From contig NZ_JAHCDD010000003.1 of NCBI RefSeq assembly GCF_018413525.1, positions 1-64,000 of the forward strand: a stretch of DNA of 64,000 nucleotides, written 5' to 3'. Shown here piece by piece: positions 1-64,000 of this stretch. Every line of letters begins with the position of its first letter. Positions within the stretch are counted from its first letter, which is position 1. The position numbers and the translations under genes are program-made. The notes below the pieces were generated by a model, which saw only the letters and a list, made by a program, of their open reading frames with translations, did no database searches and was not told the origin of the DNA. Source of the stretch: Acidovorax sp. CCYZU-2555. GTDB taxonomy: Bacteria > Pseudomonadota > Gammaproteobacteria > Burkholderiales > Burkholderiaceae_C.

Positions 1-110
1 CCACGCTGCCCTACGGCAAGTTCGCGCACGGCGTGTTCCGCAGCGCCGCGCTGCTGCGCCACAACACCGAAAAACGCCAGCCCAACCCCATAGGGCTGGG
101 CGCGGACTGA
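1..110 (+). CDS. C-terminal end of a TcuB-like tricarballylate/citrate utilisation protein (partial)
   Basis: Reading frame 3 is open from the window edge to a TGA at 108-110 and gives 35 residues, beginning [28 protein letters not shown]-hydrophobic-RSAAL tail is what I recall for the C-terminus of TcuB, the membrane Fe-S/haem partner that reoxidises TcuA in tricarballylate oxidation. That identification rests on a short tail only and is tentative. The gene starts outside the window and is convergent with the NUDIX gene 18 bp away, so no operon partner is visible here. Confidence 0.45.
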
Positions 111-128
111 GGCGCCCCTACAGCGCGC

Positions 129-728
129 TCAAAGGCTGGGATCGTCGGGCAGCTGGTCGGCAGGCAGCAGACCCGCGGGGCGGCGGCCGCCCGAACGGGT
201 ATCGGGACCGCGACCGGACGGGCTGCGGCTCGTGGGGCCAGGCACTTCATAGACGCTGGCGTCGACGTGCAACATCGCCAGATCGAAGCGCTGGCCCGCG
301 AGGTAGTCCTTCACCGACTGCAGCACGACCGGGCTGCGATGGCGCGCGGCGCTGGACTCCAGCTCGGCCAGCGTCATCCAGACCGTGCGCAGCACGCCAT
401 CATCGAGCGGGCGCTCGGGATGGTGGGTTCCCAGCTCGCCGGTGAACGCAAAGCGCACATAGGTGATGTCGGCTCCGGTGCGCGTGCGCGTGAAGCGGTT
501 CATGTAGATGCCCACCAGCGCCTGGGGCGTGAAGCTGAAGGCGGTTTCTTCGAGCACTTCGCGCGCGCAGGCATCGATGGGGGATTCCGCGGGGTCGAGA
601 TGCCCGGCAGGCACGTTCAGCTTCAGCCCGTCGGCCGTCTCTTCTTCGACCAATAGGAATCGCCCATCTCTTTCGATGATGGCGGACACGGTGACATTGG
701 GTTTCCAGCGATCAGGCATATCCGACAT
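129..728 (-). CDS. NUDIX hydrolase, phosphatase NudJ-like
   Basis: The 199-residue product (197 if the next Met, at 719, is used) carries a complete NUDIX box about 45-70 residues in: G-HLDPA-E, then RE-VLEET. The Mg2+-binding RE..EE core is intact, so pyrophosphohydrolase activity on a nucleoside-diphosphate-linked substrate is expected. The overall layout (KPNVTVSAIIERDGRFLLVEE opening, NVPAGHLD) resembles the NudJ group. The last 35 residues are Arg/Pro/Gly-rich and look disordered. It lies 25 bp downstream of a GNAT acetyltransferase on the same strand and is probably co-transcribed. The real substrate cannot be read from sequence. Confidence 0.85.
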   Translation of the reverse strand: MSDMPDRWKPNVTVSAIIERDGRFLLVEEETADGLKLNVPAGHLDPAESPIDACAREVLEETAFSFTPQALVGIYMNRFTRTRTGADITYVRFAFTGELGTHHPERPLDDGVLRTVWMTLAELESSAARHRSPVVLQSVKDYLAGQRFDLAMLHVDASVYEVPGPTSRSPSGRGPDTRSGGRRPAGLLPADQLPDDPSL

Positions 729-753
729 TATCGCCAGACTCGCCGTGTACGGA

Positions 754-1290
754 CTATGTGTGATCCGGATCGAACACACTCTGCATATAGACCGCGTCTT
801 CGCCATAGCTCGCAAGCCGCTGCAATTGCGCCGGATCCCGCAGTACCTGCGGCAGATAACCGTGGCGGCGCCAATAATCCTGCGTTCCCTGTACCGACAC
901 CAGCGCCGACTGCCGTATGCCGCGCTGTCGCGCGAGCGACCGCAGCGGCGCGAGCAGGCGGTCGGCCAGGCGCTGGCCCGCATGCGCGGGATGAACCGCC
1001 ATATCGTGCAGATACAACACTTCGGGCGCGGCGCAGGCCTCGAAATCGCCGTGCAGGGGCGTGACCTTGCCCGCAACGGACCAGTAGGCGGCCAGATAGG
1101 CAAGCACGGCGCCGCCGCGTTCCACCACCAGCGAGCAATGGGCCGGGCTCGCGATGCGGCGCGCAAAGACGCTTTCGCTTTCGGCGTAGTCGTCGCCGTA
1201 GCAAGCCCGCTGTATCAGCATCAAGGCCGCGAGATCGGCGCGCTCCAGCGGCCGAACATGGCAGGACGGTTCGTCATTCAAAGGCGACAT
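754..1290 (-). CDS. GNAT family N-acetyltransferase
   Basis: The 178-residue protein has GNAT fold landmarks: a strand-4 segment PEVLYLHDMAVHPAHAG, then the acetyl-CoA loop in the HAGQRLADRLL region (a Q/RxxGxA variant), and a C-terminal RRHGY-type element (DYWRRHGYLPQV). It should transfer an acetyl group from acetyl-CoA to an amine; the acceptor is unknown. The start was set at the ATG at 1290 (MSPLNDEP); a longer form would need a TTG at 1320. It is followed after 25 bp by the NUDIX gene. Confidence 0.8.
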   Translation of the reverse strand: MSPLNDEPSCHVRPLERADLAALMLIQRACYGDDYAESESVFARRIASPAHCSLVVERGGAVLAYLAAYWSVAGKVTPLHGDFEACAAPEVLYLHDMAVHPAHAGQRLADRLLAPLRSLARQRGIRQSALVSVQGTQDYWRRHGYLPQVLRDPAQLQRLASYGEDAVYMQSVFDPDHT

Positions 1291-1439
1291 CGCTTCACAG
1301 GCCACAAAAGTGGTTTTCAAGGGAGGGACAAGACCGGCGATTATCCGCGTTGCGCTGCGCGCCCGCAGCCCCGGGCGCAGCGACCATACCGCGGGGCTAT
1401 GACGGTATTTCAGTCAATCAATTGGACCAAGTTGTTGAG

Positions 1440-1452
1440 AATGAATATCATT
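1440..1452. promoter_or_regulatory. Fur-box-like palindrome upstream of the DUF2061 gene
   Basis: AATGA-ATA-TCATT is a perfect 5-bp inverted repeat around a 3-bp centre. With flanks (GAG before, TGAA after) it matches about 13 of 19 positions of the enterobacterial Fur consensus. It lies about 28 bp upstream of the preferred start of the DUF2061 gene, where an iron-responsive repressor would act. This was called by eye; binding is inferred. Confidence 0.4.
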
Positions 1453-1480
1453 TGAATCAATGTACCGCCAAGGAATCCGC

Positions 1481-1729
1481 ATGACCCGTCTTCTCAAACT
1501 GTTCCACGCCAATCAACCCACGCTGTTGAAGACCGGCAGCTATTACCTGATACACATCGTGGTCGCGGCCTGCGTGGCCTATGCGGTGACGCGCAATTTC
1601 TGGGCTTCGCTGACCTTGAGCCTGCTCGAGCCCACGGTACAGGCCGTCGCCTACTTCTTCCACGAAAAGGCCTGGAACCGCGCGCAGGCGCGCAAGTCGC
1701 TGGCGCCCGCGTTAGGAGCGGCGCAATGA
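1481..1729 (+). CDS. DUF2061 small membrane protein
   Basis: An 82-residue protein of the DUF2061 type. It has a short basic N-terminus (TRLLKLFHANQPTLLKTGSY) and two hydrophobic segments (about residues 20-37 and 38-60) carrying the family-like pattern K-x-x-x-Y-x-x-x-H and EP-x-Q-x-x-x-Y-x-x-HEK-x-W. I chose the ATG at 1481, not the in-frame ATG at 1460, because AAGGA lies 5-6 bp upstream of 1481. Function is unknown; it is presumably in the inner membrane. A Fur-like site precedes it and a possible 31-codon ORF overlaps its stop. Confidence 0.8.
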   Translation: MTRLLKLFHANQPTLLKTGSYYLIHIVVAACVAYAVTRNFWASLTLSLLEPTVQAVAYFFHEKAWNRAQARKSLAPALGAAQ

Positions 1730-1821
1730 ACGCGCGCCAGCAGACCACAGCGCGCTTGCCCGAACCGGGCTTTGCCGCCTGGGCCACGCAGCGCCTGGCG
1801 GCCTGGGCGCGCGTGAACTGA
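1726..1821 (+). CDS. possible 31-residue small protein translationally coupled to DUF2061
   Basis: The ATG overlaps the DUF2061 stop as ATGA, and AGGAG sits 7 bp upstream, an unusually good ribosome-binding site for a chance ORF. The product begins MNARQQTTARLPEPGFAAW and has two Trp-containing Ala-rich stretches (FAAWATQRLAAWARVN) that could form an amphipathic helix. There is no known family. The ORF ends 1 bp before the convergent lipoprotein gene. It may be a real small protein or simply the remnant of a longer gene tail. Confidence 0.4.
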   Translation: MNARQQTTARLPEPGFAAWATQRLAAWARVN

Positions 1822-1822
1822 C

Positions 1823-2188
1823 TTACTTCTTGCCGTCGAGTTCGTGCTTGCCGCCGTCGCCGCGGGCGTCGGTGATGCCGCTGGCATATCCCGCGGCCGG
1901 GCTGGAGCCGCCGTCGGGCTGGTTGTCCTCCTTGGCGCCCGCGGGCGTGATCACCGCGCGCGGCGGCACGGGCACGGCCGCCGGCAGCGACTGCGCTGCG
2001 GCAATCTGCACCGGGTAATGCGGCGTGGGCTGGGGATTGGAATCGGCGAGCAGCGGCGCGCGCGGCGCCGGCTGGTCGAACACCGGCAACTGCGCCATGG
2101 GGTGGCTGTCGGCGCCGGGCTGCGGACCGCAGCCGGCCAGGGCCGCCGCCGCCACACAGCCGGCGAAAGCAAAGGAATAAGAGCGCAT
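1823..2188 (-). CDS. small proline-rich putative lipoprotein
   Basis: A 121-residue protein with a typical type II signal peptide: MRSYSFAFAGCVAAAALAGC, lipobox LAGC, with Cys about 20 as the predicted lipidated residue. The mature part is rich in Pro, Ala and Gly (PRAPLLADSNPQPTPHYP, then charged GDGGKHELDGKK at the end) and has no recognisable domain, so it is probably a disordered periplasmic lipoprotein. The start at 2188 was chosen because GGAGG lies 8 bp upstream; an in-frame ATG five codons earlier lacks this. Function is unknown. Confidence 0.65.
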   Translation of the reverse strand: MRSYSFAFAGCVAAAALAGCGPQPGADSHPMAQLPVFDQPAPRAPLLADSNPQPTPHYPVQIAAAQSLPAAVPVPPRAVITPAGAKEDNQPDGGSSPAAGYASGITDARGDGGKHELDGKK

Positions 2189-2314
2189 CACGGGTTCCTC
2201 CATTGGACAGGGCCGGCGCGCAGCGTCATGCGCCGCGCGCCGGCCAAGTTCCCATCATGTCGCCAATCGACGGCGCGGTCTGCAGGACAAATCCGCTGCT
2301 CGCCGCGCGTGAAC

Positions 2315-3346
2315 TCAGTCCAGCGTGATGTTGGCGTTCTTGATCACGTCGCGCCACTTGGCGACTTCCACCTTGAGGAAGTCGGCCGATGCGGCGGGCT
2401 TGAACGCCGAAGGCAGCACGCCCATGGCATCGAGCTTGGCCTTGACCACGGGGTCCGGCAGCGCCTTGGCGATCTCGGCATACAGGCGATCGACGATGGG
2501 CTGGGGCGTGCCCGCAGGCACGGCGGCCAGGAACCAGGCGTCGGCCTGGAAGCCCTTGAGGCCTTGTTCGTCCATGGTCGGCACGTCGGGCAACGACGCC
2601 AGGCGCTCGTTGTGCGCCACGGCCAGCGCGCGCAGCTTGCCGGCCTTGAGCTGGGAATCGATGGTCACGGCCGTCAGGAAGCCGAAGTCGGTTTCACCCG
2701 CGACCAGCGACACCACCGAAGGCGCGCTGCCCTTGTATGGGATATGGCTGATCTTCACCTTGGCCTGCATCGCATACAGCTCGCCGCCCAGATGGTTGGG
2801 GCCGCCCGTGCCCGACGACGGGTAGTTGAGCTTGCCCGGCTGGGCGCGCGCCGCGGCCGTGAGTTCGGCCATCGACTTGAACGGGCTTTGCGCGCCCACG
2901 GTCAGCACCAGCGGGCTGCGCGCCACCAGGCTCACGGCGGTGAAATCCTTCAACGGGTCGTAAGGCAGCTTGGTGTAGAGGCCTGGCGCCATGGCCATGC
3001 AGCCCACGTCGCCGAGCACGATGGTGTAACCGTCGGCCGGCGCCTTGGCCACCTGATCGCAGCCCAGCGTACCGTTGGCACCGGGCTTGTTCTCGACCAC
3101 CACGGTGGCATTCATGTTCTCGCCCATCTTCTGCGCCAGCAGACGGCCCAGGATGTCCGTCGAGCCGCCTGCCGAATACGGCACGACCAGACGGATGGTC
3201 TTGGTCGGATAGGCCGCGGGGCTCGCTGCCTGTGCCCAGGTGCCGATCATCGCGGCGGCGGTCACGGCACCGCCCAGCACCATGCGCACGGTCGCGCGAC
3301 GGGTTGCAGTGGAGGCGTAAGAAAAGCGGGAAGTGGGCAGCGACAT
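2315..3346 (-). CDS. Bug-family tripartite tricarboxylate transporter substrate-binding protein
   Basis: The 343-residue protein has an N-terminal export signal with a TRRATVRMVLGG region and cleavage after AQA, about residue 40. The Bug-family core follows: YPTKTIRLVVPYSAGGSTDILGR, ENKPGANG, VAKAPADGYT, LPDVPTMDEQG. Bug proteins are periplasmic receptors for carboxylates, sometimes serving TctAB transporters and often orphan in Burkholderiales. No TctA or TctB gene is near, so this one is an orphan receptor whose ligand is unknown. AAGAGGAATTC precedes the ATG, supporting this start. Confidence 0.9.
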   Translation of the reverse strand: MSLPTSRFSYASTATRRATVRMVLGGAVTAAAMIGTWAQAASPAAYPTKTIRLVVPYSAGGSTDILGRLLAQKMGENMNATVVVENKPGANGTLGCDQVAKAPADGYTIVLGDVGCMAMAPGLYTKLPYDPLKDFTAVSLVARSPLVLTVGAQSPFKSMAELTAAARAQPGKLNYPSSGTGGPNHLGGELYAMQAKVKISHIPYKGSAPSVVSLVAGETDFGFLTAVTIDSQLKAGKLRALAVAHNERLASLPDVPTMDEQGLKGFQADAWFLAAVPAGTPQPIVDRLYAEIAKALPDPVVKAKLDAMGVLPSAFKPAASADFLKVEVAKWRDVIKNANITLD

Positions 3347-3545
3347 GAATTCCTCTTAATGCGGGTTAGCGTTATTACCGGCGTGAAGCATAACGCTGTT
3401 TGATGCGTAGAAAAACGCATGAAATCGTGCGTGCCGACCCGCGTTTTGCCCCAGCTTGGTGCACCCCCTCTGTCGACTTTCTGACAGTCGCCATTTGACC
3501 TTGTCGCTGCGTCCGATCGTGTTCTGCTTTTGATAGCGCTGAGCC

Positions 3546-3731
3546 TACAATGAGGCCGATACGGAGTGACTCATACAACCGGGCAGGTCGGGCAACGGCA
3601 TTGCCACGCAGCCAGTACAACAGGTACTGCAACCGCGGCTCGATGGTCTGGGCCACTCACATAAAAGCGATCCGCTGGCCTGCCATCGCCCGAGCTGCGG
3701 ATTGGATTCACCCTCGAGCTGGAGACGCTTG
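3546..3731 (+). promoter_or_regulatory. structured leader and possible promoter of maeB
   Basis: About 385 bp separate the Bug gene from maeB and hold no credible gene. A TACAAT at 3546-3551 could be a -10 box, with only a weak -35. The stretch after it contains at least two small hairpins in series: GGCAA-CGGCA-TTGCC, and CAGTAC-AACAG-GTACTG a few bases on. A long leader with tandem hairpins in front of a central-metabolism gene suggests RNA-level control. MAEB-type tandem hairpin RNAs of betaproteobacteria are one possibility, not demonstrated here. Confidence 0.35.
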
Positions 3732-6044
3732 ATGTCCGACAATACGGTCCCCCCTACCCCCCTCGACAAACGTGCCTTGCTGCGCCGCGCAGCCCTGGAA
3801 TACCACGAGTTCCCCAAGCCCGGCAAAGTGGCCATCGCGGCCACCAAGCCCATGGCCAATCAGCATGATCTGGCGCTGGCCTACTCGCCAGGCGTGGCCG
3901 CTCCCTGCGAGGAAATCGTCAAGGACCCGAACGCCGCGTTCAAGTACACCAGCCGTGGCAACCTGGTCGGCGTGATCTCCAACGGCACGGCCGTGCTGGG
4001 CCTGGGCGACATCGGTGCGCTGGCTTCCAAGCCGGTCATGGAAGGCAAGGGCGTGCTGTTCAAGAAGTTCGCCGGTGTCGACGTCTTTGACATCGAGATC
4101 GACGAAAAAGACCCGCAGAAGCTGGTCGAAGTGATCGCCGCGCTCGAACCCACGTTCGGCGCGATCAACCTTGAAGACATCAAGGCGCCCGAGTGCTTCT
4201 ATGTCGAACGCGAACTGCGCAAGCGCCTGAAGATTCCGGTGTTCCATGACGACCAGCACGGCACGGCCATCACCGTGGCCGCGGCCATGATCAATGCGCT
4301 CAAGGTCGCCAACAAGAAGATCGATGAAGTGAAGCTCGTGGCTTCGGGCGCCGGCGCCGCGGCCCTGGCCTGCCTGAACCTGCTGCTCAAAGTCGGCCTG
4401 CGCCGCGAGAACGTGTTTGTGACCGATCTGGCCGGCGTGGTGTACACCGGCCGTGTCGAACTGATGGACGAAGACAAGGCTTTGTTCGCACGCGATACCG
4501 ACATGCGCAAGCTGGCCGAAGTGATCGTCGGCGCCGATGTGTTCCTCGGCCTGTCGGCCGGCGGGGTGCTCAAGCCGGAGATGGTCGCAGGCATGGCCGC
4601 GCGTCCTGTCATTTTTGCGCTGGCCAACCCCAATCCGGAAATCACGCCAGAAGACGTCAAGTCCGTGCGTGATGACGTCATCATGGCGACCGGACGCACC
4701 GACTACCCGAACCAGGTCAACAACGTCCTGTGCTTCCCCTACATCTTCCGCGGCGCGCTCGATTGCGGTGCGACGACCATCACGCTGGAAATGGAAATCG
4801 CGGCCGTGCATGCGATTGCCGACCTGGCCCAGGCCGAGCAGAGCGAGGAAGTGGCCGCGGCCTATGCGGGCGAGCCGCTGGTCTTCGGCCCCGAGTACCT
4901 GATCCCCAAGCCGTTCGATCCGCGTCTGATGATGAAGATCGCGCCGGCCGTGGCCCAGGCCGCGGCCGACTCGGGCGTGGCCCAGCGTCCGATCCAGGAC
5001 ATGGATGCCTACCGCGAGCACCTGCAGACGTTTGTCTACGCTTCGGGCACGACCATGAAGCCGATCTTCACCGCGGCCAAGAATGCAACGCGCAAGCGCG
5101 TGGCCTATGCCGAAGGCGAGGAAGAGCGCGTGCTGCGCGCCGCGCAGATCGTGGTCGACGAGCGCGTCGCGCGTCCCACGCTGATCGGTCGCCCGGCAAT
5201 CATCGCCCAGCGCATCGTGAAATTCGGCCTGCGCCTGGAGCAGGGCCGCGACTACGACGTGGTGAACGTCGAGGACGACCACCGCTACCGCGACTTCTGG
5301 CAGACCTACCACCGCATGACCGAGCGCAAGGGCATCACCGCGCCCATCGCCAAGATCGAAATGCGCCGCCGCCTGTCGCTGATCGGCGCGATGCTGCTGC
5401 ACAAGGGCGAAGTCGACGGCATGATCTGCGGCACCTGGGGCCAGGTCACGCACCATCTGAACTACATCGATCAGGTGCTGGGCAAGCGTGCCGGCGTGCA
5501 GACTTTCGCCTGCATGAACGGCCTGCTGCTGCCCGACCGCCAGGTGTTCCTGGTCGACACCCATGTGAACTACGACCCCACGGCCGAGCAGCTGTGCGAG
5601 ATCACCATCATGGCGGCCGAGGAAATGATGCGCTTCGGCATCAAGCCCAAGTGCGCGCTGCTGAGCCACTCGAACTTCGGCTCCAGCGACCAGCCCAGCG
5701 CGGTGAAGATGCGCGCCACGCTGGAACTGCTGCGCGTGCAGGCGCCCTGGCTTGAAGTCGATGGCGAAATGCACGGCGACGTGGCGCTCAACGGCAAGGC
5801 CCGCGCCAAGCTGATGCCGCACAGCACGCTGGTCGGCGATGCCAACCTGTTGGTGCTGCCCAACATCGACGCGGCCAACATTTCGTACAACCTGCTCAAG
5901 ACCGCGGCGGGCGGCGGCATCGCCATCGGACCGGTTCTGCTCGGCGCAGCCCAGCCCGTGCATGTGCTCACGCCAAGCGCCACGGTGCGCCGTCTGGTCA
6001 ACATGACGGCCCTCACGGTGGCCGACGCCAACGCGGCGCGTTAA
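3732..6044 (+). CDS. maeB: NADP-dependent malic enzyme with C-terminal phosphotransacetylase-like domain
   Basis: The 770-residue protein has the MaeB fusion architecture: a malic enzyme domain (about residues 15-430, with [17 protein letters not shown] and the Rossmann segment [13 protein letters not shown]) and a phosphate-acetyltransferase-like domain (about 440-770, with [15 protein letters not shown]). It converts L-malate to pyruvate plus CO2 with NADP+, feeding NADPH and gluconeogenesis; in E. coli MaeB the PTA domain is regulatory. Length is close to the usual 750-770. The ATG at 3732 was chosen because GGAG lies 7 bp upstream; an upstream in-frame ATG at 3702 lacks this. A strong terminator follows. 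Confidence 0.95.
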
Positions 6045-6080
6045 CCCGCTGCCCGGCCCGACACGGCCTGTCCCGCATGT

Positions 6081-6118
6081 AAGCGCCTGCCCAATTTTTG
6101 GGCAGGCGCTTGCTTTTT
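6081..6118 (+). terminator. Rho-independent terminator of maeB
   Basis: A perfect 14-bp stem (AAGCGCCTGCCCAA with its complement) around a 3-base loop is followed by a short T run (6114-6118), 36 bp after the maeB stop. Confidence 0.9.
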
Positions 6119-6187
6119 GGGGGGTGATGCGGCACACTAGCAGGTCGAAATTTCAGGCATAACCTGGGTTTCTGAAAGGTGTTTTTG

Positions 6188-6592
6188 ATGCTGAAGGCTG
6201 TCGCCGCCCGTTGTTTGCAGACCGGTTTTGCGATCGTTTTAGGGACAGCCTGTGCCGTTGCGCCACTGATGGCTTCAGCGCGCGGTGCCGAGCCGTCCCC
6301 TGACCTGTCCACCATTGCGCTGTCCGATTTGCCTCCTCAGGGGCGAGCGACGCATGGGCTGATCCGCGCCGGCGGGCCTTTCCCCTATGCCAAGGACGGC
6401 AGCGTCTTTGGCAATCGCGAGCGCATCCTGCCCAGCCGCAAACGCGGCTATTACCGGGAATACACGGTCAGCACCCCGCGCTCGCAAGACCGCGGTGCAC
6501 GGCGCATTGTCTGCGGCGGCGAGCCCCGGACGCCCGATGCCTGTTATTACACCCGCGACCATTACGCCAGTTTTTACTACATCATCGAATGA
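6188..6592 (+). CDS. secreted guanyl-specific ribonuclease (barnase/RNase Sa type)
   Basis: A 134-residue protein with a Sec signal (ALA/Val-rich, cleaved near ASARG, about residue 34) and a microbial-ribonuclease domain. The triad of this family can be matched: Glu in YYREYTV, Arg in GARRIVCGG and His in TRDHYASFYYI, which act as base, phosphate binder and acid in single-strand RNA cleavage. AAAGG lies 8 bp before the ATG. The barstar-type gene follows directly, so RNase and inhibitor appear to be a cognate pair. Export suggests periplasmic or external RNA degradation; a competition role is possible but unproven. Confidence 0.85.
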   Translation: MLKAVAARCLQTGFAIVLGTACAVAPLMASARGAEPSPDLSTIALSDLPPQGRATHGLIRAGGPFPYAKDGSVFGNRERILPSRKRGYYREYTVSTPRSQDRGARRIVCGGEPRTPDACYYTRDHYASFYYIIE

Positions 6593-6729
6593 AGCCGCAA
6601 CCGACACCCGCCGCCGTTGGCCGCGAAGGGTGCCTTGATGGCCCCTTCGTCCAGTCCTATTTTTCGCAATCGGGCGAGAGCCTGTTTGCCACCCCTGTGG
6701 ACAGCCTAGTCAAAGAAAGAACCACGGAG

Positions 6730-7155
6730 ATGGAAACGCCACTTCGTAAGAACCCCGACCTCCCATTGCGCAATGTGCGCCAGAACATCGTGCAGTCGAT
6801 CCGCGCCTATCGCGTGCAAGACCTGCAGGATGCCGCGAGGGTTCTGGGCAACCATTTCCTGTACGCCAACCTGGCCCACGCCCAGACCAAACAGGACATA
6901 CTGGACCTGATCGCCACCCAGTTCATCTTTCCGGCCCACTTCGGCAAGAATTTCGATGCACTCTATGACTGCCTGACCGACCCGCTGCACAAGGCCGGGC
7001 CGCAACCGGGCTTCATTCTGGTGCTCGACCAGATTCCGACCACGACCAAGTTCGACAAGGAAGTGCGCGAGCAACTGCTCGACAGCTTCCGCGATGCCGC
7101 CGACTACTGGGGCGAGCGCAAGATTGCGTTCCGCTGCTTCTACTCGTTCCTCTGA
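6730..7155 (+). CDS. barstar-family ribonuclease inhibitor
   Basis: A 141-residue protein whose C-terminal 90 residues match the barstar fold: an NHFLYANLAHAQTKQDILD start, then FPAHFGKNFDALYDCLTD, the family hallmark in which the Asp/Glu helix plugs the RNase active site, then FILVLDQIP. It should sit in the cytoplasm and neutralise the neighbouring RNase before export. Start choice is uncertain. An ATG at 6589 overlaps the RNase stop (ATGA coupling) and would add 47 poorly structured residues, while METPLRK at 6730 starts closer to the conserved part. Confidence 0.85.
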   Translation: METPLRKNPDLPLRNVRQNIVQSIRAYRVQDLQDAARVLGNHFLYANLAHAQTKQDILDLIATQFIFPAHFGKNFDALYDCLTDPLHKAGPQPGFILVLDQIPTTTKFDKEVREQLLDSFRDAADYWGERKIAFRCFYSFL

Positions 7156-7191
7156 TCGCGCATGGCGGCGCATAACGCGCTGCAGAATTGA

Positions 7192-7213
7192 AAAAGCCCC
7201 TCGCGGGGCTTTT
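7192..7213. terminator. bidirectional terminator between barstar and rsmA genes
   Basis: AAAAGCCCC-TCGC-GGGGCTTTT is a symmetric hairpin with A and T flanks, placed between two convergent genes, so it can end transcription from both sides. Confidence 0.85.
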
Positions 7214-7218
7214 GTGCG

Positions 7219-8013
7219 TTATCGGCTGCCGTCGCCTTCAGCCGGCAACGCGGCGCCCACCTCGGCCGCCAGGGCCACATACTCGTCCACCGACACTTCC
7301 TCGGCGCGGCGCTTGACGTCGAAATCGCCCGCATAGGCCTTCTCTTCGAGCCAGCGGCCCAGCGTATGGCGCAGCAGCTTGCGGCGCTGACTGAACGCCA
7401 CCTGCACCATCTGCTCGAGCAGGCGTTTATCGACAGGCGCCGGCACCGCACGCGGCACCATGCGCACCACGGCGCTATTGACCTTGGGCGGCGGGTCGAA
7501 ACTCTCGGGCGGCACGAACAGCACTTCCTGCATTTCATAGCGCCATTGCAGCAGCACCGACAAACGGCCATAGGCGGCCGTCGAAGGCTTGCCCACCATG
7601 CGGTCTATGACTTCCTTTTGCAGCATGAAATGCTGGTCCTGGATCAGGTCCACATACTCCAGCAGATGGAACAGGATGGGCGTGGAGATGTTGTAGGGCA
7701 GGTTGCCCACCACGCGCAGCTTCTGCGTCTGCAGCTGCTGCGCCACGGCGGCGAAATCGACCTTGAGCACATCGGACTCGATCACATCGAGATGCTGGTG
7801 CAGGCGCAGGCGAAACGCCAGGTCGCGGTCCAGTTCGATCACGGTGATGCGGCCCAGGCGCTCGACCAGCGGCTGGGTCAGGGCCATCAGGCCGGGACCG
7901 ATCTCGACCATAGGGTCGCCGGCTTTGGGGTCGATCGCGTCGACAATGGCATCGATAATGCCGCCATCGGTCAGAAAGTTCTGACCGAAGCGTTTGCGGG
8001 GAATGTGTTTCAA
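7219..8013 (-). CDS. rsmA: 16S rRNA (adenine1518-N6/adenine1519-N6)-dimethyltransferase
   Basis: A 264-residue RsmA/KsgA enzyme. It dimethylates two adjacent adenines in the 3' terminal helix of 16S rRNA late in 30S assembly. Visible motifs: RKRFGQNFL at the N-terminus, SAM-binding [11 protein letters not shown] (about residues 36-46), acidic ELDRD, and the catalytic NLPYN motif (about 103-107), followed by the C-terminal helical domain. The start codon is TTG at 8013, since the conserved [13 protein letters not shown] begins there. It is the last gene of an lptD-surA-rsmA operon, 9 bp after surA, as in many proteobacteria. Confidence 0.96.
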
Positions 8014-8022
8014 ACCTAAACC

Positions 8023-9423
8023 TTATTGCGGGGGATCGCGGTATTCCACGTAGGCGCGACCGCGGACTTCCTGAATCCAGGTGGCATAGGCCTTGTCCAG
8101 CTTCTGTTCGCGCACGACATTGCGCAGCGCGTCGCGCTGCTCGCGCGCGGACAGCGTCGCCTGGCGGCGCTCGATCAGCTGGATCAGGTGCACGCCGAAC
8201 CGCGACACCACCGGAGCGCTGACTTCGCCCGGCTGGAGCTGGTTCAGGACTTCCTCGAATTCAGGCACATAGGCGCCAGGACCGGCCCAACCGAGGTCGC
8301 CGCCTTCCTTGGCGCTGCCGTCCTGGGAATATTCGCGCGCCAGATCTTCGAAACGCGCCTGGCCCGCCTGCACGCGGCGGCGGTAATCTGCCAGACGTTC
8401 GGCCGCCTGGCCTTCATTGAGCTGCTCCGTAGGGCGCAGCAGGATGTGGCGCGCATGGTTCTGTGTGACCACGGTGGCCATGCCCTGCTGCGAACGGTCG
8501 ATCACCTTGAGCAGGTGAAAGCCCGCGCCGGAGCGCACGGGGCCGACCACGGTGTTCTTGGGCGACGACGCGACGGCGCGCGTGAACAGCTCGGGGTAGC
8601 GGTCCGCGGGACGCAGGCCCAGCACGCCGCCTTCCTTGGCCTCGGGTGCATCCGAGTATTCGCGCACCACGGCCGCGAAATCCTGGCCGGCGCTGAGCTT
8701 CTCGAGCGCTTCGCGCGCGCGCGCTTCGCGCTGGGCGACAACCGCGGGCGACGCGTTTTCGGGCACGGAGATGAACACGTGGCCCAGGTTCAGCGTCATG
8801 TTGGAGGTGTCTCCGCTGGTGCGCTGTTCCTTGAGGTACTGGTCGATATCGAGTTCGCTCACGCGCACCCGGCCGTCGACTTCGCGCTCGCGCAGGCGCT
8901 GCAGCAGCAACTGGTTGCGCAATTCGTCGCGAAAACGCTTGGCACTGATGCCATCGGCCGCGAGCCGCGACATCATCTGTTCGAGCGACAGGCTGTTCTG
9001 GCGGGCGACGTTCTGCGCGGCCTGGTCGACCGCATAGTCGTCGACCTTGATGCCGCCCTCGCGCGCGCTTTGCAGCTGCGCCTTCTCGAGGATCAGCCGC
9101 TCGAGCACTTCGCGCGCCAGCACGTTCTCGGGAGGCAGCTGCCCGCCCTGGCCCGCAATGGACTGGGCCACGCGCGCCATGCGGTCGCGCACTTCGGTAT
9201 TGGTCACCGGCTCGGAATTGACCACGGCCACGATGTAATCTGCCGAGCGCACGCCGGTGTTGCCCGGCACGGCGCGGGCACTGCCGTCCAGCGCCTTTGA
9301 CAGGGAGGCGGCCGGCCCGCCGGACAGGCGCAGGCCCTGGGCCTGCACGCCCACGGCGGCAAAAGTGGCCAGGCACACGAGGCCCATGGCAAAGGTGCGA
9401 GGGGTCAGGGAGGAAAGACGCAT
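8023..9423 (-). CDS. surA: periplasmic peptidyl-prolyl isomerase/chaperone SurA
   Basis: A 466-residue SurA: a signal peptide ending near VGVQAQ (about residue 29), an N-terminal chaperone domain with VNSEPVTNTEVRDRM, and two parvulin domains. The first is around residues 210-315 (LGHVFISVPENAS to GAGFHLLKV), the second around 325-430 (NHARHILLRPTE to RFGVHLIQL). It escorts unfolded outer-membrane proteins through the periplasm to the Bam complex. The gene sits 15 bp downstream of lptD, whose product is a known SurA client, and 9 bp upstream of rsmA. Confidence 0.96.
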   Translation of the reverse strand: MRLSSLTPRTFAMGLVCLATFAAVGVQAQGLRLSGGPAASLSKALDGSARAVPGNTGVRSADYIVAVVNSEPVTNTEVRDRMARVAQSIAGQGGQLPPENVLAREVLERLILEKAQLQSAREGGIKVDDYAVDQAAQNVARQNSLSLEQMMSRLAADGISAKRFRDELRNQLLLQRLREREVDGRVRVSELDIDQYLKEQRTSGDTSNMTLNLGHVFISVPENASPAVVAQREARAREALEKLSAGQDFAAVVREYSDAPEAKEGGVLGLRPADRYPELFTRAVASSPKNTVVGPVRSGAGFHLLKVIDRSQQGMATVVTQNHARHILLRPTEQLNEGQAAERLADYRRRVQAGQARFEDLAREYSQDGSAKEGGDLGWAGPGAYVPEFEEVLNQLQPGEVSAPVVSRFGVHLIQLIERRQATLSAREQRDALRNVVREQKLDKAYATWIQEVRGRAYVEYRDPPQ

Positions 9424-9438
9424 GGAGCTGTGCTTTGT

Positions 9439-11937
9439 TTAATCGTAATTGCTGAAGCGGCTGGGCGTGGTGCTGGTTTGACGCAAGGCCTGGTAGCGAG
9501 GGATATTGTCCTTCAAGCTCTGCAAGGGGTTGGAGCCCAGGCTCAGACGCGAGAAGCCGACGAACTCGACCTGGAACAGCAGCCGGGTATTCGAGGTGGT
9601 CACGCTGCTTTGCAGACGCTCGAGAACGACCCGACCGACCCAGCAACAGCTGTCATATTCGAAGCCGACGACAGTATCGACGAGCTTGCGATCCTGCAGA
9701 CTGTAATTCAACCGGCCCACAGAGTACCAGCGCCCGCCGTTGCGACCTTTGTCCTCGGAGGCCCAAGGGTTACGGATAGGCCATTGCCAGCCCACGTCGA
9801 CCTGCTCGCTGGTGCCGCGCTGCAGACGGTAGGCCGCGCTGATGGTACGGTAATTGCCCGGGCTGTAGCGCGCGCCCACGGTCGTGCGCTCGGAGTGGCC
9901 GGTTTCGCGGTTGTATTGCATGGCCGCGTCGAGCGCCCACTGCTGCGTCCAGTTGATCGAGGCGCCGAACAGGATGTCGGACAGGCGGTCGGTCGCGGGC
10001 ACTTCGCCGGGCAGCGTCACGCGCTGGTCGGAAAAACGCACGCGCTGGGCCACGCCGAAGCGCGCGGACTCGGCGCCGGTGTCGGCATCGATGAAACGCG
10101 TGGTCAGGCCCAGGGTCAGCAGATTGTTGTCCGCGAGGCGGTCATGTCCGCTGTAGCTGTTGTCGCTGTAGATGGTCGCCAGGTTGAAATCGTTGAGCGC
10201 GGTGTCGTACACCGGCAGCATGTTCTGGGCGCGGTACGGCGTATAGGTGTAGAAGGCGCGCGGCTCCAGCGTCTGCAACAGGCTGCGGCCGAAAAGCTGC
10301 GTTTCGCGCTCGAACACCAGGCCGCTGTCGAGGCTCACCGTGGGCAGCGTGCGCCCGGCCGATGTCATGCCGTTGCTCAGCGGGTCTTCGAACTGGTATT
10401 GCGTCGCGTGCAGCTTGAGCTTGGGCGTGAAGAACGCGCCGGGCCACAAAACCGGGCGGCTGATTTCTGCCATCAGATAGCTGCGCTGGGCATTGGTCTG
10501 GCGGGTCAGCAGCGGATCGGCTTCGAAACGCGTGGTGTCGGCTTCGACCGTCAGGTCCAGGCCGCCGCCCAGGTTCAGCGGCGTATAGCGCCATTGCAGC
10601 TGCGGCATGCGGTCATAGGGCGGCATGATCGGCGAGGCCACGTCCTGCAGCGTCTGCCACTTGAGCGTGCGCAGCATCAGCGTCGTATCCTGGCCGCCCC
10701 AGTACAGGCTGGCATCGCTGGACAGCAGGCGCGAGTTGAGCGTCCGGTCGACGTCGCGCCGCGTGAAGTCACGCCAGTAATTGTTGTCGCTCACGCGGTT
10801 GAGGTTCATGTTCAGCCCCAGCCCGCCCCAGGGCGAGGCAATCTGGCCCTGGTGCTGCAGGCCGTAGGCCCAGCGATCACGGTCGCGCAGGCGGTCCCCG
10901 GGCATGTAATCGAGCCGCACTTTGCCTTGGTAGGTGGGCTCGAGGTAGCGAAATTCCGCGCCGACGTTCACGCCGCGCTTGGTCATCAGCGTGCTCGACA
11001 GCGTCGCGTCGCGGTTGGGCGCGAGGTTCCAGTAGTAAGGCTGGGTGTATTCGAAGCCGCTGACGTTGTCCAGGCCTATGGTCAGCGGCAGCAGGCCCGA
11101 CTTGCGCTGGTCCGACAGCGGAAAGCTCACCACGGGAATCGGCAGTACCGTGACCCCCTTGAACTGCAGCTTGGCGCCACGCGCATAGCCGACCTGCTCG
11201 CCCTGATCCAGATGGATGGAGTCGGCCTTGAGCATCCAGTCGGGCTCCCAGCTGGCCTCGTTGTCGCGCTGGCAGGTGGTGTAGGTGGCGTTGCGCACGA
11301 TGGAGCGTTCGCGGTCCAGGAACTCGACTTCGGACGCATCGCCATGCGCCTGCGTGGCCAGGAAGCGGTAGTTGGCATCCGTGAAGTTGCCGCGAAAGGC
11401 TTCGACTTCCAGGTCGAGGCGGCTGCCGTCGAACACATTGCCAGCGCGGTTGATGTGCACCTGGCCTTCGGCCTGCAGCCGGTCGTCGGCCACGGTGTAT
11501 TCCATGCGGTTGGCACGGACAATGGTGTCGCTGCGGCGCAGTTCGGCATGGCCGTCGATCACGGCACGCACATCGGCCTGGCCCGCAATCGAGTCGCCGC
11601 GCACATAGACCGGCTGCAGCGGCCGCGCGGCCTCGGTGATTCTTTCCTGCAGCATGGGCGTGGCGCGCAGCACCGGCGCGGGCAGCGGCTCTGCGGATTC
11701 GGACTGCGCCTGGGCCTGGGCCAACGCAGGCAGACCGGCCCAGGCCAGTGCCATCCACCAGACCAGGGGACGAACGGCCGGCAGGCCAGACGACAGCTGC
11801 CGCCGGGGCAGCGGACAGGATGTGGGCACGGCGATGGATTGCTGGCGAGGAGGCACGGTGGGCGAAAAGGTGGAAAGCTGAGGGGCCAATGCCTGCACGC
11901 GGGCAAGCAGGCGAGTTTGTAGAATCCGATTATCCAT
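9439..11937 (-). CDS. lptD: LPS-assembly outer-membrane protein LptD
   Basis: An 832-residue LptD (OstA/Imp). After a long basic N-terminus comes a hydrophobic signal-like segment (VWWMALAWAGLPALAQAQ, about residues 57-75), then an LptA-like jellyroll domain (about 100-250, with YVRGDSIAGQADVRAVIDGH), then a C-terminal beta-barrel ending in the aromatic-rich strand FQVEFVGFSRLSLGS. With LptE it places LPS in the outer leaflet. The exact start is doubtful: the ATG used here overlaps the divergent amgK start codon, and the true start may lie nearer the signal segment. It heads lptD-surA-rsmA. Confidence 0.93.
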   Translation of the reverse strand: MDNRILQTRLLARVQALAPQLSTFSPTVPPRQQSIAVPTSCPLPRRQLSSGLPAVRPLVWWMALAWAGLPALAQAQAQSESAEPLPAPVLRATPMLQERITEAARPLQPVYVRGDSIAGQADVRAVIDGHAELRRSDTIVRANRMEYTVADDRLQAEGQVHINRAGNVFDGSRLDLEVEAFRGNFTDANYRFLATQAHGDASEVEFLDRERSIVRNATYTTCQRDNEASWEPDWMLKADSIHLDQGEQVGYARGAKLQFKGVTVLPIPVVSFPLSDQRKSGLLPLTIGLDNVSGFEYTQPYYWNLAPNRDATLSSTLMTKRGVNVGAEFRYLEPTYQGKVRLDYMPGDRLRDRDRWAYGLQHQGQIASPWGGLGLNMNLNRVSDNNYWRDFTRRDVDRTLNSRLLSSDASLYWGGQDTTLMLRTLKWQTLQDVASPIMPPYDRMPQLQWRYTPLNLGGGLDLTVEADTTRFEADPLLTRQTNAQRSYLMAEISRPVLWPGAFFTPKLKLHATQYQFEDPLSNGMTSAGRTLPTVSLDSGLVFERETQLFGRSLLQTLEPRAFYTYTPYRAQNMLPVYDTALNDFNLATIYSDNSYSGHDRLADNNLLTLGLTTRFIDADTGAESARFGVAQRVRFSDQRVTLPGEVPATDRLSDILFGASINWTQQWALDAAMQYNRETGHSERTTVGARYSPGNYRTISAAYRLQRGTSEQVDVGWQWPIRNPWASEDKGRNGGRWYSVGRLNYSLQDRKLVDTVVGFEYDSCCWVGRVVLERLQSSVTTSNTRLLFQVEFVGFSRLSLGSNPLQSLKDNIPRYQALRQTSTTPSRFSNYD

Positions 11938-13033
11938 GAGCCATCCCATCTCCCCCATTGCCAGCGTTGAATGGCCCAATGCCGAACGCCAAGCCGCTTT
12001 CGCCGCCTGGCTCGCGCCCCTCGTCAGTTTGCATCAGCTCCAACCCGAGAGTCTGCGCCCGGCTTCGGCCGATGCGAGCTTCCGCCGTTACCTGCGGCTG
12101 GACTGCGCCAGCGGCGCCAGCCTGATCGTGATGGACGCGCCGCCCGACAAGGAAGACTGCGCGCCTTTCGTCAAAGTCCAGGCGCTGCTCGCGGCCGCGG
12201 GCCTGACGGTGCCCGACATTCTCGCCTGGGATCAGGCCCAGGGCTTCATGCTGTTGAGCGACCTGGGTTCGCAGACGCTGATCGAACGCCTGGACCCCGC
12301 CGCGCCGCGCGACGCCGAGCCCTGGTACCGCCAGGCCACCGACCTGCTGCTGACCTGGCAGCTGGCCTCGCGCCCCGGCGTGCTGCCGGTCTATGACGAA
12401 GCCCTGCTGCGCCGCGAGCTGGCGCTGTTCCCCGACTGGTACCTGGCCAAGCACAAGGGCGTGACGCTGGTCGGCAAGCAGCAGGAAACGCTGTCGAAGG
12501 CCTTCGACGCCATCGTCGCGAACAACCTCGCCGTGCCCAGCGTCTACGTGCACCGCGACTTCATGACACGCAACCTGATGCTGCCGCAAAGCGCGGGCGG
12601 CCCGCTGGGCGTGCTCGACTTCCAGGACGCGGTCTACGGCCCCATCACCTATGACCTCGCGAGCCTGCTGCGCGACGCGTTCATCAGCTGGGACGAAGAT
12701 TTCATCATCGACATCTGCGTGCGCTACTGGGAAAAGGCGCGCAAGGCCGGCCTCGTGGGCGCGACCAGCACCTCGGGCTGGGGCGACGACTTCGGCGAGT
12801 TCTACCGCGCCGTCGAGTGGATGGGCCTGCAGCGCCACTTCAAGGTGGCCGGCATCTTCGCGCGCCTGACGCTGCGCGACGGCAAGCCCAAGTACCTGGC
12901 CGACGCGCCGCGCTTCATCCATTACATCCGCTCCACGGCCGACCGTTATCGCCAGCTGGGGCCGCTGCTGAAGGTCATCGACGAGATCGAGAACATCCAG
13001 GCCGTAGAGGGCTATGCCTACGGAAGGATGTAA
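11936..13033 (+). CDS. amgK: AmgK-like aminoglycoside-phosphotransferase-fold sugar kinase
   Basis: The 365-residue protein belongs to the APH/choline-kinase fold with the catalytic loop VYVHRDFMTRNLM (about residues 201-213) and the metal-binding GVLDFQDAVYGP (about 223-234). This is the pattern of AmgK, the anomeric MurNAc/GlcNAc kinase in the cell-wall recycling bypass to UDP-MurNAc. In pseudomonads amgK pairs with the nucleotidyltransferase murU; no murU-like gene lies here, so it would have to be elsewhere. The gene is divergent from lptD, with start codons overlapping by two bases. A terminator-like hairpin follows. Confidence 0.75.
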   Translation: MSHPISPIASVEWPNAERQAAFAAWLAPLVSLHQLQPESLRPASADASFRRYLRLDCASGASLIVMDAPPDKEDCAPFVKVQALLAAAGLTVPDILAWDQAQGFMLLSDLGSQTLIERLDPAAPRDAEPWYRQATDLLLTWQLASRPGVLPVYDEALLRRELALFPDWYLAKHKGVTLVGKQQETLSKAFDAIVANNLAVPSVYVHRDFMTRNLMLPQSAGGPLGVLDFQDAVYGPITYDLASLLRDAFISWDEDFIIDICVRYWEKARKAGLVGATSTSGWGDDFGEFYRAVEWMGLQRHFKVAGIFARLTLRDGKPKYLADAPRFIHYIRSTADRYRQLGPLLKVIDEIENIQAVEGYAYGRM

Positions 13034-13077
13034 GCCAGTGGCAGCATTTGCTTGCTGCTATTGCCGTTCCACACATT

Positions 13078-13103
13078 AAAAGCGGGCGTTGGCGCCCGCT
13101 TTT
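13078..13103 (+). terminator. hairpin terminator after amgK
   Basis: An AAAAGCGGGCG arm, TTGG loop and CGCCCGCTTTT arm form a perfect 11-bp stem ending in T's, 44 bp after the amgK stop and 27 bp before the rsmE start. Confidence 0.8.
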
Positions 13104-13130
13104 CACCTGCTTCCTCATTTTTTCCCGCCC

Positions 13131-13880
13131 ATGCCCCGTTTCCACTGCCCCATTCCGCTGCGTACCGGCGACACGCTTGAGCTGCCCGCCGGCGCCGCGC
13201 GCCATGTGCAGGTGCTGCGCCTGCAGCCCGGCGACAGCATCACCTTGTTCGAAGGCCAGGCCGGCGACGGGTTCACGGGCGGCGAATTCGACGCCACGGT
13301 GCTGCGCATGGGCCGCAGCGACGTGCAGGTGCAGGTCGGCGTGCACCGCGCGCTGGAACGCGAAACCGCGCGCGAAGTGCATCTGCTCGCCGGCATCACG
13401 GCCAACGAGCGCATGGACTGGCTGGTCGAAAAAGCCACCGAACTCGGCGCCACCAGCATCACGCCGCTGCTCGCCGAGCGCAGCGTGCTCAAGCTCAAGG
13501 GCGAGCGCGGCGACAAGAAGCGCGCGCACTGGCAGGCCGTCGCGGTCGCCGCCAGCGAGCAAAGCGGGCGCAACCGCGTTCCCGTGATCCACCCCGCGAC
13601 CGACCTTGCAGGCTGGCTCGCGAGCGCGCCCGCAGCGGATGCGCCGGCCCGGTTGCTGCTGTCGCTGGGCGAAGGCACGCAGCCATTGCGTGCGGCCGCA
13701 GCCCAGCATGCACCCGAACAGAAATCCGTGGTCTTCCTGTCAGGCCCCGAAGGCGGTCTGAGCCCCCAGGAAGAAGCGCTGGCCCGCGCCAACGGCTTTG
13801 CCCCCGTCACCCTGGGCGCACGCGTGCTGCGCGCCGAGACCGCGCCGTTGGCGGCGCTGGCGACGTTGACTTTGGATTGA
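13131..13880 (+). CDS. rsmE: 16S rRNA (uracil1498-N3)-methyltransferase
   Basis: A 249-residue RsmE. It methylates U1498 in 16S rRNA using SAM. It has an N-terminal PUA-like region (MPRFHCPIPL to LFEG) and a SPOUT knot domain with KATELGATSITPLLAERSV, the loop FLSGPEGGLSPQEE (about residues 202-215) and LGARVLRAETAPLAAL near the end, all diagnostic. Length is normal. The ATG at 13131 fits the conserved start; an in-frame upstream ATG at 13089 falls inside the terminator hairpin and is rejected. Confidence 0.95.
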   Translation: MPRFHCPIPLRTGDTLELPAGAARHVQVLRLQPGDSITLFEGQAGDGFTGGEFDATVLRMGRSDVQVQVGVHRALERETAREVHLLAGITANERMDWLVEKATELGATSITPLLAERSVLKLKGERGDKKRAHWQAVAVAASEQSGRNRVPVIHPATDLAGWLASAPAADAPARLLLSLGEGTQPLRAAAAQHAPEQKSVVFLSGPEGGLSPQEEALARANGFAPVTLGARVLRAETAPLAALATLTLD

Positions 13881-13915
13881 GGGCGCAGCCTTTGGAACTG
13901 GCGCAGCCCAGCAAG

Positions 13916-14007
13916 GGGGCAGCGAGCAAGGGCCGCCCCGCAGCGAGGCTGCCGTCCCCCTCCACCGAAGGTTGAGAGGGGGAAGCGACGAAGTCGCTCA
14001 GGGGGTG
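13916..14007. repeat. dispersed intergenic repeat, copy 1
   Basis: Positions 13916-13978 are identical over 63 bases to 41023-41085, beginning GGGGCAGCGAGCAAGGGCCG. After a divergent spacer both copies end in GCTCAGGGGGTG. Here the repeat fills the gap between two convergent genes and reaches the stop codon of the M20 peptidase. It contains internal GC-rich inverted segments, so it may act as a bidirectional terminator or a mobile repeat. Confidence 0.8.
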
Positions 14008-15473
14008 ATTGGTAAACTCGCAATCACCTGCGCCACCGCGGCAGTGATCTTCTTCGCATACGGCACATGCAGGAACTCGTTGGGGCCGTGCGCATTGCTC
14101 TTGGGGCCCAGCACGCCGCAGACCATCATCTGCGCCTTGGGAAAGCCCTGGCTCAGCATGTTCATCAGCGGAATCGTGCCGCCCTGGCCGATATAGCCGC
14201 AGGCCGCGCCGAAATGCGCCTGGCTCGCGCTCTGCAGCGCCTGTTCGAACCAGGGGTCCATGGCCGGCGCGTTCCAGCCGCTGGCCGAGCTCAGGCCTTC
14301 CCAGGTGACCTTGGCCTTGTAGGGCGCGTTGTCTTCGAGCAAGGCCTTCATTTCCTGCACGCAGGACGCTGAGTCGACCAGCGGCGGCAGGCGCAGGCTC
14401 AGCTTGAACGCCGTATAGGGGCGCAACACATTGCCCGCGTTCTGCAGCGTGGGGAAACCTTCGGCGCCGGTCACGCTGAGCGTGGGCTCCCAGGTGCGCT
14501 TGAGCAGCGACTCGACCGGGTCGGACGTGGTCGGCAGCGCAAACGTCGTCGCGCCGCCGCAGTCGTAATGCGCCCAGGGAAAGCGCTTGGTGACTTCTTC
14601 ACCCAGGATGGCCGCCGTGGCGCGCGCCTGGGCCAGCCGGTCGGCGGGCACTTCGCAGTGGAAGCTCGCGGGCAGCAGACGGCCCGTGGCGCTGTCTTCA
14701 AGACGGTCGAGCACCTGGCGCATGATGCGAAACGATGAGGGCACGGCGCCCGAGGCATCGCCCGAGTGGATGCCTTCGGTCAGGATCTCGACCTTGAGCG
14801 TGCCCGTGGCCATGCCGCGCAGGCTGGTCGTGAGCCACAGCTGGTCGTAGTTGCCCGCGCCGCTGTCGAGGCAGATCACCAGCGCGACTTCGCCCAGGCG
14901 CGGGCGCAGTGCGTCCACATAGGGCAGCAGGTCGCGCGAGCCGCTTTCCTCGCAGGTTTCGATCAGCCCGCAGATGCGCGGATGCGCCACGTTCTGGCGC
15001 TTGAGTTCCTGCACCGCGGCAATGCTCGCGTAGACCGCATAGCCGTCATCGGCGCCGCCGCGGCCGTAGAGCTTGCCGTCTTCGTACTTGGGCGTCCATG
15101 GGCCCAGATCCTTGCGCCAGCCTTCGAACTCGGGTTGCTTGTCGAGGTGGCCGTACATCAGCACCGTGCCCTGGCTCTGCGCCTGCGACTGGGTCGCGGC
15201 GACTTCGAAGAACAGCACCGGCGTGCGGCCCGGCAGGCGCACGATTTCGAGCGTCAGGCCCGCGACTTTCTGCGCCTCGACCCAGGTGGCGGCGTTGCGC
15301 AGCACGGTGTCGAGGTAGCCCTGCTGCTCCCAGTCGGGCGCGAACATCGGCGACTTGGCGGGAATCGCTATGTATTCAGTGAGCTGCCCGACGATGTCGC
15401 TGTCCCACTGGGCGCTGACACGCTCCAGTGCGAGAGCCGGATCGAGGGCGGTGGCGGGGATGCGTGCATTCAT
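13998..15473 (-). CDS. M20 family metallopeptidase
   Basis: A 491-residue M20 (CNDP/ArgE/DapE-like) dizinc peptidase. Ligand motifs read in order: MYGHLDKQP (His), GRGGADDGYA (bridging Asp), ETCEESGS (catalytic Glu-Glu), CLDSGAGNYD (Asp), and NAHGPNEFL (His) near the C-terminus, with a lid/dimerisation domain between. It should hydrolyse a di- or tripeptide or an N-acyl amino acid in the cytoplasm, as no signal peptide is present. AAGGAG lies 8 bp before the ATG. It is downstream of the glycerophosphodiesterase on the same strand. The dispersed repeat overlaps its 3' end. Confidence 0.9.
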   Translation of the reverse strand: MNARIPATALDPALALERVSAQWDSDIVGQLTEYIAIPAKSPMFAPDWEQQGYLDTVLRNAATWVEAQKVAGLTLEIVRLPGRTPVLFFEVAATQSQAQSQGTVLMYGHLDKQPEFEGWRKDLGPWTPKYEDGKLYGRGGADDGYAVYASIAAVQELKRQNVAHPRICGLIETCEESGSRDLLPYVDALRPRLGEVALVICLDSGAGNYDQLWLTTSLRGMATGTLKVEILTEGIHSGDASGAVPSSFRIMRQVLDRLEDSATGRLLPASFHCEVPADRLAQARATAAILGEEVTKRFPWAHYDCGGATTFALPTTSDPVESLLKRTWEPTLSVTGAEGFPTLQNAGNVLRPYTAFKLSLRLPPLVDSASCVQEMKALLEDNAPYKAKVTWEGLSSASGWNAPAMDPWFEQALQSASQAHFGAACGYIGQGGTIPLMNMLSQGFPKAQMMVCGVLGPKSNAHGPNEFLHVPYAKKITAAVAQVIASLPITP

Positions 15474-15540
15474 GGCTAAAGCTCCTTCGTCGGTGCCACG
15501 GAGGGCCGCGGCGATGTTCTATTGTCCTGCAGACTGCGGT

Positions 15541-16701
15541 TCAGGGCTTGCGTTGCATGGCGTCGATGGCGGCGCGGCCGATTGCCGGGTCATCGGTGAA
15601 CACGCCATCGATGCCGGCGCGCAGGAAAGCGTCCATATCGGCGCGCGCATTGCCGCGCAGCGCGCCGTTGCCGGCCGGCGCGCTCTTGAGCTGGGCCGGC
15701 AGGAAAGCGTTTTCGGGACGCAGCGTCCAGACATGCACCAGCAGGCCCGCGGCATGCGCGTCGTGCACGAACGAGGTGGGCCGGCCATGGCCGCCATCGG
15801 TCACGGGAATCACCATGGTCTTGCTCGGCCCCACGCCCTGGGCGTAGGTGGCGATCTCGGCCAGGCCCGCGGGCGTGGCCATCTTCGCGTAGGTGGTGCG
15901 CGGCACGCCCTCGCGCGCCTGGTCGAACGGGCTGCCGTTGGGCGTCATCAACTGCACCAGCCGCACCGGCGTCTGCGCATGCAGCGCGCGCAGGTTGTCG
16001 ACTTCGAACGACTGGATGAACACTGGCGCATCCGCGCGGTTGAGCCCATGTTTCGTGAGCACGTCGAGCAGCGGCTTTTCGAGCGGATGGCCGATGGACT
16101 GGAAGTAGCTCGGGTGCTTGGTCTCGATGTACAGGCCTATGGTGCGCCCCGTATGTGCGCTCTGCGTGCGCGCCAGCGCGATCATTTCCTCGAGCGTGGG
16201 CACTTCGAACTGGCCGTCGTAAGCGGCGCTCGCCGGGCGCAGCAGCGGAATGCGCTCGCGCGCGCGCAGCGTCTTGAGTTCGGCGAGCGTGAAGTCTTCG
16301 ACAAACCAGCCCGTGAAGGCCTTGCCGTCAATCGTCTTGGTCGTGCGGCGCGCGGCGAATTCCGGGCGAGCAGAGACGTCGGTGGTCGCTTCCTGCAGCG
16401 TGCCGTCGGCCTTGAGAATGGCGATCGCGTTCTCGTGGCGCGACACCAGCACGCCGTCGCGCGTGATGACCAGATCGGCCTCGATCAGGTCGGCGCCGTC
16501 ATCGATGGCTTTCTGATACGCCGCGAGCGTGTGCTCGGGGCGCAGCGCCGACGCGCCGCGGTGGGCGATCAGCGCGGGCTGGGGCGGCCAGCTCGCGGCG
16601 GGCGCGGGTGACGCCGGCTGGGCCTGAGCGCTGGCCGCAAGCGCCGTCCACGCCAGCGCGCTGGCCATCACCGTTTTCTTGCACGACCGCAGCAAATCCA
16701 T
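15541..16701 (-). CDS. periplasmic glycerophosphodiester phosphodiesterase (GlpQ-like)
   Basis: A 386-residue protein with a Sec signal (cleavage near ASAQAQ, about residue 28) and a GDPD barrel: LIAHRGASALRPEHTLAAY carries the catalytic His-Arg and Glu, IEADLVITRDGVLV the metal-binding Glu/Asp, and SRHE the second His. IETKHP and GVFTDDP are later family marks. It hydrolyses glycerophosphodiesters to glycerol-3-phosphate and an alcohol in the periplasm. Length and the large insert (about residues 100-170) fit the GlpQ subgroup rather than the shorter UgpQ group. It follows metW after 66 bp. Confidence 0.92.
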   Translation of the reverse strand: MDLLRSCKKTVMASALAWTALAASAQAQPASPAPAASWPPQPALIAHRGASALRPEHTLAAYQKAIDDGADLIEADLVITRDGVLVSRHENAIAILKADGTLQEATTDVSARPEFAARRTTKTIDGKAFTGWFVEDFTLAELKTLRARERIPLLRPASAAYDGQFEVPTLEEMIALARTQSAHTGRTIGLYIETKHPSYFQSIGHPLEKPLLDVLTKHGLNRADAPVFIQSFEVDNLRALHAQTPVRLVQLMTPNGSPFDQAREGVPRTTYAKMATPAGLAEIATYAQGVGPSKTMVIPVTDGGHGRPTSFVHDAHAAGLLVHVWTLRPENAFLPAQLKSAPAGNGALRGNARADMDAFLRAGIDGVFTDDPAIGRAAIDAMQRKP

Positions 16702-16767
16702 GGTTCACCTTTCGTCAGCGCGCGCGGACACCATGCCTGCGCCTGCCGCCAGCGCCCATGCTACCGG

Positions 16768-17348
16768 TTAACTGTGTTCCAGGCAGAACACGGCCGTGCC
16801 GGCGCGCAGATTCGGCAGAAAGCGCACGGTGTTGCCGTCCTGCAGACCAAAAGCGTCGCGCACCTGCAGCCGGTTCTTGTGCGCCAGCACTTCGAAGTCC
16901 TTGAACGTGCCGACGCGGATATTGGGCGTGTCGTACCACTGGTAGGGCAGGCGGCGCGTGACCGGCATGCGCCCGCGCAGCACCGACAGGCGGTTGGGCC
17001 AGTGTGCGAAGTTGGGGAAGGCGACGATGCCCAGGCGGCCTATGCGCGCGGTTTCGCGCAGCATGATTTCGGCATTGCGCAGATGCTGCAGCGTGTCGAT
17101 CTGCAGCACCACATCGAAGCTGTTGTCGCCGAACATCGCCAGGCCGTCTTCGAGATTGAGCTGCAGCACGTCGACGCCGCGGCGCACGCAGGCCAGCACG
17201 TTGGCGTCATCGAGCTCCACGCCGTAGCCGCTGCAGCCGCGCTCGCGCTGCAGATACGACAGCAGTCCGCCATCGCCGCAACCCAGATCCAGCACGCGTG
17301 CGCCTTCGGGCACGAGGCGGGCAATCGCCTCCATGGTCGATTTTTCGG

Positions 17349-17352
<4 letters not shown>
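16768..17352 (-). CDS. metW: methionine biosynthesis protein MetW
   Basis: A 194-residue class I SAM-methyltransferase-fold protein with motif [13 protein letters not shown] (about residues 20-31) and the MetW-specific [20 protein letters not shown]. It overlaps metX by 4 bp (ATGA), the conserved metX-metW arrangement of many proteobacteria. MetW is needed for full acyl-homoserine formation by MetX in several of them. A methyl transfer reaction has not been assigned. It is translationally coupled to metX and so under the same riboswitch. Confidence 0.93.
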
Positions 17353-18476
<1,124 letters not shown>

Positions 18477-18477
18477 G

Positions 18478-18511
18478 AAAAAACCCGGCATCGCTAAAAA
18501 CGAGGCCGGGT
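18478..18511 (-). terminator. intrinsic terminator in the metX leader (riboswitch expression platform)
   Basis: On the minus strand ACCCGGC pairs with GCCGGGT (7 bp, loop of about 15) and is followed by six T's ending one base before the metX ATG. Placement between the SAM-II-type aptamer and the gene makes it the likely off-switch. Confidence 0.75.
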
Positions 18512-18524
18512 CGAGATGTCGTCG

Positions 18525-18585
18525 GACGGGTCTTTAGCTGGATTTATAAAGCGCCCGCAAGCATTGGCAAATCGGCGCGTGAAAG
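18525..18585 (-). ncRNA. SAM-II riboswitch aptamer upstream of metX
   Basis: The minus strand shows, in order, the conserved blocks of the SAM-II pseudoknot: GCGCCGATTT, then TTGCGGGCGC, then TTTATAAAT, then AGCTAAA. GCGCC pairs with GGCGC as P1, and the AGCTAAA segment would form the pseudoknot. The same blocks and order occur in the published metX SAM-II structure. It should bind S-adenosylmethionine and reduce metXW expression when SAM is plentiful, here probably through the terminator just downstream. It begins about 6 bp after the stop codon of the upstream Mn-exporter gene. Confidence 0.85.
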
Positions 18586-18589
18586 AACC

Positions 18590-18598
18590 ATTATGCCA
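18590..18598 (-). promoter_or_regulatory. extended -10 promoter for the SAM-II/metXW transcript
   Basis: TGG-CATAAT on the minus strand is an extended -10 motif that overlaps the TAA stop of the upstream gene. Its expected start point, about 7 bp on, coincides with the first aptamer bases. No convincing -35 is seen, so strength depends on the extended motif. Confidence 0.45.
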
Positions 18599-19169
18599 AA
18601 ACGTCGACGCCTGGGGCCCACAATGCGAGCAGGCCCAGCACCAGGAAAATGCCGGCCGACACCAGATGCACGATGCGCAGCGGCACCAGGCGCGTGATGC
18701 GCTCGCCGAGCCAGACCACGGGCGCGTTGGCGAGCATCATGCCCAGCGTCGTTCCAGCAACCACCCACAGGTAGGCGTTGTACTTGGCCGCGAGCACCAC
18801 GGTGGCGATCTGCGTCTTGTCGCCCATTTCGGCAAGGAAGAACGCGATCAGCGTGGTGCCGAACACGCCCCAGCGCGAGACCGTGGCAGTGTCCTCTTCG
18901 TCGAGCTTGTCGGGAATCAGCATCCAGACGGCCATGGCGATGAAGCACGCGCCCAGCACCCAGCGCAGCACCTGCGGACCCATGAAAGTCGTGACCCAGG
19001 CACCTACTGCGCCGGCCAGCGCGTGGTTGGCCAGCGTGGCGGCAAGAATGCCCAGCACGATGGGCCAGGGCTTGCGAAAACGGGCGGCAAGGACCAGCGC
19101 CAGCAGTTGCGTCTTGTCGCCCATTTCGGCGATGGCAACGATGGCGGTGGAGACAAAAAAGGCTTCCAT
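18591..19169 (-). CDS. mneA: GDT1/UPF0016 (TMEM165) family manganese exporter
   Basis: A 192-residue membrane protein with two copies of the family signature EMGDKTQ, each in a six-helix arrangement of two repeats (residues about 12-22 and 108-118). UPF0016 proteins move Mn2+ (or Ca2+) out of the cytoplasm; bacterial members such as MneA of Vibrio protect against manganese. The start at the ATG at 19169 gives MEAFFVSTAIVAIAEMGDK, the conserved opening. The reading frame stays open upstream only through the riboswitch leader. No Shine-Dalgarno is evident. The yybP-ykoY riboswitch upstream supports a Mn2+ role. Confidence 0.88.
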   Translation of the reverse strand: MEAFFVSTAIVAIAEMGDKTQLLALVLAARFRKPWPIVLGILAATLANHALAGAVGAWVTTFMGPQVLRWVLGACFIAMAVWMLIPDKLDEEDTATVSRWGVFGTTLIAFFLAEMGDKTQIATVVLAAKYNAYLWVVAGTTLGMMLANAPVVWLGERITRLVPLRIVHLVSAGIFLVLGLLALWAPGVDVLA

Positions 19170-19239
19170 GGGGGTTTTTCTGATGAACAGGCCGGACGAC
19201 GCGAACGCATTGACTGCGCACCGACTCCGGCCATGTGGA

Positions 19240-19380
19240 TCGGCACCCAGCCAATGGTCTCGCCCAGCAAGCAATCCGCGAAACGGCTTGCTTGAACCGC
19301 ATGCACCATAGGTTGTGAGAACCCAAGTTTGTTGATGCATGCCTTCGGTGCATTGCACACCGAACGGGCTACTCCCCAAA
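19240..19380 (-). ncRNA. yybP-ykoY (Mn2+-sensing) riboswitch
   Basis: Read on the minus strand, the leader opens with GGGGAGTAGCCC, the invariant 5' block of yybP-ykoY, and near its 3' end has GGGCGAGACC, matching the partner GGCAAGACC block. The two blocks form the cross-strapped Mn2+ site. GCATGCATCAACA between them fits the family. A TAGAAT -10 box at 19392-19397 lies about 12 bp upstream. A downstream GGCCGGA/TCCGGCC stem close to the ATG may serve as the expression platform. Known members switch on Mn2+ exporters, as expected here. Confidence 0.85.
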
Positions 19381-19630
19381 GACAAGCCGCGATTCTAGTC
19401 AGATCGGCAGTTTCCCGCTGGATTCCGGGTAAATACCGACCCAAAAAGTGTTGTTCCCGCACCGAAATTTCAATCCAGAGCAATCTACATGGGTATATAT
19501 GACTCATAATGTCCAAGCCTTTCCGCAAAGCAATGAGTAGTAGGCAGGTGCGTTTCGGTCTCTAAAGTTGTCAGGTAGTTGACTGCATAGGGCTCCATCG
19601 CGTTTTCAAGTGTTTTTTCAGGAGTCCTCC

Positions 19631-20014
19631 ATGGGCAACAAACTTTACGTCGGCAACCTGCCGTACTCTTTCCGTGACGGCGACCTCGAGCAAGCTTTCA
19701 GCGAATTCGGCAATGTCAACAGCGCCAAGGTCATGATGGAACGTGACACCGGCCGTTCGAAGGGCTTCGGCTTTGTCGAAATGAGCAACGATGCTGAAGC
19801 ACAAGCAGCAATCCAAGGCCTGCACGGCCAAAACCAAGGCGGCCGTGACCTCGTTGTCAACGAAGCCCGTCCTATGGAACCACGCCCACCCCGTAGCGGT
19901 GGCGGCTTCGGCGGCGGCGGCGGCTTCGGCGGCGGCAATGGCGGCGGCGGTTTCGGCGGTGGCCGTAGCGGCGGCGGCGGTGGCGGCTTCGGCGGCGGCC
20001 GTGGCGGTTACTAA
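19631..20014 (+). CDS. glycine-rich RRM RNA-binding protein, copy 1
   Basis: A 127-residue protein: one RRM (residues 1-80) with RNP2 LYVGNL and RNP1 KGFGFVEM, then a Gly-rich tail (GGGFGGG repeats with two Arg). This resembles the cold-inducible Rbp proteins of cyanobacteria and betaproteobacteria, which bind RNA and help at low temperature. AGGA lies upstream of the ATG within CAGGAGTCCTCC. A leader of more than 100 bases, common for cold-induced genes, may precede it. It is a close paralogue of the next gene and each has its own terminator, suggesting independent units. Confidence 0.92.
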   Translation: MGNKLYVGNLPYSFRDGDLEQAFSEFGNVNSAKVMMERDTGRSKGFGFVEMSNDAEAQAAIQGLHGQNQGGRDLVVNEARPMEPRPPRSGGGFGGGGGFGGGNGGGGFGGGRSGGGGGGFGGGRGGY

Positions 20015-20047
20015 GCACTGACTCAGGGTTTTCAATAACCCAGTGTC

Positions 20048-20074
20048 AAAAAAGGGCCTTTGGCCCTTTTTTTT
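20048..20074 (+). terminator. terminator of RRM gene 1
   Basis: AAAAAAGGGCC-TTT-GGCCCTTTTTTTT, a perfect stem with a long T run. Confidence 0.9.
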
Positions 20075-20264
20075 CGTCTTTTTCATGCAAATACTCCTTT
20101 CGCCGGCTTTTTTTTTGCATTTCTTTTCCCTCATAATTTGTGATCGGTGTCCCCGATATCAGTGCAGGTGATTTGCAATGCGTGCGCAGGTTTTCTTTCA
20201 TGGATCGCTGGCAACGTTGAGCACCACAGCAATTGTGTTACTTGAGGAGTTTGAGGAGTCTTTA

Positions 20265-20834
20265 ATGGGCAACAAGCTGTATGTTGGCAATCTCCCTTAT
20301 GGAGTGCGTGACAACGACCTTGAGCAGGCATTCAGCCAGTATGGTTCAGTGACGAGTGCCAAGGTAATGATGGAGCGCGACACGGGTCGCTCCAAGGGGT
20401 TTGGGTTCGTGGAAATGGGCAGCGATTCTGAAGCGCAGGCAGCAATCCAGGGCATGAACGGACAAGCACTCGGCGGTCGCAGCATCGTCGTCAACGAGGC
20501 GCGCCCGATGGAGCCACGCCCACCGCGCAGCGGTGGCTTTGGCGGCGGCGGTGGCGGCTACGGTGGTGGCGGTGGCGGCGGTGGTTATGGCGGCGGCCGT
20601 GAAGGCGGTGGCGGCTATGGCGGCGGCGGTCGTGACGGCGGTGGTGGCTACGGCGGCGGCGGTGGCGGTTATGGCGGTGGTGGTGGCGGCCGTGATGGCG
20701 GCGGCTACGGCGGCGGTGGCCGTGATGCCGGCGGTCGCAACGACGGCGGTTTCCGCAGCCCATACGGCTCGGGTCCACGTGGCGGCGGCGGTGGTGGCGG
20801 ACGTGGTGGCTACGGCAATAACCACGGCGAATAA
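20265..20834 (+). CDS. glycine-rich RRM RNA-binding protein, copy 2
   Basis: A 189-residue paralogue of the preceding gene. The RRM (LYVGNL, KGFGFVEM) is nearly the same, but the tail is longer, about 105 residues of GGGGYGGG and GGRDGGGYGG units, giving RGG/YGG repeats typical of RNA-binding low-complexity tails. Two GAGGAGT motifs precede the ATG (20243 and 20252 regions), the second well spaced. A strong terminator follows. The tandem pair suggests duplication followed by tail expansion; the repeats are prone to slippage, so tail length may vary between strains. Confidence 0.92.
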   Translation: MGNKLYVGNLPYGVRDNDLEQAFSQYGSVTSAKVMMERDTGRSKGFGFVEMGSDSEAQAAIQGMNGQALGGRSIVVNEARPMEPRPPRSGGFGGGGGGYGGGGGGGGYGGGREGGGGYGGGGRDGGGGYGGGGGGYGGGGGGRDGGGYGGGGRDAGGRNDGGFRSPYGSGPRGGGGGGGRGGYGNNHGE

Positions 20835-20848
20835 TCCCCGCGCAAAAC

Positions 20849-20876
20849 AAAAAGGCTTCACTTGAAGCCTTTTTTT
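20849..20876 (+). terminator. terminator of RRM gene 2
   Basis: AAGGCTTC-ACTT-GAAGCCTT followed by a T run, directly after the stop codon. Confidence 0.88.
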
Positions 20877-20982
20877 ACGTCTGGAGTATGTAGGTTGCGC
20901 TGGGTTACGGGTATTCACCAGTGCCGGTCAAAATGCCTGCGCCTCTCAGCCAACACCTGTAAGACAAAATCGCCAGATTCTC

Positions 20983-21774
20983 TTACTCCGCTGTTTTGTG
21001 CCGATGTTTGGTTTGCCGACCTTGTAACAAACGGTCAAAAACCGCGTTGGGCAACAGGCGCAACAGCTTGGCCACGATACCCATCTGCCAGGGAATGACG
21101 GCATAACTGCTTTGCCGCATGATCACGCGGAAAGCGCGCTCGGCGAAATCATCGGCGGTCAGCAGAAACGGCATTCCATAGCGGTTATCGCGCGTGAGCG
21201 GTGTGGCGACATAACCGGGCAGCAAAGTCACCACGCGCACGCCGCGCGCGCGCAATTCGCCGCGCAGGCTCTCGCAATAGCTGACCACGGCGGCCTTGCT
21301 CGCGCAGTAGGCGCCATGGCCGGGCAGGCCGCGGATCGCGGCCACGCTGGCCACGCCGACCAGCGTGCCCGAGCCCCGGGCCTGCATCGCGCGGATGAAC
21401 GGGTGAAAGGTCGCGGCCATGCCGAGGTTGTTGGTCGCGAACAGCTGCGCCATGACGTCCAGGTCTTCGCGCTCGGCGGAATCTATGCCCCAGCTCACGC
21501 CCGCGTTGGCCACCACCACCTGCGGCAGGCCCTGGCGCGCGAGACACGCCATGCCGGCCTCCACGATGCTGTCGGCCACCGATACATCGGCAGCGTAGAC
21601 CGCGTAGCGTGCGGCGTCCAGACCCGCGCCCGCCGCCCAGTCGCCGATCGCCTGGGTGTTGCGCGCCACGAGGGCCAGGTCATGGCCCTGGGCATAAAAG
21701 CGCGCCGCCAGCGCCTGGCCTATGCCGCTCGACGCGCCGGTGATGAACGCCAGGGGGCGCGCGGGCGCGGTCAT
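20983..21774 (-). CDS. short-chain dehydrogenase/reductase at the end of the LPS operon
   Basis: A 263-residue classical SDR: cofactor loop TGASSGIGQAL (about residues 11-21), NAGVS (NNAG equivalent), and catalytic Ser in VASVAA with YCASK (YxxxK). Substrate is unknown; the C-terminal hydrophobic/basic stretch (IPWQMGIVAKLLRLLPNAVFDRLL) suggests membrane association. The start follows the lptC stop by 2 bp, so it is translationally linked to kdsD-kdsC-lptC, a place where lptA/lptB usually stand. A role in LPS or envelope lipid metabolism is only inferred from that. Confidence 0.88.
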   Translation of the reverse strand: MTAPARPLAFITGASSGIGQALAARFYAQGHDLALVARNTQAIGDWAAGAGLDAARYAVYAADVSVADSIVEAGMACLARQGLPQVVVANAGVSWGIDSAEREDLDVMAQLFATNNLGMAATFHPFIRAMQARGSGTLVGVASVAAIRGLPGHGAYCASKAAVVSYCESLRGELRARGVRVVTLLPGYVATPLTRDNRYGMPFLLTADDFAERAFRVIMRQSSYAVIPWQMGIVAKLLRLLPNAVFDRLLQGRQTKHRHKTAE

Positions 21775-21776
21775 GT

Positions 21777-22409
21777 TCAGCGCCCCGCGGCGGCCGCAGG
21801 CGCGGGCTGCATGACCCCGCGCACCCGGCCGTTCAGTTGCATCACCTGCTCCAGGTGGTCGTAGTCGAGGCGATCGGCCGTGAAGCGGTCCGTGCCGCGC
21901 CACAGCACCACGGGCTTGTCCGAAAGAACGCGCTCTTCATTGGTCCAGGCATGCAGGAACTCGCCTTCGAAACGCAATTCGGGCGAGCGCTTGCCGTCGG
22001 GCAACTGCATGGCTTCGCGCGTGACGCGCGCATTGCCAAACAGCTGGACTTCGGAGCCGTCGCCATTGCTCAGGCCGCGCAGCGCGGTGGCCCGGGTCTG
22101 ACGGCCGTCCGGGGCCTTCGCATGGATTTGCACGCCGTCGATTTCCAGCGTGTCGGTGTCGGGGTAATGGCGCGCCATCTGGCCCTGCAGCTGGCGCGTC
22201 ATGCGGCCCGCGGCGTCGAAGTTCTGCACCGAGAAGTCTTTCATGAAATAGTCGGGCTCATGCACCGGCGCACGCGCCGCCACGGAGGGCAGCGCCGACG
22301 GCGCATTGCGCACCAACCACCAGCTGGCCAGCGCCATCAGGCCCATCAGGATCACGGGCAGATAGATCGTGAAGCTTTCCCAGCCGCGACGCCATGGGGG
22401 CCGCGTCAT
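21777..22409 (-). CDS. lptC: LPS export ABC transporter periplasmic protein LptC
   Basis: A 210-residue LptC with one N-terminal membrane helix (IYLPVILMGLMALASWWLV, about residues 15-33) and a periplasmic jellyroll domain beginning at EPDYFMKDFSVQNFD, the usual LptC opening (PDYF/Y...F.). It links LptBFG in the inner membrane to LptA in the LPS bridge. It overlaps kdsC by 4 bp, so the two are coupled. Confidence 0.92.
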   Translation of the reverse strand: MTRPPWRRGWESFTIYLPVILMGLMALASWWLVRNAPSALPSVAARAPVHEPDYFMKDFSVQNFDAAGRMTRQLQGQMARHYPDTDTLEIDGVQIHAKAPDGRQTRATALRGLSNGDGSEVQLFGNARVTREAMQLPDGKRSPELRFEGEFLHAWTNEERVLSDKPVVLWRGTDRFTADRLDYDHLEQVMQLNGRVRGVMQPAPAAAAGR

Positions 22410-22963
22410 GCGTAGCTTTCAAGCAGGCTGGCGTACCGGCCCGATGCCACCAGCAGCAGATCGCAGAACTCGCGCGCCGCGCCCTGCCCGCCCGCGCGCT
22501 GGGTCACGTAGTGGGCAGCGGCCAGGGCTTCGGCATGGGCGTTCACGGGCGCGCAGGCGATGGCCGCACGGCGCATGACGGGCAGATCGGGCCAGTCGTC
22601 GCCCATGGCCGCGGCCTGGCTCCAGTCCAGGCCCAGCGTCTGCAGGAATTCTTCGGCCGCGGGCTTCTTGTCTTCGGTGCCGAAACGCGCATGCTCTATG
22701 CCCAGATTCTTGAGCCGCAGGCGCAGCGGCGCCGAGTCGCGGCCCGTGATGACCACGGGCGTGATGCCGACTTTCTGCAGCATTTTCACGCCATGGCCGT
22801 CGAGCGTGTTGAAGCGCTTGATGACTTCACCTTCCTGGGTGAAATACAGGCCGCCGTCGGTCAGCACGCCGTCGACGTCGAAGAACACCACCTTGACCCC
22901 CTGGGCCTTGAGCAGCAACTGGGGGGCGAAGTCGAGCGCCGGGGCAAGAGCGGAATGGGACAT
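22406..22963 (-). CDS. kdsC: 3-deoxy-D-manno-octulosonate 8-phosphate phosphatase
   Basis: A 185-residue HAD-superfamily C0 phosphatase with motif [16 protein letters not shown] (about residues 29-43), ITGRDS (motif II) and [11 protein letters not shown] (motif IV). It removes phosphate from KDO-8-phosphate to give KDO for lipid A core synthesis. It shares one base with kdsD upstream and 4 bp with lptC downstream, so the three form one coupled unit. Confidence 0.94.
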
Positions 22964-23964
22964 CAGATCACCTTGGCGCGCATCAGATCGCGAATATGGA
23001 CCACGCCGACGAGCTGGTCGGCGCCTTCGATCACCAGCACCGACGTGATGCCGTGCTGTTCCATGAGCCGCGCGGCATCGACAGCGAGCGCATCGGCCTG
23101 GATGGTATGGGGTTGGCGGTGCATGACTTCACCGGCCGTGGTGCTGAGCAGGTCGGCGCCCTGCTCGATGCGCCGGCGCAGGTCGCCGTCGGTGAACACG
23201 CCGCGCAGTTCGCCCTGCTCGCCGACGATGGCCGAAGCACCCAGGCCCTTGGCGCTCATTTCACGCATCAGCAGCAGAAACGAGGTATCGGCCGTGACGC
23301 GCGGCACGTCAGCGCCCGAACGCATCACGTCCGCGACGTGGGTCAGCAGCTTGCGACCCAATGCGCCGCCGGGATGGGAGCGCGCGAAATCTTCGGCCTT
23401 GAAGCCGCGCGCGTCGAGCAGCGCCACCGCGAGCGCATCGCCCATCGCGAGCTGGGCCGTGGTGCTGGCCGTGGGCGCCAGATTCAGCGGGCAGGCCTCG
23501 CGTTCGACATAGGTGTCGAGCACCCAGTCGGAATGGCGGGCCAGCGTGGAGCCGGGGTTGCCGGTCATGCCGACGACAGGCACGCCCTGGCGGCGCAGCG
23601 CGGGCAGCAGCGCCGCGATCTCGTCGCTCTCGCCGCTGTTCGACAGCGCCAGCACCAGGTCGTTTTCGGTGACCATGCCCAGATCGCCATGGCTGGCTTC
23701 ACCCGGGTGCACGAAGAACGACGGCGTGCCGGTGGAGGCCAGCGTCGCGGCGATCTTGCGGCCCACATGGCCGCTCTTGCCCATGCCCATGACCACCACC
23801 CGGCCATGAATGTCGAGCACGCGCTCGACGACCTGGGCAAACACAGGCGACAGGCGGTCGGACAGGGCGAGAAGGGCCTGGGCCTCGATACCGAGGGTGT
23901 CACGCGCGAGTTGCAAGGCCTGGGGGCCGTCGAAAGGACGCGTGGATGCTGCAGCAGATTTCAT
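22963..23964 (-). CDS. kdsD: D-arabinose-5-phosphate isomerase (KpsF/GutQ family)
   Basis: A 333-residue protein with a SIS domain (about residues 45-180: [39 protein letters not shown]) and two C-terminal CBS domains (about 215-330). It isomerises ribulose-5-phosphate to arabinose-5-phosphate, the first step to KDO. It heads the LPS operon kdsD-kdsC-lptC-SDR. Position beside kdsC favours KdsD over the capsule (KpsF) or glucitol (GutQ) paralogues. Confidence 0.94.
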
Positions 23965-24093
23965 GCGTGGATTTTAGGGCCTGGGCCTTATTCCGCTTGT
24001 CACGACAGGTCGGCCGCCGGCGCTCGGCGCGCGGTCTGTTTAAACTCCTGCAGCCGCCGGGCCACGCCCGGCCTTGTACAGAATACTTTCGCC

Positions 24094-24648
24094 ATGCTTC
24101 ACACCACCATCAACGATTACCTTCGGCAATACATCCGCACGGTGCCCGACTGGCCCGCGCCGGGCGTGCAGTTCCGCGACATCACGCCGCTGCTGCAGGA
24201 CCCCAAGGTCTTTCGCGTGCTGATCGATGCGTTCGTGCACCGCTACATGGACCCGGCGCTGCGCCCCGATGTGGTCGCGGGCCTGGACGCGCGCGGCTTC
24301 ATTCTCGGCGCGGTGGTCGCCTATGAACTCAATGTCGGTTTCGTGCCCATCCGCAAGAAAGGCAAGCTGCCGTTCACCACGGTCGAGGAAACCTACGAAC
24401 TCGAATACGGCAGCGCCACCGTCGAGCTGCATGCCGATGCCGTCAAGCCCGGCGACCGCGTGCTGCTGATCGATGACCTGATCGCCACCGGCGGCACCAT
24501 GATGGCCGGCAAGAAGCTGCTGGAAAAACTTGGCGCCCAGGTGATCGAAGGCGCGGCCATCGTCGATCTGCCCGAACTCGGCGGCTCCGATCGCCTGCGC
24601 GAAGGCGGGCTGTCGCTTTACACGCTGGTCGACTTCGCCGGGCATTGA
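24094..24648 (+). CDS. apt: adenine phosphoribosyltransferase
   Basis: A 184-residue Apt: [15 protein letters not shown] (about residues 21-35), [10 protein letters not shown], then the PRPP-binding loop [17 protein letters not shown] (about 121-137). It salvages adenine with PRPP to AMP. Length is standard. The start is the ATG at 24094, which gives the expected N-terminal helix [20 protein letters not shown]. It is divergent from kdsD. Confidence 0.95.
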
Positions 24649-24719
24649 TCTTGCAGCTGTGACACAGCCGCAACGCGCGCCGGTTTTCTGTTCCATCCCT
24701 CTTTTGCCCCTGTCCTCCC

Positions 24720-25766
24720 ATGCCCCTGCCTCGTGACCATGCCAAACAAGCACCGCCTCCAGGGCGTGTGTTGGCCGGCGGCGCGCGCGCCATCGGCGCG
24801 CTGCTGGGACTCGGGCTCGCGGCATTCGGCGCGCTCGCGCTGTGGAGCCAGGCGCCGGGCGGCCGGTTTGCCGCCGCCGCGCTGGCGGGCCTGTGGGTGA
24901 TCTGGGTCGGCGCCTCGTGCCTGCTGGCCAGCGCCGATCCACGTTCCTGGCGCGCCTGGGGGCTGCTGGCCGCGGGCTGCCTGGTGCTGGGCCTGTGGTG
25001 GGCGGCCATCACGCCGTCGAATGATCGTGCCTGGGCCGCCGATGTGGCGCGCACATTGCGCGCCGAACGCCACGGATCGCAGGTGCTGCTGCACAACGTG
25101 CGCAATTTCGACTGGCGCAGCGATGAAGACTTCAGCGCGCGCTGGGAAACCCGGCGCTACGACCTCGACAGCCTGCGCTCGGTCGACATGGCCTTGTCGT
25201 ACTGGATGGGCCCGGCGATTGCGCACACGCTGGTGTCGTTCGGCTTCGACGACGGCCGCCAACTGGTGTTCTCGGTCGAAGTGCGCAAGGAGCGCGGCGA
25301 GCAGTATTCGGCGCTGGCCGGATTCTTCAAGCGCTACGAGCTGGCGCTGGTCGCCGCCGACGAGCGCGACATCCTGGGCGTGCGCGCCCGCGTGCGCGAT
25401 GAAGATGTCTATCTCTACCGCGTGCACATGTCCAAGCCCGCGATGCGCGCGCTGTTCGAGCAATACCTCGACGAGTCAGACTCGTTGCGCGAAACGCCGC
25501 GCTTCTATCAGACGCTGACCGCCAACTGCACGACCATCGTCTACTCAATGATGGAGCGCATCGTTCCCGGCCTGCCGCTGGACGCACGGCTGCTGCTGTC
25601 GGGTTATCTGCCGTCCTATGTGCAGGAAGTCGGCGGCCTGACCGCGGGCTATTCGCTGCAGGAGCTGCAGGAAAAGGGACGCATCACCGCGCGGGCGCGC
25701 CAGCTGGGGCCCAACGCCGATTTTTCCGCCGCCATCCGCCAGGGCCTGCCGGTGCAGGCACGCTGA
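24720..25766 (+). CDS. DUF4105 domain membrane protein
   Basis: A 348-residue protein with three hydrophobic N-terminal segments (about residues 22-42, 48-65, 80-97) and a C-terminal DUF4105 domain. The domain is marked by NVRNFDWRSDEDF, RRYDLDSLRSVDMALSYW, HTLVSFGFDDGR and the Cys-containing TLTANCTTIVYSMM. The family resembles a papain-like Cys/His protease-type fold related to the Lnb (N-terminal apolipoprotein modification) periplasmic domain; activity here is not shown. It is 12 bp upstream of the lipoprotein hydrolase gene and likely co-transcribed. Confidence 0.82.
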   Translation: MPLPRDHAKQAPPPGRVLAGGARAIGALLGLGLAAFGALALWSQAPGGRFAAAALAGLWVIWVGASCLLASADPRSWRAWGLLAAGCLVLGLWWAAITPSNDRAWAADVARTLRAERHGSQVLLHNVRNFDWRSDEDFSARWETRRYDLDSLRSVDMALSYWMGPAIAHTLVSFGFDDGRQLVFSVEVRKERGEQYSALAGFFKRYELALVAADERDILGVRARVRDEDVYLYRVHMSKPAMRALFEQYLDESDSLRETPRFYQTLTANCTTIVYSMMERIVPGLPLDARLLLSGYLPSYVQEVGGLTAGYSLQELQEKGRITARARQLGPNADFSAAIRQGLPVQAR

Positions 25767-25778
25767 GGTTCACTCTCC

Positions 25779-27740
25779 ATGGTCTTTACCGCCCTGCGCG
25801 CCTGGCGCCTGGTTTCTGCGCTGTGCGCCGCCGCGCTGCTGGCGGGCTGCGCCGGCGTGCAGGTCAGTTCGCTGCAGCCGTCCGACTATCTGTCGCAGCG
25901 GCGCTCCGACATCCTCACGGCCGGCACGCTCAGCGCCGCGACGCAGGAAGCGCTGCGCGTCATCGGCCTCGAGCGCAAGCGCTGCGAGGATCTGCCGTCG
26001 CAGTGCCGTGACGACATCGCGGGCACGCCCGCACTGACCGACGACCAGCGCCTGTCCACGCTCGCCGAACTCTGGACCCAGGCCGCGCTGCAGGCCCAGC
26101 GCGCTGCGCCGGGCAGCCACGGCAGCGACGAAATCGATGCCTGGCTCGAAGCCGCGCGCCACGCCTATGCCTACCTGTTCTTTTCATCGCGCAAGCCCAG
26201 CGAGCGCATGTTCGAGGACCGCCAGACCCAGGTGCGCGACTACTACAACCATGCCGTCGAACAGGCGATCACCGGGCTGTTCCACCACAGCCAGCAGCGC
26301 CATCTCACGGCGCTCGATGCGTCGGTGCTGCCCTGGAACGGCTGGACGCTGCACACCAACCTCAGCGGCATCTGGTTGCCGCAGGACGCGCAGATGCCGC
26401 GCGAACTCATTCCGGCCTCGTCGCTGACGTTCTCGGGCCTGCGCAACATCTACCGGCGCGACGGCTTCGGCGCGGAGCTGGTCGCGGTCTTTCCCACCGA
26501 CGACCCGCTGAGCGCGCGCCCGGCCGATGAGCCACTCGACACCTTGCCGGCGCGCAGCGCCGAGCAGCCGTTCCAGGAAGCGCCCTATCCCGCGCTCACG
26601 GCGCTGCTGCGCTTCGAAGGCACGACGCAGGCCGAAGTGCTCAAGACGCGCACCATTCACGTGCAGATGTACGACCCCTACCGCTACGGCAAGGTGCTGC
26701 TCGCCGGCGAACAGGTGCCGCTGGCGGCGAACTTCACTTCGGGCTACGGCCTGTGGCTCGCGCGCTCGGGCTTCTCGGTGCAGGCGCTGCGCTCGCTGCT
26801 GGGCCTGGACAACGGCTTGCATCGTCCGCAGATCTATCTGATGCAGCCCTACGACCCGGGCCGTCGCGTGGTGCTGATGCTGCACGGCCTGGCGAGCAGC
26901 CCCGAAGCCTGGATCAACGTCGCCAACGAAGTGCTGGGCGACGAGACGCTGCGCCAGAACTACCAGATCTGGCAGGTCTATTACCCGACCAATGCGCCGC
27001 TGGCGCTCAACAACCGCGCTATCCGCGACGCGCTGCAGGCCACGTTCGCGCACTTCGATCCCCAGGGCCTGTCGGCGGCGTCGCAGCACACCACGGTAAT
27101 CGGCCACAGCATGGGCGGCGTGCTCGCGCGCCTGCTGGTGTCGTCCGCGGGCACGCAGGTGTGGGACCGGCTGCTGGAAGACTACCAATTGCAGCCCGGG
27201 CAGCAGGCGGCGCTGCAGCGGCGCATGGCGCCGGTGCTCAACTTCGAGCCCCTGCCGTCGATCACCGACGCGATCTTCATCGCTGCCCCGCACCGCGGCA
27301 CGGCGTTTGCAAACCACCGTCTCGCACGCTGGGCCGCGAACCTGATCACGCTGCCGTTTTCCATGCTCGAGCAGGTGGGCGACGTGACGCGCGCACTGGC
27401 CCAGCTCAAGCCGCGGCCGGGCAAGCAGGGCCTGCTGCGCATTCCCAACAGCATCGACAACCTCAGCGATACGGACCCGTTCGTGCGCCTGTCATCGAAC
27501 CTGCCGCTCGCGCCGCAGCTGCGCTACCACTCGATCATCGGCGACGCCGAACCCGCGCTGCCGCTGGCCGATTCGAGCGACGGTATCGTGCCCTACGCGA
27601 GCGCCCACCTGCCGGGCGCGGCGTCGGAACTGGTGATCGAGTCGGGCCACAGCGTGCAGGAGCATCCGCTGGCGATCATCGAGATTCGGCGGATTCTGCA
27701 TGAGCAGTTGCAGCGCACGGGGGTTGGGGCTGGGCGTTGA
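25779..27740 (+). CDS. alpha/beta-hydrolase lipoprotein (putative esterase/lipase)
   Basis: A 653-residue protein with a lipobox (AALLAGCAG, Cys about 24), an N-terminal region of about 350 residues of unknown fold, and a C-terminal alpha/beta hydrolase: VVLMLHGLASSPEAW (oxyanion HG), nucleophile GHSMGGVLA (about residues 446-454) and His in VIESGHSVQEHP, with an Asp in the SSDGIVPY segment. It should be an outer- or inner-membrane-anchored serine esterase with an unknown substrate. Its neighbour DUF4105 suggests an envelope lipid or lipoprotein role, which is inference. Confidence 0.85.
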   Translation: MVFTALRAWRLVSALCAAALLAGCAGVQVSSLQPSDYLSQRRSDILTAGTLSAATQEALRVIGLERKRCEDLPSQCRDDIAGTPALTDDQRLSTLAELWTQAALQAQRAAPGSHGSDEIDAWLEAARHAYAYLFFSSRKPSERMFEDRQTQVRDYYNHAVEQAITGLFHHSQQRHLTALDASVLPWNGWTLHTNLSGIWLPQDAQMPRELIPASSLTFSGLRNIYRRDGFGAELVAVFPTDDPLSARPADEPLDTLPARSAEQPFQEAPYPALTALLRFEGTTQAEVLKTRTIHVQMYDPYRYGKVLLAGEQVPLAANFTSGYGLWLARSGFSVQALRSLLGLDNGLHRPQIYLMQPYDPGRRVVLMLHGLASSPEAWINVANEVLGDETLRQNYQIWQVYYPTNAPLALNNRAIRDALQATFAHFDPQGLSAASQHTTVIGHSMGGVLARLLVSSAGTQVWDRLLEDYQLQPGQQAALQRRMAPVLNFEPLPSITDAIFIAAPHRGTAFANHRLARWAANLITLPFSMLEQVGDVTRALAQLKPRPGKQGLLRIPNSIDNLSDTDPFVRLSSNLPLAPQLRYHSIIGDAEPALPLADSSDGIVPYASAHLPGAASELVIESGHSVQEHPLAIIEIRRILHEQLQRTGVGAGR

Positions 27741-27758
27741 GGGGCTTGAATACCAGGG

Positions 27759-27811
27759 CTTCGACAAGCTCAGCCCGAACGGTTTTACCGTTCGCCCTGA
27801 GCCTGTCGAAG
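27759..27811. repeat. REP-like inverted repeat (TTCGACA...CTCAG type)
   Basis: Left arm CTTCGACAAGCTCAGCCC and right arm GGGCTGAGC-like complement (CCTGAGCCTGTCGAAG) flank GAACGG-TTTTAC-CGTTC, a near-perfect 24-bp stem between convergent genes. The core recurs at 40772-40862. Such elements are common in beta- and gammaproteobacteria and can end transcription both ways. Confidence 0.8.
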
Positions 27812-27845
27812 GGTGAACGGCCTGCCCTCGAAAAATCGCCTCGCC

Positions 27846-28775
27846 TTATTTCCCCCAGCGCAACACCAACGGATCCAGCCGCCGCGCGATATCCAGCAAC
27901 TGCCGCCGCACTTCAGGATGCATCGCGGGCCAGGGCGAACGCGGGGCGTCGCAGGCGATCACGCCGCCTGCCTGCATCAGCGCCTTGGCGGCGAGAAAGC
28001 CTGCCTGGCGGTTCTCGTGATTGATCAGCGGCAGCCAGCGCTGGTATTCGTTGAACGCCAGGTCCTTGTCGCCGTTGCGAAAGGCTTCGATGATGGGGCG
28101 AATGCCGTCGGCGAAACCGCCACCGGTCATGGAACCCGTCGCGCCGGCTTCGAGGTCGGCGAGCAGCGTGATGGCTTCCTCGCCGTCCCATGGGCCTTCG
28201 ATGGCTTCGCCGCCCAGCGCGATCAGTTCGCGCAGCTTGCTCGCCGCGCCTGCGGTCTCCATCTTGAAGTAGCTGACCTGCTCGATCTCCTGCGCCATGC
28301 GCGCCAAAAACGCGGGCGGCAAGGCCGTGCCCGCCGCGGGCGCGTCCTGGATCATGATGGGAATGTCGATCGCATCGGACACACCCGCGAAGAAGCGGTG
28401 AATCTGCGCGTCGCTGAAGCGGAACGTTGCGCCGTGGTACGGCGGCATGACCATCACCATCGCCGCGCCCATATCCTGCGCACGCCGGCTGCGCGCCGCG
28501 CAGACCGCGGTGCTGGTATGCGTGGTGGTGACGATCACCGGCACGCGGCCGGCCACATGTTCGAGCACCAGGCGCGTGAGCGTTTCGCGCTCGTCGTCGG
28601 CCAGCAGGAACTGCTCGGAGAAGTTGGCCAGTATGCACAGGCCGTCGACGCCCGAGTCGATCATGAAGTCGACGCAGCGCTTCTGGCTCGCCAGATCGAG
28701 CGTGCCGTCTTCATGGAAGGTCGTGGGCACGACCGGGAAGATGCCGCGGTAGCGCGGGTTGGAAAGTCCGGGCAT
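27846..28775 (-). CDS. dihydrodipicolinate synthase family aldolase/dehydratase (sugar-acid pathway)
   Basis: A 309-residue class I aldolase-fold protein of the DHDPS/NAL family. The Schiff-base Lys is in VSYFKMETAG (about residue 168). It lacks the fully typical DapA set and is not in a lysine context. It follows an enolase-superfamily dehydratase by 10 bp in a four-gene operon, so it probably cleaves or dehydrates a 2-keto-3-deoxy sugar acid. Candidates are KDR/KDG aldolase or L-2-keto-3-deoxyarabonate dehydratase. Confidence 0.82.
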   Translation of the reverse strand: MPGLSNPRYRGIFPVVPTTFHEDGTLDLASQKRCVDFMIDSGVDGLCILANFSEQFLLADDERETLTRLVLEHVAGRVPVIVTTTHTSTAVCAARSRRAQDMGAAMVMVMPPYHGATFRFSDAQIHRFFAGVSDAIDIPIMIQDAPAAGTALPPAFLARMAQEIEQVSYFKMETAGAASKLRELIALGGEAIEGPWDGEEAITLLADLEAGATGSMTGGGFADGIRPIIEAFRNGDKDLAFNEYQRWLPLINHENRQAGFLAAKALMQAGGVIACDAPRSPWPAMHPEVRRQLLDIARRLDPLVLRWGK

Positions 28776-28785
28776 GGCGGGCTCC

Positions 28786-29958
28786 TTACTCGATGATGTC
28801 GAACTGGTCGAGGTACTCGGTCTTGAGCGTCAGGCCCAGGCCGGGAACGTCGTCGCGCAGCTGCAGGAAGCCGTTGTCGGCGATGGGCTCGCCGTCGAAG
28901 ATGTACCAGAACAGCTCGTTGCCGACTTCCACGTCGAAGATCGGGAAGTACTCGGCCATGGGCGAGGCCAGCGTGCTCATCGTCAGATGGTAGTTGTGCA
29001 TCTGGCCGGCGTGCGGAATGACCGGCACCGAATAGGCTTCGCACAGCGCGTTGATCTTGTGCGCGGCCGTGATGCCGCCCACGCGATTGGTGTCGTACTG
29101 CACCACGCTCACGGCCTTCTTGTCGAGCAACTGCTTGAAGCCGTAGAGGCTGAACTCATGCTCGCCGCCCGAGATCGGAATGATGTTCATCGCGTTGAGT
29201 TCGGCGTAGCCGTCGATGTCGTCGGCGATCACCGGTTCCTCCAGCCAGCGCGGCTCGTACTTCGCGAGCTTGGGCAGCATGCGCTTGGCGTACTCGAGGT
29301 TCCAGCCCATGTAGCACTCGAGCATCAGGTCGTTGTCGTAGCCGATCACTTCGCGAATGGCTTCGACCGATTTGAGGTTCTCCTTGACGCCATGCTGCAG
29401 GTGGGCCGGGCCGTAGCCGAAGCGCATCTTGAACGCGGTGAAGCCCTGGTCCATGAACTTCTGCGCTTCGTCCTGCATTTCCTTGAGGTCGCCGCGGTAG
29501 AGCTTGGAGTAGTAGCAGGGAATCTTTTCCTTGGTGCGCCCGCCCAGCAGCTTGAACACCGGCTTGTTGACGCTCTTGCCCAGGATGTCCCAGATCGCCA
29601 GATCGACGGCCGAGATCGCGGCCATGGTCACGCCCTTGCGGCCCCAGGCGTGCGTGGCGCGGTACATGCGCTGCCAGAGGTATTCGTAGTCCCAGGGGTC
29701 CTGGCCCACGACCAGCGGCGTGAGGTACTGGTCGATGATGGCCTTGGCGATCGCCGGCGCCAGCGCCACGTTACCTATGCCCACGATGCCGTCGTCGGTC
29801 TCGATCTCGACCACGGTCCACGAATGGAAGCGGAAGGTGCTCATGCTCTCGGTGTTGGAGTACACCAGATCCATGGCGTTGGAGCAGAAGTTGCCCTGGG
29901 GCGGAACGGTCTTGCCCTTCCATTGGAAAACACGGGCGCGCACGGACTTGATCTTCAT
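28786..29958 (-). CDS. enolase-superfamily sugar-acid dehydratase, L-rhamnonate dehydratase-like
   Basis: A 390-residue mandelate racemase/muconate lactonising enzyme family protein. It has an N-terminal capping domain, then a barrel with [10 protein letters not shown] (Lys-x-Arg), LECYMGWN (metal Asp/Glu site), [18 protein letters not shown] (Glu-His) and [12 protein letters not shown], with [11 protein letters not shown] at the end. The GGEHEF and YGF pattern is close to RhmD-type rhamnonate dehydratases. It should dehydrate an aldonic acid to its 2-keto-3-deoxy form; exact substrate is open. The next gene is the aldolase-like partner. Confidence 0.8.
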
Positions 29959-30006
29959 ACAGACCTCTTGGAAAAAATGGAGTGAAGCGGGCCGCAGCCC
30001 GGGGAA

Positions 30007-31056
30007 TCAGGCGGCGGCCAGTGACCGCGTTGCCATGCGCGCCGAGCCCATGCGGCTGGCGATCAGCAAGGCCTGCCAGGTCGCCTCTACGCTCGCCCGG
30101 CCCTGGCCCGCGATGTCGTAGGCCGTGCCATGCGCGGGCGTGGTGATGGGAATCGGCAGGCCGCCCTGCACCGTCACGCCGCGCGAGAAGCCCAGCAACT
30201 TGATCGCGATCTGGCCCTGGTCGTGGTACATCGTGACGATGGCCTGGTACTCGCCCGCCTGGGCCTTGAGAAAGATCGTGTCGGCCGGGAACGGGCCGTG
30301 GAACGGCGCGTCGCTGGGCCAGTCGCGCGCCTGCAGCGCGCGCACCGCGGGGGCGATGATGTCGATCTCTTCGCGCCCGCAGGTGCCGCCGTCGCCGTTG
30401 TGCGGGTTGAAGCCCGCGATCGCCACCTTGGGCTGGGCAATGCCGCTGGCGCGCAGCGCGTTGTAGAGGAGTTCGGCCGCCTGGGCGATGCGCTCTTCGC
30501 TGAGATAGCTGGCCACATCCTTGAGCGGCACATGCGAGGAAATGCGCGAAGTCCACAGGTCGCCCAGCGTGTTGAACTCGCAGAAGTAGCCCTGCACGCC
30601 CAGGTATTCGGCGAAGTGGTGCAGCTCGTCTTCGTGGCGCAGTCCGCCGAGCTTCATCGCCTGCTTGTTGAGTGGCGCAAAGCAGATCGCGTCGATCGCG
30701 CCGGCCAGCGCCGCGTCCATGCACTGGTCCAGCACCTGCAGCACCGAACGCCCGCCCGCGGCGCCCACCTGGCCGGTCTGCACGTCGGCGGCGGCAATGC
30801 TGTTCACGGCCACGAAGGCCGGCAGCCGCGTGTCGGCGCGCTCGCGCGCATCGGACAGAGCGGCCAGCGGCGCCGTCGCCACCTCGACGCCGGCTGTGCG
30901 CTGGCCCTGGGCCCAGAGCCAGGGGTCGCCGATCAGCACCAGGTTGGCCTGCTGCGTGGCTTCGGGTTTGGCCAGCAGGCGGGCGATCAGTTCGGCGCCT
31001 ATGCCGGCGGGGTCGCCCAGGGTCAGGGCAACGACGGGAAGGGGTGCGGTAGCCAT
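30007..31056 (-). CDS. PdxA-family NAD-dependent dehydrogenase (PdxA2/TphB-like, probably catabolic)
   Basis: A 349-residue PdxA-family protein: LTLGDPAGIGAEL at the start, metal-binding HEDELHHFAEYLG (His), GFNPHNGDGG (His) and TMYHDQGQIAIKLLGF (His), with PAHGTAYDIAGQG near the end. PdxA proper oxidises 4-phosphohydroxythreonine in B6 synthesis. Paralogues outside B6 operons act on phosphorylated threonate/erythronate or on terephthalate cis-diols (TphB). Here it lies in a sugar-acid operon, so a catabolic role is likelier. The DUF1537 kinase that usually supplies 4-phospho-threonate is absent. Confidence 0.85.
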   Translation of the reverse strand: MATAPLPVVALTLGDPAGIGAELIARLLAKPEATQQANLVLIGDPWLWAQGQRTAGVEVATAPLAALSDARERADTRLPAFVAVNSIAAADVQTGQVGAAGGRSVLQVLDQCMDAALAGAIDAICFAPLNKQAMKLGGLRHEDELHHFAEYLGVQGYFCEFNTLGDLWTSRISSHVPLKDVASYLSEERIAQAAELLYNALRASGIAQPKVAIAGFNPHNGDGGTCGREEIDIIAPAVRALQARDWPSDAPFHGPFPADTIFLKAQAGEYQAIVTMYHDQGQIAIKLLGFSRGVTVQGGLPIPITTPAHGTAYDIAGQGRASVEATWQALLIASRMGSARMATRSLAAA

Positions 31057-31059
31057 GGC

Positions 31060-32049
31060 TCAGTCCAGTTTGATATTGTTCTTGCGAATGATCTCGCCGA
31101 AGCGCTGGTACTCGGCGAGGTGGAAGCTGCCGAAGTCGGGCTGGGTCATGGGCCGCAGTTCGGCGCCCACGGCCTCGAGCCGGGTCTTGGTCTCGGGCAT
31201 GGCGATGACCTTGTTGACTTCGTCATGCACTTTCTGCTGCACGGCCTTGGGGGTCGCGGCCGGCATGTAGATGCCGTACCAGGCGCTGATCGCCACCGTG
31301 GGCAGACCGGCTTCGGCCATGGTCGGCACCTGGGGCAGCTGCGGGTTGCGCTGGGGCGAAGTCACGGCCAGCGCGCGCAGCTTGCCGGCCTTGATCTGGC
31401 CGATGACCGAAGGCATGGTGTCGAAGCTCATCTGCACCTGGCCGCTGACCAGATCGACCAGCGCGCCCGCGCTGCCCTTGTAGGGCACATGCGTGATGGC
31501 GATGCCGGCCGCGTCCTTGAACACTTCGGCCGCGATGTGCTGGGTGCTGCCCGTGCCGCTGCTCGCGAAGTTGATCTGGCCTGGATTCTTCTTGGCCAGG
31601 GCGACGAGTTCGGCGACGCTGTTCGCGGCCACCGAATTGCCCACGACCAGCACATTGGGCACGGAGCCGACGAAGGCCACGGGCACCAGGTCCTTGTTGT
31701 TGTCGTAGCCCAGCTTGAGCAGGTGGGGCGCGATCGCATGCGCCGTGACCACGCCCATGACCATGGTGTGTCCGTCCGTGGACTTGGCGGTCACGTCGAC
31801 GGCCATGGTGTTGGAGACGCCGGGGCGGTTTTCGACCAGCACCGGCTGCTTGAGCAAGGGCGCGAGCCGGTCGGCGACGGCGCGCGCCATCGCATCGGTG
31901 CCGCCGCCGGGCGCGGAGCCGACCAGCATGCGCACCGGCCGTGTCGGCCAGTTCGCCGGATCCTGCGCCTGCGCGGCCGCGGGCAGCAGACAGGTAGCCC
32001 AGACCGCGGTGGCGGTCAGCAGATGACGTCTTTGCATCTTTGTCTCCAT
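31060..32049 (-). CDS. Bug-family substrate-binding protein of the sugar-acid operon
   Basis: A 329-residue periplasmic receptor: signal peptide ending AAAQAQ (about residue 28), then WPTRPVRMLVGSAPGGGTDAMAR, VENRPGVSNT, VPYKGSAGALVDLVSG and LPQVPTMAEAG. It heads the operon Bug-PdxA-dehydratase-aldolase (gap of 3 bp to the PdxA-like gene) and faces a LysR gene across a short intergenic region. It probably captures the organic acid that the operon degrades; no membrane transporter gene is in the operon. Confidence 0.92.
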   Translation of the reverse strand: METKMQRRHLLTATAVWATCLLPAAAQAQDPANWPTRPVRMLVGSAPGGGTDAMARAVADRLAPLLKQPVLVENRPGVSNTMAVDVTAKSTDGHTMVMGVVTAHAIAPHLLKLGYDNNKDLVPVAFVGSVPNVLVVGNSVAANSVAELVALAKKNPGQINFASSGTGSTQHIAAEVFKDAAGIAITHVPYKGSAGALVDLVSGQVQMSFDTMPSVIGQIKAGKLRALAVTSPQRNPQLPQVPTMAEAGLPTVAISAWYGIYMPAATPKAVQQKVHDEVNKVIAMPETKTRLEAVGAELRPMTQPDFGSFHLAEYQRFGEIIRKNNIKLD

Positions 32050-32081
32050 TTTTATAGTGGTGACTGCATCGTAGGCAAGGT

Positions 32082-32102
32082 ATTGATAGCCGTATATTCA
32101 AT
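32082..32102. promoter_or_regulatory. LysR-type operator between Bug and LysR genes
   Basis: ATTGA-N11-TCAAT is a perfect inverted repeat with the T-N11-A form of LysR-family sites. It lies between the divergent operon and regulator, 33 bp from the Bug start and 43 bp from the LysR start. A further ATTGATA is found at about 32113. Confidence 0.6.
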
Positions 32103-32144
32103 GTTTTTGATAGATTGATAACCTGAGGAAATCAGGAGACAGCC

Positions 32145-33092
32145 ATGGGTTCCATCGACAAACGCGACAACACACCGCAGTTGCTCAACCGCCTGCGCAT
32201 GCGCCAGATCGCGCTGGTGCTGGCCATAGAGGAACGCCAGACGCTGCGCGCCGCGGCCGCGCAGCTGGGCCTGAGCCAGCCCGCGGCGACCAAGATGCTG
32301 CACGAGCTCGAAGATGCGCTGGGCCAGCGGCTGTTCGAGCGCGTGGGCCGGCAATTGCAGCGCAATGCCGCGGGCGACCGGGTGTTCGACTACTTCCGCG
32401 CGATGCGCGGCAGCATGGAAGCGCTCAACCGCGAGCTGGGCGAGCTGCGCCAGGGCAGCGCGGGCCGGCTGGTGGTCGGCAGCATCATGGCGGCCTCACC
32501 CGGGCGCCTGACCCGCGCCCTGCTCGACCTCAAGAAGCAGCTGCCGCTGCTCGAAATGGAAGTCGCGGTCGACACCAGCGACCGGCTGCTGACCCAGCTG
32601 CATGAAGGCGTGCTCGAAGTCGTGGTCGGGCGCATGGCCGCCGCATCGGCCGGCGAATGCGTGTTCCGGCCCATTGACGACGAAAGCCTGGCTTTCATCG
32701 TGCGCAACGACCACCCGCTGCTGGCCCTGCCCAAGGCGCGCTTCGCCGATCTGCAGCACTACGGCTGGGTGCTGCAGCCGCCGGGCAGCCCGATGCGCGC
32801 GCTGATCGAGCAGGAGTTTCGCGAGCACTGCACGCCGCTGCCGCGCGGGCTGATCGAGACCGGCTCGATTCTCACCACCATCAATCTGGTGCGCAGCTCG
32901 GACATGCTGGGCGTGATTCCGCAGACCGTGGGCGCGCTCAACGACCACTACGGAATGCTGCGCATCGTGCCTTACACGCTGCGCCACAAGCTCGAGTCCT
33001 ATGGCAGCCTGGTGCGCCGCGACCGGCCGCTGAGCCGGCCCGCCGAGCTGTTCCTCGAACTGCTGCACCGCGCCGAGCCCGACGCCAGCTGA
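32145..33092 (+). CDS. LysR-family transcriptional regulator
   Basis: A 315-residue LTTR. The N-terminal winged HTH reads LRMRQIALVLAIEERQTLRAAAAQLGLSQPAATKMLHELE, grouping it with GbpR/PcaQ-like regulators that bind oxyanion or aromatic/sugar-acid effectors; the C-terminal effector domain runs from about residue 100. It is divergent from the Bug/PdxA/dehydratase/aldolase operon and shares with it the ATTGA-N11-TCAAT site, so it probably activates that operon when the substrate is present. It is convergent with the MFS gene. Confidence 0.92.
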   Translation: MGSIDKRDNTPQLLNRLRMRQIALVLAIEERQTLRAAAAQLGLSQPAATKMLHELEDALGQRLFERVGRQLQRNAAGDRVFDYFRAMRGSMEALNRELGELRQGSAGRLVVGSIMAASPGRLTRALLDLKKQLPLLEMEVAVDTSDRLLTQLHEGVLEVVVGRMAAASAGECVFRPIDDESLAFIVRNDHPLLALPKARFADLQHYGWVLQPPGSPMRALIEQEFREHCTPLPRGLIETGSILTTINLVRSSDMLGVIPQTVGALNDHYGMLRIVPYTLRHKLESYGSLVRRDRPLSRPAELFLELLHRAEPDAS

Positions 33093-33099
33093 CCGGCGC

Positions 33100-34305
33100 T
33101 CAGGCCTGCGGCGCCAGCGCCGCGCGCGCGCCCAGGCGGCTGGCAAGCCACAGTCCGATCAATGATGCCGCGCCCGTCACGACCCAGGTCGCATGCCAGC
33201 CGCCGGCCTGGGCCGCGACCCAGGCGACCAGCGGCGGCCCCAGGAACTGGCCCGTGGCCGAGCATTGCTGCACCCAGCCCATGGTCGTAGACACCGTCTG
33301 CGCGCTCGGCGCCAGGCGCACGACCAGCGAGAACAAGGTGCCCGGCACCATGCCGCCCGCGGCGGAAAACAGCAGCACGGCCGCGTAGCGCAGCAGCGGC
33401 GCCTCGCCCAGCAGCGGGCTGAAAGTCAGGAAGGCCGTCAGCGCCATGCTGCCAAAGCCCCAGAACAGCAGGCGCTGCGCGGCCAGGCCGCGCAGCAGCC
33501 AGCGTCCCGCAGCGACATTGCCGATGATGTTCATCGCGCAGACCAGCGCCGTCAGCGCGCCCGCAGCGACCGCGCCCACGCCGGCCTGGGCATAGACCGA
33601 AGGCAGAAAACCGACCACGGCCAGCCACTGGCTCGAATACATCGCGAACGCCAGCGCCACCAGCCAGGGGCCGGGGCTGGCGAGCGTCACGCGCAGGCGC
33701 TGCGCCCAGGGCTCAGGGGTAGCGCCTGCGGGGCCTGCAGGCGCCGCACCGGCATCCGGCACGCCCAGCACCAGCCAGAGCGCCATTGCCGCCGACAGCG
33801 CGCCCAGCAGCCCCCACCAGGCCTGCCAGCCCCAGGCCGCCATGAACAGCGGCCCGCACAGCAGCGCCAGCGCCGCGCCGGCCGGCATGTACGCGCCCCA
33901 CAGGCCCAGGAACGACGGCAGCTGGCGTGCGGGCACCAGCTGCCGTATCAGGCTGGGCGCGGCCAGCACCACCAGCAGAAAGCCCAGGCCTTCGACGGCG
34001 CGCAGCACCAGCAAGTCAGCCGGAGCGCGCGCCCAGATGCCCGCGAGGCTGGCCACGCACAGCGTGAGCTGGCCGATCAGCATGCTGCGGCGCAGTCCCA
34101 GGCCGTCGACGGCAACGCCCAAAAGCACGCCCAGCAGCATGCCCGCGAGCTGCACCATCGACAGCAGAAAGCCGGCCTCGACCAGCGTCAGGCCCAGCGC
34201 CTGCTGCAGCACCGGAATCGCGGGCGGAATCTTGCCGATGTGCAGCGCGGCCGTGACGCCGGCCAGGATGACGGCGATCGCCGCCGCGGTGGAATGGGAC
34301 TTCAC
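33100..34305 (-). CDS. MFS transporter
   Basis: A 401-residue major facilitator protein with 12 hydrophobic segments; GVAVDGLGLRRSMLIGQ is the loop 2-3 motif. Pairing 7 bp after a LysR gene on the same strand suggests regulator-transporter linkage. It is probably an importer or exporter of an organic acid related to the nearby catabolic genes; the substrate is unknown. The subfamily looks like CynX/NimT-type by its Ala/Leu-rich loops, which is weak evidence. Confidence 0.85.
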   Translation of the reverse strand: MKSHSTAAAIAVILAGVTAALHIGKIPPAIPVLQQALGLTLVEAGFLLSMVQLAGMLLGVLLGVAVDGLGLRRSMLIGQLTLCVASLAGIWARAPADLLVLRAVEGLGFLLVVLAAPSLIRQLVPARQLPSFLGLWGAYMPAGAALALLCGPLFMAAWGWQAWWGLLGALSAAMALWLVLGVPDAGAAPAGPAGATPEPWAQRLRVTLASPGPWLVALAFAMYSSQWLAVVGFLPSVYAQAGVGAVAAGALTALVCAMNIIGNVAAGRWLLRGLAAQRLLFWGFGSMALTAFLTFSPLLGEAPLLRYAAVLLFSAAGGMVPGTLFSLVVRLAPSAQTVSTTMGWVQQCSATGQFLGPPLVAWVAAQAGGWHATWVVTGAASLIGLWLASRLGARAALAPQA

Positions 34306-34312
34306 GTGGCGA

Positions 34313-35266
34313 TCAGTCCAGCGCCTGCTGTTTGGCCAGGTCCCACAGCGCCTCGGCCTTGTCCGACATCACCGCGCGCTGGCGGTACATGCGTATCTCC
34401 ACCGGAATGTTGAGCGTCTGCGTGCCCGCGCCCACGAGCGCGCCGCTGGCCAGCTCGGCCTCGATCAGCGACTGCGGCAGCCAGGCGATGCCGCGGCCCT
34501 CGAGCGCCATGGTCTTGAGCAGCACCGCATGGTGGGCGGTGAAGACTTCCTGCAATTCAGACTCGGTGTTCCTGCGCCCCGCCCTGGCCATGTTGGGGCG
34601 CAGCTGGGCGCGCATGATGCGGCCCAGGCCAGAGTCCTGGCTGTAGGCCAGCATGGGCACGGGCGGCGCATTGCCGATCGCGTGCAAGGCCTTGCCGCGC
34701 GTGCCGTCGGGGTGGGGCACCGACACCGGCAGCAGCACTTCGCTGCCCAGCCGCAGCATCGGGTACTCCTGCTCGTCGAGCCGCCCCGGCACGTCCTTGT
34801 GGCCGTGGCACAGCACGAACTGCACGCGCCGCTGGAACATCAGGAATTCGCAGCTGCGCGAGCTGTCGGACATGGTCTGCAGCGCGCCTATGTGCAGCCG
34901 CGACTCTATGCCCGTGAGCCAGCGCGGAAAGAAAGTGAGCGACAGCGAGTGCGTGGCCGCGAAGCGCAGCGTCGACTCCTCCTGGTCGTGCGCGGCGCGC
35001 GCCTTGATGCGCGCGGCCTCGAGATCGCCGAGCACGCCTTCGAGCAGCGGCAGGAAACGCTGGCCCGCGGCAGTAAGCGCGGCCGGGTGGGCGCTGCGGT
35101 CGAACAGATCGACGCCCACCCACTCTTCGAGCCCGCGGATATGCCGGCTGAACGCCGGCTGGGCGATGGCGCGCGCTTCCGCGGCACGCGAGAAATTGCC
35201 GCTTTCGGCGAGGGCCATGAAGTCTTCGAGCCACTCGAAGTCAAGGTTGCGATTGCCTGGTCCCAT
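34313..35266 (-). CDS. LysR-family transcriptional regulator (second)
   Basis: A 317-residue LTTR with HTH FEWLEDFMALAESGNFSRAAEARAIAQPAFSRHIRGLEEW and a TAAGQRFLPLLEGVL helix linker. It resembles the YjiE/HypT branch in its wording (FEWLEDF, SCEFLMFQRRVQFVLCHGH). It is divergent from the DHDPS-Bug-SDR-tarD operon and upstream of the MFS gene, so it may control both sides. A TCCAC-GAA-GTGGA palindrome sits in the 121-bp gap between the divergent starts. Confidence 0.9.
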   Translation of the reverse strand: MGPGNRNLDFEWLEDFMALAESGNFSRAAEARAIAQPAFSRHIRGLEEWVGVDLFDRSAHPAALTAAGQRFLPLLEGVLGDLEAARIKARAAHDQEESTLRFAATHSLSLTFFPRWLTGIESRLHIGALQTMSDSSRSCEFLMFQRRVQFVLCHGHKDVPGRLDEQEYPMLRLGSEVLLPVSVPHPDGTRGKALHAIGNAPPVPMLAYSQDSGLGRIMRAQLRPNMARAGRRNTESELQEVFTAHHAVLLKTMALEGRGIAWLPQSLIEAELASGALVGAGTQTLNIPVEIRMYRQRAVMSDKAEALWDLAKQQALD

Positions 35267-35283
35267 GCGCTGCGCCCGTTGTC

Positions 35284-35296
35284 TCCACGAAGTGGA
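35284..35296. promoter_or_regulatory. possible LysR operator upstream of the tartrate-type operon
   Basis: TCCAC-GAA-GTGGA is a perfect inverted repeat fitting T-N11-A, 18 bp from the LysR start. Only spacing and symmetry support it. Confidence 0.35.
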
Positions 35297-35387
35297 TAGT
35301 TGTATGCATTTCTAGTATTGGCGCCGATCTGCGCTCTGGGAAATGATCACTCCGCAGACCCACAAAGCCAACGCCAGGAGACTATAC

Positions 35388-36326
35388 ATGCCATCCATCG
35401 CCAACTACAAAGGGATCATTCCCGCCATTTCCTGCCCGTTCACGCCGGACCACCGGATCGACGAACCGGCGCTGCGCAAGCTCGCATCCTGGCTCGCAGG
35501 CCACGACGGCGTGGTGGCCATCATGACCAACGGCCACACCGGCGAAGTGTTTTCCCTGACACCCGCCGAACGCGCCGAAGTCACGCGCATCGTCGCCGAC
35601 GAACTCAAGGGCCGCATGCCCGTGATCTCGTCCATCGTCTGCGAAGGCCTGGCCGAAGCCGCCGAACATGCGCGCGCCGCCCAGGCCGCGGGCGCGGTGG
35701 CGCTCGACGTGATGCCGCCCCACCACTGGCTGCGCTTCGGCTTCACACCCGGCCACGCGCTGCAGTACTTCGAAGCCATCCACCAGGCCGCGCCCGAGCT
35801 GGACCTGGTGTGCCACGTCTACCCCGCATGGACCCGCGCCTCGTACTCGTCCGAGCTGCTGGCCCAGCTCGCCAAGCTGCCCTACCTGCAGGCGTTCAAG
35901 GTCGGCCAGCGCGACATGAACAAATATGCACGCGACATCCAGGCGATCCGTGAAGCCGATCCCACCAAAGCCATCCTGACCTGCCACGACGAATACCTGC
36001 TGGCCTCGATGGTCCAGGGCGTAGACGGCGCGCTGGTCGGCTTCGCCACCTTCATTCCGCAGTTGATCATCGATCTGTGGAACGCCGTCAAGGCCGGCGA
36101 TCTGAAGAAGGCCATGGAAGTGCAGGCCGTCATCACGCCGCTCAAGGACGCGGTCTACGGCGGCGGCGAGCCCACGGGCGAGGCCCATGCGCGCATGAAG
36201 GGCGGCATGTATCTGGCTGGCGTGATCGACGACGCCACGGTGCGCCCACCGACCGAAGCGCCGAACGAAAAGGAGACCGCTGCCCTGCGCGCCGCCGTGG
36301 CGCAGGCCGGCCTGCTCAAGCGCTGA
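35388..36326 (+). CDS. dihydrodipicolinate synthase family protein in the tartrate-type operon
   Basis: A 312-residue class I aldolase-fold protein: N-terminal NYKGIIPAISCPFTPDH, TNGHTGEVFSLT (the GTTGE-type loop), Tyr in CHVYPAW and Schiff-base Lys in LQAFKVGQRD (about residue 172). It opens a four-gene operon with a Bug receptor, an SDR and TarD. A 2-keto acid aldolase or decarboxylase role is likely, but the substrate cannot be fixed. GGAGA 8-9 bp upstream supports the ATG at 35388 over an in-frame ATG at 35343. Confidence 0.82.
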   Translation: MPSIANYKGIIPAISCPFTPDHRIDEPALRKLASWLAGHDGVVAIMTNGHTGEVFSLTPAERAEVTRIVADELKGRMPVISSIVCEGLAEAAEHARAAQAAGAVALDVMPPHHWLRFGFTPGHALQYFEAIHQAAPELDLVCHVYPAWTRASYSSELLAQLAKLPYLQAFKVGQRDMNKYARDIQAIREADPTKAILTCHDEYLLASMVQGVDGALVGFATFIPQLIIDLWNAVKAGDLKKAMEVQAVITPLKDAVYGGGEPTGEAHARMKGGMYLAGVIDDATVRPPTEAPNEKETAALRAAVAQAGLLKR

Positions 36327-36403
36327 GAGCGATTTCGCTTGCCGTGGCGCATAGCGACGCCACGGCCATGGACTTCCTAAAAACAATGACAGGAGACAAA
36401 GAC

Positions 36404-37369
36404 ATGCAACGCAAGAATTTCATCCAGTGCGCCATAGGCGCGATCACCCTGGCCATCGCCGGCCTCGCGTCGGCCCAGGCCTATCCCACCAAGGCCGTCA
36501 AGGTCGTGATCCCGTTTCCACCGGGCGGCACGCTCGACGTGATCGGCCGCCAGCTCGCGCAAAAGCTCACCGAACAGACCGGCCAGTCGTTCATCGTGGA
36601 GAACCGCCCGGGCGGCAATGGCGTGATCGGCGGCGACGTGGTGTCCAAGGCGCCGGCCGACGGCTACACGCTGCTGTTCAACGCCTCGACCTTCACCACC
36701 GCACCCATGACCATGAAGTCCGTGCCATATGTGGTGAACCGCGACTTCGCTCCCGTGGCCCTGGTCGCCAAGGCGCCGCTGTCGGTGGCCGTGAACAAGA
36801 ATCTGCCGATCACCGACATCAAGTCGCTGATCGCCTATGCGCAGACGCATCCCGGCAAGATGACCTTTGCCGTGGGCTCCATAGGCTCGGCCGGCCATCT
36901 GTCGACCGAACTGCTCAAACGCGCGGGCAATCTGAACTATCTGATCGTTCCCTACAAGGGCACGGCACCGGCCTTCCAGGACCTGATCGGCGGCCAGATC
37001 GACGGCTTCATCGACCCCATCCTGGGCTCGCTGCAGTACCACAAGAGCGGCATGCTGCGCGTGGTCGCCGTGACGTCCGCCGAGCGCGCCTCCAGCCTGC
37101 CCGATGTGCCCACCGTGGGCGAAACCATTCCCGGCTACGAGTTCTACAGCTGGTACGGCCTCTGGGGCCCGGCCAAGCTGCCGGCCGACATCGTCAAGAA
37201 GCTCAACACCGAAGTCAACAAGGCGCTGGCCGGCGACATGAAGGACAAGCTCAAGGAGCTGGGCATCCTGATCACGAGCGGCTCGGCCGAGGACTTCGTC
37301 AAGTTCCAGAAGCAGGACATGGAGCGCTCGCAGAAGATCGTCACCGAGGGGAACATCCGTGTCGAATGA
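36404..37369 (+). CDS. Bug-family substrate-binding protein of the tartrate-type operon
   Basis: A 321-residue receptor: MQRKNFIQCAIGAITLAIAG signal cleaved near ASAQA, then YPTKAVKVVIPFPPGGTLDVIGR, VENRPGGNGVIGGD, SKAPADGYT, VPYKGTAPAFQDLIGG and LPDVPTVGE. AGGAGA lies 7-8 bp before the ATG. It is likely to bind a dicarboxylate such as tartrate given the adjacent tarD, although Bug ligands cannot be read from sequence. The stop overlaps the SDR gene by 11 bp. Confidence 0.92.
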   Translation: MQRKNFIQCAIGAITLAIAGLASAQAYPTKAVKVVIPFPPGGTLDVIGRQLAQKLTEQTGQSFIVENRPGGNGVIGGDVVSKAPADGYTLLFNASTFTTAPMTMKSVPYVVNRDFAPVALVAKAPLSVAVNKNLPITDIKSLIAYAQTHPGKMTFAVGSIGSAGHLSTELLKRAGNLNYLIVPYKGTAPAFQDLIGGQIDGFIDPILGSLQYHKSGMLRVVAVTSAERASSLPDVPTVGETIPGYEFYSWYGLWGPAKLPADIVKKLNTEVNKALAGDMKDKLKELGILITSGSAEDFVKFQKQDMERSQKIVTEGNIRVE

Positions 37370-38063
37370 AGCCCTGCCCCGGCACGCCGTCGTCACCGGC
37401 AGCAGCGGCGGCATAGGCCAGGCGATTGCCGAAGACCTGCTGGCCGCGGGCTGGCGCGTGACCGGCGTCGATCGCGCGGCGCCGGCCATCACCCACGCCG
37501 CGTTCACGCACCGGCCGCTCGATCTGACCCAGGGCGCGCAGATAGTCGCGCTGGCCGCGGGCCTCGAGAACGTCGATGCGCTGGTGCATGCGGCCGGCGT
37601 GCTGCGCGTCGCGCCGCTGGGCCAGCTCGACGCGGCCGCGGGCGCGCTGATGTGGCAGCTGCATGTCGATGCCGGCACGCGGCTGGCCGACGCACTGGTG
37701 CCGGCCATGGCCGAACGCGGCTTCGGACGCGTGGTCTTCATCGGCAGCCGCGTGGCCCAGGGCCTGCCCGGGCGCGGCCAGTACGCGGCGACCAAGGCGG
37801 CCGTGATCGCGCTGGCGCGCAGCTGGGCCGTCGAAGTCGCGCCGCGCGGCGTCACCGTCAACGTGGTCTCGCCGGGCGCGACGGCCACGCCCATGCTCAA
37901 GGACCCGGCGCGCGCCGGCAGCGCGCCGCGCATGCCGCCCATGGGCCGCCTGGTCGAACCCCGTGAAATCGCTGCGCTGGTGGGCTATCTGCTGTCGCCC
38001 GCGGCAGCGGCCATCACCGGCCAGAACCTCAACATCTGCGGCGGCTCCTCGCTGTCGCAATAG
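37359..38063 (+). CDS. short-chain dehydrogenase/reductase in the tartrate-type operon
   Basis: A 234-residue SDR: TGSSGGIGQAI (about residues 13-23), VHAAGVL (NNAG equivalent), FIGSRVAQG with YAATKAA (YxxxK). It starts at GTG 37359, inside the Bug gene, with GAGGGG upstream; the frame overlap shows translational coupling. It probably oxidises a hydroxy acid or alcohol intermediate of the operon's pathway. It ends 23 bp before tarD. Confidence 0.88.
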   Translation: MSNEALPRHAVVTGSSGGIGQAIAEDLLAAGWRVTGVDRAAPAITHAAFTHRPLDLTQGAQIVALAAGLENVDALVHAAGVLRVAPLGQLDAAAGALMWQLHVDAGTRLADALVPAMAERGFGRVVFIGSRVAQGLPGRGQYAATKAAVIALARSWAVEVAPRGVTVNVVSPGATATPMLKDPARAGSAPRMPPMGRLVEPREIAALVGYLLSPAAAAITGQNLNICGGSSLSQ

Positions 38064-38086
38064 ACCTCCTACCGAGAAACGCCAAC

Positions 38087-39253
38087 ATGAAAATCGTCAA
38101 CATCATCGAGTCCACGCGTCCCATCAAATCGGACATCCGCAACGCCTACATCGACTTCTCCAAGATGACGCTGAGTCTCGTCGCGGTGGTGACCGACGTG
38201 ATCCGCGACGGCAAGCCGGTCATTGGCTACGGCTTCAACTCCAACGGCCGCTACGGCCAGGGCGCGCTGATGCGCGACCGCTTCATTCCGCGCGTGCTCG
38301 AAGCCGACCCCGCGACGCTGGTCGACGCCAGCGGCGAGAACCTCGACCCGCACAAGATCTGGGCCTGCATGATGACCAACGAAAAGCCCGGCGGCCACGG
38401 CGAGCGCTCGGTGGCCGTGGGCACCATCGACATGGCGATCTGGGATGCCGTCGCCAAGATCGAAGGCAAGCCCCTGTTCCAGCTGCTGGCCGAACGCTAC
38501 GGCACGGGCACGCCCAATCCGCGCGTCTTCGTCTACGCGGCCGGCGGCTACTACTACCCGGGCAAGGGCCTGGACAAGCTCAAGCAGGAAATGCAAAGCT
38601 ATCTCGACCGCGGCTACTCGGTCGTGAAGATGAAGATCGGCGGCGCGAGCATTGCCGAAGACTGCGAACGCATCGAATCGGTGCTCAAGATCCTGGGCCC
38701 GGGCCAGCAACTGGCCGTCGATGCCAACGGCCGCTTCGATCTGCAGACCGCCGTCGATTACGGCAAGGCGCTGTCGCAATACCCGCTGTTCTGGTACGAG
38801 GAAGCCGGCGACCCGCTGGACTACGAGCTGCAGGCCAAGCTGGGCGAAGTCTACAAAGGCCCCATGGCCACGGGCGAGAACCTGTTCTCCATGCAGGATG
38901 CGCGCAACCTGATTCGCCACGGCGGCATGAACCCCGAGCGCGACTACCTGCAGTTCGACTGCGCCCTGAGCTACGGCCTGGTCGAATACCTGCGCACGCT
39001 CGACATGCTCAAGGAACACGGCTGGTCGCCCAGCCGCTGCATTCCCCACGGCGGCCACCAGATGTCGCTGGCCATCGCCGCGGGCCTGGGCCTGGGCGGC
39101 AATGAAAGCTACCCCGACCTGTTCCAGCCCTATGGCGGCTTCCCCGACGGCGTCAAGGTCGACAACGGCTATGTGACGCTGCCCGCGCTGCCGGGCATAG
39201 GCTTTGAAGGCAAGTCGGATCTGATCAGGGAAATGCTGGCGCTGACGCGCTGA
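38087..39253 (+). CDS. tarD: D-(-)-tartrate dehydratase
   Basis: A 388-residue enolase-superfamily protein very like the characterised TarD of Bradyrhizobium japonicum. It shares long near-identical blocks (RNAYIDFSKMTLSLVAVVTD, GYGFNSNGRYGQG, NEKPGGHGERSVAVGTIDMA, YEEAGDPLDY, SRCIPHGGHQMSLAIAAGLG) and length. It dehydrates D-tartrate to oxaloacetate. The Lys pair VVKMKIGG (KxK) and the acid VDANGRF, with YEEAGD and GENLF as further metal ligands, are present, and His in CIPHGGHQ. It is the last gene of the operon and convergent with mnmE, 9 bp away. Confidence 0.88.
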   Translation: MKIVNIIESTRPIKSDIRNAYIDFSKMTLSLVAVVTDVIRDGKPVIGYGFNSNGRYGQGALMRDRFIPRVLEADPATLVDASGENLDPHKIWACMMTNEKPGGHGERSVAVGTIDMAIWDAVAKIEGKPLFQLLAERYGTGTPNPRVFVYAAGGYYYPGKGLDKLKQEMQSYLDRGYSVVKMKIGGASIAEDCERIESVLKILGPGQQLAVDANGRFDLQTAVDYGKALSQYPLFWYEEAGDPLDYELQAKLGEVYKGPMATGENLFSMQDARNLIRHGGMNPERDYLQFDCALSYGLVEYLRTLDMLKEHGWSPSRCIPHGGHQMSLAIAAGLGLGGNESYPDLFQPYGGFPDGVKVDNGYVTLPALPGIGFEGKSDLIREMLALTR

Positions 39254-39262
39254 GCCCTGCGG

Positions 39263-40666
39263 CTACTTGCCAATGCAGAAGCTGGAGAAGATCACGCCCA
39301 GCAAGTCGTCGGACGTGAACTCTCCCGTGATCGCATTGAGCGCGTTCTGCCCCAGGCGCAGCTCTTCGGCCAGCAGGTCGAGATGCGGGCCGGCGGCGCG
39401 CAGCTGGGCCATGGCCTGGTCCAAGTGCACACCCACGGCCTGCAGCGCCTCGACATGGCGCGCGCGCGCCAGGTACAGGCCTTCGGGGGCCGACTGCCAG
39501 CCCGCGACTTCGAGCAGGCGGCGGCGCAGCGCATCCAGGCCGTCGCCGGTGCGCGCCGACAGGCGCAGGCCGTCCGGCAACGACTCGGCACTCGCCGAAT
39601 CGGTCTTGTTCCAGACATCGATCACCGGCACCTGGGCCGGCAGGCGCTCGGACAGTGTCGCGCGGATCGCATCGTCGCCCGCGCGGTAGTCGGCCTGGTC
39701 CTGGCGCGTGAGGTCGTGCAGGAACAGCACGGCGTCGGCCGCGGCAATCTCGTCCCAGGCGCGCGAAATGCCTATGCGCTCCACCGTGTCGTCGCTTTCG
39801 CGCAGGCCCGCGGTGTCGATGACATGCAGCGGCACGCCTTCGATCTGAATCGTCTGCTGCACCTTGTCGCGCGTCGTTCCCGCAATTTCAGTGACGATGG
39901 CGAGTTCGGCGCCCGCGAGCGCGTTGAGCAGCGAGCTCTTGCCCGCGTTGGGCTGGCCCGCGATCACCACCTTGATGCCTTCGCGCAGCAGCGCGCCCTG
40001 GTGGGCGCGCGCGAGCACGCCCGACAGCGACTGCTGCAGGCGCTCCAATTGGCCGCTCGCATCGGCCTGCTGCAGGAAGTCGATGTCCTCTTCGGGAAAG
40101 TCCAGCGTCGCTTCGACCAGCATGCGCAGCCGCACCAGCGCGTCGCGCAGCGTGTGGATCTCCTGCGAGAACGCGCCCGACAGCGAACGGCTGGCGCTGC
40201 GCGCCGCGGCTTCGGTGCTCGCATCGATCAGATCGGCAATCGCCTCGGCCTGGGCCAGATCGATCTTGTCGTTGAGAAACGCGCGCTCGGTGAACTCGCC
40301 GGGCTGGGCCAGGCGCAGTCCCGGCAAGAAGGCCTGGCCCGCGCCATCCACTTCGGCCGCGGCTTCGAGGCAGCGCGCGAGCAGCAGCTGCAGCACCACC
40401 GTGCCGCCATGGGCCTGCAGTTCGAGCACGTCTTCGCCGGTATAGCTGTGTGGGCCGGGAAAGAACAGCGCCAGGCCGTGGTCAATCGGCTGGCCCTTGG
40501 CGTCGCGCAGCGGCAGGTAGGTGGCTTCGCGGGCTTTCAGTTCGCGCCCGCACAGCCGCTGCACCAGCGGCGCCAGGCCCTTGCCGGAAACCCGCACTAT
40601 GCCCACGGCGCCTCGACCGGGGGCTGTGGCAATGGCGGCAATGGGTTGGTCGTGGCGGGGGAGCAT
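39263..40666 (-). CDS. mnmE: tRNA uridine-5-carboxymethylaminomethyl(34) synthesis GTPase MnmE
   Basis: A 467-residue MnmE (TrmE): an N-terminal tetrahydrofolate-binding domain ([20 protein letters not shown], residues about 7-120), a central helical domain and the inserted G domain with G1 [10 protein letters not shown] (about 229-238), G2 AGTTRD, G3 DTAGLRE and G4 NKTD. The C-terminal FCIGK carries the essential Cys. With MnmG it modifies U34 of several tRNAs. It is the final gene of the rpmH-rnpA-yidD-yidC-mnmE block, separated from yidC by a repeat-rich gap. Confidence 0.96.
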
Positions 40667-40771
40667 GGGAGAGTCTTTAAATATTGATGGAGAACGTCAA
40701 CCGTTCGTCACGAGCGAGACGTAGTTTTGTAATGCGTTCACAAGAACCAGCCTGAGGCATAACTTCCAATC

Positions 40772-40862
40772 CCGTTCGTGGTGAGCCTGTCGAACCATGA
40801 ACGGCCGAACCTCATGTCTTGAGCGCAGGCCGTTCATCCTTCGACAGGCTCAGGACGAACGG
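40772..40862. repeat. large REP-like inverted repeat between mnmE and yidC
   Basis: CCGTTCGTGGTGAGCCTGTC and its partner GACAGGCTCAGGACGAACGG are the outer arms; inner arms GAACGGCC/GGCCGTTC enclose a loop of about 20 bases. The CGACAGGCTCAG core is shared with the element at 27759-27811. No gene is seen in the 464-bp gap 40667-41130; it holds this repeat, a DnaA-box-like site, a hairpin and the 63-bp dispersed repeat. Confidence 0.8.
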
Positions 40863-40900
40863 TTTCGGAATTGAAAGGCATGATAGCGGCACCTGAAAGC

Positions 40901-40909
40901 TGTGGATAA
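40901..40909. promoter_or_regulatory. perfect DnaA box in the mnmE-yidC gap
   Basis: TGTGGATAA (TTATCCACA on the other strand) matches the strict DnaA-box consensus, about 3.2 kb from dnaA. Confidence 0.55.
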
Positions 40910-40922
40910 CCAGTGCACAAAC

Positions 40923-40950
40923 AACCACGGCCGCAAAAGCGGCCGTGGTT
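40923..40950 (-). terminator. strong hairpin in the mnmE-yidC gap
   Basis: AACCACGGCCGC-AAAA-GCGGCCGTGGTT is a perfect 12-bp stem with a 4-base loop. The following bases are only weakly T-rich on either strand, so it may terminate yidC transcription or merely stabilise RNA. Confidence 0.6.
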
Positions 40951-41022
40951 TAGAGGCTTAACCCTCTTTTCAGTGATTCATGGCACTGCACGTGCCGCAT
41001 GAAACTGGCGTGCTCCAACTCA

Positions 41023-41130
41023 GGGGCAGCGAGCAAGGGCCGCCCCGCAGCGAGGCTGCCGTCCCCCTCCACCGAAGGTTGAGAGAGGGAAGCCGGGGCC
41101 GGCCATCCGGCGCAAGCGGCTCAGGGGGTG
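41023..41130. repeat. dispersed intergenic repeat, copy 2
   Basis: 63 bases (41023-41085) are identical to 13916-13978, and the tail GCTCAGGGGGTG recurs at 41119-41130, ending at the yidC stop. The two copies differ only in the middle. In both cases the repeat abuts the stop codon of a minus-strand gene. Confidence 0.8.
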
Positions 41131-42822
41131 CTACTTAAACTTCGGCAGATTGAACTGGGGAGGCACGCCCATGCGGGTGTTGATCAGCCATTGCTGGGCG
41201 ATCGACAGAATGTTGTTCGTCAGCCAGTACATCACCAGACCGGCGGGGAAGAAGAAGAACATCACGCTGAACATCAGCGGCATGATCCACATCATCTTGG
41301 CCTGCATCGGATCTGGCGGCGCGGGGTTGAGCGCGGTCTGCAGCAGCGAGCTCAGCGTCATCAGCACGGGCAGGATGAAGTACGGGTCAGGCGACGACAG
41401 GTCGGTGATCCAGCCAATCCACGGTGCGTTGCGCATTTCGACGCTCGACAGCAGCACCCAGTACAGCGCAATGAACACCGGAATCTGGATGATGATGGGC
41501 AGACATCCGCCCATGGGGTTGACCTTCTCCTCGCGGTAGATGCGCATCATCTCCTGCTGCATCTGCTGCGGCTTGTCCTTGAGGCGCTCGCGCATCTCCA
41601 TGATCTTGGGGTTGATGGCCTTCATCTTCGCCATGCTGGCGTAGGCCTTGGCGTTCAACCAGTAGAACAGGATCTTCAGCACCAGCACCAGGCCGACGAT
41701 GGACCAGCCCCAGTTGCCCAGCAGGCTGTGGATCTGGTCGAGCAGCCAGTACAGCGGCTTGGCCATGATGGTCAGCCAGCCATAGTCCTTGACCAGTTCC
41801 AGACCGGGTGCCAGGGCTTCGAGCGTCTTCTCGAGTTGCGGGCCGGCGAACAGCTTGGCCTCGACACTCTTGCTCTGGCCGGGTTCGACCGTGCCCAGGG
41901 GCGTGATCATGCCCACGGCATACAGGTTGTCGCTGACCTTGCGCGCAAAGATGTCGCGCTGCACGCCGTCGGCGAGCAGCCAGGCGCTGGCGAAGTAATG
42001 CTGCACCATGGCCACATAGCCATTGGTCGCGGTCTTCTCCCAGTCGGCCTTGCCCTTTTCGATGTCCTTGAACTCGACCTTCTGGTACTTTTTGGCTTCG
42101 GTGTAGACTGCGGGACCGGTGAAGGTCGAGTACATGCTCGACTCGCCCGGAGGCGCATTGCCGTCACGCACCAGCTGCACGTACAGCTGCGGGTTGACCG
42201 AAGTCGCGCCGGCGTTGACCACGTCATGGCGCACGGCGATGTCATAGGCACCGCGCTTGAGCGTATAGGTCTTGACCAGCTTCACGCCGCCCACGTCAGC
42301 CGACTCGAAGCGGATCTGCAGTTCGTCCTGGCCGTCCTGCAGGGTCGTAGGACCGGGCACCAGCTGCATCGCCGTCTTGTGGTTGGGGAAGCTGCCGCCG
42401 ATCAGGCCGGACTCGGCCATGTAGACGCGCTGCGCGCTTTCGTCGAACAGCACGAAAGACTTGGTCTTGTCGGCCATGTCAGCGTACTTGCGCATTTCGG
42501 CATGCTTGAGCGTGCCGCCCAGGGTGTCGAACGTCAGCGCGAGCACGTCGGTCGTGACCTGGACGTTTTCGCGGGCCGCCGCAGGCGCTGCGGCCGCGGG
42601 CGCGCCGCCGGGAACCTGGGTGCTGTCGGCCAGCGCGGGCGTGGACGAGGGCACCGAGGACGCACCCGGACTCACGGGGGCTGCGGGCGCGGCCACCGGC
42701 ACGGTCACGGGCGCGGGGAAGAAAGTGGCCTTTTTGCCGTTGTGAACTTGCCACTTGTCCCATAGCAAGACCATGGAAAAGGCAAATATCACCCACAGGA
42801 TGGTGCGGCGAATGTCGTTCAT
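41131..42822 (-). CDS. yidC: membrane protein insertase YidC
   Basis: A 563-residue YidC/Oxa1 protein. The N-terminal helix (TILWVIFAFSMVLLW) is followed by a Pro/Ala-rich linker and a periplasmic beta-sandwich (about residues 85-340, starting NVQVTTDVLALTFDTLGG). Five conserved C-terminal helices include GWSIVGLVLVLKILFYWLNAKAYASMAKMKAINPKI, the PMGGCLPIIIQIPVFIALYW motif and LPLMFSVMFFFFPAGLVMYWL. It inserts and folds inner-membrane proteins alone or with SecYEG. It overlaps yidD by 4 bp. Confidence 0.97.
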   Translation of the reverse strand: MNDIRRTILWVIFAFSMVLLWDKWQVHNGKKATFFPAPVTVPVAAPAAPVSPGASSVPSSTPALADSTQVPGGAPAAAAPAAARENVQVTTDVLALTFDTLGGTLKHAEMRKYADMADKTKSFVLFDESAQRVYMAESGLIGGSFPNHKTAMQLVPGPTTLQDGQDELQIRFESADVGGVKLVKTYTLKRGAYDIAVRHDVVNAGATSVNPQLYVQLVRDGNAPPGESSMYSTFTGPAVYTEAKKYQKVEFKDIEKGKADWEKTATNGYVAMVQHYFASAWLLADGVQRDIFARKVSDNLYAVGMITPLGTVEPGQSKSVEAKLFAGPQLEKTLEALAPGLELVKDYGWLTIMAKPLYWLLDQIHSLLGNWGWSIVGLVLVLKILFYWLNAKAYASMAKMKAINPKIMEMRERLKDKPQQMQQEMMRIYREEKVNPMGGCLPIIIQIPVFIALYWVLLSSVEMRNAPWIGWITDLSSPDPYFILPVLMTLSSLLQTALNPAPPDPMQAKMMWIMPLMFSVMFFFFPAGLVMYWLTNNILSIAQQWLINTRMGVPPQFNLPKFK

Positions 42823-43106
42823 GAAGACTTCTTTGAGGAAGGTTGGGTGGTCGAAGAAGAAGGCTGGCAGCAGGCAAACAGCCGGGGCGTTTGCGATGGA
42901 ACCGGATCATGACCGCCATCACACCATGGATGGCAGCGCGCCAGCCGGCGCAGGGTCAAATAGCTGCCCGCGGCCGCGCCATGCTGCCCGAGGGCATCGA
43001 GCGCATAGGCGGAGCAGGTGGGCTCGAAACGACAGGCCGAGCCTATCCAGGGGCTCAAGGTCAGGCGGTAGAGCCGCACCAGGCCCATGAGCAGCCCGCG
43101 CATCAT
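42819..43106 (-). CDS. yidD: membrane protein insertion efficiency factor YidD
   Basis: A 95-residue protein with the YidD core: LVRLYRLTLSPWIGSACRFEPTCSAYALDALGQHG, the YxxxxSPxxGxxCRFxPTCSxYA pattern with its Cys pair, then RRLARCHPWCDGGHDPVP. It is a small membrane-associated helper of YidC/Sec insertion. ATGA overlaps join it to rnpA upstream and yidC downstream, so all three are translationally coupled. Confidence 0.95.
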   Translation of the reverse strand: MMRGLLMGLVRLYRLTLSPWIGSACRFEPTCSAYALDALGQHGAAAGSYLTLRRLARCHPWCDGGHDPVPSQTPRLFACCQPSSSTTQPSSKKSS

Positions 43107-43636
43107 GGCGCTGTATTCCCGACTGTGGCCGCGGCCGCAGTCGTTGCCGCAGCTGTCGCTGCCGGGGCCGGAGACGGCCGCGGCGTTGCCGGCGCGGACT
43201 GGCGGCGCACGGCATAGGCGAAAAGCTGGTGCAGCTCGGCGCGAATCGCCTGCTTCAGCGGCTCGGATATCGCGCTGACGAACTGCTTGCGGTCAAAAGT
43301 GGCGCGCAGGCGCACCACATAGGCGGCGCAGGCCAGCTGCGGCGCATATTCATCGCCAAGCACATAGACCTGGCGCTGGATCGCATGGCGCGTGACGGAG
43401 CGCTTGGCCCAGCGCTTGGGCGCCATGGCCCCGAGCCAGGAAGCCGGCTCGGCTTGCGCCACGCCAAACAGGGCCTGCGGGGCTTGCACAGAATGCAAGC
43501 CGCCGGGCCCTGAAGGAGGCGTCAAAGGCACATCCTCGTCGAGTACCAAACGGTGCAAGGCGAAGTGCGGAGTACGGGAGACAATGCCTCCCGCCATCGC
43601 AGCTTGAAACTGCGGACGCGTTTTCAGCCGTTGCAT
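43103..43636 (-). CDS. rnpA: ribonuclease P protein component
   Basis: A 177-residue RnpA. It begins MQRLKTRPQFQAAM and carries the basic helix KRWAKRSVTRHAIQRQ, a divergent form of the RNR motif (K-AVxRNxIKR), followed by the central-cleft segment YVVRLRATFDRKQF. It is longer than the usual 120 residues because of an insert (about 30-65) and an Ala/Pro/Thr-rich tail of about 30 residues. It binds the RNase P RNA to mature tRNA 5' ends. GGAGG precedes the ATG at 43636; longer in-frame starts lie inside rpmH. Confidence 0.9.
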   Translation of the reverse strand: MQRLKTRPQFQAAMAGGIVSRTPHFALHRLVLDEDVPLTPPSGPGGLHSVQAPQALFGVAQAEPASWLGAMAPKRWAKRSVTRHAIQRQVYVLGDEYAPQLACAAYVVRLRATFDRKQFVSAISEPLKQAIRAELHQLFAYAVRRQSAPATPRPSPAPAATAAATTAAAATVGNTAP

Positions 43637-43697
43637 ACGTGGCACCTCCGAGGAGGAGCCCAAGGGGTGAACCGATGGGCAGGCGCCAAGAATGACC

Positions 43698-43832
43698 TTA
43701 GACAGCCAGACGCTTGCGGCCCTTGGCGCGACGTGCGTTGATGACGGCACGGCCGCCCTTGGTCTTCATGCGAACGAGGAAGCCGTGGGTACGGGCGCGA
43801 CGTGTCTTGGAGGGTTGGTAAGTACGTTTCAT
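43698..43832 (-). CDS. rpmH: 50S ribosomal protein L34
   Basis: A 44-residue basic protein too short for most ORF cut-offs: [20 protein letters not shown] then [20 protein letters not shown] and RLAV, the canonical L34 sequence. AAGGA precedes the ATG. It heads rpmH-rnpA-yidD-yidC-mnmE, divergent from dnaA across the origin region, as in most bacteria. Confidence 0.97.
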
Positions 43833-43852
43833 GGTGTTGTTCCTTGAGGAGG

Positions 43853-44127
43853 TTCAGATTCGCACCGGGCCGGCAAAAAGCCGTCTTCCGGCAACACCCG
43901 CCAACCGCAAAAAACAGCCGGCCGGGCCATATCACCCTGAACACATTCAGGGAAACCCGCGATTATCTCCACATTCGTTCCATGTTGCAATGCCCTTTCA
44001 CAAAGGAGGTTGGCCTTTTCTTTCAGCAAGAGTTGAGGACAACCACCTGATATTTTGTGGATAAGTCCTTGAAAAGCTACAATCGGTGCCCCGCAACTGT
44101 TCCTCTATCCACAACAAGACACTGACG
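43853..44127. other. rpmH-dnaA intergenic region, likely oriC or dnaA control region
   Basis: The gap between divergent rpmH and dnaA has a perfect DnaA box (TGTGGATAA at 44056-44064), a one-mismatch box (CTATCCACA at 44105-44113) and A/T-rich stretches. Further perfect boxes lie at 46822-46830 and 47113-47121. Gene order is the standard origin neighbourhood, but only two boxes in the gap are fewer than usual, so whether this gap is the whole origin is uncertain. Confidence 0.4.
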
Positions 44128-45531
44128 ATGACCGAGGAACCTAACAACGACGCTGGCCAAGGCCTGTGGCAGGTCTGCGTGGAGCAGCTGGGGCAAGATC
44201 TGCCCGAACAGCAGTTCAACACCTGGATCAAGCCGCTGACCGCCACGGTGGCGGAAGACTTTTCAAAGGTCACGGTACACGTGGCCAACCGCTTCAAGCT
44301 CGACTGGATTCGTGCGCAATATGCCGGGCGCATTTCAGCGATGCTCGAAGCCCTGTATGGCCAGCCCGTCACCCTGGAGTTAGCACTCGCTCACCGTGAA
44401 TCGGTGACGCGCACTTACGTGCGCCCGTTTTCTGCCGACCGTGGCGGTCAGCAGGAGACCCACCAGATCACGACCAGTGCCGCCCAGGAGGAGCCTGCGG
44501 CGCCGGTGTTCCGCACGCGCCTGAACGCCGCCCTGACCTTCGACACGCTGGTCGAAGGCACGGCCAACCGCATGGCGCGCTCGGCGGCAATGCATGTCGC
44601 GGGCTCGCCCGGTCATCTGTACAACCCGCTGTTCATCTACGGCGGCGTGGGCCTGGGCAAGACCCATTTGATGCATGCTGTGGGCAATCAGCTGCTGGCA
44701 GACAAGCCCGACAGCAAAGTTCTCTACATCCATGCCGAGCAATTTGTGTCGGATGTGGTCAAAGCCTACCAACGGCGCACGTTCGACGAGTTCAAGGAAC
44801 GCTACCACTCGCTCGATTTGTTGCTGATTGACGACGTACAGTTCTTCGCCAACAAGGACCGCACGCAGGAAGAATTCTTCAATGCGTTCGAAGCGCTGCT
44901 GGCCAAGAAGAGCCACATCGTGATGACCAGTGACACCTATCCCAAGGGCCTGGCCAACATCCACGAGCGCCTGGTGTCGCGCTTCGATTCGGGCCTCACG
45001 GTGGCCATAGAGCCGCCCGAGCTCGAGATGCGCGTCGCGATTTTGATCAACAAGGCCCGCGCCGAAAGCGCCGACATGCCTGAAGAAGTCGCATTTTTCG
45101 TCGCCAAGAACGTGCGCTCCAACGTGCGCGAGCTCGAAGGCGCGCTGCGCAAAATTCTGGCCTATTCGCGCTTCAATCAAAAAGAAGTGTCGATTCAGCT
45201 GGCACGCGAAGCGCTGCGCGACCTGCTGTCGATCCAGAACCGCCAGATTTCGGTGGAAAATATCCAGAAGACGGTCGCCGATTACTACAAGATCAAGGTC
45301 GCCGACATGTACAGCAAGAAGCGCCCGGCCAGCATTGCGCGGCCGCGCCAGATTGCGATGTACCTGGCCAAGGAACTGACGCAGAAAAGCCTGCCCGAAA
45401 TCGGCGAGCTGTTTGGCGGCCGTGACCACACCACGGTGCTGCATGCGGTGCGCAAGATTGCCGCCGAACGCCAGCAGCTCACCGAATTGAACCAACAGCT
45501 GCACGTGCTGGAGCAAACGCTCAAAGGCTAG
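44128..45531 (+). CDS. dnaA: chromosomal replication initiator DnaA
   Basis: A 467-residue DnaA: domain I ([22 protein letters not shown]), a short variable linker, an AAA+ domain with Walker [11 protein letters not shown] (about residues 173-182) and Walker [11 protein letters not shown], and a C-terminal domain IV with the [11 protein letters not shown] DnaA signature (about 430-440). It binds TTATCCACA boxes and opens oriC. The start at ATG 44128 fits domain I; no clear Shine-Dalgarno. It is followed by dnaN and gyrB. Confidence 0.98.
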
Positions 45532-45665
45532 GGCACAACGCCCGCGCGATCCTCTCCCAGAAATGCCACGCGACAAGGCAAAATATGCGGTGGGGTGGCG
45601 CGAGGGCCCAACCCCTTGAATCGCACAGTAGCAGCGACCGTACCCCCAATTTACTAAAGGTTGAC

Positions 45666-46784
45666 ATGATCGTCCTGAAGGCAACACAAGACAAGGTTCT
45701 CGCAGTTCTGCAGTCGGTGTCCGGCATCGTCGAACGCCGTCACACACTGCCCATCCTGGCCAATGTGCTGATCCGCAAGACCGGCAACGCCCTGCAACTC
45801 ACCACCAGCGATCTCGAAATCCAGATCCGCACCACCGCCGAACTCGGCGGCGACACCGGCGACTTCACGACCACCGTGGGCGCGCGCAAGCTGATCGACA
45901 TTCTCAAGACCATGCCCGGCGACCAGACCGTGGCGCTGGAAACCAGCCAGAGCAAGATCATTCTCAAGGGCGGCAAGAGCCGCTTCACGCTGCAGACCCT
46001 GCCCGCGGAAGACTTCCCGCTGGTGCAGGAAGCCGCGGCGTTCGGCCCGTCGTTCAGCGTGCCGCAGAAGGTCCTCAAGGACCTGCTGGGCCAGGTGTCG
46101 TTCGCGATGGCCGTGCAGGACATCCGCTACTACCTCAACGGCATTCTGTTCGTCGCCGAAGGCAAGACGCTGAGCCTGGTCGCCACCGACGGCCACCGCC
46201 TCGCGTTCTCGAGCGCCACGCTCGACGTCGAAGTGCCCAAGCAGGAAGTGATCCTGCCGCGCAAGACCGTGCTCGAGCTGCAGCGCCTGCTGTCCGACGT
46301 GGGCGGCGACAACCAGCCCCACATCGAGATGCAGTTCGCCAACAACCAGGCGAAGTTCACGTTCGGCGGCATGGAATTCGTGACCAAGCTGGTCGAGGGC
46401 AAGTTCCCCGACTACAACCGCGTGATTCCCAAGAACCACAGCAACAGCGTGACCCTGGGCCGCGCACCGCTGCTGGCCAGCCTGCAGCGCACGGCCATCA
46501 TGACCAGCGACAAGTTCAAGGGCGTGCGCCTCACGCTCGAACCCGGCACGCTGCGCGTGGCGTCGAACAACGCCGAGCAGGAAGAGGCCGTGGACGAACT
46601 CGACATCGACTACGGCGGCGACACGATTGAAATCGGCTTCAACGTGACCTACCTGATCGACGCGCTGACCAACATGGCCCAGGACATGGTGAAGATCGAC
46701 CTCGCCGACGGCAACAGCTCCGCGCTGCTGACCATCCCCGGCAACGAGTTCTTCAAGTACGTCGTCATGCCGATGCGCATTTGA
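45666..46784 (+). CDS. dnaN: DNA polymerase III beta sliding clamp
   Basis: A 372-residue DnaN: MIVLKATQDKVLAVLQSVSG opening, ILANVLI, QTLPAEDFPLV, ATDGHRLAFS and C-terminal KYVVMPMRI, the standard clamp end. Three similar clamp domains of about 120 residues are expected. It is the processivity clamp of Pol III. It is 134 bp after dnaA; a DnaA box lies downstream in the gap to gyrB. Confidence 0.98.
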   Translation: MIVLKATQDKVLAVLQSVSGIVERRHTLPILANVLIRKTGNALQLTTSDLEIQIRTTAELGGDTGDFTTTVGARKLIDILKTMPGDQTVALETSQSKIILKGGKSRFTLQTLPAEDFPLVQEAAAFGPSFSVPQKVLKDLLGQVSFAMAVQDIRYYLNGILFVAEGKTLSLVATDGHRLAFSSATLDVEVPKQEVILPRKTVLELQRLLSDVGGDNQPHIEMQFANNQAKFTFGGMEFVTKLVEGKFPDYNRVIPKNHSNSVTLGRAPLLASLQRTAIMTSDKFKGVRLTLEPGTLRVASNNAEQEEAVDELDIDYGGDTIEIGFNVTYLIDALTNMAQDMVKIDLADGNSSALLTIPGNEFFKYVVMPMRI

Positions 46785-46816
46785 GCCATCTGCCCACGCA
46801 ATCAATCGCGGCATAG

Positions 46817-49513
<2,697 letters not shown>

Positions 49514-49585
49514 GGTAGTGCCGGGATAACGTCAGAAGTGCAAAGGGTGCCAAGACAGTGAAATTGCTGGCACATCGGACAAATA

Positions 49586-49617
49586 AAGAGCTCGGATGGT
49601 TCCGGGCTCTTTTTTTA
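49586..49617 (+). terminator. terminator of gyrB
   Basis: AGAGCTCGG-ATGGTT-CCGGGCTCT (one T-G wobble) followed by seven T's. The accessory island begins immediately after. Confidence 0.85.
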
Positions 49618-49884
49618 TCCACGCTGATTGGAAATCATGACTGCTGTGCAGCGGGAGCAGTCGATCGCAACCAAATTACGGACGACGGGTTTGGAGGGTA
49701 AAGCAGTTCGTCTGCGACGAGCCTGCCGAGTCCTTTTGGCCAAGTGCACCGTGCTCTGATCGGGCTCTCCGGAGCCGCTCAACGGCTCTACGACCAGCGT
49801 CAGAGAAGCGTTGAGGGTTGTTGCCAAAGAGAGGTGGTAGGTGAGGGCACTAGAGTACCTCTCAACGCGTTGTGCAGAGCGTCC
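49618..49884. other. non-coding tail of the accessory operon
   Basis: Between the gyrB terminator and the stop of the nuclease gene there is no gene I can support. An open 70-codon minus-strand frame (49615-49827) lacks a ribosome-binding site and any recognisable motif. A one-mismatch DnaA box (TTATCCACG) is at 49615-49623. The composition already looks like the island rather than gyrB. Confidence 0.4.
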
Positions 49885-50946
49885 TTAACTGTGCAGGCCC
49901 AGGATTGCTTCCGCGACGCGTCGGGCTCCTGCGATGGGGTTGTTCAAGCTGATCGTCGCGGGAAGTTCCACGCGGAAGGTGAGCGACTGGACGTTTACAT
50001 GCTGGTGGGCGACCACGTCATCGTGCCGCAGCACTTCGACGGCCGGGTCTGCCATGTCGTAACCCCGGACGAAGGTCACGCTAAACGGGGTCGCGAACGG
50101 AGCCTCGTTGGCCATCGTGGCATGCTCGTATCCAATACCCGACTCCGAGCCGTACATGGCTACGCGTTTAAGAAACTCGCCGACCAAGCCGCTAGCTCCG
50201 CTCGCGGTGAGTCGCGCCACGATGCTCTCCACCAGGGATGGGATCGACGAGGCAGGCACGTTGGGATCTGCCTGTCGCAGACCAATGCTTACGAGGAGCA
50301 GGCGCGATTCCCCGGGGCCGTCATCAGTGGCAGCGGCAGGCTCGATCTGGTGCACACCATGGACGGCGTGACTTGAGGTAGTGCGAGTTGTGGTCTTTAT
50401 TTCGACGCCAGTGCCCTGCCACGTGAAATCCCTAGCGGATCGGCGCCAGCCATCCCAAGCCTGGACGAGCGGCGCTATGTGGACATCGTCTGCGCGGCGG
50501 CACAGAGCGTCGAGAAGGAGCAACTCCCCAACAAGTCCGAGGATGGCGTTCTCGGAGATCTCCAGACGCTTGATGGCGAGTTCGATCAAAGGCTCAGTGA
50601 CGACGAATGCGCGCTCCAGATTTGCGTCAGCTTTCTCACGCAGTAATTCAGCGGCAATGAATGCACAGACCTGGTCGAAGTGTCCCAGAGCGGGTAAGAG
50701 AATTCGGTTCGCGCTCAGCGGCGGCTGGGTGTCACGGTGCCACGAGTGGTAGTGAATCGCAGACTTCACTGTGCTGGTCTGGGGCTTCAACTGGTCGCCT
50801 GCAAGGAACAGCTCCAAGTGCCCACGATTGCTCCGGGCGAGACCGACCACCTGTGCTTCGGTCAACCAGGTTATGGTTCGGTCATCTTCCGTGATACCCG
50901 CAGGGATGGCGTTGATCTGGTTGAGAACTTCTTCGTAGCTTGTCAT
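49885..50946 (-). CDS. DUF4420 PD-(D/E)XK motif protein, nuclease component of the Dcm/DUF262/Z1 system
   Basis: A 353-residue protein with a PD-(D/E)XK core in the middle: helix GLVGELLLLDALC (acidic Glu about 141), then ARDFTW (Asp about 173) and VEIKTTTR (E182-x-K184), the catalytic triad layout. This wording (GLxGELxLL, GxxxDFxxxxxxxEIKTT) is that of DUF4420, annotated as PD-(D/E)XK motif protein. It should cut DNA; the site and whether Z1 directs it are unknown. Its start overlaps the Z1 stop (ATGA), making it last in the operon. GC content is lower than the flanks. Confidence 0.87.
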   Translation of the reverse strand: MTSYEEVLNQINAIPAGITEDDRTITWLTEAQVVGLARSNRGHLELFLAGDQLKPQTSTVKSAIHYHSWHRDTQPPLSANRILLPALGHFDQVCAFIAAELLREKADANLERAFVVTEPLIELAIKRLEISENAILGLVGELLLLDALCRRADDVHIAPLVQAWDGWRRSARDFTWQGTGVEIKTTTRTTSSHAVHGVHQIEPAAATDDGPGESRLLLVSIGLRQADPNVPASSIPSLVESIVARLTASGASGLVGEFLKRVAMYGSESGIGYEHATMANEAPFATPFSVTFVRGYDMADPAVEVLRHDDVVAHQHVNVQSLTFRVELPATISLNNPIAGARRVAEAILGLHS

Positions 50947-53750
50947 GGAGAGCTCCTCGTGACGCTGGCCACTCCAGCACGGGTAGCGGAGAACTGCTCC
51001 GGACCTCCCGCAGGGAAGCAGACTCCAACTGCGACCGTGGGGTGCTGGTCATCCGGATGTTGATTGACGTAGAAGAGGATTTGACCGTCGGAGCCGCTGG
51101 GTCGCCACCCCGTGTGGTTGCTCGACGGCACGTCAGCGTGACGGTGGTAGTAGTCGAAGTAGACGTCGCCGCGATACTGGCCCGGGCCGGCGTTGGGGTC
51201 GCTCGCCCCCCAAGTCGTCTTGAGTTCGCCTCCGATCACCCTCTTGGTGGTGGCGCGTATGTTAAATGGGAGCAGTGCCAGCGAACCTTTGGACACGGTG
51301 GCACCATCTCCATAACGAATGCCGATCCAGAACCGCGGTCGCTCAACGTTCTTGCGCCTGAGGTCGGCGTAGGACCATAGATCGCCGGGGTGGCCGGTGA
51401 CAAAAAGGCCTGTGATAGGCCGAGTGAGGCTAGCCGACCAGAGTCGAAGGTAGGCGGCGATGCCATAAGGGCAGGCACGCCGGGGCTGGTCTCCCTCACC
51501 ATGCCTCACCGGCGGGTGGTAGAAAGGTGAATCCAGCAGTGGGGCAACAGCGTTTGCTCGGGCTTCGATACCGCTCCAGAAGTCCGCGTGGAACCCCTCG
51601 CTTCCCGGCCGGTAGTCGGCGAAAGAGAGGCGATCCAAGAGCTCGGCGGCATCGGTAAGTTCGAGTGGAACGTCTAGGATCCGGCCTCGCAGCACGTTGG
51701 CGACAGTGAGATCGCTGGACGGTCGGGCGAAGAGTTCCGCTACTAAATCGGCATTGGGATCCGGCTGTTGGCTGTCATTGATAACTGTTACGAAAGGGCG
51801 AGCCCCTGGAGACAGGGGACGGTTACCGACGCCCGCGATTTTTCCAGTGGCCTCGAAGTTGAAGCCCTGCAGGACGGCGGGTTCAGGGGCACCGCTCATC
51901 ATGCGCTCGGTGATGGCGGTGCGAACCGCTTCGTCGACGTCGTGATAAGTACGGAAGAGGGAGAGTTGGTCGCTGGAGGCGAAGACGCGGCACAGTTCGA
52001 TATAGGATCCGCGATACCCGAACCAGCGCTGCATCTGCATCTGAGTGTCGGCCAGTGGGTTGGCAGAAGAACGCTGGAACAACGCCGTGGTCATCCCTTC
52101 CAGCGTCAGTCCACGGGCCATTACGTTACCTGAGACGAAGATCGTGCTGATGTCGCGGGCGGCGCTCCACTTACCGGTTTCCGGGTCCTGGCTCGGCGCG
52201 TAGGCAGGACGGTCATCAGCGTTGGGGTCGCTATTGACCACGGCGACCCTGGTCCCCGGGATCACCTCGTCGATGAGCAGGGTTTCGATGGTCTGCCAGT
52301 CCGGGAAAACCGTCGGTGGCAGGACATCGAACTCGTCCTCGATTGCTCTGGCGGAGGCACGGTACTTGTCGAGCCATTGCGCCCATGGGGCTGGATCCGC
52401 CTGCAACTGGTCCACCAATGCCTGGGAAAGCCTAGCATCTCCCGCGTCGAGCATATCTCGAGCTGTCGCTCGATCCTGAATTCCCGCCCAGATCAGGACA
52501 TCCTCAGCACCACGGAAATGGTGCTGGATTACCGCAGAAGGGTGATACAGCATCGAGTGCGGCGAAGCCACACTGGCAAAGGCTTCGTCTTTGGTGTCGA
52601 ACTGCTTTGTGATCGCGGACGCTGGGCCGAGCCTGCCAGAGCGGTGCAGGCGGATGGCACCCGCTACCAGGAAAGCCCGGACGGCGTCGGCGAGGTCCTG
52701 TTGCACGGAGTTGGTGGTGGGCACGCACAGTTTGGCTGCCTCCGCGCGACGGTAGAAGACCTCACCGCCGGTATAGTAAGAACGGATCCCTGCCGCCTCG
52801 GGGTAGGTCGATGAGCGTGGGGCGTTGAGGTTGCCAGGGGCGCTTGTGTCTACTGGATGGCCGACGTCGAGCGGCGTGCGAAGAGAAAACAGGAAGTCTC
52901 GCGGCGCCAGGGGGTTGTGGCCCTCCTGAAGAAGGTTGGCTTGGGGTGTCGCTGTGTAGGCGATGTAGGTCGAGAACAGGTTGTCAGGGGAGCCTTGTGG
53001 CGGGTCCCAAAGGTTGGCAATTGCACGTGGGAGTTGCTTAAGGTTGCCATAAACCGGATCCTCGGAGACCTCGACAACCGCATCGAGGATCGAGCCATCA
53101 TCAGCTTCGTCGTCGAGCACAAGCATATGCACGGGACGGTCTAGTTCGCTTGCCGCTCCAAAGATGTTTTTTCGCAGGCTTTCTCCAAGTGCCCGCAAGT
53201 GGTGCGTCTGCTTCATGGCGACCAAAACGATGGGGCGCCTCTGCGAAAGTCGCAGTTTTACGGTGGCTGGAACGAGGCCATAGATACGGTCCAAGGGTAC
53301 GTTCGTCTCGGAGAGCGCGAGGGTCGCTGCGGGACAGATAATGCGCCTCGCCCGCTTCGTAGCATCGTCCAGTCCAGAGTCGAGTTGCTCTAGCACCCGG
53401 CCGTAGGTTTGTCGCCAGAGTGAAAGCCGAGTGCCTGCGAGCACGACTACGATGTCGACGCCTCGATCCATTGCCAGCGCAGAAGTGCCGAGCATCGAAG
53501 CCGTCTTGCCAGACTGGACTGAGCCCATGACCAGGCCCGTACGTGACCGACTTGCAGGCCAAGTCTGGGGGCTTGGCTCACCTGCCCCAAAGATGCCGCG
53601 TTCAAGAATGTAACGGCTGTCAGCCTCGACCGCCGCCCGGGCAGTAGAGCTCAAGCCTTGTAACTGATTGGCGTAGCGAGACCACCACGAATCGGTCGCC
53701 GACGCGGGAGGGTAGAAGTAGACGTGTTCGGTCAACGGCAATGCAACCAC
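50943..53750 (-). CDS. Z1-domain SF2 helicase/ATPase
   Basis: About 935 residues. Walker A GSVQSGKTASM lies near residue 76, Walker B/DEAD-like MLVLDDEADDGS near 213, and the Z1-type late motifs are ISTIFVSGNVMARGLTLEGM and TQMQMQRWFGYRG. It is an endonuclease-associated SF2 helicase (Z1 family) seen in Dcm-linked defence loci. I prefer the GTG at 53750 just after the DUF262 stop; an in-frame ATG at 53852 would give a 102-bp overlap with DUF262. It presumably translocates on DNA for the nuclease. Confidence 0.9.
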   Translation of the reverse strand: MVALPLTEHVYFYPPASATDSWWSRYANQLQGLSSTARAAVEADSRYILERGIFGAGEPSPQTWPASRSRTGLVMGSVQSGKTASMLGTSALAMDRGVDIVVVLAGTRLSLWRQTYGRVLEQLDSGLDDATKRARRIICPAATLALSETNVPLDRIYGLVPATVKLRLSQRRPIVLVAMKQTHHLRALGESLRKNIFGAASELDRPVHMLVLDDEADDGSILDAVVEVSEDPVYGNLKQLPRAIANLWDPPQGSPDNLFSTYIAYTATPQANLLQEGHNPLAPRDFLFSLRTPLDVGHPVDTSAPGNLNAPRSSTYPEAAGIRSYYTGGEVFYRRAEAAKLCVPTTNSVQQDLADAVRAFLVAGAIRLHRSGRLGPASAITKQFDTKDEAFASVASPHSMLYHPSAVIQHHFRGAEDVLIWAGIQDRATARDMLDAGDARLSQALVDQLQADPAPWAQWLDKYRASARAIEDEFDVLPPTVFPDWQTIETLLIDEVIPGTRVAVVNSDPNADDRPAYAPSQDPETGKWSAARDISTIFVSGNVMARGLTLEGMTTALFQRSSANPLADTQMQMQRWFGYRGSYIELCRVFASSDQLSLFRTYHDVDEAVRTAITERMMSGAPEPAVLQGFNFEATGKIAGVGNRPLSPGARPFVTVINDSQQPDPNADLVAELFARPSSDLTVANVLRGRILDVPLELTDAAELLDRLSFADYRPGSEGFHADFWSGIEARANAVAPLLDSPFYHPPVRHGEGDQPRRACPYGIAAYLRLWSASLTRPITGLFVTGHPGDLWSYADLRRKNVERPRFWIGIRYGDGATVSKGSLALLPFNIRATTKRVIGGELKTTWGASDPNAGPGQYRGDVYFDYYHRHADVPSSNHTGWRPSGSDGQILFYVNQHPDDQHPTVAVGVCFPAGGPEQFSATRAGVASVTRSSP

Positions 53751-53754
53751 GGGC

Positions 53755-55656
53755 CTAACGTCCCTCTTCAGAAAGAATTGTGCCCATAAGAGACTCGTAG
53801 CCCGACGAGCCGAAGCGATCGCGGACAGCTTTAGAAGCCTCGCTCGGATCAAGCTTCAGAAGCGTAAGCACGCCCTTGGCAATTCGAGCAATGTAGTCCC
53901 ACTGAGTCTTGGTCTGCGCGTTTTCGATCCGCCCCCAAGCGTCACTGCTCGTTGCGATCAAGATTTCGTTTGCGTTCTGATCGATCCGTTTCTCGACATC
54001 ATTAGGGGACGCCGCGAGGGCGAACGCCACGCCGACCATGGAGCCGACGAGTTGAAGCTCTTGCCACTTGGCCCCCTTACCGCCGTCCATGAACTTCTCC
54101 GACCAGATCTCCGGGTGCCGAGCGTGGAGATCGAAGGCTTCGGTCAGCCATTTGAACAGGTCAGTAAGGTTCTTTCTGCTACGCAGCGGATCCTGTTTGT
54201 CGTCCTGAACCCTGGTCAAGAATTCGTCGATGTGCCGAGCGGTACTCTTGACCTTTTGGACCTTGGTGTCTAGCAGCAACACCGACAGGATCCAAGAGAG
54301 GATCTTGGTGCGGCGGTATCTGGCGCGCCCGATACCGTAGCCTTCGAAGGACGCCCCGATAGTTGTGAGCTTGGGAACCTTGGCCAACGATGGGGCAATG
54401 TCCGCCGCGTCAACGCGCGGGTCTGCATCGCCTGCCGCTACCAAGATCGCCGCGGTAAGTTCAATCTCGTGGAAGGCGGCGTTGCGAATCTCCTCGGCAT
54501 TCAGGTGGACGCCTTGCTTGTTGTATAGCTTGAAAACGTCGTGGATCTGGCGCGGATCAGCCTGCGTGTAGCGGATCACCGGCACTTTGTAGGCGGTAGT
54601 CTTGGTGAACAGCTTTTCCACCGTCATCTCAGCACCTGCAACCTTGATGACATTTTTGAGGATCTGCGTGTAGTACTTGCCCTGTAGCGCCTCCAGGGCA
54701 GGGCCCTTTAGTCCACCACTATCGTTGTTACGTAACTTGAAGGGAAAAAAGTAGTCATTCTCTTTCTCAACCGTCAGGCTCTCTCGCTCCAGCGATTTCC
54801 ACGCTGTCTTGAACTTCAGATAGTCCTCCTTAAAGTTCTTTAGCAGGTCTTGACCGGGATGACGTGAGTCTGCCGCCTGCACCCTTGCTAGAGCCGCTGG
54901 ATGGCTGCCAACAAAGCGCAACAGCGCGGTTAGGCGCTGCTTGCCATCGACCACCTCTTGGGGATCGGACGGCCCGACCTCGCGCAAAATGATTGAGGGG
55001 AGCGGAATGCCTCTGAGCACCGATTCGATGAGAGCCTGCCGGTCGTTCGTAGTCCACACGTCGCCACGCTGGTAGGATGGCGTCAGGTTTAGATCCGACG
55101 TGGTGAGTTCGTTAATGGAGATTACATCGGCCGTTGCGGTGACAGGCTCCGTGCTGAGTTGGTCGGATACCGGTTCAGATTCCTCCCAGGCGCTCGCCCA
55201 ATTACTCGTGGCAGAGGAGCGCGTTACTCCGTCGGACTCCCTCTCCTCTGCGAACGCCTTCTGCAGGCGCACCGCCAACTCAATGCGCTGGCTGAGGCGC
55301 TCCAGGGCGAGCGGCGTAAATTGGCTCGGGGACACCGAGGTATCAAGAGCCTCAGCGCTGTCAAGTTCGAGTCCGGAAACAAGCTTCGCAAGAAACGCAT
55401 CGCGTCCATCATCGGTGAGCCCCTGAGGGAGGCCGAGATTGAGCCAATCCTGAACTTGGGCGAACTGTTGCATCCACGCGTCAGACGTCATGTCAACGTC
55501 GTCGCTTTGGATAGAGGAGGACGCTGCCCTGACTCCAGTTGGAGTGTCAGTTGCATCGGACAGAGTAGCAATCGCGTTGGCAATACTTTCCCACAGCGGA
55601 GTGCGCGGGTCTTCTTCGCCAAAGTCGTCGTCTTCGTGTTCGATGCCGTCGATCAT
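53755..55656 (-). CDS. DUF262 domain protein with N-terminal extension
   Basis: A 633-residue protein. Residues about 180-400 form a DUF262 domain: TPSYQRGDVW (QR motif, about 193-201), VVDGKQRLTALL (DGxQR motif, about 237-241) and FKLYNKQGVHLNAEEIRNA. DUF262 folds like ParB/Srx and is found in GmrS-type modified-DNA restriction enzymes, where it binds NTP and drives cleavage. The first 180 residues are acidic and unlike the domain, possibly an interaction arm; the C-terminal 230 residues are helical. ATGA overlaps the methyltransferase stop. Confidence 0.88.
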   Translation of the reverse strand: MIDGIEHEDDDFGEEDPRTPLWESIANAIATLSDATDTPTGVRAASSSIQSDDVDMTSDAWMQQFAQVQDWLNLGLPQGLTDDGRDAFLAKLVSGLELDSAEALDTSVSPSQFTPLALERLSQRIELAVRLQKAFAEERESDGVTRSSATSNWASAWEESEPVSDQLSTEPVTATADVISINELTTSDLNLTPSYQRGDVWTTNDRQALIESVLRGIPLPSIILREVGPSDPQEVVDGKQRLTALLRFVGSHPAALARVQAADSRHPGQDLLKNFKEDYLKFKTAWKSLERESLTVEKENDYFFPFKLRNNDSGGLKGPALEALQGKYYTQILKNVIKVAGAEMTVEKLFTKTTAYKVPVIRYTQADPRQIHDVFKLYNKQGVHLNAEEIRNAAFHEIELTAAILVAAGDADPRVDAADIAPSLAKVPKLTTIGASFEGYGIGRARYRRTKILSWILSVLLLDTKVQKVKSTARHIDEFLTRVQDDKQDPLRSRKNLTDLFKWLTEAFDLHARHPEIWSEKFMDGGKGAKWQELQLVGSMVGVAFALAASPNDVEKRIDQNANEILIATSSDAWGRIENAQTKTQWDYIARIAKGVLTLLKLDPSEASKAVRDRFGSSGYESLMGTILSEEGR

Positions 55657-57041
55657 GTAGTAGCTTTCAACAGTTTAGGGGCAGAGGTGTCGCTCAAGGT
55701 GGATCGGATGAACCTGTACAACAATCGTTCGGCGATCGCTTTGACGACGCGGGCGTTGACTGCGTTGCCCAGGGCCTTATACGCGTCGAGGTCGGACGCG
55801 GGCAACTGGATGCCGCCGAGACACTGAAGTTCAGCGCACTCGGCTGGAGTCATGTAGCGACGTTCACCGGTCAGGTTAGCACCGAGGATGGGCACTTGGG
55901 TCTGCGTGAAGGCTATGAGGCTTGGGGAGGTCGTGGGACGCTTAACCCGCAGCCCAGACGCACGGACCTGCAGCACGAAGTTGTCGATGTCGCGCTCTTC
56001 ACCCTGTGCGTTCCACTCCATCTTCTGGAAGCTGGAGGGGAAATCTTGGGGGCGCCACCTTGCAAGCCAGGGATCAATCCAGGAGCGGTTGGCTTGGTAG
56101 AACTCACGGTTCTGCCTGATGAAAGTCCGCTTCCACTGTGGAAAATCGAAGTCGCCTGCACGGTTGGAATGGCTCGGTATCCTCGTGATTTGTTCGTCGA
56201 CCGTGCCCTCGAGGGATTGGCCGAAGCTACCCTTGAAGCCCATCTGGCAAAGACCCAACAAAGGTCTGCGAGCCCAAATCCCTGGCGGAGTTTCGTCCTC
56301 GTAGGGGTAGGTCGCACCAAACTCCATCGCCCAGATTGGGAAGGAAGGCAGCTTCAACTCAGCCGGAGAGTGGCGAAGGAAGTCTCCCCACATGTCGATG
56401 GCTCGCAGCGTCTGTTCCGGGATGGCGCGGGTGGAAGGTACGTCGTGACGCAGTACACAGTGGATTTCGGTGGGATCCTTGTGCTTCGCCGGCCACTCGA
56501 AATGATCGAGCCCCTCGAGCGAACCCACGAAGTAGGCGCGGTCCCGCACCTGCGGAATGCCGAAATCGTGGGGAGAGAAGTGCTCGACGTCGACGGAGTA
56601 GCCAAGCTCTTCCAGCATGCGGATGATCGTGGCCTTGGTGCGGCCACCGTCGTGCTTGAGGATATTGGGCACGTTCTCCAAGATGAAGTGTCGCGGCCGC
56701 TTGACACGTAGGATCTCGTGAACCTTGAAGAAGAGATTGCCTTGGTTGGTGTCCTTGAAGCCCAGTTGATCTCCTGCTTTGGAGAACGGTTGGCACGGAA
56801 AACCAGCGGTAAGGACGTGGTGATCGGGCAGGTTACGGGCGATGATCTCGTCGCTGCTGAGGTCGTTAAGGTCACCCCAAGCGTCGATACCGAAGTTGAC
56901 CTTGTAGAGGGCCTTCAGCTTGGGCTCCCGCTCAGCAGCGAACACGCCACGTCCACCCAACTCATTGAGGGCGACGTGGAAGCCACCCAGTCCAGCGAAG
57001 AGGTCGACAAAACGGAAGGCCTCACTAATAGTTCCTATCAC
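55653..57041 (-). CDS. DNA (cytosine-5-)-methyltransferase, modification component
   Basis: A 462-residue C5-MTase with motifs in order: I FVDLFAGLGGFHVAL (about 11-25), IV GFPCQPFSKAGDQLG with catalytic Cys 83, VI ENVPNILKH, VIII PQVRDRAYFVG, a target-recognition region of about 180 residues, IX/X EYGALGNAV-type YKALGNAVNARVV. It should methylate cytosine in a fixed sequence, protecting host DNA. The start is GTG 57041 with AGGA 5 bp upstream. It opens the operon; the stop overlaps DUF262. The target sequence cannot be predicted. Confidence 0.95.
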   Translation of the reverse strand: MIGTISEAFRFVDLFAGLGGFHVALNELGGRGVFAAEREPKLKALYKVNFGIDAWGDLNDLSSDEIIARNLPDHHVLTAGFPCQPFSKAGDQLGFKDTNQGNLFFKVHEILRVKRPRHFILENVPNILKHDGGRTKATIIRMLEELGYSVDVEHFSPHDFGIPQVRDRAYFVGSLEGLDHFEWPAKHKDPTEIHCVLRHDVPSTRAIPEQTLRAIDMWGDFLRHSPAELKLPSFPIWAMEFGATYPYEDETPPGIWARRPLLGLCQMGFKGSFGQSLEGTVDEQITRIPSHSNRAGDFDFPQWKRTFIRQNREFYQANRSWIDPWLARWRPQDFPSSFQKMEWNAQGEERDIDNFVLQVRASGLRVKRPTTSPSLIAFTQTQVPILGANLTGERRYMTPAECAELQCLGGIQLPASDLDAYKALGNAVNARVVKAIAERLLYRFIRSTLSDTSAPKLLKATT

Positions 57042-57057
57042 TTCGGTCCTGTCTGTA

Positions 57058-57075
57058 TCCGCCAGATCGGGCGGA
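57058..57075. promoter_or_regulatory. inverted repeat before the methyltransferase gene
   Basis: TCCGCC-AGATCG-GGCGGA is a perfect 6-bp inverted repeat 17 bp upstream of the methyltransferase start. It may be an operator, or a leader hairpin limiting translation. No regulator gene of the C-protein type is in the operon. The rest of the 57042-57209 gap shows nothing further. Confidence 0.45.
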
Positions 57076-57209
57076 CTTTCTCATGGTTTGTTTAAAAGCT
57101 CGCATTGTGTCACTTCTTGCTGTGCGTGGAATCAAAGGGCCACAATGGCCACCTTAGTGAAAAGCCGCTGTACGGCTATAGAGCGGCTGCACTGGACTGG
57201 CGGCTCTCA

Positions 57210-57540
57210 GCCGAGGCCGTGTGGAAACGCATTTTTGCTGAGTTAGCTCTTACCACGCCAATACCCAGTCTTTGAACGGTGTCGCCTTAGTCTTGAATGT
57301 GACGGCACTCAAAGCGTTTGGAAGCCAATTTGTGCCGCTTTGCAGCTAAAAAATGAGCCACAAAGGCTTACGCCGGCATAGATCGCACCGCTTGCAGCAA
57401 GTTTTTCGTTCCCAAGATGCGTATCACACGTTTGAAGTTATAGGCCAGCACATGCAGGCTCATTTCAGTACCCACATGGGCCAATGTCTCGGACTTCCTC
57501 GATTTCACGAACAGCAACAAGTTGGTAATTTCAGCTGTAT
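57210..57540 (-). pseudogene. IS5-family transposase, C-terminal fragment
   Basis: A minus-strand frame ending at 57368 contains KSRKSETLAHVGTEMSLHVL and AYNFKRVIRILG, the usual C-terminal end of IS5-type (DDE) transposases. Beyond the stop the sequence includes a GGCCTCGGC-TGAGAGCC type terminus and the CGTTTCCACAC block I associate with IS5-family ends. The middle of the protein is missing. Confidence 0.6.
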
Positions 57541-57551
57541 GGAGGATCGAG

Positions 57552-57850
57552 ATGCAAGATAGCAAACTGCCCAGAAGGCAGTACACGGATGAATTCAAAG
57601 TTGAGGCGGCCAGGCTAGCCAACTCGATTGGAGGCCGTGAAGCATTGTCGCTTGGGCGCTCCGGTGGCTACCTTGGGCAACTGAAAGCGACGCGCAGTCG
57701 CTATAGGAACCGGAGTATCTGAAGTCGCTTCGGCTCTGGGGCAGTGCCTGTATGCCGTCCTGTGAGCGAGCTTGAGGCTGATAACAGTCGGCTGCGCCGG
57801 CTGGTGGCAGATGCGAAACAGAACTTAGAAATATTGCGAAAAGGAACCGC
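57552..57850 (+). pseudogene. IS3-family orfA (HTH) transposase relic
   Basis: MQDSKLPRRQYTDEFKVEAA begins at 57552 after GGAGG and reads as the HTH of IS3/IS911-type OrfA. A frame change at about 57720 precedes VSELEADNSRLRRLVADAKQ, the coiled-coil end of the same ORF, then KGTAYSKSL. Two frames are needed, so it is broken. It splits the IS5-type frame: the relic is nested. Confidence 0.65.
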
Positions 57851-58110
57851 CTACAGTAAGTCGTTGACCAACGCCAGGATCTGTAGGGCCAGCTTGTGCT
57901 CTTCCACCAGCCGACGAAACCGAAGAATCGTCGTTTCGTCGGGAGCGGAGGTATTCCAGTTCAGTCCTTCAAACTCTCGGAACAGCAGCACATCGTGCAG
58001 CACCTCTTCCATTGCCGGATTGCTCAGCGTAAAACATTGCTGGATGAAATGCACCCGCAGCATGATCTCCACGGGTAACCAAACGCTGCGAGGCTGGATT
58101 AAATGCGCGG
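57851..58110 (-). pseudogene. IS5-family transposase, N-terminal fragment
   Basis: The minus frame MEIMLRVHFIQQCFTLSNPAMEEVLHDVLLF to DETTILRFRRLVEEHKLALQ matches the DUF772 N-terminus of IS5 transposases. It continues neither to the catalytic DDE region nor beyond 57851. The remaining gap to lldD (58110-58280) has no gene. Confidence 0.65.
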
Positions 58111-58280
58111 AAGTCGACGCCGGTGCACGTTAATGCATCACAACCAGCGAAAGCCCAACGTCAGGTAATGGCGGAAGCGCTCGTCGGTCCGCCAAGATTG
58201 GATGTCGGCAATTAGCCTGAAACGGCCGCTTTCCGATATGTAGAGCCTTCTGCCGCACCAACCGCGCAGACGCCGCACCA

Positions 58281-59426
58281 TCAACCCTTCGCCTCCCGCA
58301 CCAACAGATCCCCGGTGATGTCACTGACCCTGCTAACACTAGTCAACGTCATCGCCACCCGCATTTCCTTTTCCAGCAGTTCCAGCAGATGCTTGACGCC
58401 CGCCTCTCCAGCAGCTGCCAGCGCATAGATATACGCGCGGCCGATCATCGCTGCGTCGGCGCCCAGGGCGATGGTGCGGACCACGTCGAGGCCGTTGCGT
58501 ATGCCGGAGTCGGCCAGGATCTTGATCTGGCCCTTGACCGCGTCGGCGATGGCCGGCAGGGCGCGCGCTGATGACAGCACGCCGTCGAGTTGGCGGCCGC
58601 CATGGTTGGAGACGATGATGCCGTCGGCGCCGAAGCGCACCGCGTCCTTGGCGTCCTCGGGGTCGAGGATGCCCTTGATGACCATCGGGCCCTTCCAGAA
58701 CGCGCGAATCCATTCCAGGTCTTTCCACGAAATGGAGGCGTCGAAATTGGCGCCCAGCCAGCCCATGTAGTCCTGCAGTCCGGTGGGGCTGCCGCGATAC
58801 GCCGAGATATTGCCCAGATCATGCGGTCTGCCCTGCAGGCCCACGTCCAGGGCCCAGCGGGGGTGCAGCACCGACTGCCAGTAGCGGCGCAGCGCGGCGT
58901 TCGGGCCGCTCATGCCCGAATGGGCGTCGCGGTAGCGCGCGCCGGGAACGGGCATGTCGACGGTGAAGACCAAGGTCGTGCAACCCGCGGCCTGGGCGCG
59001 CTCCAGCGCGTTGCGCATGAAGCCGCGGTCCTTGAGCACGTAGAGCTGGAACCACATGGGGCGCTTGATCTCGGGCGCCACCTCCTCGATGGGGCAGACC
59101 GAGACCGTCGACATGGTGAACGGAATGCCATGCGCATCGGCGGCGCGCGCGGCCTGGACTTCGCCGCGGCGGCGGTACATGCCCGTCAGCCCCACGGGCG
59201 ACAGCGCGACGGGAATCGACAGCTTCTCGCCGAACAGCTCGATGCTGGTGTCGAGCCGGCTCATGTCCTTGAGCACGCGCTGGCGCAGGGCCACGGCGGC
59301 CAGGTCTTCGACATTGCGGCGCAGGGTCTGCTCGGCGTAGGCGCCGCCGTCGATGTAGTGGAAGAGAAAAGGCGGCAGGCGCTTTTGCGCGGCCGCGCGA
59401 TAGTCGGCAGTCGAAGAGATGATCAT
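58281..59426 (-). CDS. lldD: FMN-dependent L-lactate dehydrogenase
   Basis: A 381-residue LldD: N-terminal [30 protein letters not shown], substrate/FMN motifs [37 protein letters not shown] and the catalytic His in [11 protein letters not shown] (about residue 275), then [13 protein letters not shown]. It oxidises L-lactate to pyruvate at the inner membrane, passing electrons to quinone. It is the last gene of lctP-lldR-lldD. Its 3' side borders the transposon relic. Confidence 0.96.
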
Positions 59427-59481
59427 GGTCAGGAAACTTTCATGTCAGTGGTTCATGGCGCTGCGCATGAAACCGGCAGCC

Positions 59482-60240
59482 TCAGGCCAGATCGGAAGGC
59501 GGCAGCCGCATGGAGCGCTCGCGCCGGGCCTGGTCTTCGTCGAGGTGCTGAAGGGTGGTGCGCACATGCTCCAGGTGTTCGCCTATGCATTCACGCGCAC
59601 GCTGCGGATCGCCGTCAAGAATGGCCTGCATCAGGCCCTGGTGCTGCTGGGTCAGCTGCTGCACGGTGTGCGGGGCGCTGAGCCGGAACATGGCGTGGCG
59701 GTTGTGCGCCACCGTCGACAGCACGACGTTGAACAGGCTCTGCATCACCTGGACCAGCACGAGATTGTGCGAGGCCTCGGCGATGGCGAGATGGAATTGC
59801 GCGTCGGCCCGCGCCGCGAGTTCGGAGTGGCCGTCCTGCTGGTGCTGGACCATCACGTCGAAGCAGCGCTTTATATGCACCTTGTCTTCGGGCGTGGCGC
59901 GCTGGGCGGCGAGCCATGCGGTGCTGGACTCCAGCGCGTGGCGCGCCTCGAGCACGTCGTAGCGGTATTGCTGGTCGGCATTGATCAGGTGCGCCAGAGG
60001 CACCATCGCGTCCTGCAGCCACTCGGCGGGCGCGTTCGATTGCACGTAGGTGCCGTCGCCGCGCCGCGTGGAGAGCACGCCCTGGCTGGTCAGCTTCTGT
60101 ATGGCCTCGCGCACCGAGGTGCGCGACACGCCCAGTTCGGCGGCCAGCAGCCGTTCCGCGGGCAGCCTTTGGCCGGGCTGCACTCCGCGGGCCTGCACCA
60201 GGGCAAGCAGTTTCTCGACGACATGATCTACAAGGCGCAT
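59482..60240 (-). CDS. lldR: FadR-type GntR regulator of lactate use, LldR
   Basis: A 252-residue FadR-subfamily protein: winged HTH (LPAERLLAAELGVSRTSVREAIQKLTSQGVLSTRRGDGTYV, residues about 28-68) and a C-terminal FCD domain binding a metal/organic acid (about 90-230). It sits between lctP and lldD, as LldR does in E. coli. The two near-perfect ATTGGT-N3-ACCAAT operators in front of lctP are what this family binds, so it should control the operon in response to L-lactate. Confidence 0.9.
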   Translation of the reverse strand: MRLVDHVVEKLLALVQARGVQPGQRLPAERLLAAELGVSRTSVREAIQKLTSQGVLSTRRGDGTYVQSNAPAEWLQDAMVPLAHLINADQQYRYDVLEARHALESSTAWLAAQRATPEDKVHIKRCFDVMVQHQQDGHSELAARADAQFHLAIAEASHNLVLVQVMQSLFNVVLSTVAHNRHAMFRLSAPHTVQQLTQQHQGLMQAILDGDPQRARECIGEHLEHVRTTLQHLDEDQARRERSMRLPPSDLA

Positions 60241-60257
60241 TTAGGACGTTTCGGTTT

Positions 60258-61928
60258 TCAGTGGCCTGGAATCATCCACGTAAACACATAGGCTTGCAGC
60301 GTGGTGATCACTCCAATGAAAGTCGCGAAGATCAGGCTGTGCTTGACCGTGAAGCGGAACAGGTCAGACTCGCGCCCGGCCAGGCCTACCGCGGCGCAGG
60401 CAATGGCGATCGACTGGGGCGAGATCATCTTGCCGGTCACGCCGCCCGTGGTGTTGGCCGCGACGGTGAGCACGGGCGGCAAGCCCAGCTGCTGCGCGGT
60501 CGTGGCCTGCAGCGCGGCGAACAGCGCGTTGGCCGACGTGTCGGAGCCCGTGAGGAACACGCCTATCCAGCCCAGGAAAGGCGAGAAGAACGTGAACGCC
60601 TGACCCGTGTGCGCCAGGGCCAGCGCCAGCGTGGCCGACAAGCCCGAGTAGTTGGCGATGAACGCAAAGGCCAGCACCATGCCGATGGAGTAGATCGGCA
60701 CCGCGAGTTCCTTCAGCGTCTCGCCCAGCGTGGCCACGGCCTTGGCCGGCGACAGGCGCGTGAAGACGATGTTGATCAGCGCCGCGATCAGGATGGCCGT
60801 GCCCGTGGCCAGCAGCCAGTTGAACGTGTAGGTCGCGCCATAGGGCGTGGCGGCCGCAACGACGGGCGGAGTCTTCTCGACCAGGTTGTGCAGGAACGGC
60901 ACGGGAATGTTGATGACCGACGAAGCCAGCGCGCCGCCGGTGGCAAAAAGGGCCTTGAAGGGCTTGATGCTCCAGATCGTCACCATCAGCGTGAGGATGA
61001 GAAATGGCGACCAGGCCTTGACGATGGCACCCGCGGTCAACGACTTGCCAACGACCGCAGGCGCCGGCGTAACGGCATTGCCCGCTTCGGTCTCGAAACG
61101 GAAAATGCGCTTGGGCTGCCAGACCTTGAGGAAGGCCGTCAGCGCCACCAGCGAGACGATGGCCGAAGTGATGTCGGGCAGCTCGGGGCCGATGTAGTTC
61201 GCCGTGAGGAACTGCACCACCGCGAACGAACCGCCACCGACCAGCACCGCGGGCCAGGTTTCCTTGACACCGCGCCAGCCGTCCATGATGGCCATCAGCC
61301 AGAACAGCACGATCACGGTCATCAGCGGCAGCTGGCGGCCGGCCATCTGGCTGATCGCGAAAGTGTCCACGCCAGAAACCTGGCCGGCGACGATGATGGG
61401 AATGCCCATGGCGCCGAAGGCCACGGGCGCCGTGTTGGCGATCAGGCACAGCCCGGCCGCATACAGCGGCTTGAAGCCCATGCCCACCAGCAGCGCAGCG
61501 GTGATCGCCACGGGCGCGCCAAAGCCGGCAGCGCCTTCAAGGAAGGCGCCGAAGCAAAAGCCCACCAGGATCAGCTGCAGCCGCTGGTCGGGCGTGACCG
61601 CCAGGATGGAGGAGCGGATGACGTCGAACTGCCCCGTCTTGACCGAGATCTTGTAGAGGAACACCGCCGCCACGATGATCCAGGCAATGGGCCACAGACC
61701 ATAGAAGAAGCCATACACGGCCGACGCCAGCGCGGCGCTGACCGGCATCTTGTAGAACAGCAGCGCCACACCCATGGCCAGCGCCACGGTGCCGGTGCCG
61801 GCCTGGTAGCCCTTGAGCCTGAACTTCGTCAGCGCGAGAAAGAAAAAGATGATGGGAATGAGCGCAATCAGCGCTGAAATCCAGATGTTCCCGGCAGGGT
61901 CGTAGTTCTGTTGCCAGATGGTTTGCAT
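60258..61928 (-). CDS. lctP: L-lactate permease
   Basis: A 556-residue LctP-family permease with about 14 hydrophobic helices and family blocks [48 protein letters not shown] and [17 protein letters not shown]. It imports L-lactate (and glycolate) with protons. The ATG at 61928 ([11 protein letters not shown]) is the usual start for the family; a longer open frame upstream lies in the operator region. It heads the lldR-lldD operon, 17 bp before lldR. Confidence 0.95.
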
Positions 61929-62058
61929 GGCGGTATCTCTCGGTTCATTGAAAGGGCGCAGTCGGCCCTGCTTCCTGTGCCCAGTCAGGGTCCCCAGTCG
62001 GGTCTGACGGAACAAAGGGCGCTGTTTGCTTTTCTCAGTGGTTTTAGTTAGTTCGATT

Positions 62059-62075
62059 AATTGGTTGGACCAATA
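62059..62075. promoter_or_regulatory. LldR operator 1
   Basis: AATTGGT-TGG-ACCAATA, one mismatch from the LldR/PdhR-type palindrome AATTGGT-N3-ACCAATT. It lies 131 bp upstream of the lctP start. Confidence 0.75.
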
Positions 62076-62182
62076 AACCAGAAAACACAACCACCCTCGT
62101 AAGATGTGCGATCTTTGAGGTTTTTGCCGCATTTATTCATAGGGAAAACACCTAACTGGAGCCTCATCGAGCCATTTTCTTT

Positions 62183-62199
62183 AATTGGTACGACCAATT
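62183..62199. promoter_or_regulatory. LldR operator 2
   Basis: AATTGGT-ACG-ACCAATT is a perfect 7-bp inverted repeat and an exact match to the LldR-type consensus. Site 1 is 124 bp away centre to centre, close to 12 helical turns, suitable for looping. The 429-bp lctP-cupin gap otherwise holds no gene. Confidence 0.8.
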
Positions 62200-62357
62200 C
62201 AAAAAGGCTTTCGTTTGACCTCACACCAATCGGCCGCGCTCCGTAGGCACCCAGCGCCAAGCCGAGTCCGCCCCGATCTACACTTTGCGAAACGTCCATC
62301 CGCGGCCAGATTCCAGCACCCGCAGCTCCGCATGGACCCCATAGACCAGGACCCCTC

Positions 62358-62687
62358 ATGAAAATGGAAAACATCCCCTTCGGCACCACCAACTGGGCCG
62401 AAGTCCCCCGCACCGAGCACTCGGCCGAAGCGGGTCAGGCGTTCTGGCAGACGCAGAACTTTGGCGGCATCCGGGTGCGCATGGTCGAGTACACGGCGGG
62501 CTATGTGTCGGACCACTGGTGCACCAAGGGCCATGTGCTGCTGTGCCTGGAAGGCGAGATGGAGACCGAGCTCGAAGACGGCCGCAAGTTCACGCTGAAG
62601 GCCGGCATGAGCTACCAGGTGGCCGACAACGCCGAGCCGCACCGTTCGCGCTCGGTGGGCGGGGCCAAGTTGTTCATCGTCGATTGA
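62358..62687 (+). CDS. DHCW-motif cupin fold protein
   Basis: A 109-residue single cupin: RVRMVEYTAGYVSDHWCTKGHVLLCLEGEMETELEDG then FTLKAGMSYQVADNAEPHRS. The metal-binding His/Glu set is altered (DHWC-x2-GHVL, E in LEG, H in EPHRS), matching proteins annotated as DHCW-motif cupins. Function is unknown. It is divergent from lctP across the lactate operators; no evidence links it to lactate use. Confidence 0.82.
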   Translation: MKMENIPFGTTNWAEVPRTEHSAEAGQAFWQTQNFGGIRVRMVEYTAGYVSDHWCTKGHVLLCLEGEMETELEDGRKFTLKAGMSYQVADNAEPHRSRSVGGAKLFIVD

Positions 62688-62727
62688 ACCGGGCGCGCAT
62701 GCCTGCGCGCCTGATGCTTAGCCTGAT

Positions 62728-64000
62728 TCAGTCGGGCAGCTGCAGCCGCCCCGAGAACGGCGGCGAATTGCCCTGCGCATTTTGATGAGGCAGTTGCCAG
62801 TCGGGCCAGCGCGGGCGTTCGGTGGTGATTCGGCCTTCACGCAACAGATCGCCTGTCAGGCGGTTTTCCTCGGCGGTGAAAGTATTTTTCCAGACTACGG
62901 TGCCCTGGTCCTGCCATTGGCCCTGCGCATCGCGCGCGCTGAGGCGGCAGCGGCGGTTGCCGCGGTCTTCGAGACTGCACAGCAGGTGATCGGTCTGCTG
63001 GTCCTGGTCCCAGTCGCCAGACAGCAGCACGCAGTCGGCGCCGGACAACAGACATCCCAGGGCCCAGGGTTCTTCCTGCGTCTGCAGTTGCCACCAGTCC
63101 CACCAATCCGGCTGCGGTCGCGCCATGCCCGCGGGGGTCTTGATGCGCTGCTGGGCCGCGGCCAGGTCGAAATTCTCACGGGGTTCCGAGGCTGTGGAGG
63201 GACGCGTGCGCGTGGAAGCGCGCGCCACCTCGAGCCGCTGGCGTGCCTCGCCAGCCTGGAAGCCGGGGTCGCTGGCCAGCGCGTCAAGCGCGGCAAGGCC
63301 GTAGGGGCCGTGGCCCCACTTCAGATCGGTCAGGCGCTCCAGGCTGGCCTGCGACGGGTCGGCACGCAGGCGCTCGCGTTGGCTGCCGGCGCTGATGCGC
63401 TGGCCGTCGAGCAAAGGCGTCTGCAGCGCCAGCAGCAAGGCCAGCACCAGCAGCGACAGCGCCTGGTTGACGGGCGCGAGCCACTGCAGCCAGGGGCGCG
63501 CAGCGCCCTGGCGCACGCTGTGCACGGCGGCGCAGGCATAGCCCAGCGCATAGAGCCACAGCACGCCCGCGGCAGCCGCGGCCCAGACGCGCTCCAGCGT
63601 CCAGCCGTACTGCCGCACGCGCAGGCCTATGGCCACGCAGGCCAGGGTGGCGAGCACGGGCATGGCGATCAGGCTGGCATCGACCAGCCAGCGCAGCACG
63701 CGTGGATACGGCGCCCGGGCTGCCGCGCCGTCCTGGTAGACCGCATTCACGACCCAGGTCTGCAAGATCAGTACGCCCATCAGCAGTGCGGCGGCAAAGC
63801 GCGTAGCCCACAGGCCTTCGACGCCCGTGAACACCAGCGCCAGAACGAAGAACACCAGCACCCAGGCCAGCAGCGGCAGCAGCAGGCGCCCCAGCGCGAG
63901 CAGCGTCTGGCGCATCACCTGTATGGGCCGCTGCTGCGTGCGCGCCAGCCACAGGCCCAGGCCCGAAAGAAGGCCGGTCACCACGAACACGAACCACTGC
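62728..64000 (-). CDS. DUF4153 membrane protein (partial, N-terminus outside window)
   Basis: At least 423 residues, running off the right edge. It has multiple hydrophobic segments and the DUF4153 pattern TPLLDGQRISAGSQRERL near residue 200 of the visible part, followed by a charged soluble C-terminal region with WWDWWQ, ALGCLLSGADCVLLSGDWDQD and RRCRLSARDAQGQW. It is an inner-membrane protein of unknown function. The stop faces the convergent cupin gene 40 bp away. Confidence 0.8.
   Translation of the reverse strand, partial: QWFVFVVTGLLSGLGLWLARTQQRPIQVMRQTLLALGRLLLPLLAWVLVFFVLALVFTGVEGLWATRFAAALLMGVLILQTWVVNAVYQDGAAARAPYPRVLRWLVDASLIAMPVLATLACVAIGLRVRQYGWTLERVWAAAAAGVLWLYALGYACAAVHSVRQGAARPWLQWLAPVNQALSLLVLALLLALQTPLLDGQRISAGSQRERLRADPSQASLERLTDLKWGHGPYGLAALDALASDPGFQAGEARQRLEVARASTRTRPSTASEPRENFDLAAAQQRIKTPAGMARPQPDWWDWWQLQTQEEPWALGCLLSGADCVLLSGDWDQDQQTDHLLCSLEDRGNRRCRLSARDAQGQWQDQGTVVWKNTFTAEENRLTGDLLREGRITTERPRWPDWQLPHQNAQGNSPPFSGRLQLPD

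What the first reader, a model, noticed from the sequence alone, without database searches (positions are those of the whole stretch)
49885..57041. Four-gene Dcm / DUF262 / Z1 helicase / DUF4420 nuclease operon
Seen: four minus-strand genes, two junctions with ATGA overlaps and one with a gap of a few bases, carrying intact C5-methyltransferase motifs (Cys 83), DUF262 QR and DGxQR motifs, Walker A/B of a Z1 SF2 helicase and a D-x8-E-x-K nuclease site. Known: Z1 helicases occur with Dcm methylases, PD-(D/E)XK proteins and GHKL/MORC-type ATPases. Inferred: here DUF262, a fold used by GmrS-type modification-dependent enzymes, takes the GHKL place, giving a distinct restriction or phage-exclusion system. 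I do not know a named system with exactly this set.
Basis: partly seen in the sequence, partly recalled or inferred. Interest (0 to 1): 0.8.

Follow-up and report, generated by a model that had tools for sequence, protein, structure and literature searches.

The report
Four-gene methylase-helicase-nuclease defence-like operon
A compact set of four genes, kept together in widely separated bacteria, looks like an uncatalogued DNA-marking-and-cutting system in which a known switch protein has been replaced by an unrelated one.

Summary
In detail: four intact minus-strand genes (Dcm, DUF262, Z1 helicase, DUF4420 nuclease; 57041-49885) with two ATGA overlaps and one 4-base gap. It is not chance. 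A genome scan gave 78 related Z1 loci in at least five phyla: DUF262 lies directly upstream of Z1 in 75, DUF4420 directly downstream in 76, a Dcm in the locus in 74; contig ends and one truncated locus account for the misses. DUF262 and the N-terminal part of Z1 appear to be exchanged together between otherwise similar operons, which suggests that they touch. Best explanation: an ATP-dependent 5-methylcytosine restriction-modification system, with DUF262 as NTPase switch, Z1 as motor and DUF4420 as cutter. None of this activity has been shown. No PADLOC or NCBIfam entry seen and no paper found names the set. It is a new variant of the MORC/MZA-Z1 kind of restriction system.

The parts
55653..57041 (-). 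C5-cytosine DNA methyltransferase (Dcm family), 462 aa, GTG start
   Evidence: PF00145 E 7.1e-59, TIGR00675 above cut-off; PCQ and ENV in 73 of 73 related Dcms, QxRxR in 71 of 73, a GN[AS][VI] pattern in 51 of 73; best-matched solved family M.HhaI
53755..55656 (-). DUF262 (GmrS-type) protein, 633 aa: helical N-terminal part about 1-165, ParB/Srx-like NTPase core about 168-385, helical C-terminal part; no DUF1524/HNH match
   Evidence: PF03235 only; QR, DGxQR and FxxxN residues invariant in 50 of 50; AlphaFold2 pLDDT 88.3; VIA best matches BrxU Z 8.1, SspE Z 8.0, ParB/Noc about 6, DndI 5.3, sulfiredoxin 5.0
50943..53750 (-). Z1-type SF2 helicase-like ATPase, 935 aa, GTG start
   Evidence: PF10593 E 1.8e-27; MzaC-like 113 bits, below the 1500-bit cut-off; helicase motifs in 75 of 75 (acidic box 74)
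49885..50946 (-). DUF4420 PD-(D/E)XK nuclease, 353 aa: N-terminal domain about 1-116, nuclease domain about 130-350
   Evidence: PF14390 E 6.8e-17; E141, D173, E182, K184, Q200 invariant in 49 of 49; AlphaFold2 pLDDT 92.5; VIA best matches DpnI Z 6.2 and SfiI Z 5.5, next row 4.2
49641..57212 (-). conserved 7,572-bp unit with sharp ends, found at several different chromosomal sites; no transposase or integrase gene inside
   Evidence: homology to L010, L013 and L096 ends at both 49641 and 57212, to L014 and L019 at 57212 and within 2 bp of 49641; flanks differ between window, L010, L013, L014 and L019, but L013 and L096 share one site; other relatives end further in
53000..55650 (-). exchangeable cassette: nearly all of DUF262 plus the Z1 N-terminal part, ending somewhere between Z1 residues about 205 and 265 (Walker A inside; the acidic box, residues 213-218, at the edge)
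   Evidence: DNA identity to C. testosteroni L013 falls from 85-91% to 49-73% within this stretch and is 89-93% in the two bins covering 52650-52949, with an intermediate bin (75%) between; to Pusillimonas L010 it stays 79-94%; protein identities; tree tests

Best explanation
A mobile, four-protein, ATP-dependent restriction-modification system. Dcm puts 5-methylcytosine on the host's copies of its target (inferred from intact motifs). The other three proteins form the restriction core (inferred): Z1 is the ATP-driven motor, as in CglI/NgoAVII; DUF4420 is the PD-(D/E)XK cutter; DUF262 binds and hydrolyses an NTP and acts as the licence switch that couples the methylation state of the DNA to motor and nuclease, in the slot that a MutL/MORC-like GHKL ATPase fills in related operons. 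Shown here by sequence: conserved gene set and order, intact active sites, the GHKL/DUF262 slot swap, sharing of one Dcm subfamily by both kinds of core, and joint exchange of DUF262 with the N-terminal part of Z1. Inferred: physical contact, NTP hydrolysis, methylation, cleavage, phage restriction.
For: Co-conservation in 75, 76 and 74 of 78 loci over Pseudomonadota, Actinomycetota, Myxococcota, Chloroflexota and Planctomycetota. Catalytic motifs kept. Same order with GHKL in DUF262's place. Dcms of GHKL-type L102, L148, L150 nest among Dcms of DUF262 loci; L148 and L150 are 71-72% identical to DUF262-type Dcms while the Z1s compared are 30-33%. DUF262 and the Z1 N-part move together: three type A and six type B loci share 53-57% in DUF262 and 62-66% in Z1 residues about 2-201 but 82-90% in Z1 residues about 246-926; A+B as one clade is rejected for DUF262 (AU p 6e-5) but present in the trees of the Z1 C-part (support 97), DUF4420 (93) and Dcm (99). 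A Vsr-like gene lies within 6 kb in 24 of 79 loci (one representative confirmed), as expected beside active 5mC methylation. Fold: DUF262 best matches BrxU/SspE, DUF4420 best matches DpnI/SfiI. CglI precedent: Z1 ATPase, nuclease and C5 methylase, cleavage needing ATP hydrolysis (PMC4267653, passages).
Against: No activity was measured and phage resistance is not shown for any locus. Fold matches are middling (Z 5.5-8.1), and Foldseek alone found nothing at E <= 0.001. The Z1 N-part AU test is only borderline (p 0.053), the DUF262 rejection rests on the Actinomycetota locus L033 siding with type B, the deeper place of type A is unsupported (5), and the groups were named after seeing identities. 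No Vsr in the window's genome. The DUF262 system is rare: Z1 relatives in 3 of 399 family genomes including the window's, DUF262 relatives in 1 of 369 class genomes, the window's own. Some loci carry a Dcm of a more distant subfamily (L068, L085). Which protein reads the DNA sequence is unknown.
Confidence: 0.62

Rival explanations
1. Ssp-like logic: the 5mC made by Dcm is not a shield but the signal. DUF262 senses the methylated self motif, hydrolyses NTP and licenses the Z1-DUF4420 core to attack DNA that lacks or disturbs the pattern.
For: DUF262 model's best fold matches are BrxU and SspE. In SspE, recognition of phosphorothioate triggers GTP hydrolysis that licenses the nuclease (PMC13251355 abstract). 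A review reports BrxU acting on 5mC, 5hmC and glc-5hmC DNA and Dazbog's DUF262 as a likely reader of methylated DNA (PMC10952713 passages).
Against: The N-proteins of the Z1 precedents CglI/NgoAVII respond to non-methylated sites (passages). GHKL cores use Dcms of the same subfamily without any DUF262 in the cluster, so 5mC reading by DUF262 cannot be the only logic for that subfamily. The part of DUF262 that might read DNA was not identified.
Confidence: 0.2
2. Abortive infection: the methylase keeps the three-gene core silent, and phage interference with methylation or with the NTP pool releases DUF4420 on host DNA.
For: Other DUF262 proteins are described as NTPases that regulate a nuclease (passages); MZA-like relatives carry AIPR, a family named for abortive infection.
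Against: The homemade AIPR profile found 0 of 79 DUF262 loci. A methylase in nearly every locus fits ordinary protection as well.
Confidence: 0.12
3. A decayed or domesticated gene cluster with a housekeeping role, for example repair near the origin, as it lies beside gyrB.
For: In this genome it sits directly after gyrB.
Against: All four frames and the active-site motifs are intact. Relatives lie at other sites with sharp ends. G770 has no such operon at the gyrB-lldD site. The distribution is patchy.
Confidence: 0.03

Closest known systems
MORC/paraMORC - Z1 helicase - RE-fold nuclease - Dcm operons (Iyer et al. 2008, PMC2292703; introduction parts 1 and 2 of 4 read) and the putative defence system of PMC9523054 (sections 10 and 11 read)
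   Same: Z1 helicase, PD-(D/E)XK protein, C5 methylase, often Vsr; operon logic; in L102, L148 and L150 the same order
   Different: The ATPase slot holds a GHKL protein there and DUF262 here; Z1s of DUF262 loci form one side of a branch (29 of 29 sampled, SH-aLRT 100), partly by construction because they were found by likeness to the window's Z1
MZA anti-phage system (MzaB GHKL ATPase, MzaC Z1, MzaD PD-(D/E)XK, AIPR)
   Same: Z1 and DUF4420 proteins match MzaC (E 9e-33) and MzaD (E 2e-5)
   Different: Scores far below the curated cut-offs (113 of 1500 bits, 24 of 420 bits); DUF262 instead of the GHKL ATPase, no AIPR (0 of 79 loci)
CglI / NgoAVII / BceSIV restriction-modification systems (PMC4267653, passages)
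   Same: C5 methylase plus SF2-Z1 ATPase plus separate nuclease
   Different: Their nuclease is a PLD-fold protein with a B3 domain, and the passages describe no DUF262 protein; a locus that looks of that kind (L151) turned up in the census
GmrSD, BrxU, SspE, DndI, Menshen, Dazbog, PD-T4-2 (DUF262 proteins; PMC4619093, PMC10952713, passages; DndI)
   Same: DUF262 family and QR, DGxQR, FxxxN residues; model matches BrxU, SspE and DndI; PADLOC matches include NsnA (E 7.6e-24, a name I could not trace) and PD-T4-2_A (E 2.7e-16)
   Different: No DUF1524/HNH domain by Pfam; cutting is left to a separate DUF4420 protein; works with a Z1 motor and a methylase

Membership tests
MZA system | MzaC-equivalent Z1 protein (NCBIfam NF041933 cut-off 1500 bits) | tested here: not met
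   113 bits
MZA system | MzaD-equivalent PD-(D/E)XK protein (NF041934 cut-off 420 bits) | tested here: not met
   24 bits
MZA system | GHKL/MutL-like ATPase MzaB | tested here: not met
   Slot holds DUF262; the homemade GHKL profile (E <= 1e-5) hits 2 of 79 loci, both as neighbours on the other strand
MZA system | AIPR protein | tested here: not met
   Homemade AIPR profile: 0 of 79 loci
CglI/NgoAVII type | C5 methylase with a Z1-type ATPase | tested here: met
CglI/NgoAVII type | PLD-fold nuclease with B3 domain | tested here: not met
   The nuclease gene is PF14390 DUF4420; no other Pfam domain in the four genes at E 0.1
GmrSD type IV enzymes | DUF262 domain with DGQQR-like motif | tested here: met
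   PF03235 above cut-off; DGxQR in 50 of 50
GmrSD type IV enzymes | DUF1524/HNH nuclease domain | tested here: not met
   No such Pfam match in the window protein nor in three divergent relatives
GmrSD type IV enzymes | Cleaves DNA only when modified | not testable with these tools
   Needs biochemistry
Dcm - ATPase - Z1 - RE-fold nuclease operon class (third type of Iyer et al.) | Z1 helicase, RE-fold nuclease and Dcm in one operon | tested here: met
Dcm - ATPase - Z1 - RE-fold nuclease operon class (third type of Iyer et al.) | GHKL-fold ATPase in the second position | tested here: not met
   DUF262 instead; position equivalent by order
Active restriction-modification system | Methylation and restriction in cells | not testable with these tools
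   Needs methylome and phage challenge

The most novel reading that the evidence does not exclude
The methylase is the shared specificity factor of a modular immune platform: one Dcm subfamily directs either of two interchangeable motor-nuclease cores, one gated by a GHKL clamp and one by a DUF262 NTPase that senses the 5mC state. The cassette of DUF262 plus the first part of Z1 is swapped as a unit to escape phage countermeasures. Restriction specificity would then lie in the methylase, as with PglX of BREX (recalled), rather than in the nuclease.
Probability: 0.22. Interest if true: 0.82.

Novelty: new variant of a known kind. Interest (0 to 1): 0.6.

Why it matters
It shows two unrelated nucleotide-driven switches, a MutL/MORC-like GHKL ATPase and a ParB/Srx-fold DUF262 protein, filling the same place in one operon plan with the same methylase subfamily. 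That makes a testable comparison: what must the switch do for a Z1 motor and a PD-(D/E)XK nuclease? It also gives MORC biology a natural replacement experiment, and adds an uncatalogued candidate system to defence-model sets. The joint exchange of DUF262 with one part of Z1 names the interface to look at first.

Tried and rejected
Chance co-occurrence: rejected. Phage or prophage origin: viral contigs with the Z1 protein and with an alignment gave no relative; phage records held only 24-28% identical Z1 pieces in 6 records. Solved structures by sequence profile: none for Z1, DUF262 (E <= 0.1) or DUF4420 (E <= 1). Foldseek alone: nothing at E <= 0.001 for either model. VIA rows below the top ones (chaperones, Arp2/3, phosphodiesterases, designed helical proteins) were taken as common arrangements; the DUF262 part before residue 165 had only such rows and counts as untested, not as a new fold.

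Transposon ends: no inverted match over 8 bp between the ends in one local alignment, and no target duplication seen by eye. Plasmids gave no match for the downstream end and only 31-40-base matches for the upstream end, in 9 records; similar short matches in family genomes look like an insertion-sequence end.

Does a core segment track the Dcm recognition region (residues 191-360, my choice)? Windows of Z1 scored highest (partial correlation up to 0.48, label-shuffle 95% level 0.18; 68 of 79 loci with four full-length genes), DUF262 61-120 among the lowest; relatedness is not controlled, so I draw no conclusion.

Weak points of the counts: gene profiles were built from and iterated on the loci they were used on; the genome scan found only loci matching one of two peptide patterns and kept the best 80 of 82. 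The trees used 29 of 79 DUF262 loci, picked by hand, and 31 others for Z1; plasmid locus L100 was not put in. The Z1 tree is a quick one with long branches. Eight plasmid loci other than Neorhizobium were looked up out of 32 records with Z1 matches, not at random; 5 of 8 have GHKL before Z1. Identity types A and B were defined on 3 and 6 loci and 3 and 9 loci.
Full report
Observation. The four genes are real and intact. Gene order in the direction of transcription is Dcm (57041-55653), DUF262 (55656-53755), Z1 (53750-50943), DUF4420 (50946-49885), with ATGA overlaps at the first and third junctions and a 4-base gap before Z1. The window is G000:C75 of a 5.76-Mb genome. The genus is most likely Comamonas: G809, of the same genus, has a 31,111-base contig, the length of the C. 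testosteroni SWCO2 contig that carries the operon.

Recurrence. A scan of genome contigs with a four-row Z1 alignment kept the best 80 of 82 relatives, 78 distinct loci. With homemade profiles, DUF262 lies directly before Z1 in 75 of 78; the misses are two contig ends (L012, L063) and one truncated locus (L051). DUF4420 lies directly after Z1 in 76 of 78, the two misses being contig ends (L020, L025). A Dcm is in the locus in 74 of 78: 52 upstream on the same strand (51 by the script plus L022, which it misfiled), 11 downstream and 8 upstream on the other strand, 3 downstream on the same strand. It is missing in L012, L063, L051 and L039, whose contig is short. Two of these Dcms (L068, L085) are of a more distant subfamily. 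A Neorhizobium plasmid has the set too, in the same order, with dcm and Z1 each in two ORFs. In Rubrivivax albus Dcm has moved to the end (L008/L076). The system is rare: DUF262 protein at E <= 1e-20 in 1 of 369 class genomes, the window's own; Z1 at E <= 1e-30 in 3 of 399 family genomes including the window's, all three with the full set.

The GHKL slot. Eight plasmid Z1 loci besides Neorhizobium were looked at. Five have an 'ATP-binding protein' before Z1, and all five match PF13589 HATPase_c_3; of the three given to NCBIfam, two match MzaB below its cut-off and L102 does not match. The Rathayibacter plasmid L102 reads dcm - GHKL - Z1 - PD-(D/E)XK. To avoid picking, Z1 (PF10593) was sought in 398 genomes of the phylum: 26 match and 25 are over the cut-off. 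I took stretches around the 24 others and the one below cut-off and profiled them. The window is the only DUF262 locus. Nineteen have a GHKL gene in the cluster: L130-L143, L146, L147, L148, L150, L153; in L147 the order is GHKL - nuclease - Z1, and L131 has only a 149-aa GHKL ORF. L144 and L145 have Z1 and nuclease but neither ATPase. L149 is cut by the contig end, L151 looks of CglI type (Dcm, a protein that I read as PLD-like from memory of the motif, Z1), and L152 is a remnant. L148 and L150 have the window's order with GHKL in second place.

Shared methylase, separate cores. In a quick tree of 60 Z1 proteins all 29 sampled from DUF262 loci form one side of a branch (SH-aLRT 100), partly by construction, as the loci were found by likeness to the window's Z1. 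In a tree of 51 Dcms the DUF262 loci do not group: GHKL-type L102, L148 and L150 sit inside, and L068 outside (5 label changes, 0% of 200 bootstrap trees with one). Dcm of L086 (DUF262 core) and L150 (GHKL core) are 72% identical while their Z1s are 30%; L148 against L059 gives 71% and 33%; L102 against the window gives 57% and 31%. The Sphingomonas locus L072 has a Dcm-GHKL pair back to back with a DUF262 core, with no second Z1 in the stretch held. So methylase and core look like exchangeable modules, and the two kinds of core like functional equivalents. That is inference from gene order and trees.

DUF262 moves with the first part of Z1. The window, L009 and L010 (type A) and L011, L013-L019, L031 (type B) are alike in Dcm (83-90% to the window), Z1 C-part and DUF4420 (78-90%), while type B DUF262 is 53-54% to the window. 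In the matrix of 3 type A and 6 type B loci, DUF262 is 53-57% across types, Z1 residues about 2-201 are 62-66%, Z1 residues about 246-926 are 82-90%. Along the DNA the fall begins at the start of DUF262 (about 55650) and ends about 53000, somewhere between Z1 residues 205 and 265; Walker A is inside, the acidic box at the edge. With 18 loci, the DUF262 and Z1 N-part trees put the three type A loci in one group with support 100. Holding types A and B together is rejected for DUF262 (AU p 6e-5) and borderline for the Z1 N-part (p 0.053). The trees of Z1 C-part (97), DUF4420 (93) and Dcm (99) show A+B as one clade in which the three type A loci are not one group. The rejection rests on the Propionibacteriaceae locus L033, whose DUF262 sides with type B; the deeper place of type A has support 5 only, and the groups were chosen after seeing the identities. 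The plain reading is that DUF262 and the first part of Z1 fit each other and are replaced together.

Active sites and folds. The DUF4420 model (pLDDT 92.5) is best matched over residues 130-353 by the restriction enzymes DpnI (Z 6.2, 138 aligned, 5.7 A) and SfiI (Z 5.5, 126 aligned, 4.6 A), with the next row at 4.2. The DUF262 model (pLDDT 88.3) is best matched by BrxU (Z 8.1), SspE (8.0; 7drr 175 aligned at 4.2 A over 168-381), then ParB/Noc (about 6), DndI (5.3) and sulfiredoxin (5.0). These Z values are middling; Foldseek alone was negative. Unlike BrxU and SspE, this DUF262 protein has no DUF1524 match, so cutting is presumably left to DUF4420.

Mobility. Homology to copies at other sites ends sharply at or within 2 bp of 49641 and at 57212 in five flank contexts: window, L010, L013 (shared with L096), L014, L019. 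In C. testosteroni SWCO2 and G767 the unit does not lie beside gyrB. In G770 the gyrB-lldD gap holds a 606-aa gene, and in G801 that gene plus about 5.4 kb of other genes. No mobility gene was seen inside the unit, and how it moves is unknown.

Mechanism. Best reading: Dcm marks the host, Z1 is the motor, DUF4420 the cutter, DUF262 the NTP-driven licence. CglI and NgoAVII show that a Z1 ATPase and a nuclease work together, with ATPase activity on DNA with non-methylated sites and cleavage needing hydrolysis (PMC4267653, passages). SspE shows a DUF262-family protein that senses a DNA mark, hydrolyses GTP and licenses a nuclease (PMC13251355, abstract; DUF262 assignment from PMC10952713, passages). 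Whether the present DUF262 is triggered by absence or presence of 5mC is open; the shared use of one Dcm subfamily by GHKL cores favours ordinary protection. The Vsr-like neighbour in 24 of 79 loci fits active 5mC methylation, though the window's genome has no Vsr.

Known or not. The PADLOC-DB 2.0.0 and NCBIfam 20.0 scans gave only single-protein matches (MzaC, MzaD, NsnA, PD-T4-2_A, methylase models; only the general dcm model passes its NCBIfam cut-off) and no entry for the set; PADLOC prints no cut-off, and its system rules were not run. Paper searches gave no paper naming DUF262 with Z1 and DUF4420; one search listed 29 papers since 2019 with DUF262 or DUF4420, none with both by its counts. 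Iyer et al. 2008 (PMC2292703, introduction parts 1-2 of 4) describe the GHKL version. PMC5379612 (passages) notes a Corynebacterium diphtheriae island with a Z1 helicase, an EcoRII-like enzyme, a Dcm-HTH fusion and DUF4420, without DUF262 in the passage. PMC9523054 (sections 10 and 11) describes a Z1/PD-(D/E)XK/C5-methylase core whose Type I has three further genes not named in its text. The library lacks most subscription papers; the MZA source paper was not held. Verdict: new variant of a known kind.

Noticed in passing
window 49513-58280 and 62743-64000: The operon occupies the gyrB-lldD junction. In G770 this gap holds a 606-aa membrane-protein-like gene; in the window that gene's homologue lies beyond lctP at 62743-64000, and G801 has another insert of about 5.4 kb of metabolic genes there. 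The site looks rearranged more than once.
   Followed up: partly
window 57117-57212 and L010:5527-5640: The upstream end of the conserved unit has a hairpin followed by T's in several relatives and, beside it, a stretch of about 25-30 bases (TGACCCTGCCTCGTTTCC...) that recurs at insertion-sequence-like ends in related genomes.
   Followed up: partly
24 of 79 loci, e.g. L046:6117-6542: A Vsr-like mismatch-endonuclease gene is a frequent neighbour of the system, mostly in Actinomycetota; only the representative was checked against Pfam.
   Followed up: partly
L072:4146-12800: Sphingomonas MAG with a Dcm-GHKL pair divergent from a DUF262-Z1-DUF4420 core: a composite of the two kinds.
   Followed up: partly
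L051: Aquamicrobium locus keeps only the C-terminal part of Z1 and DUF4420; Dcm, DUF262 and the Z1 N-part were not found, a remnant.
   Followed up: no
window 57368-58150: Short ORFs between the unit and lldD, one of them tested without Pfam match, perhaps insertion-sequence debris.
   Followed up: no
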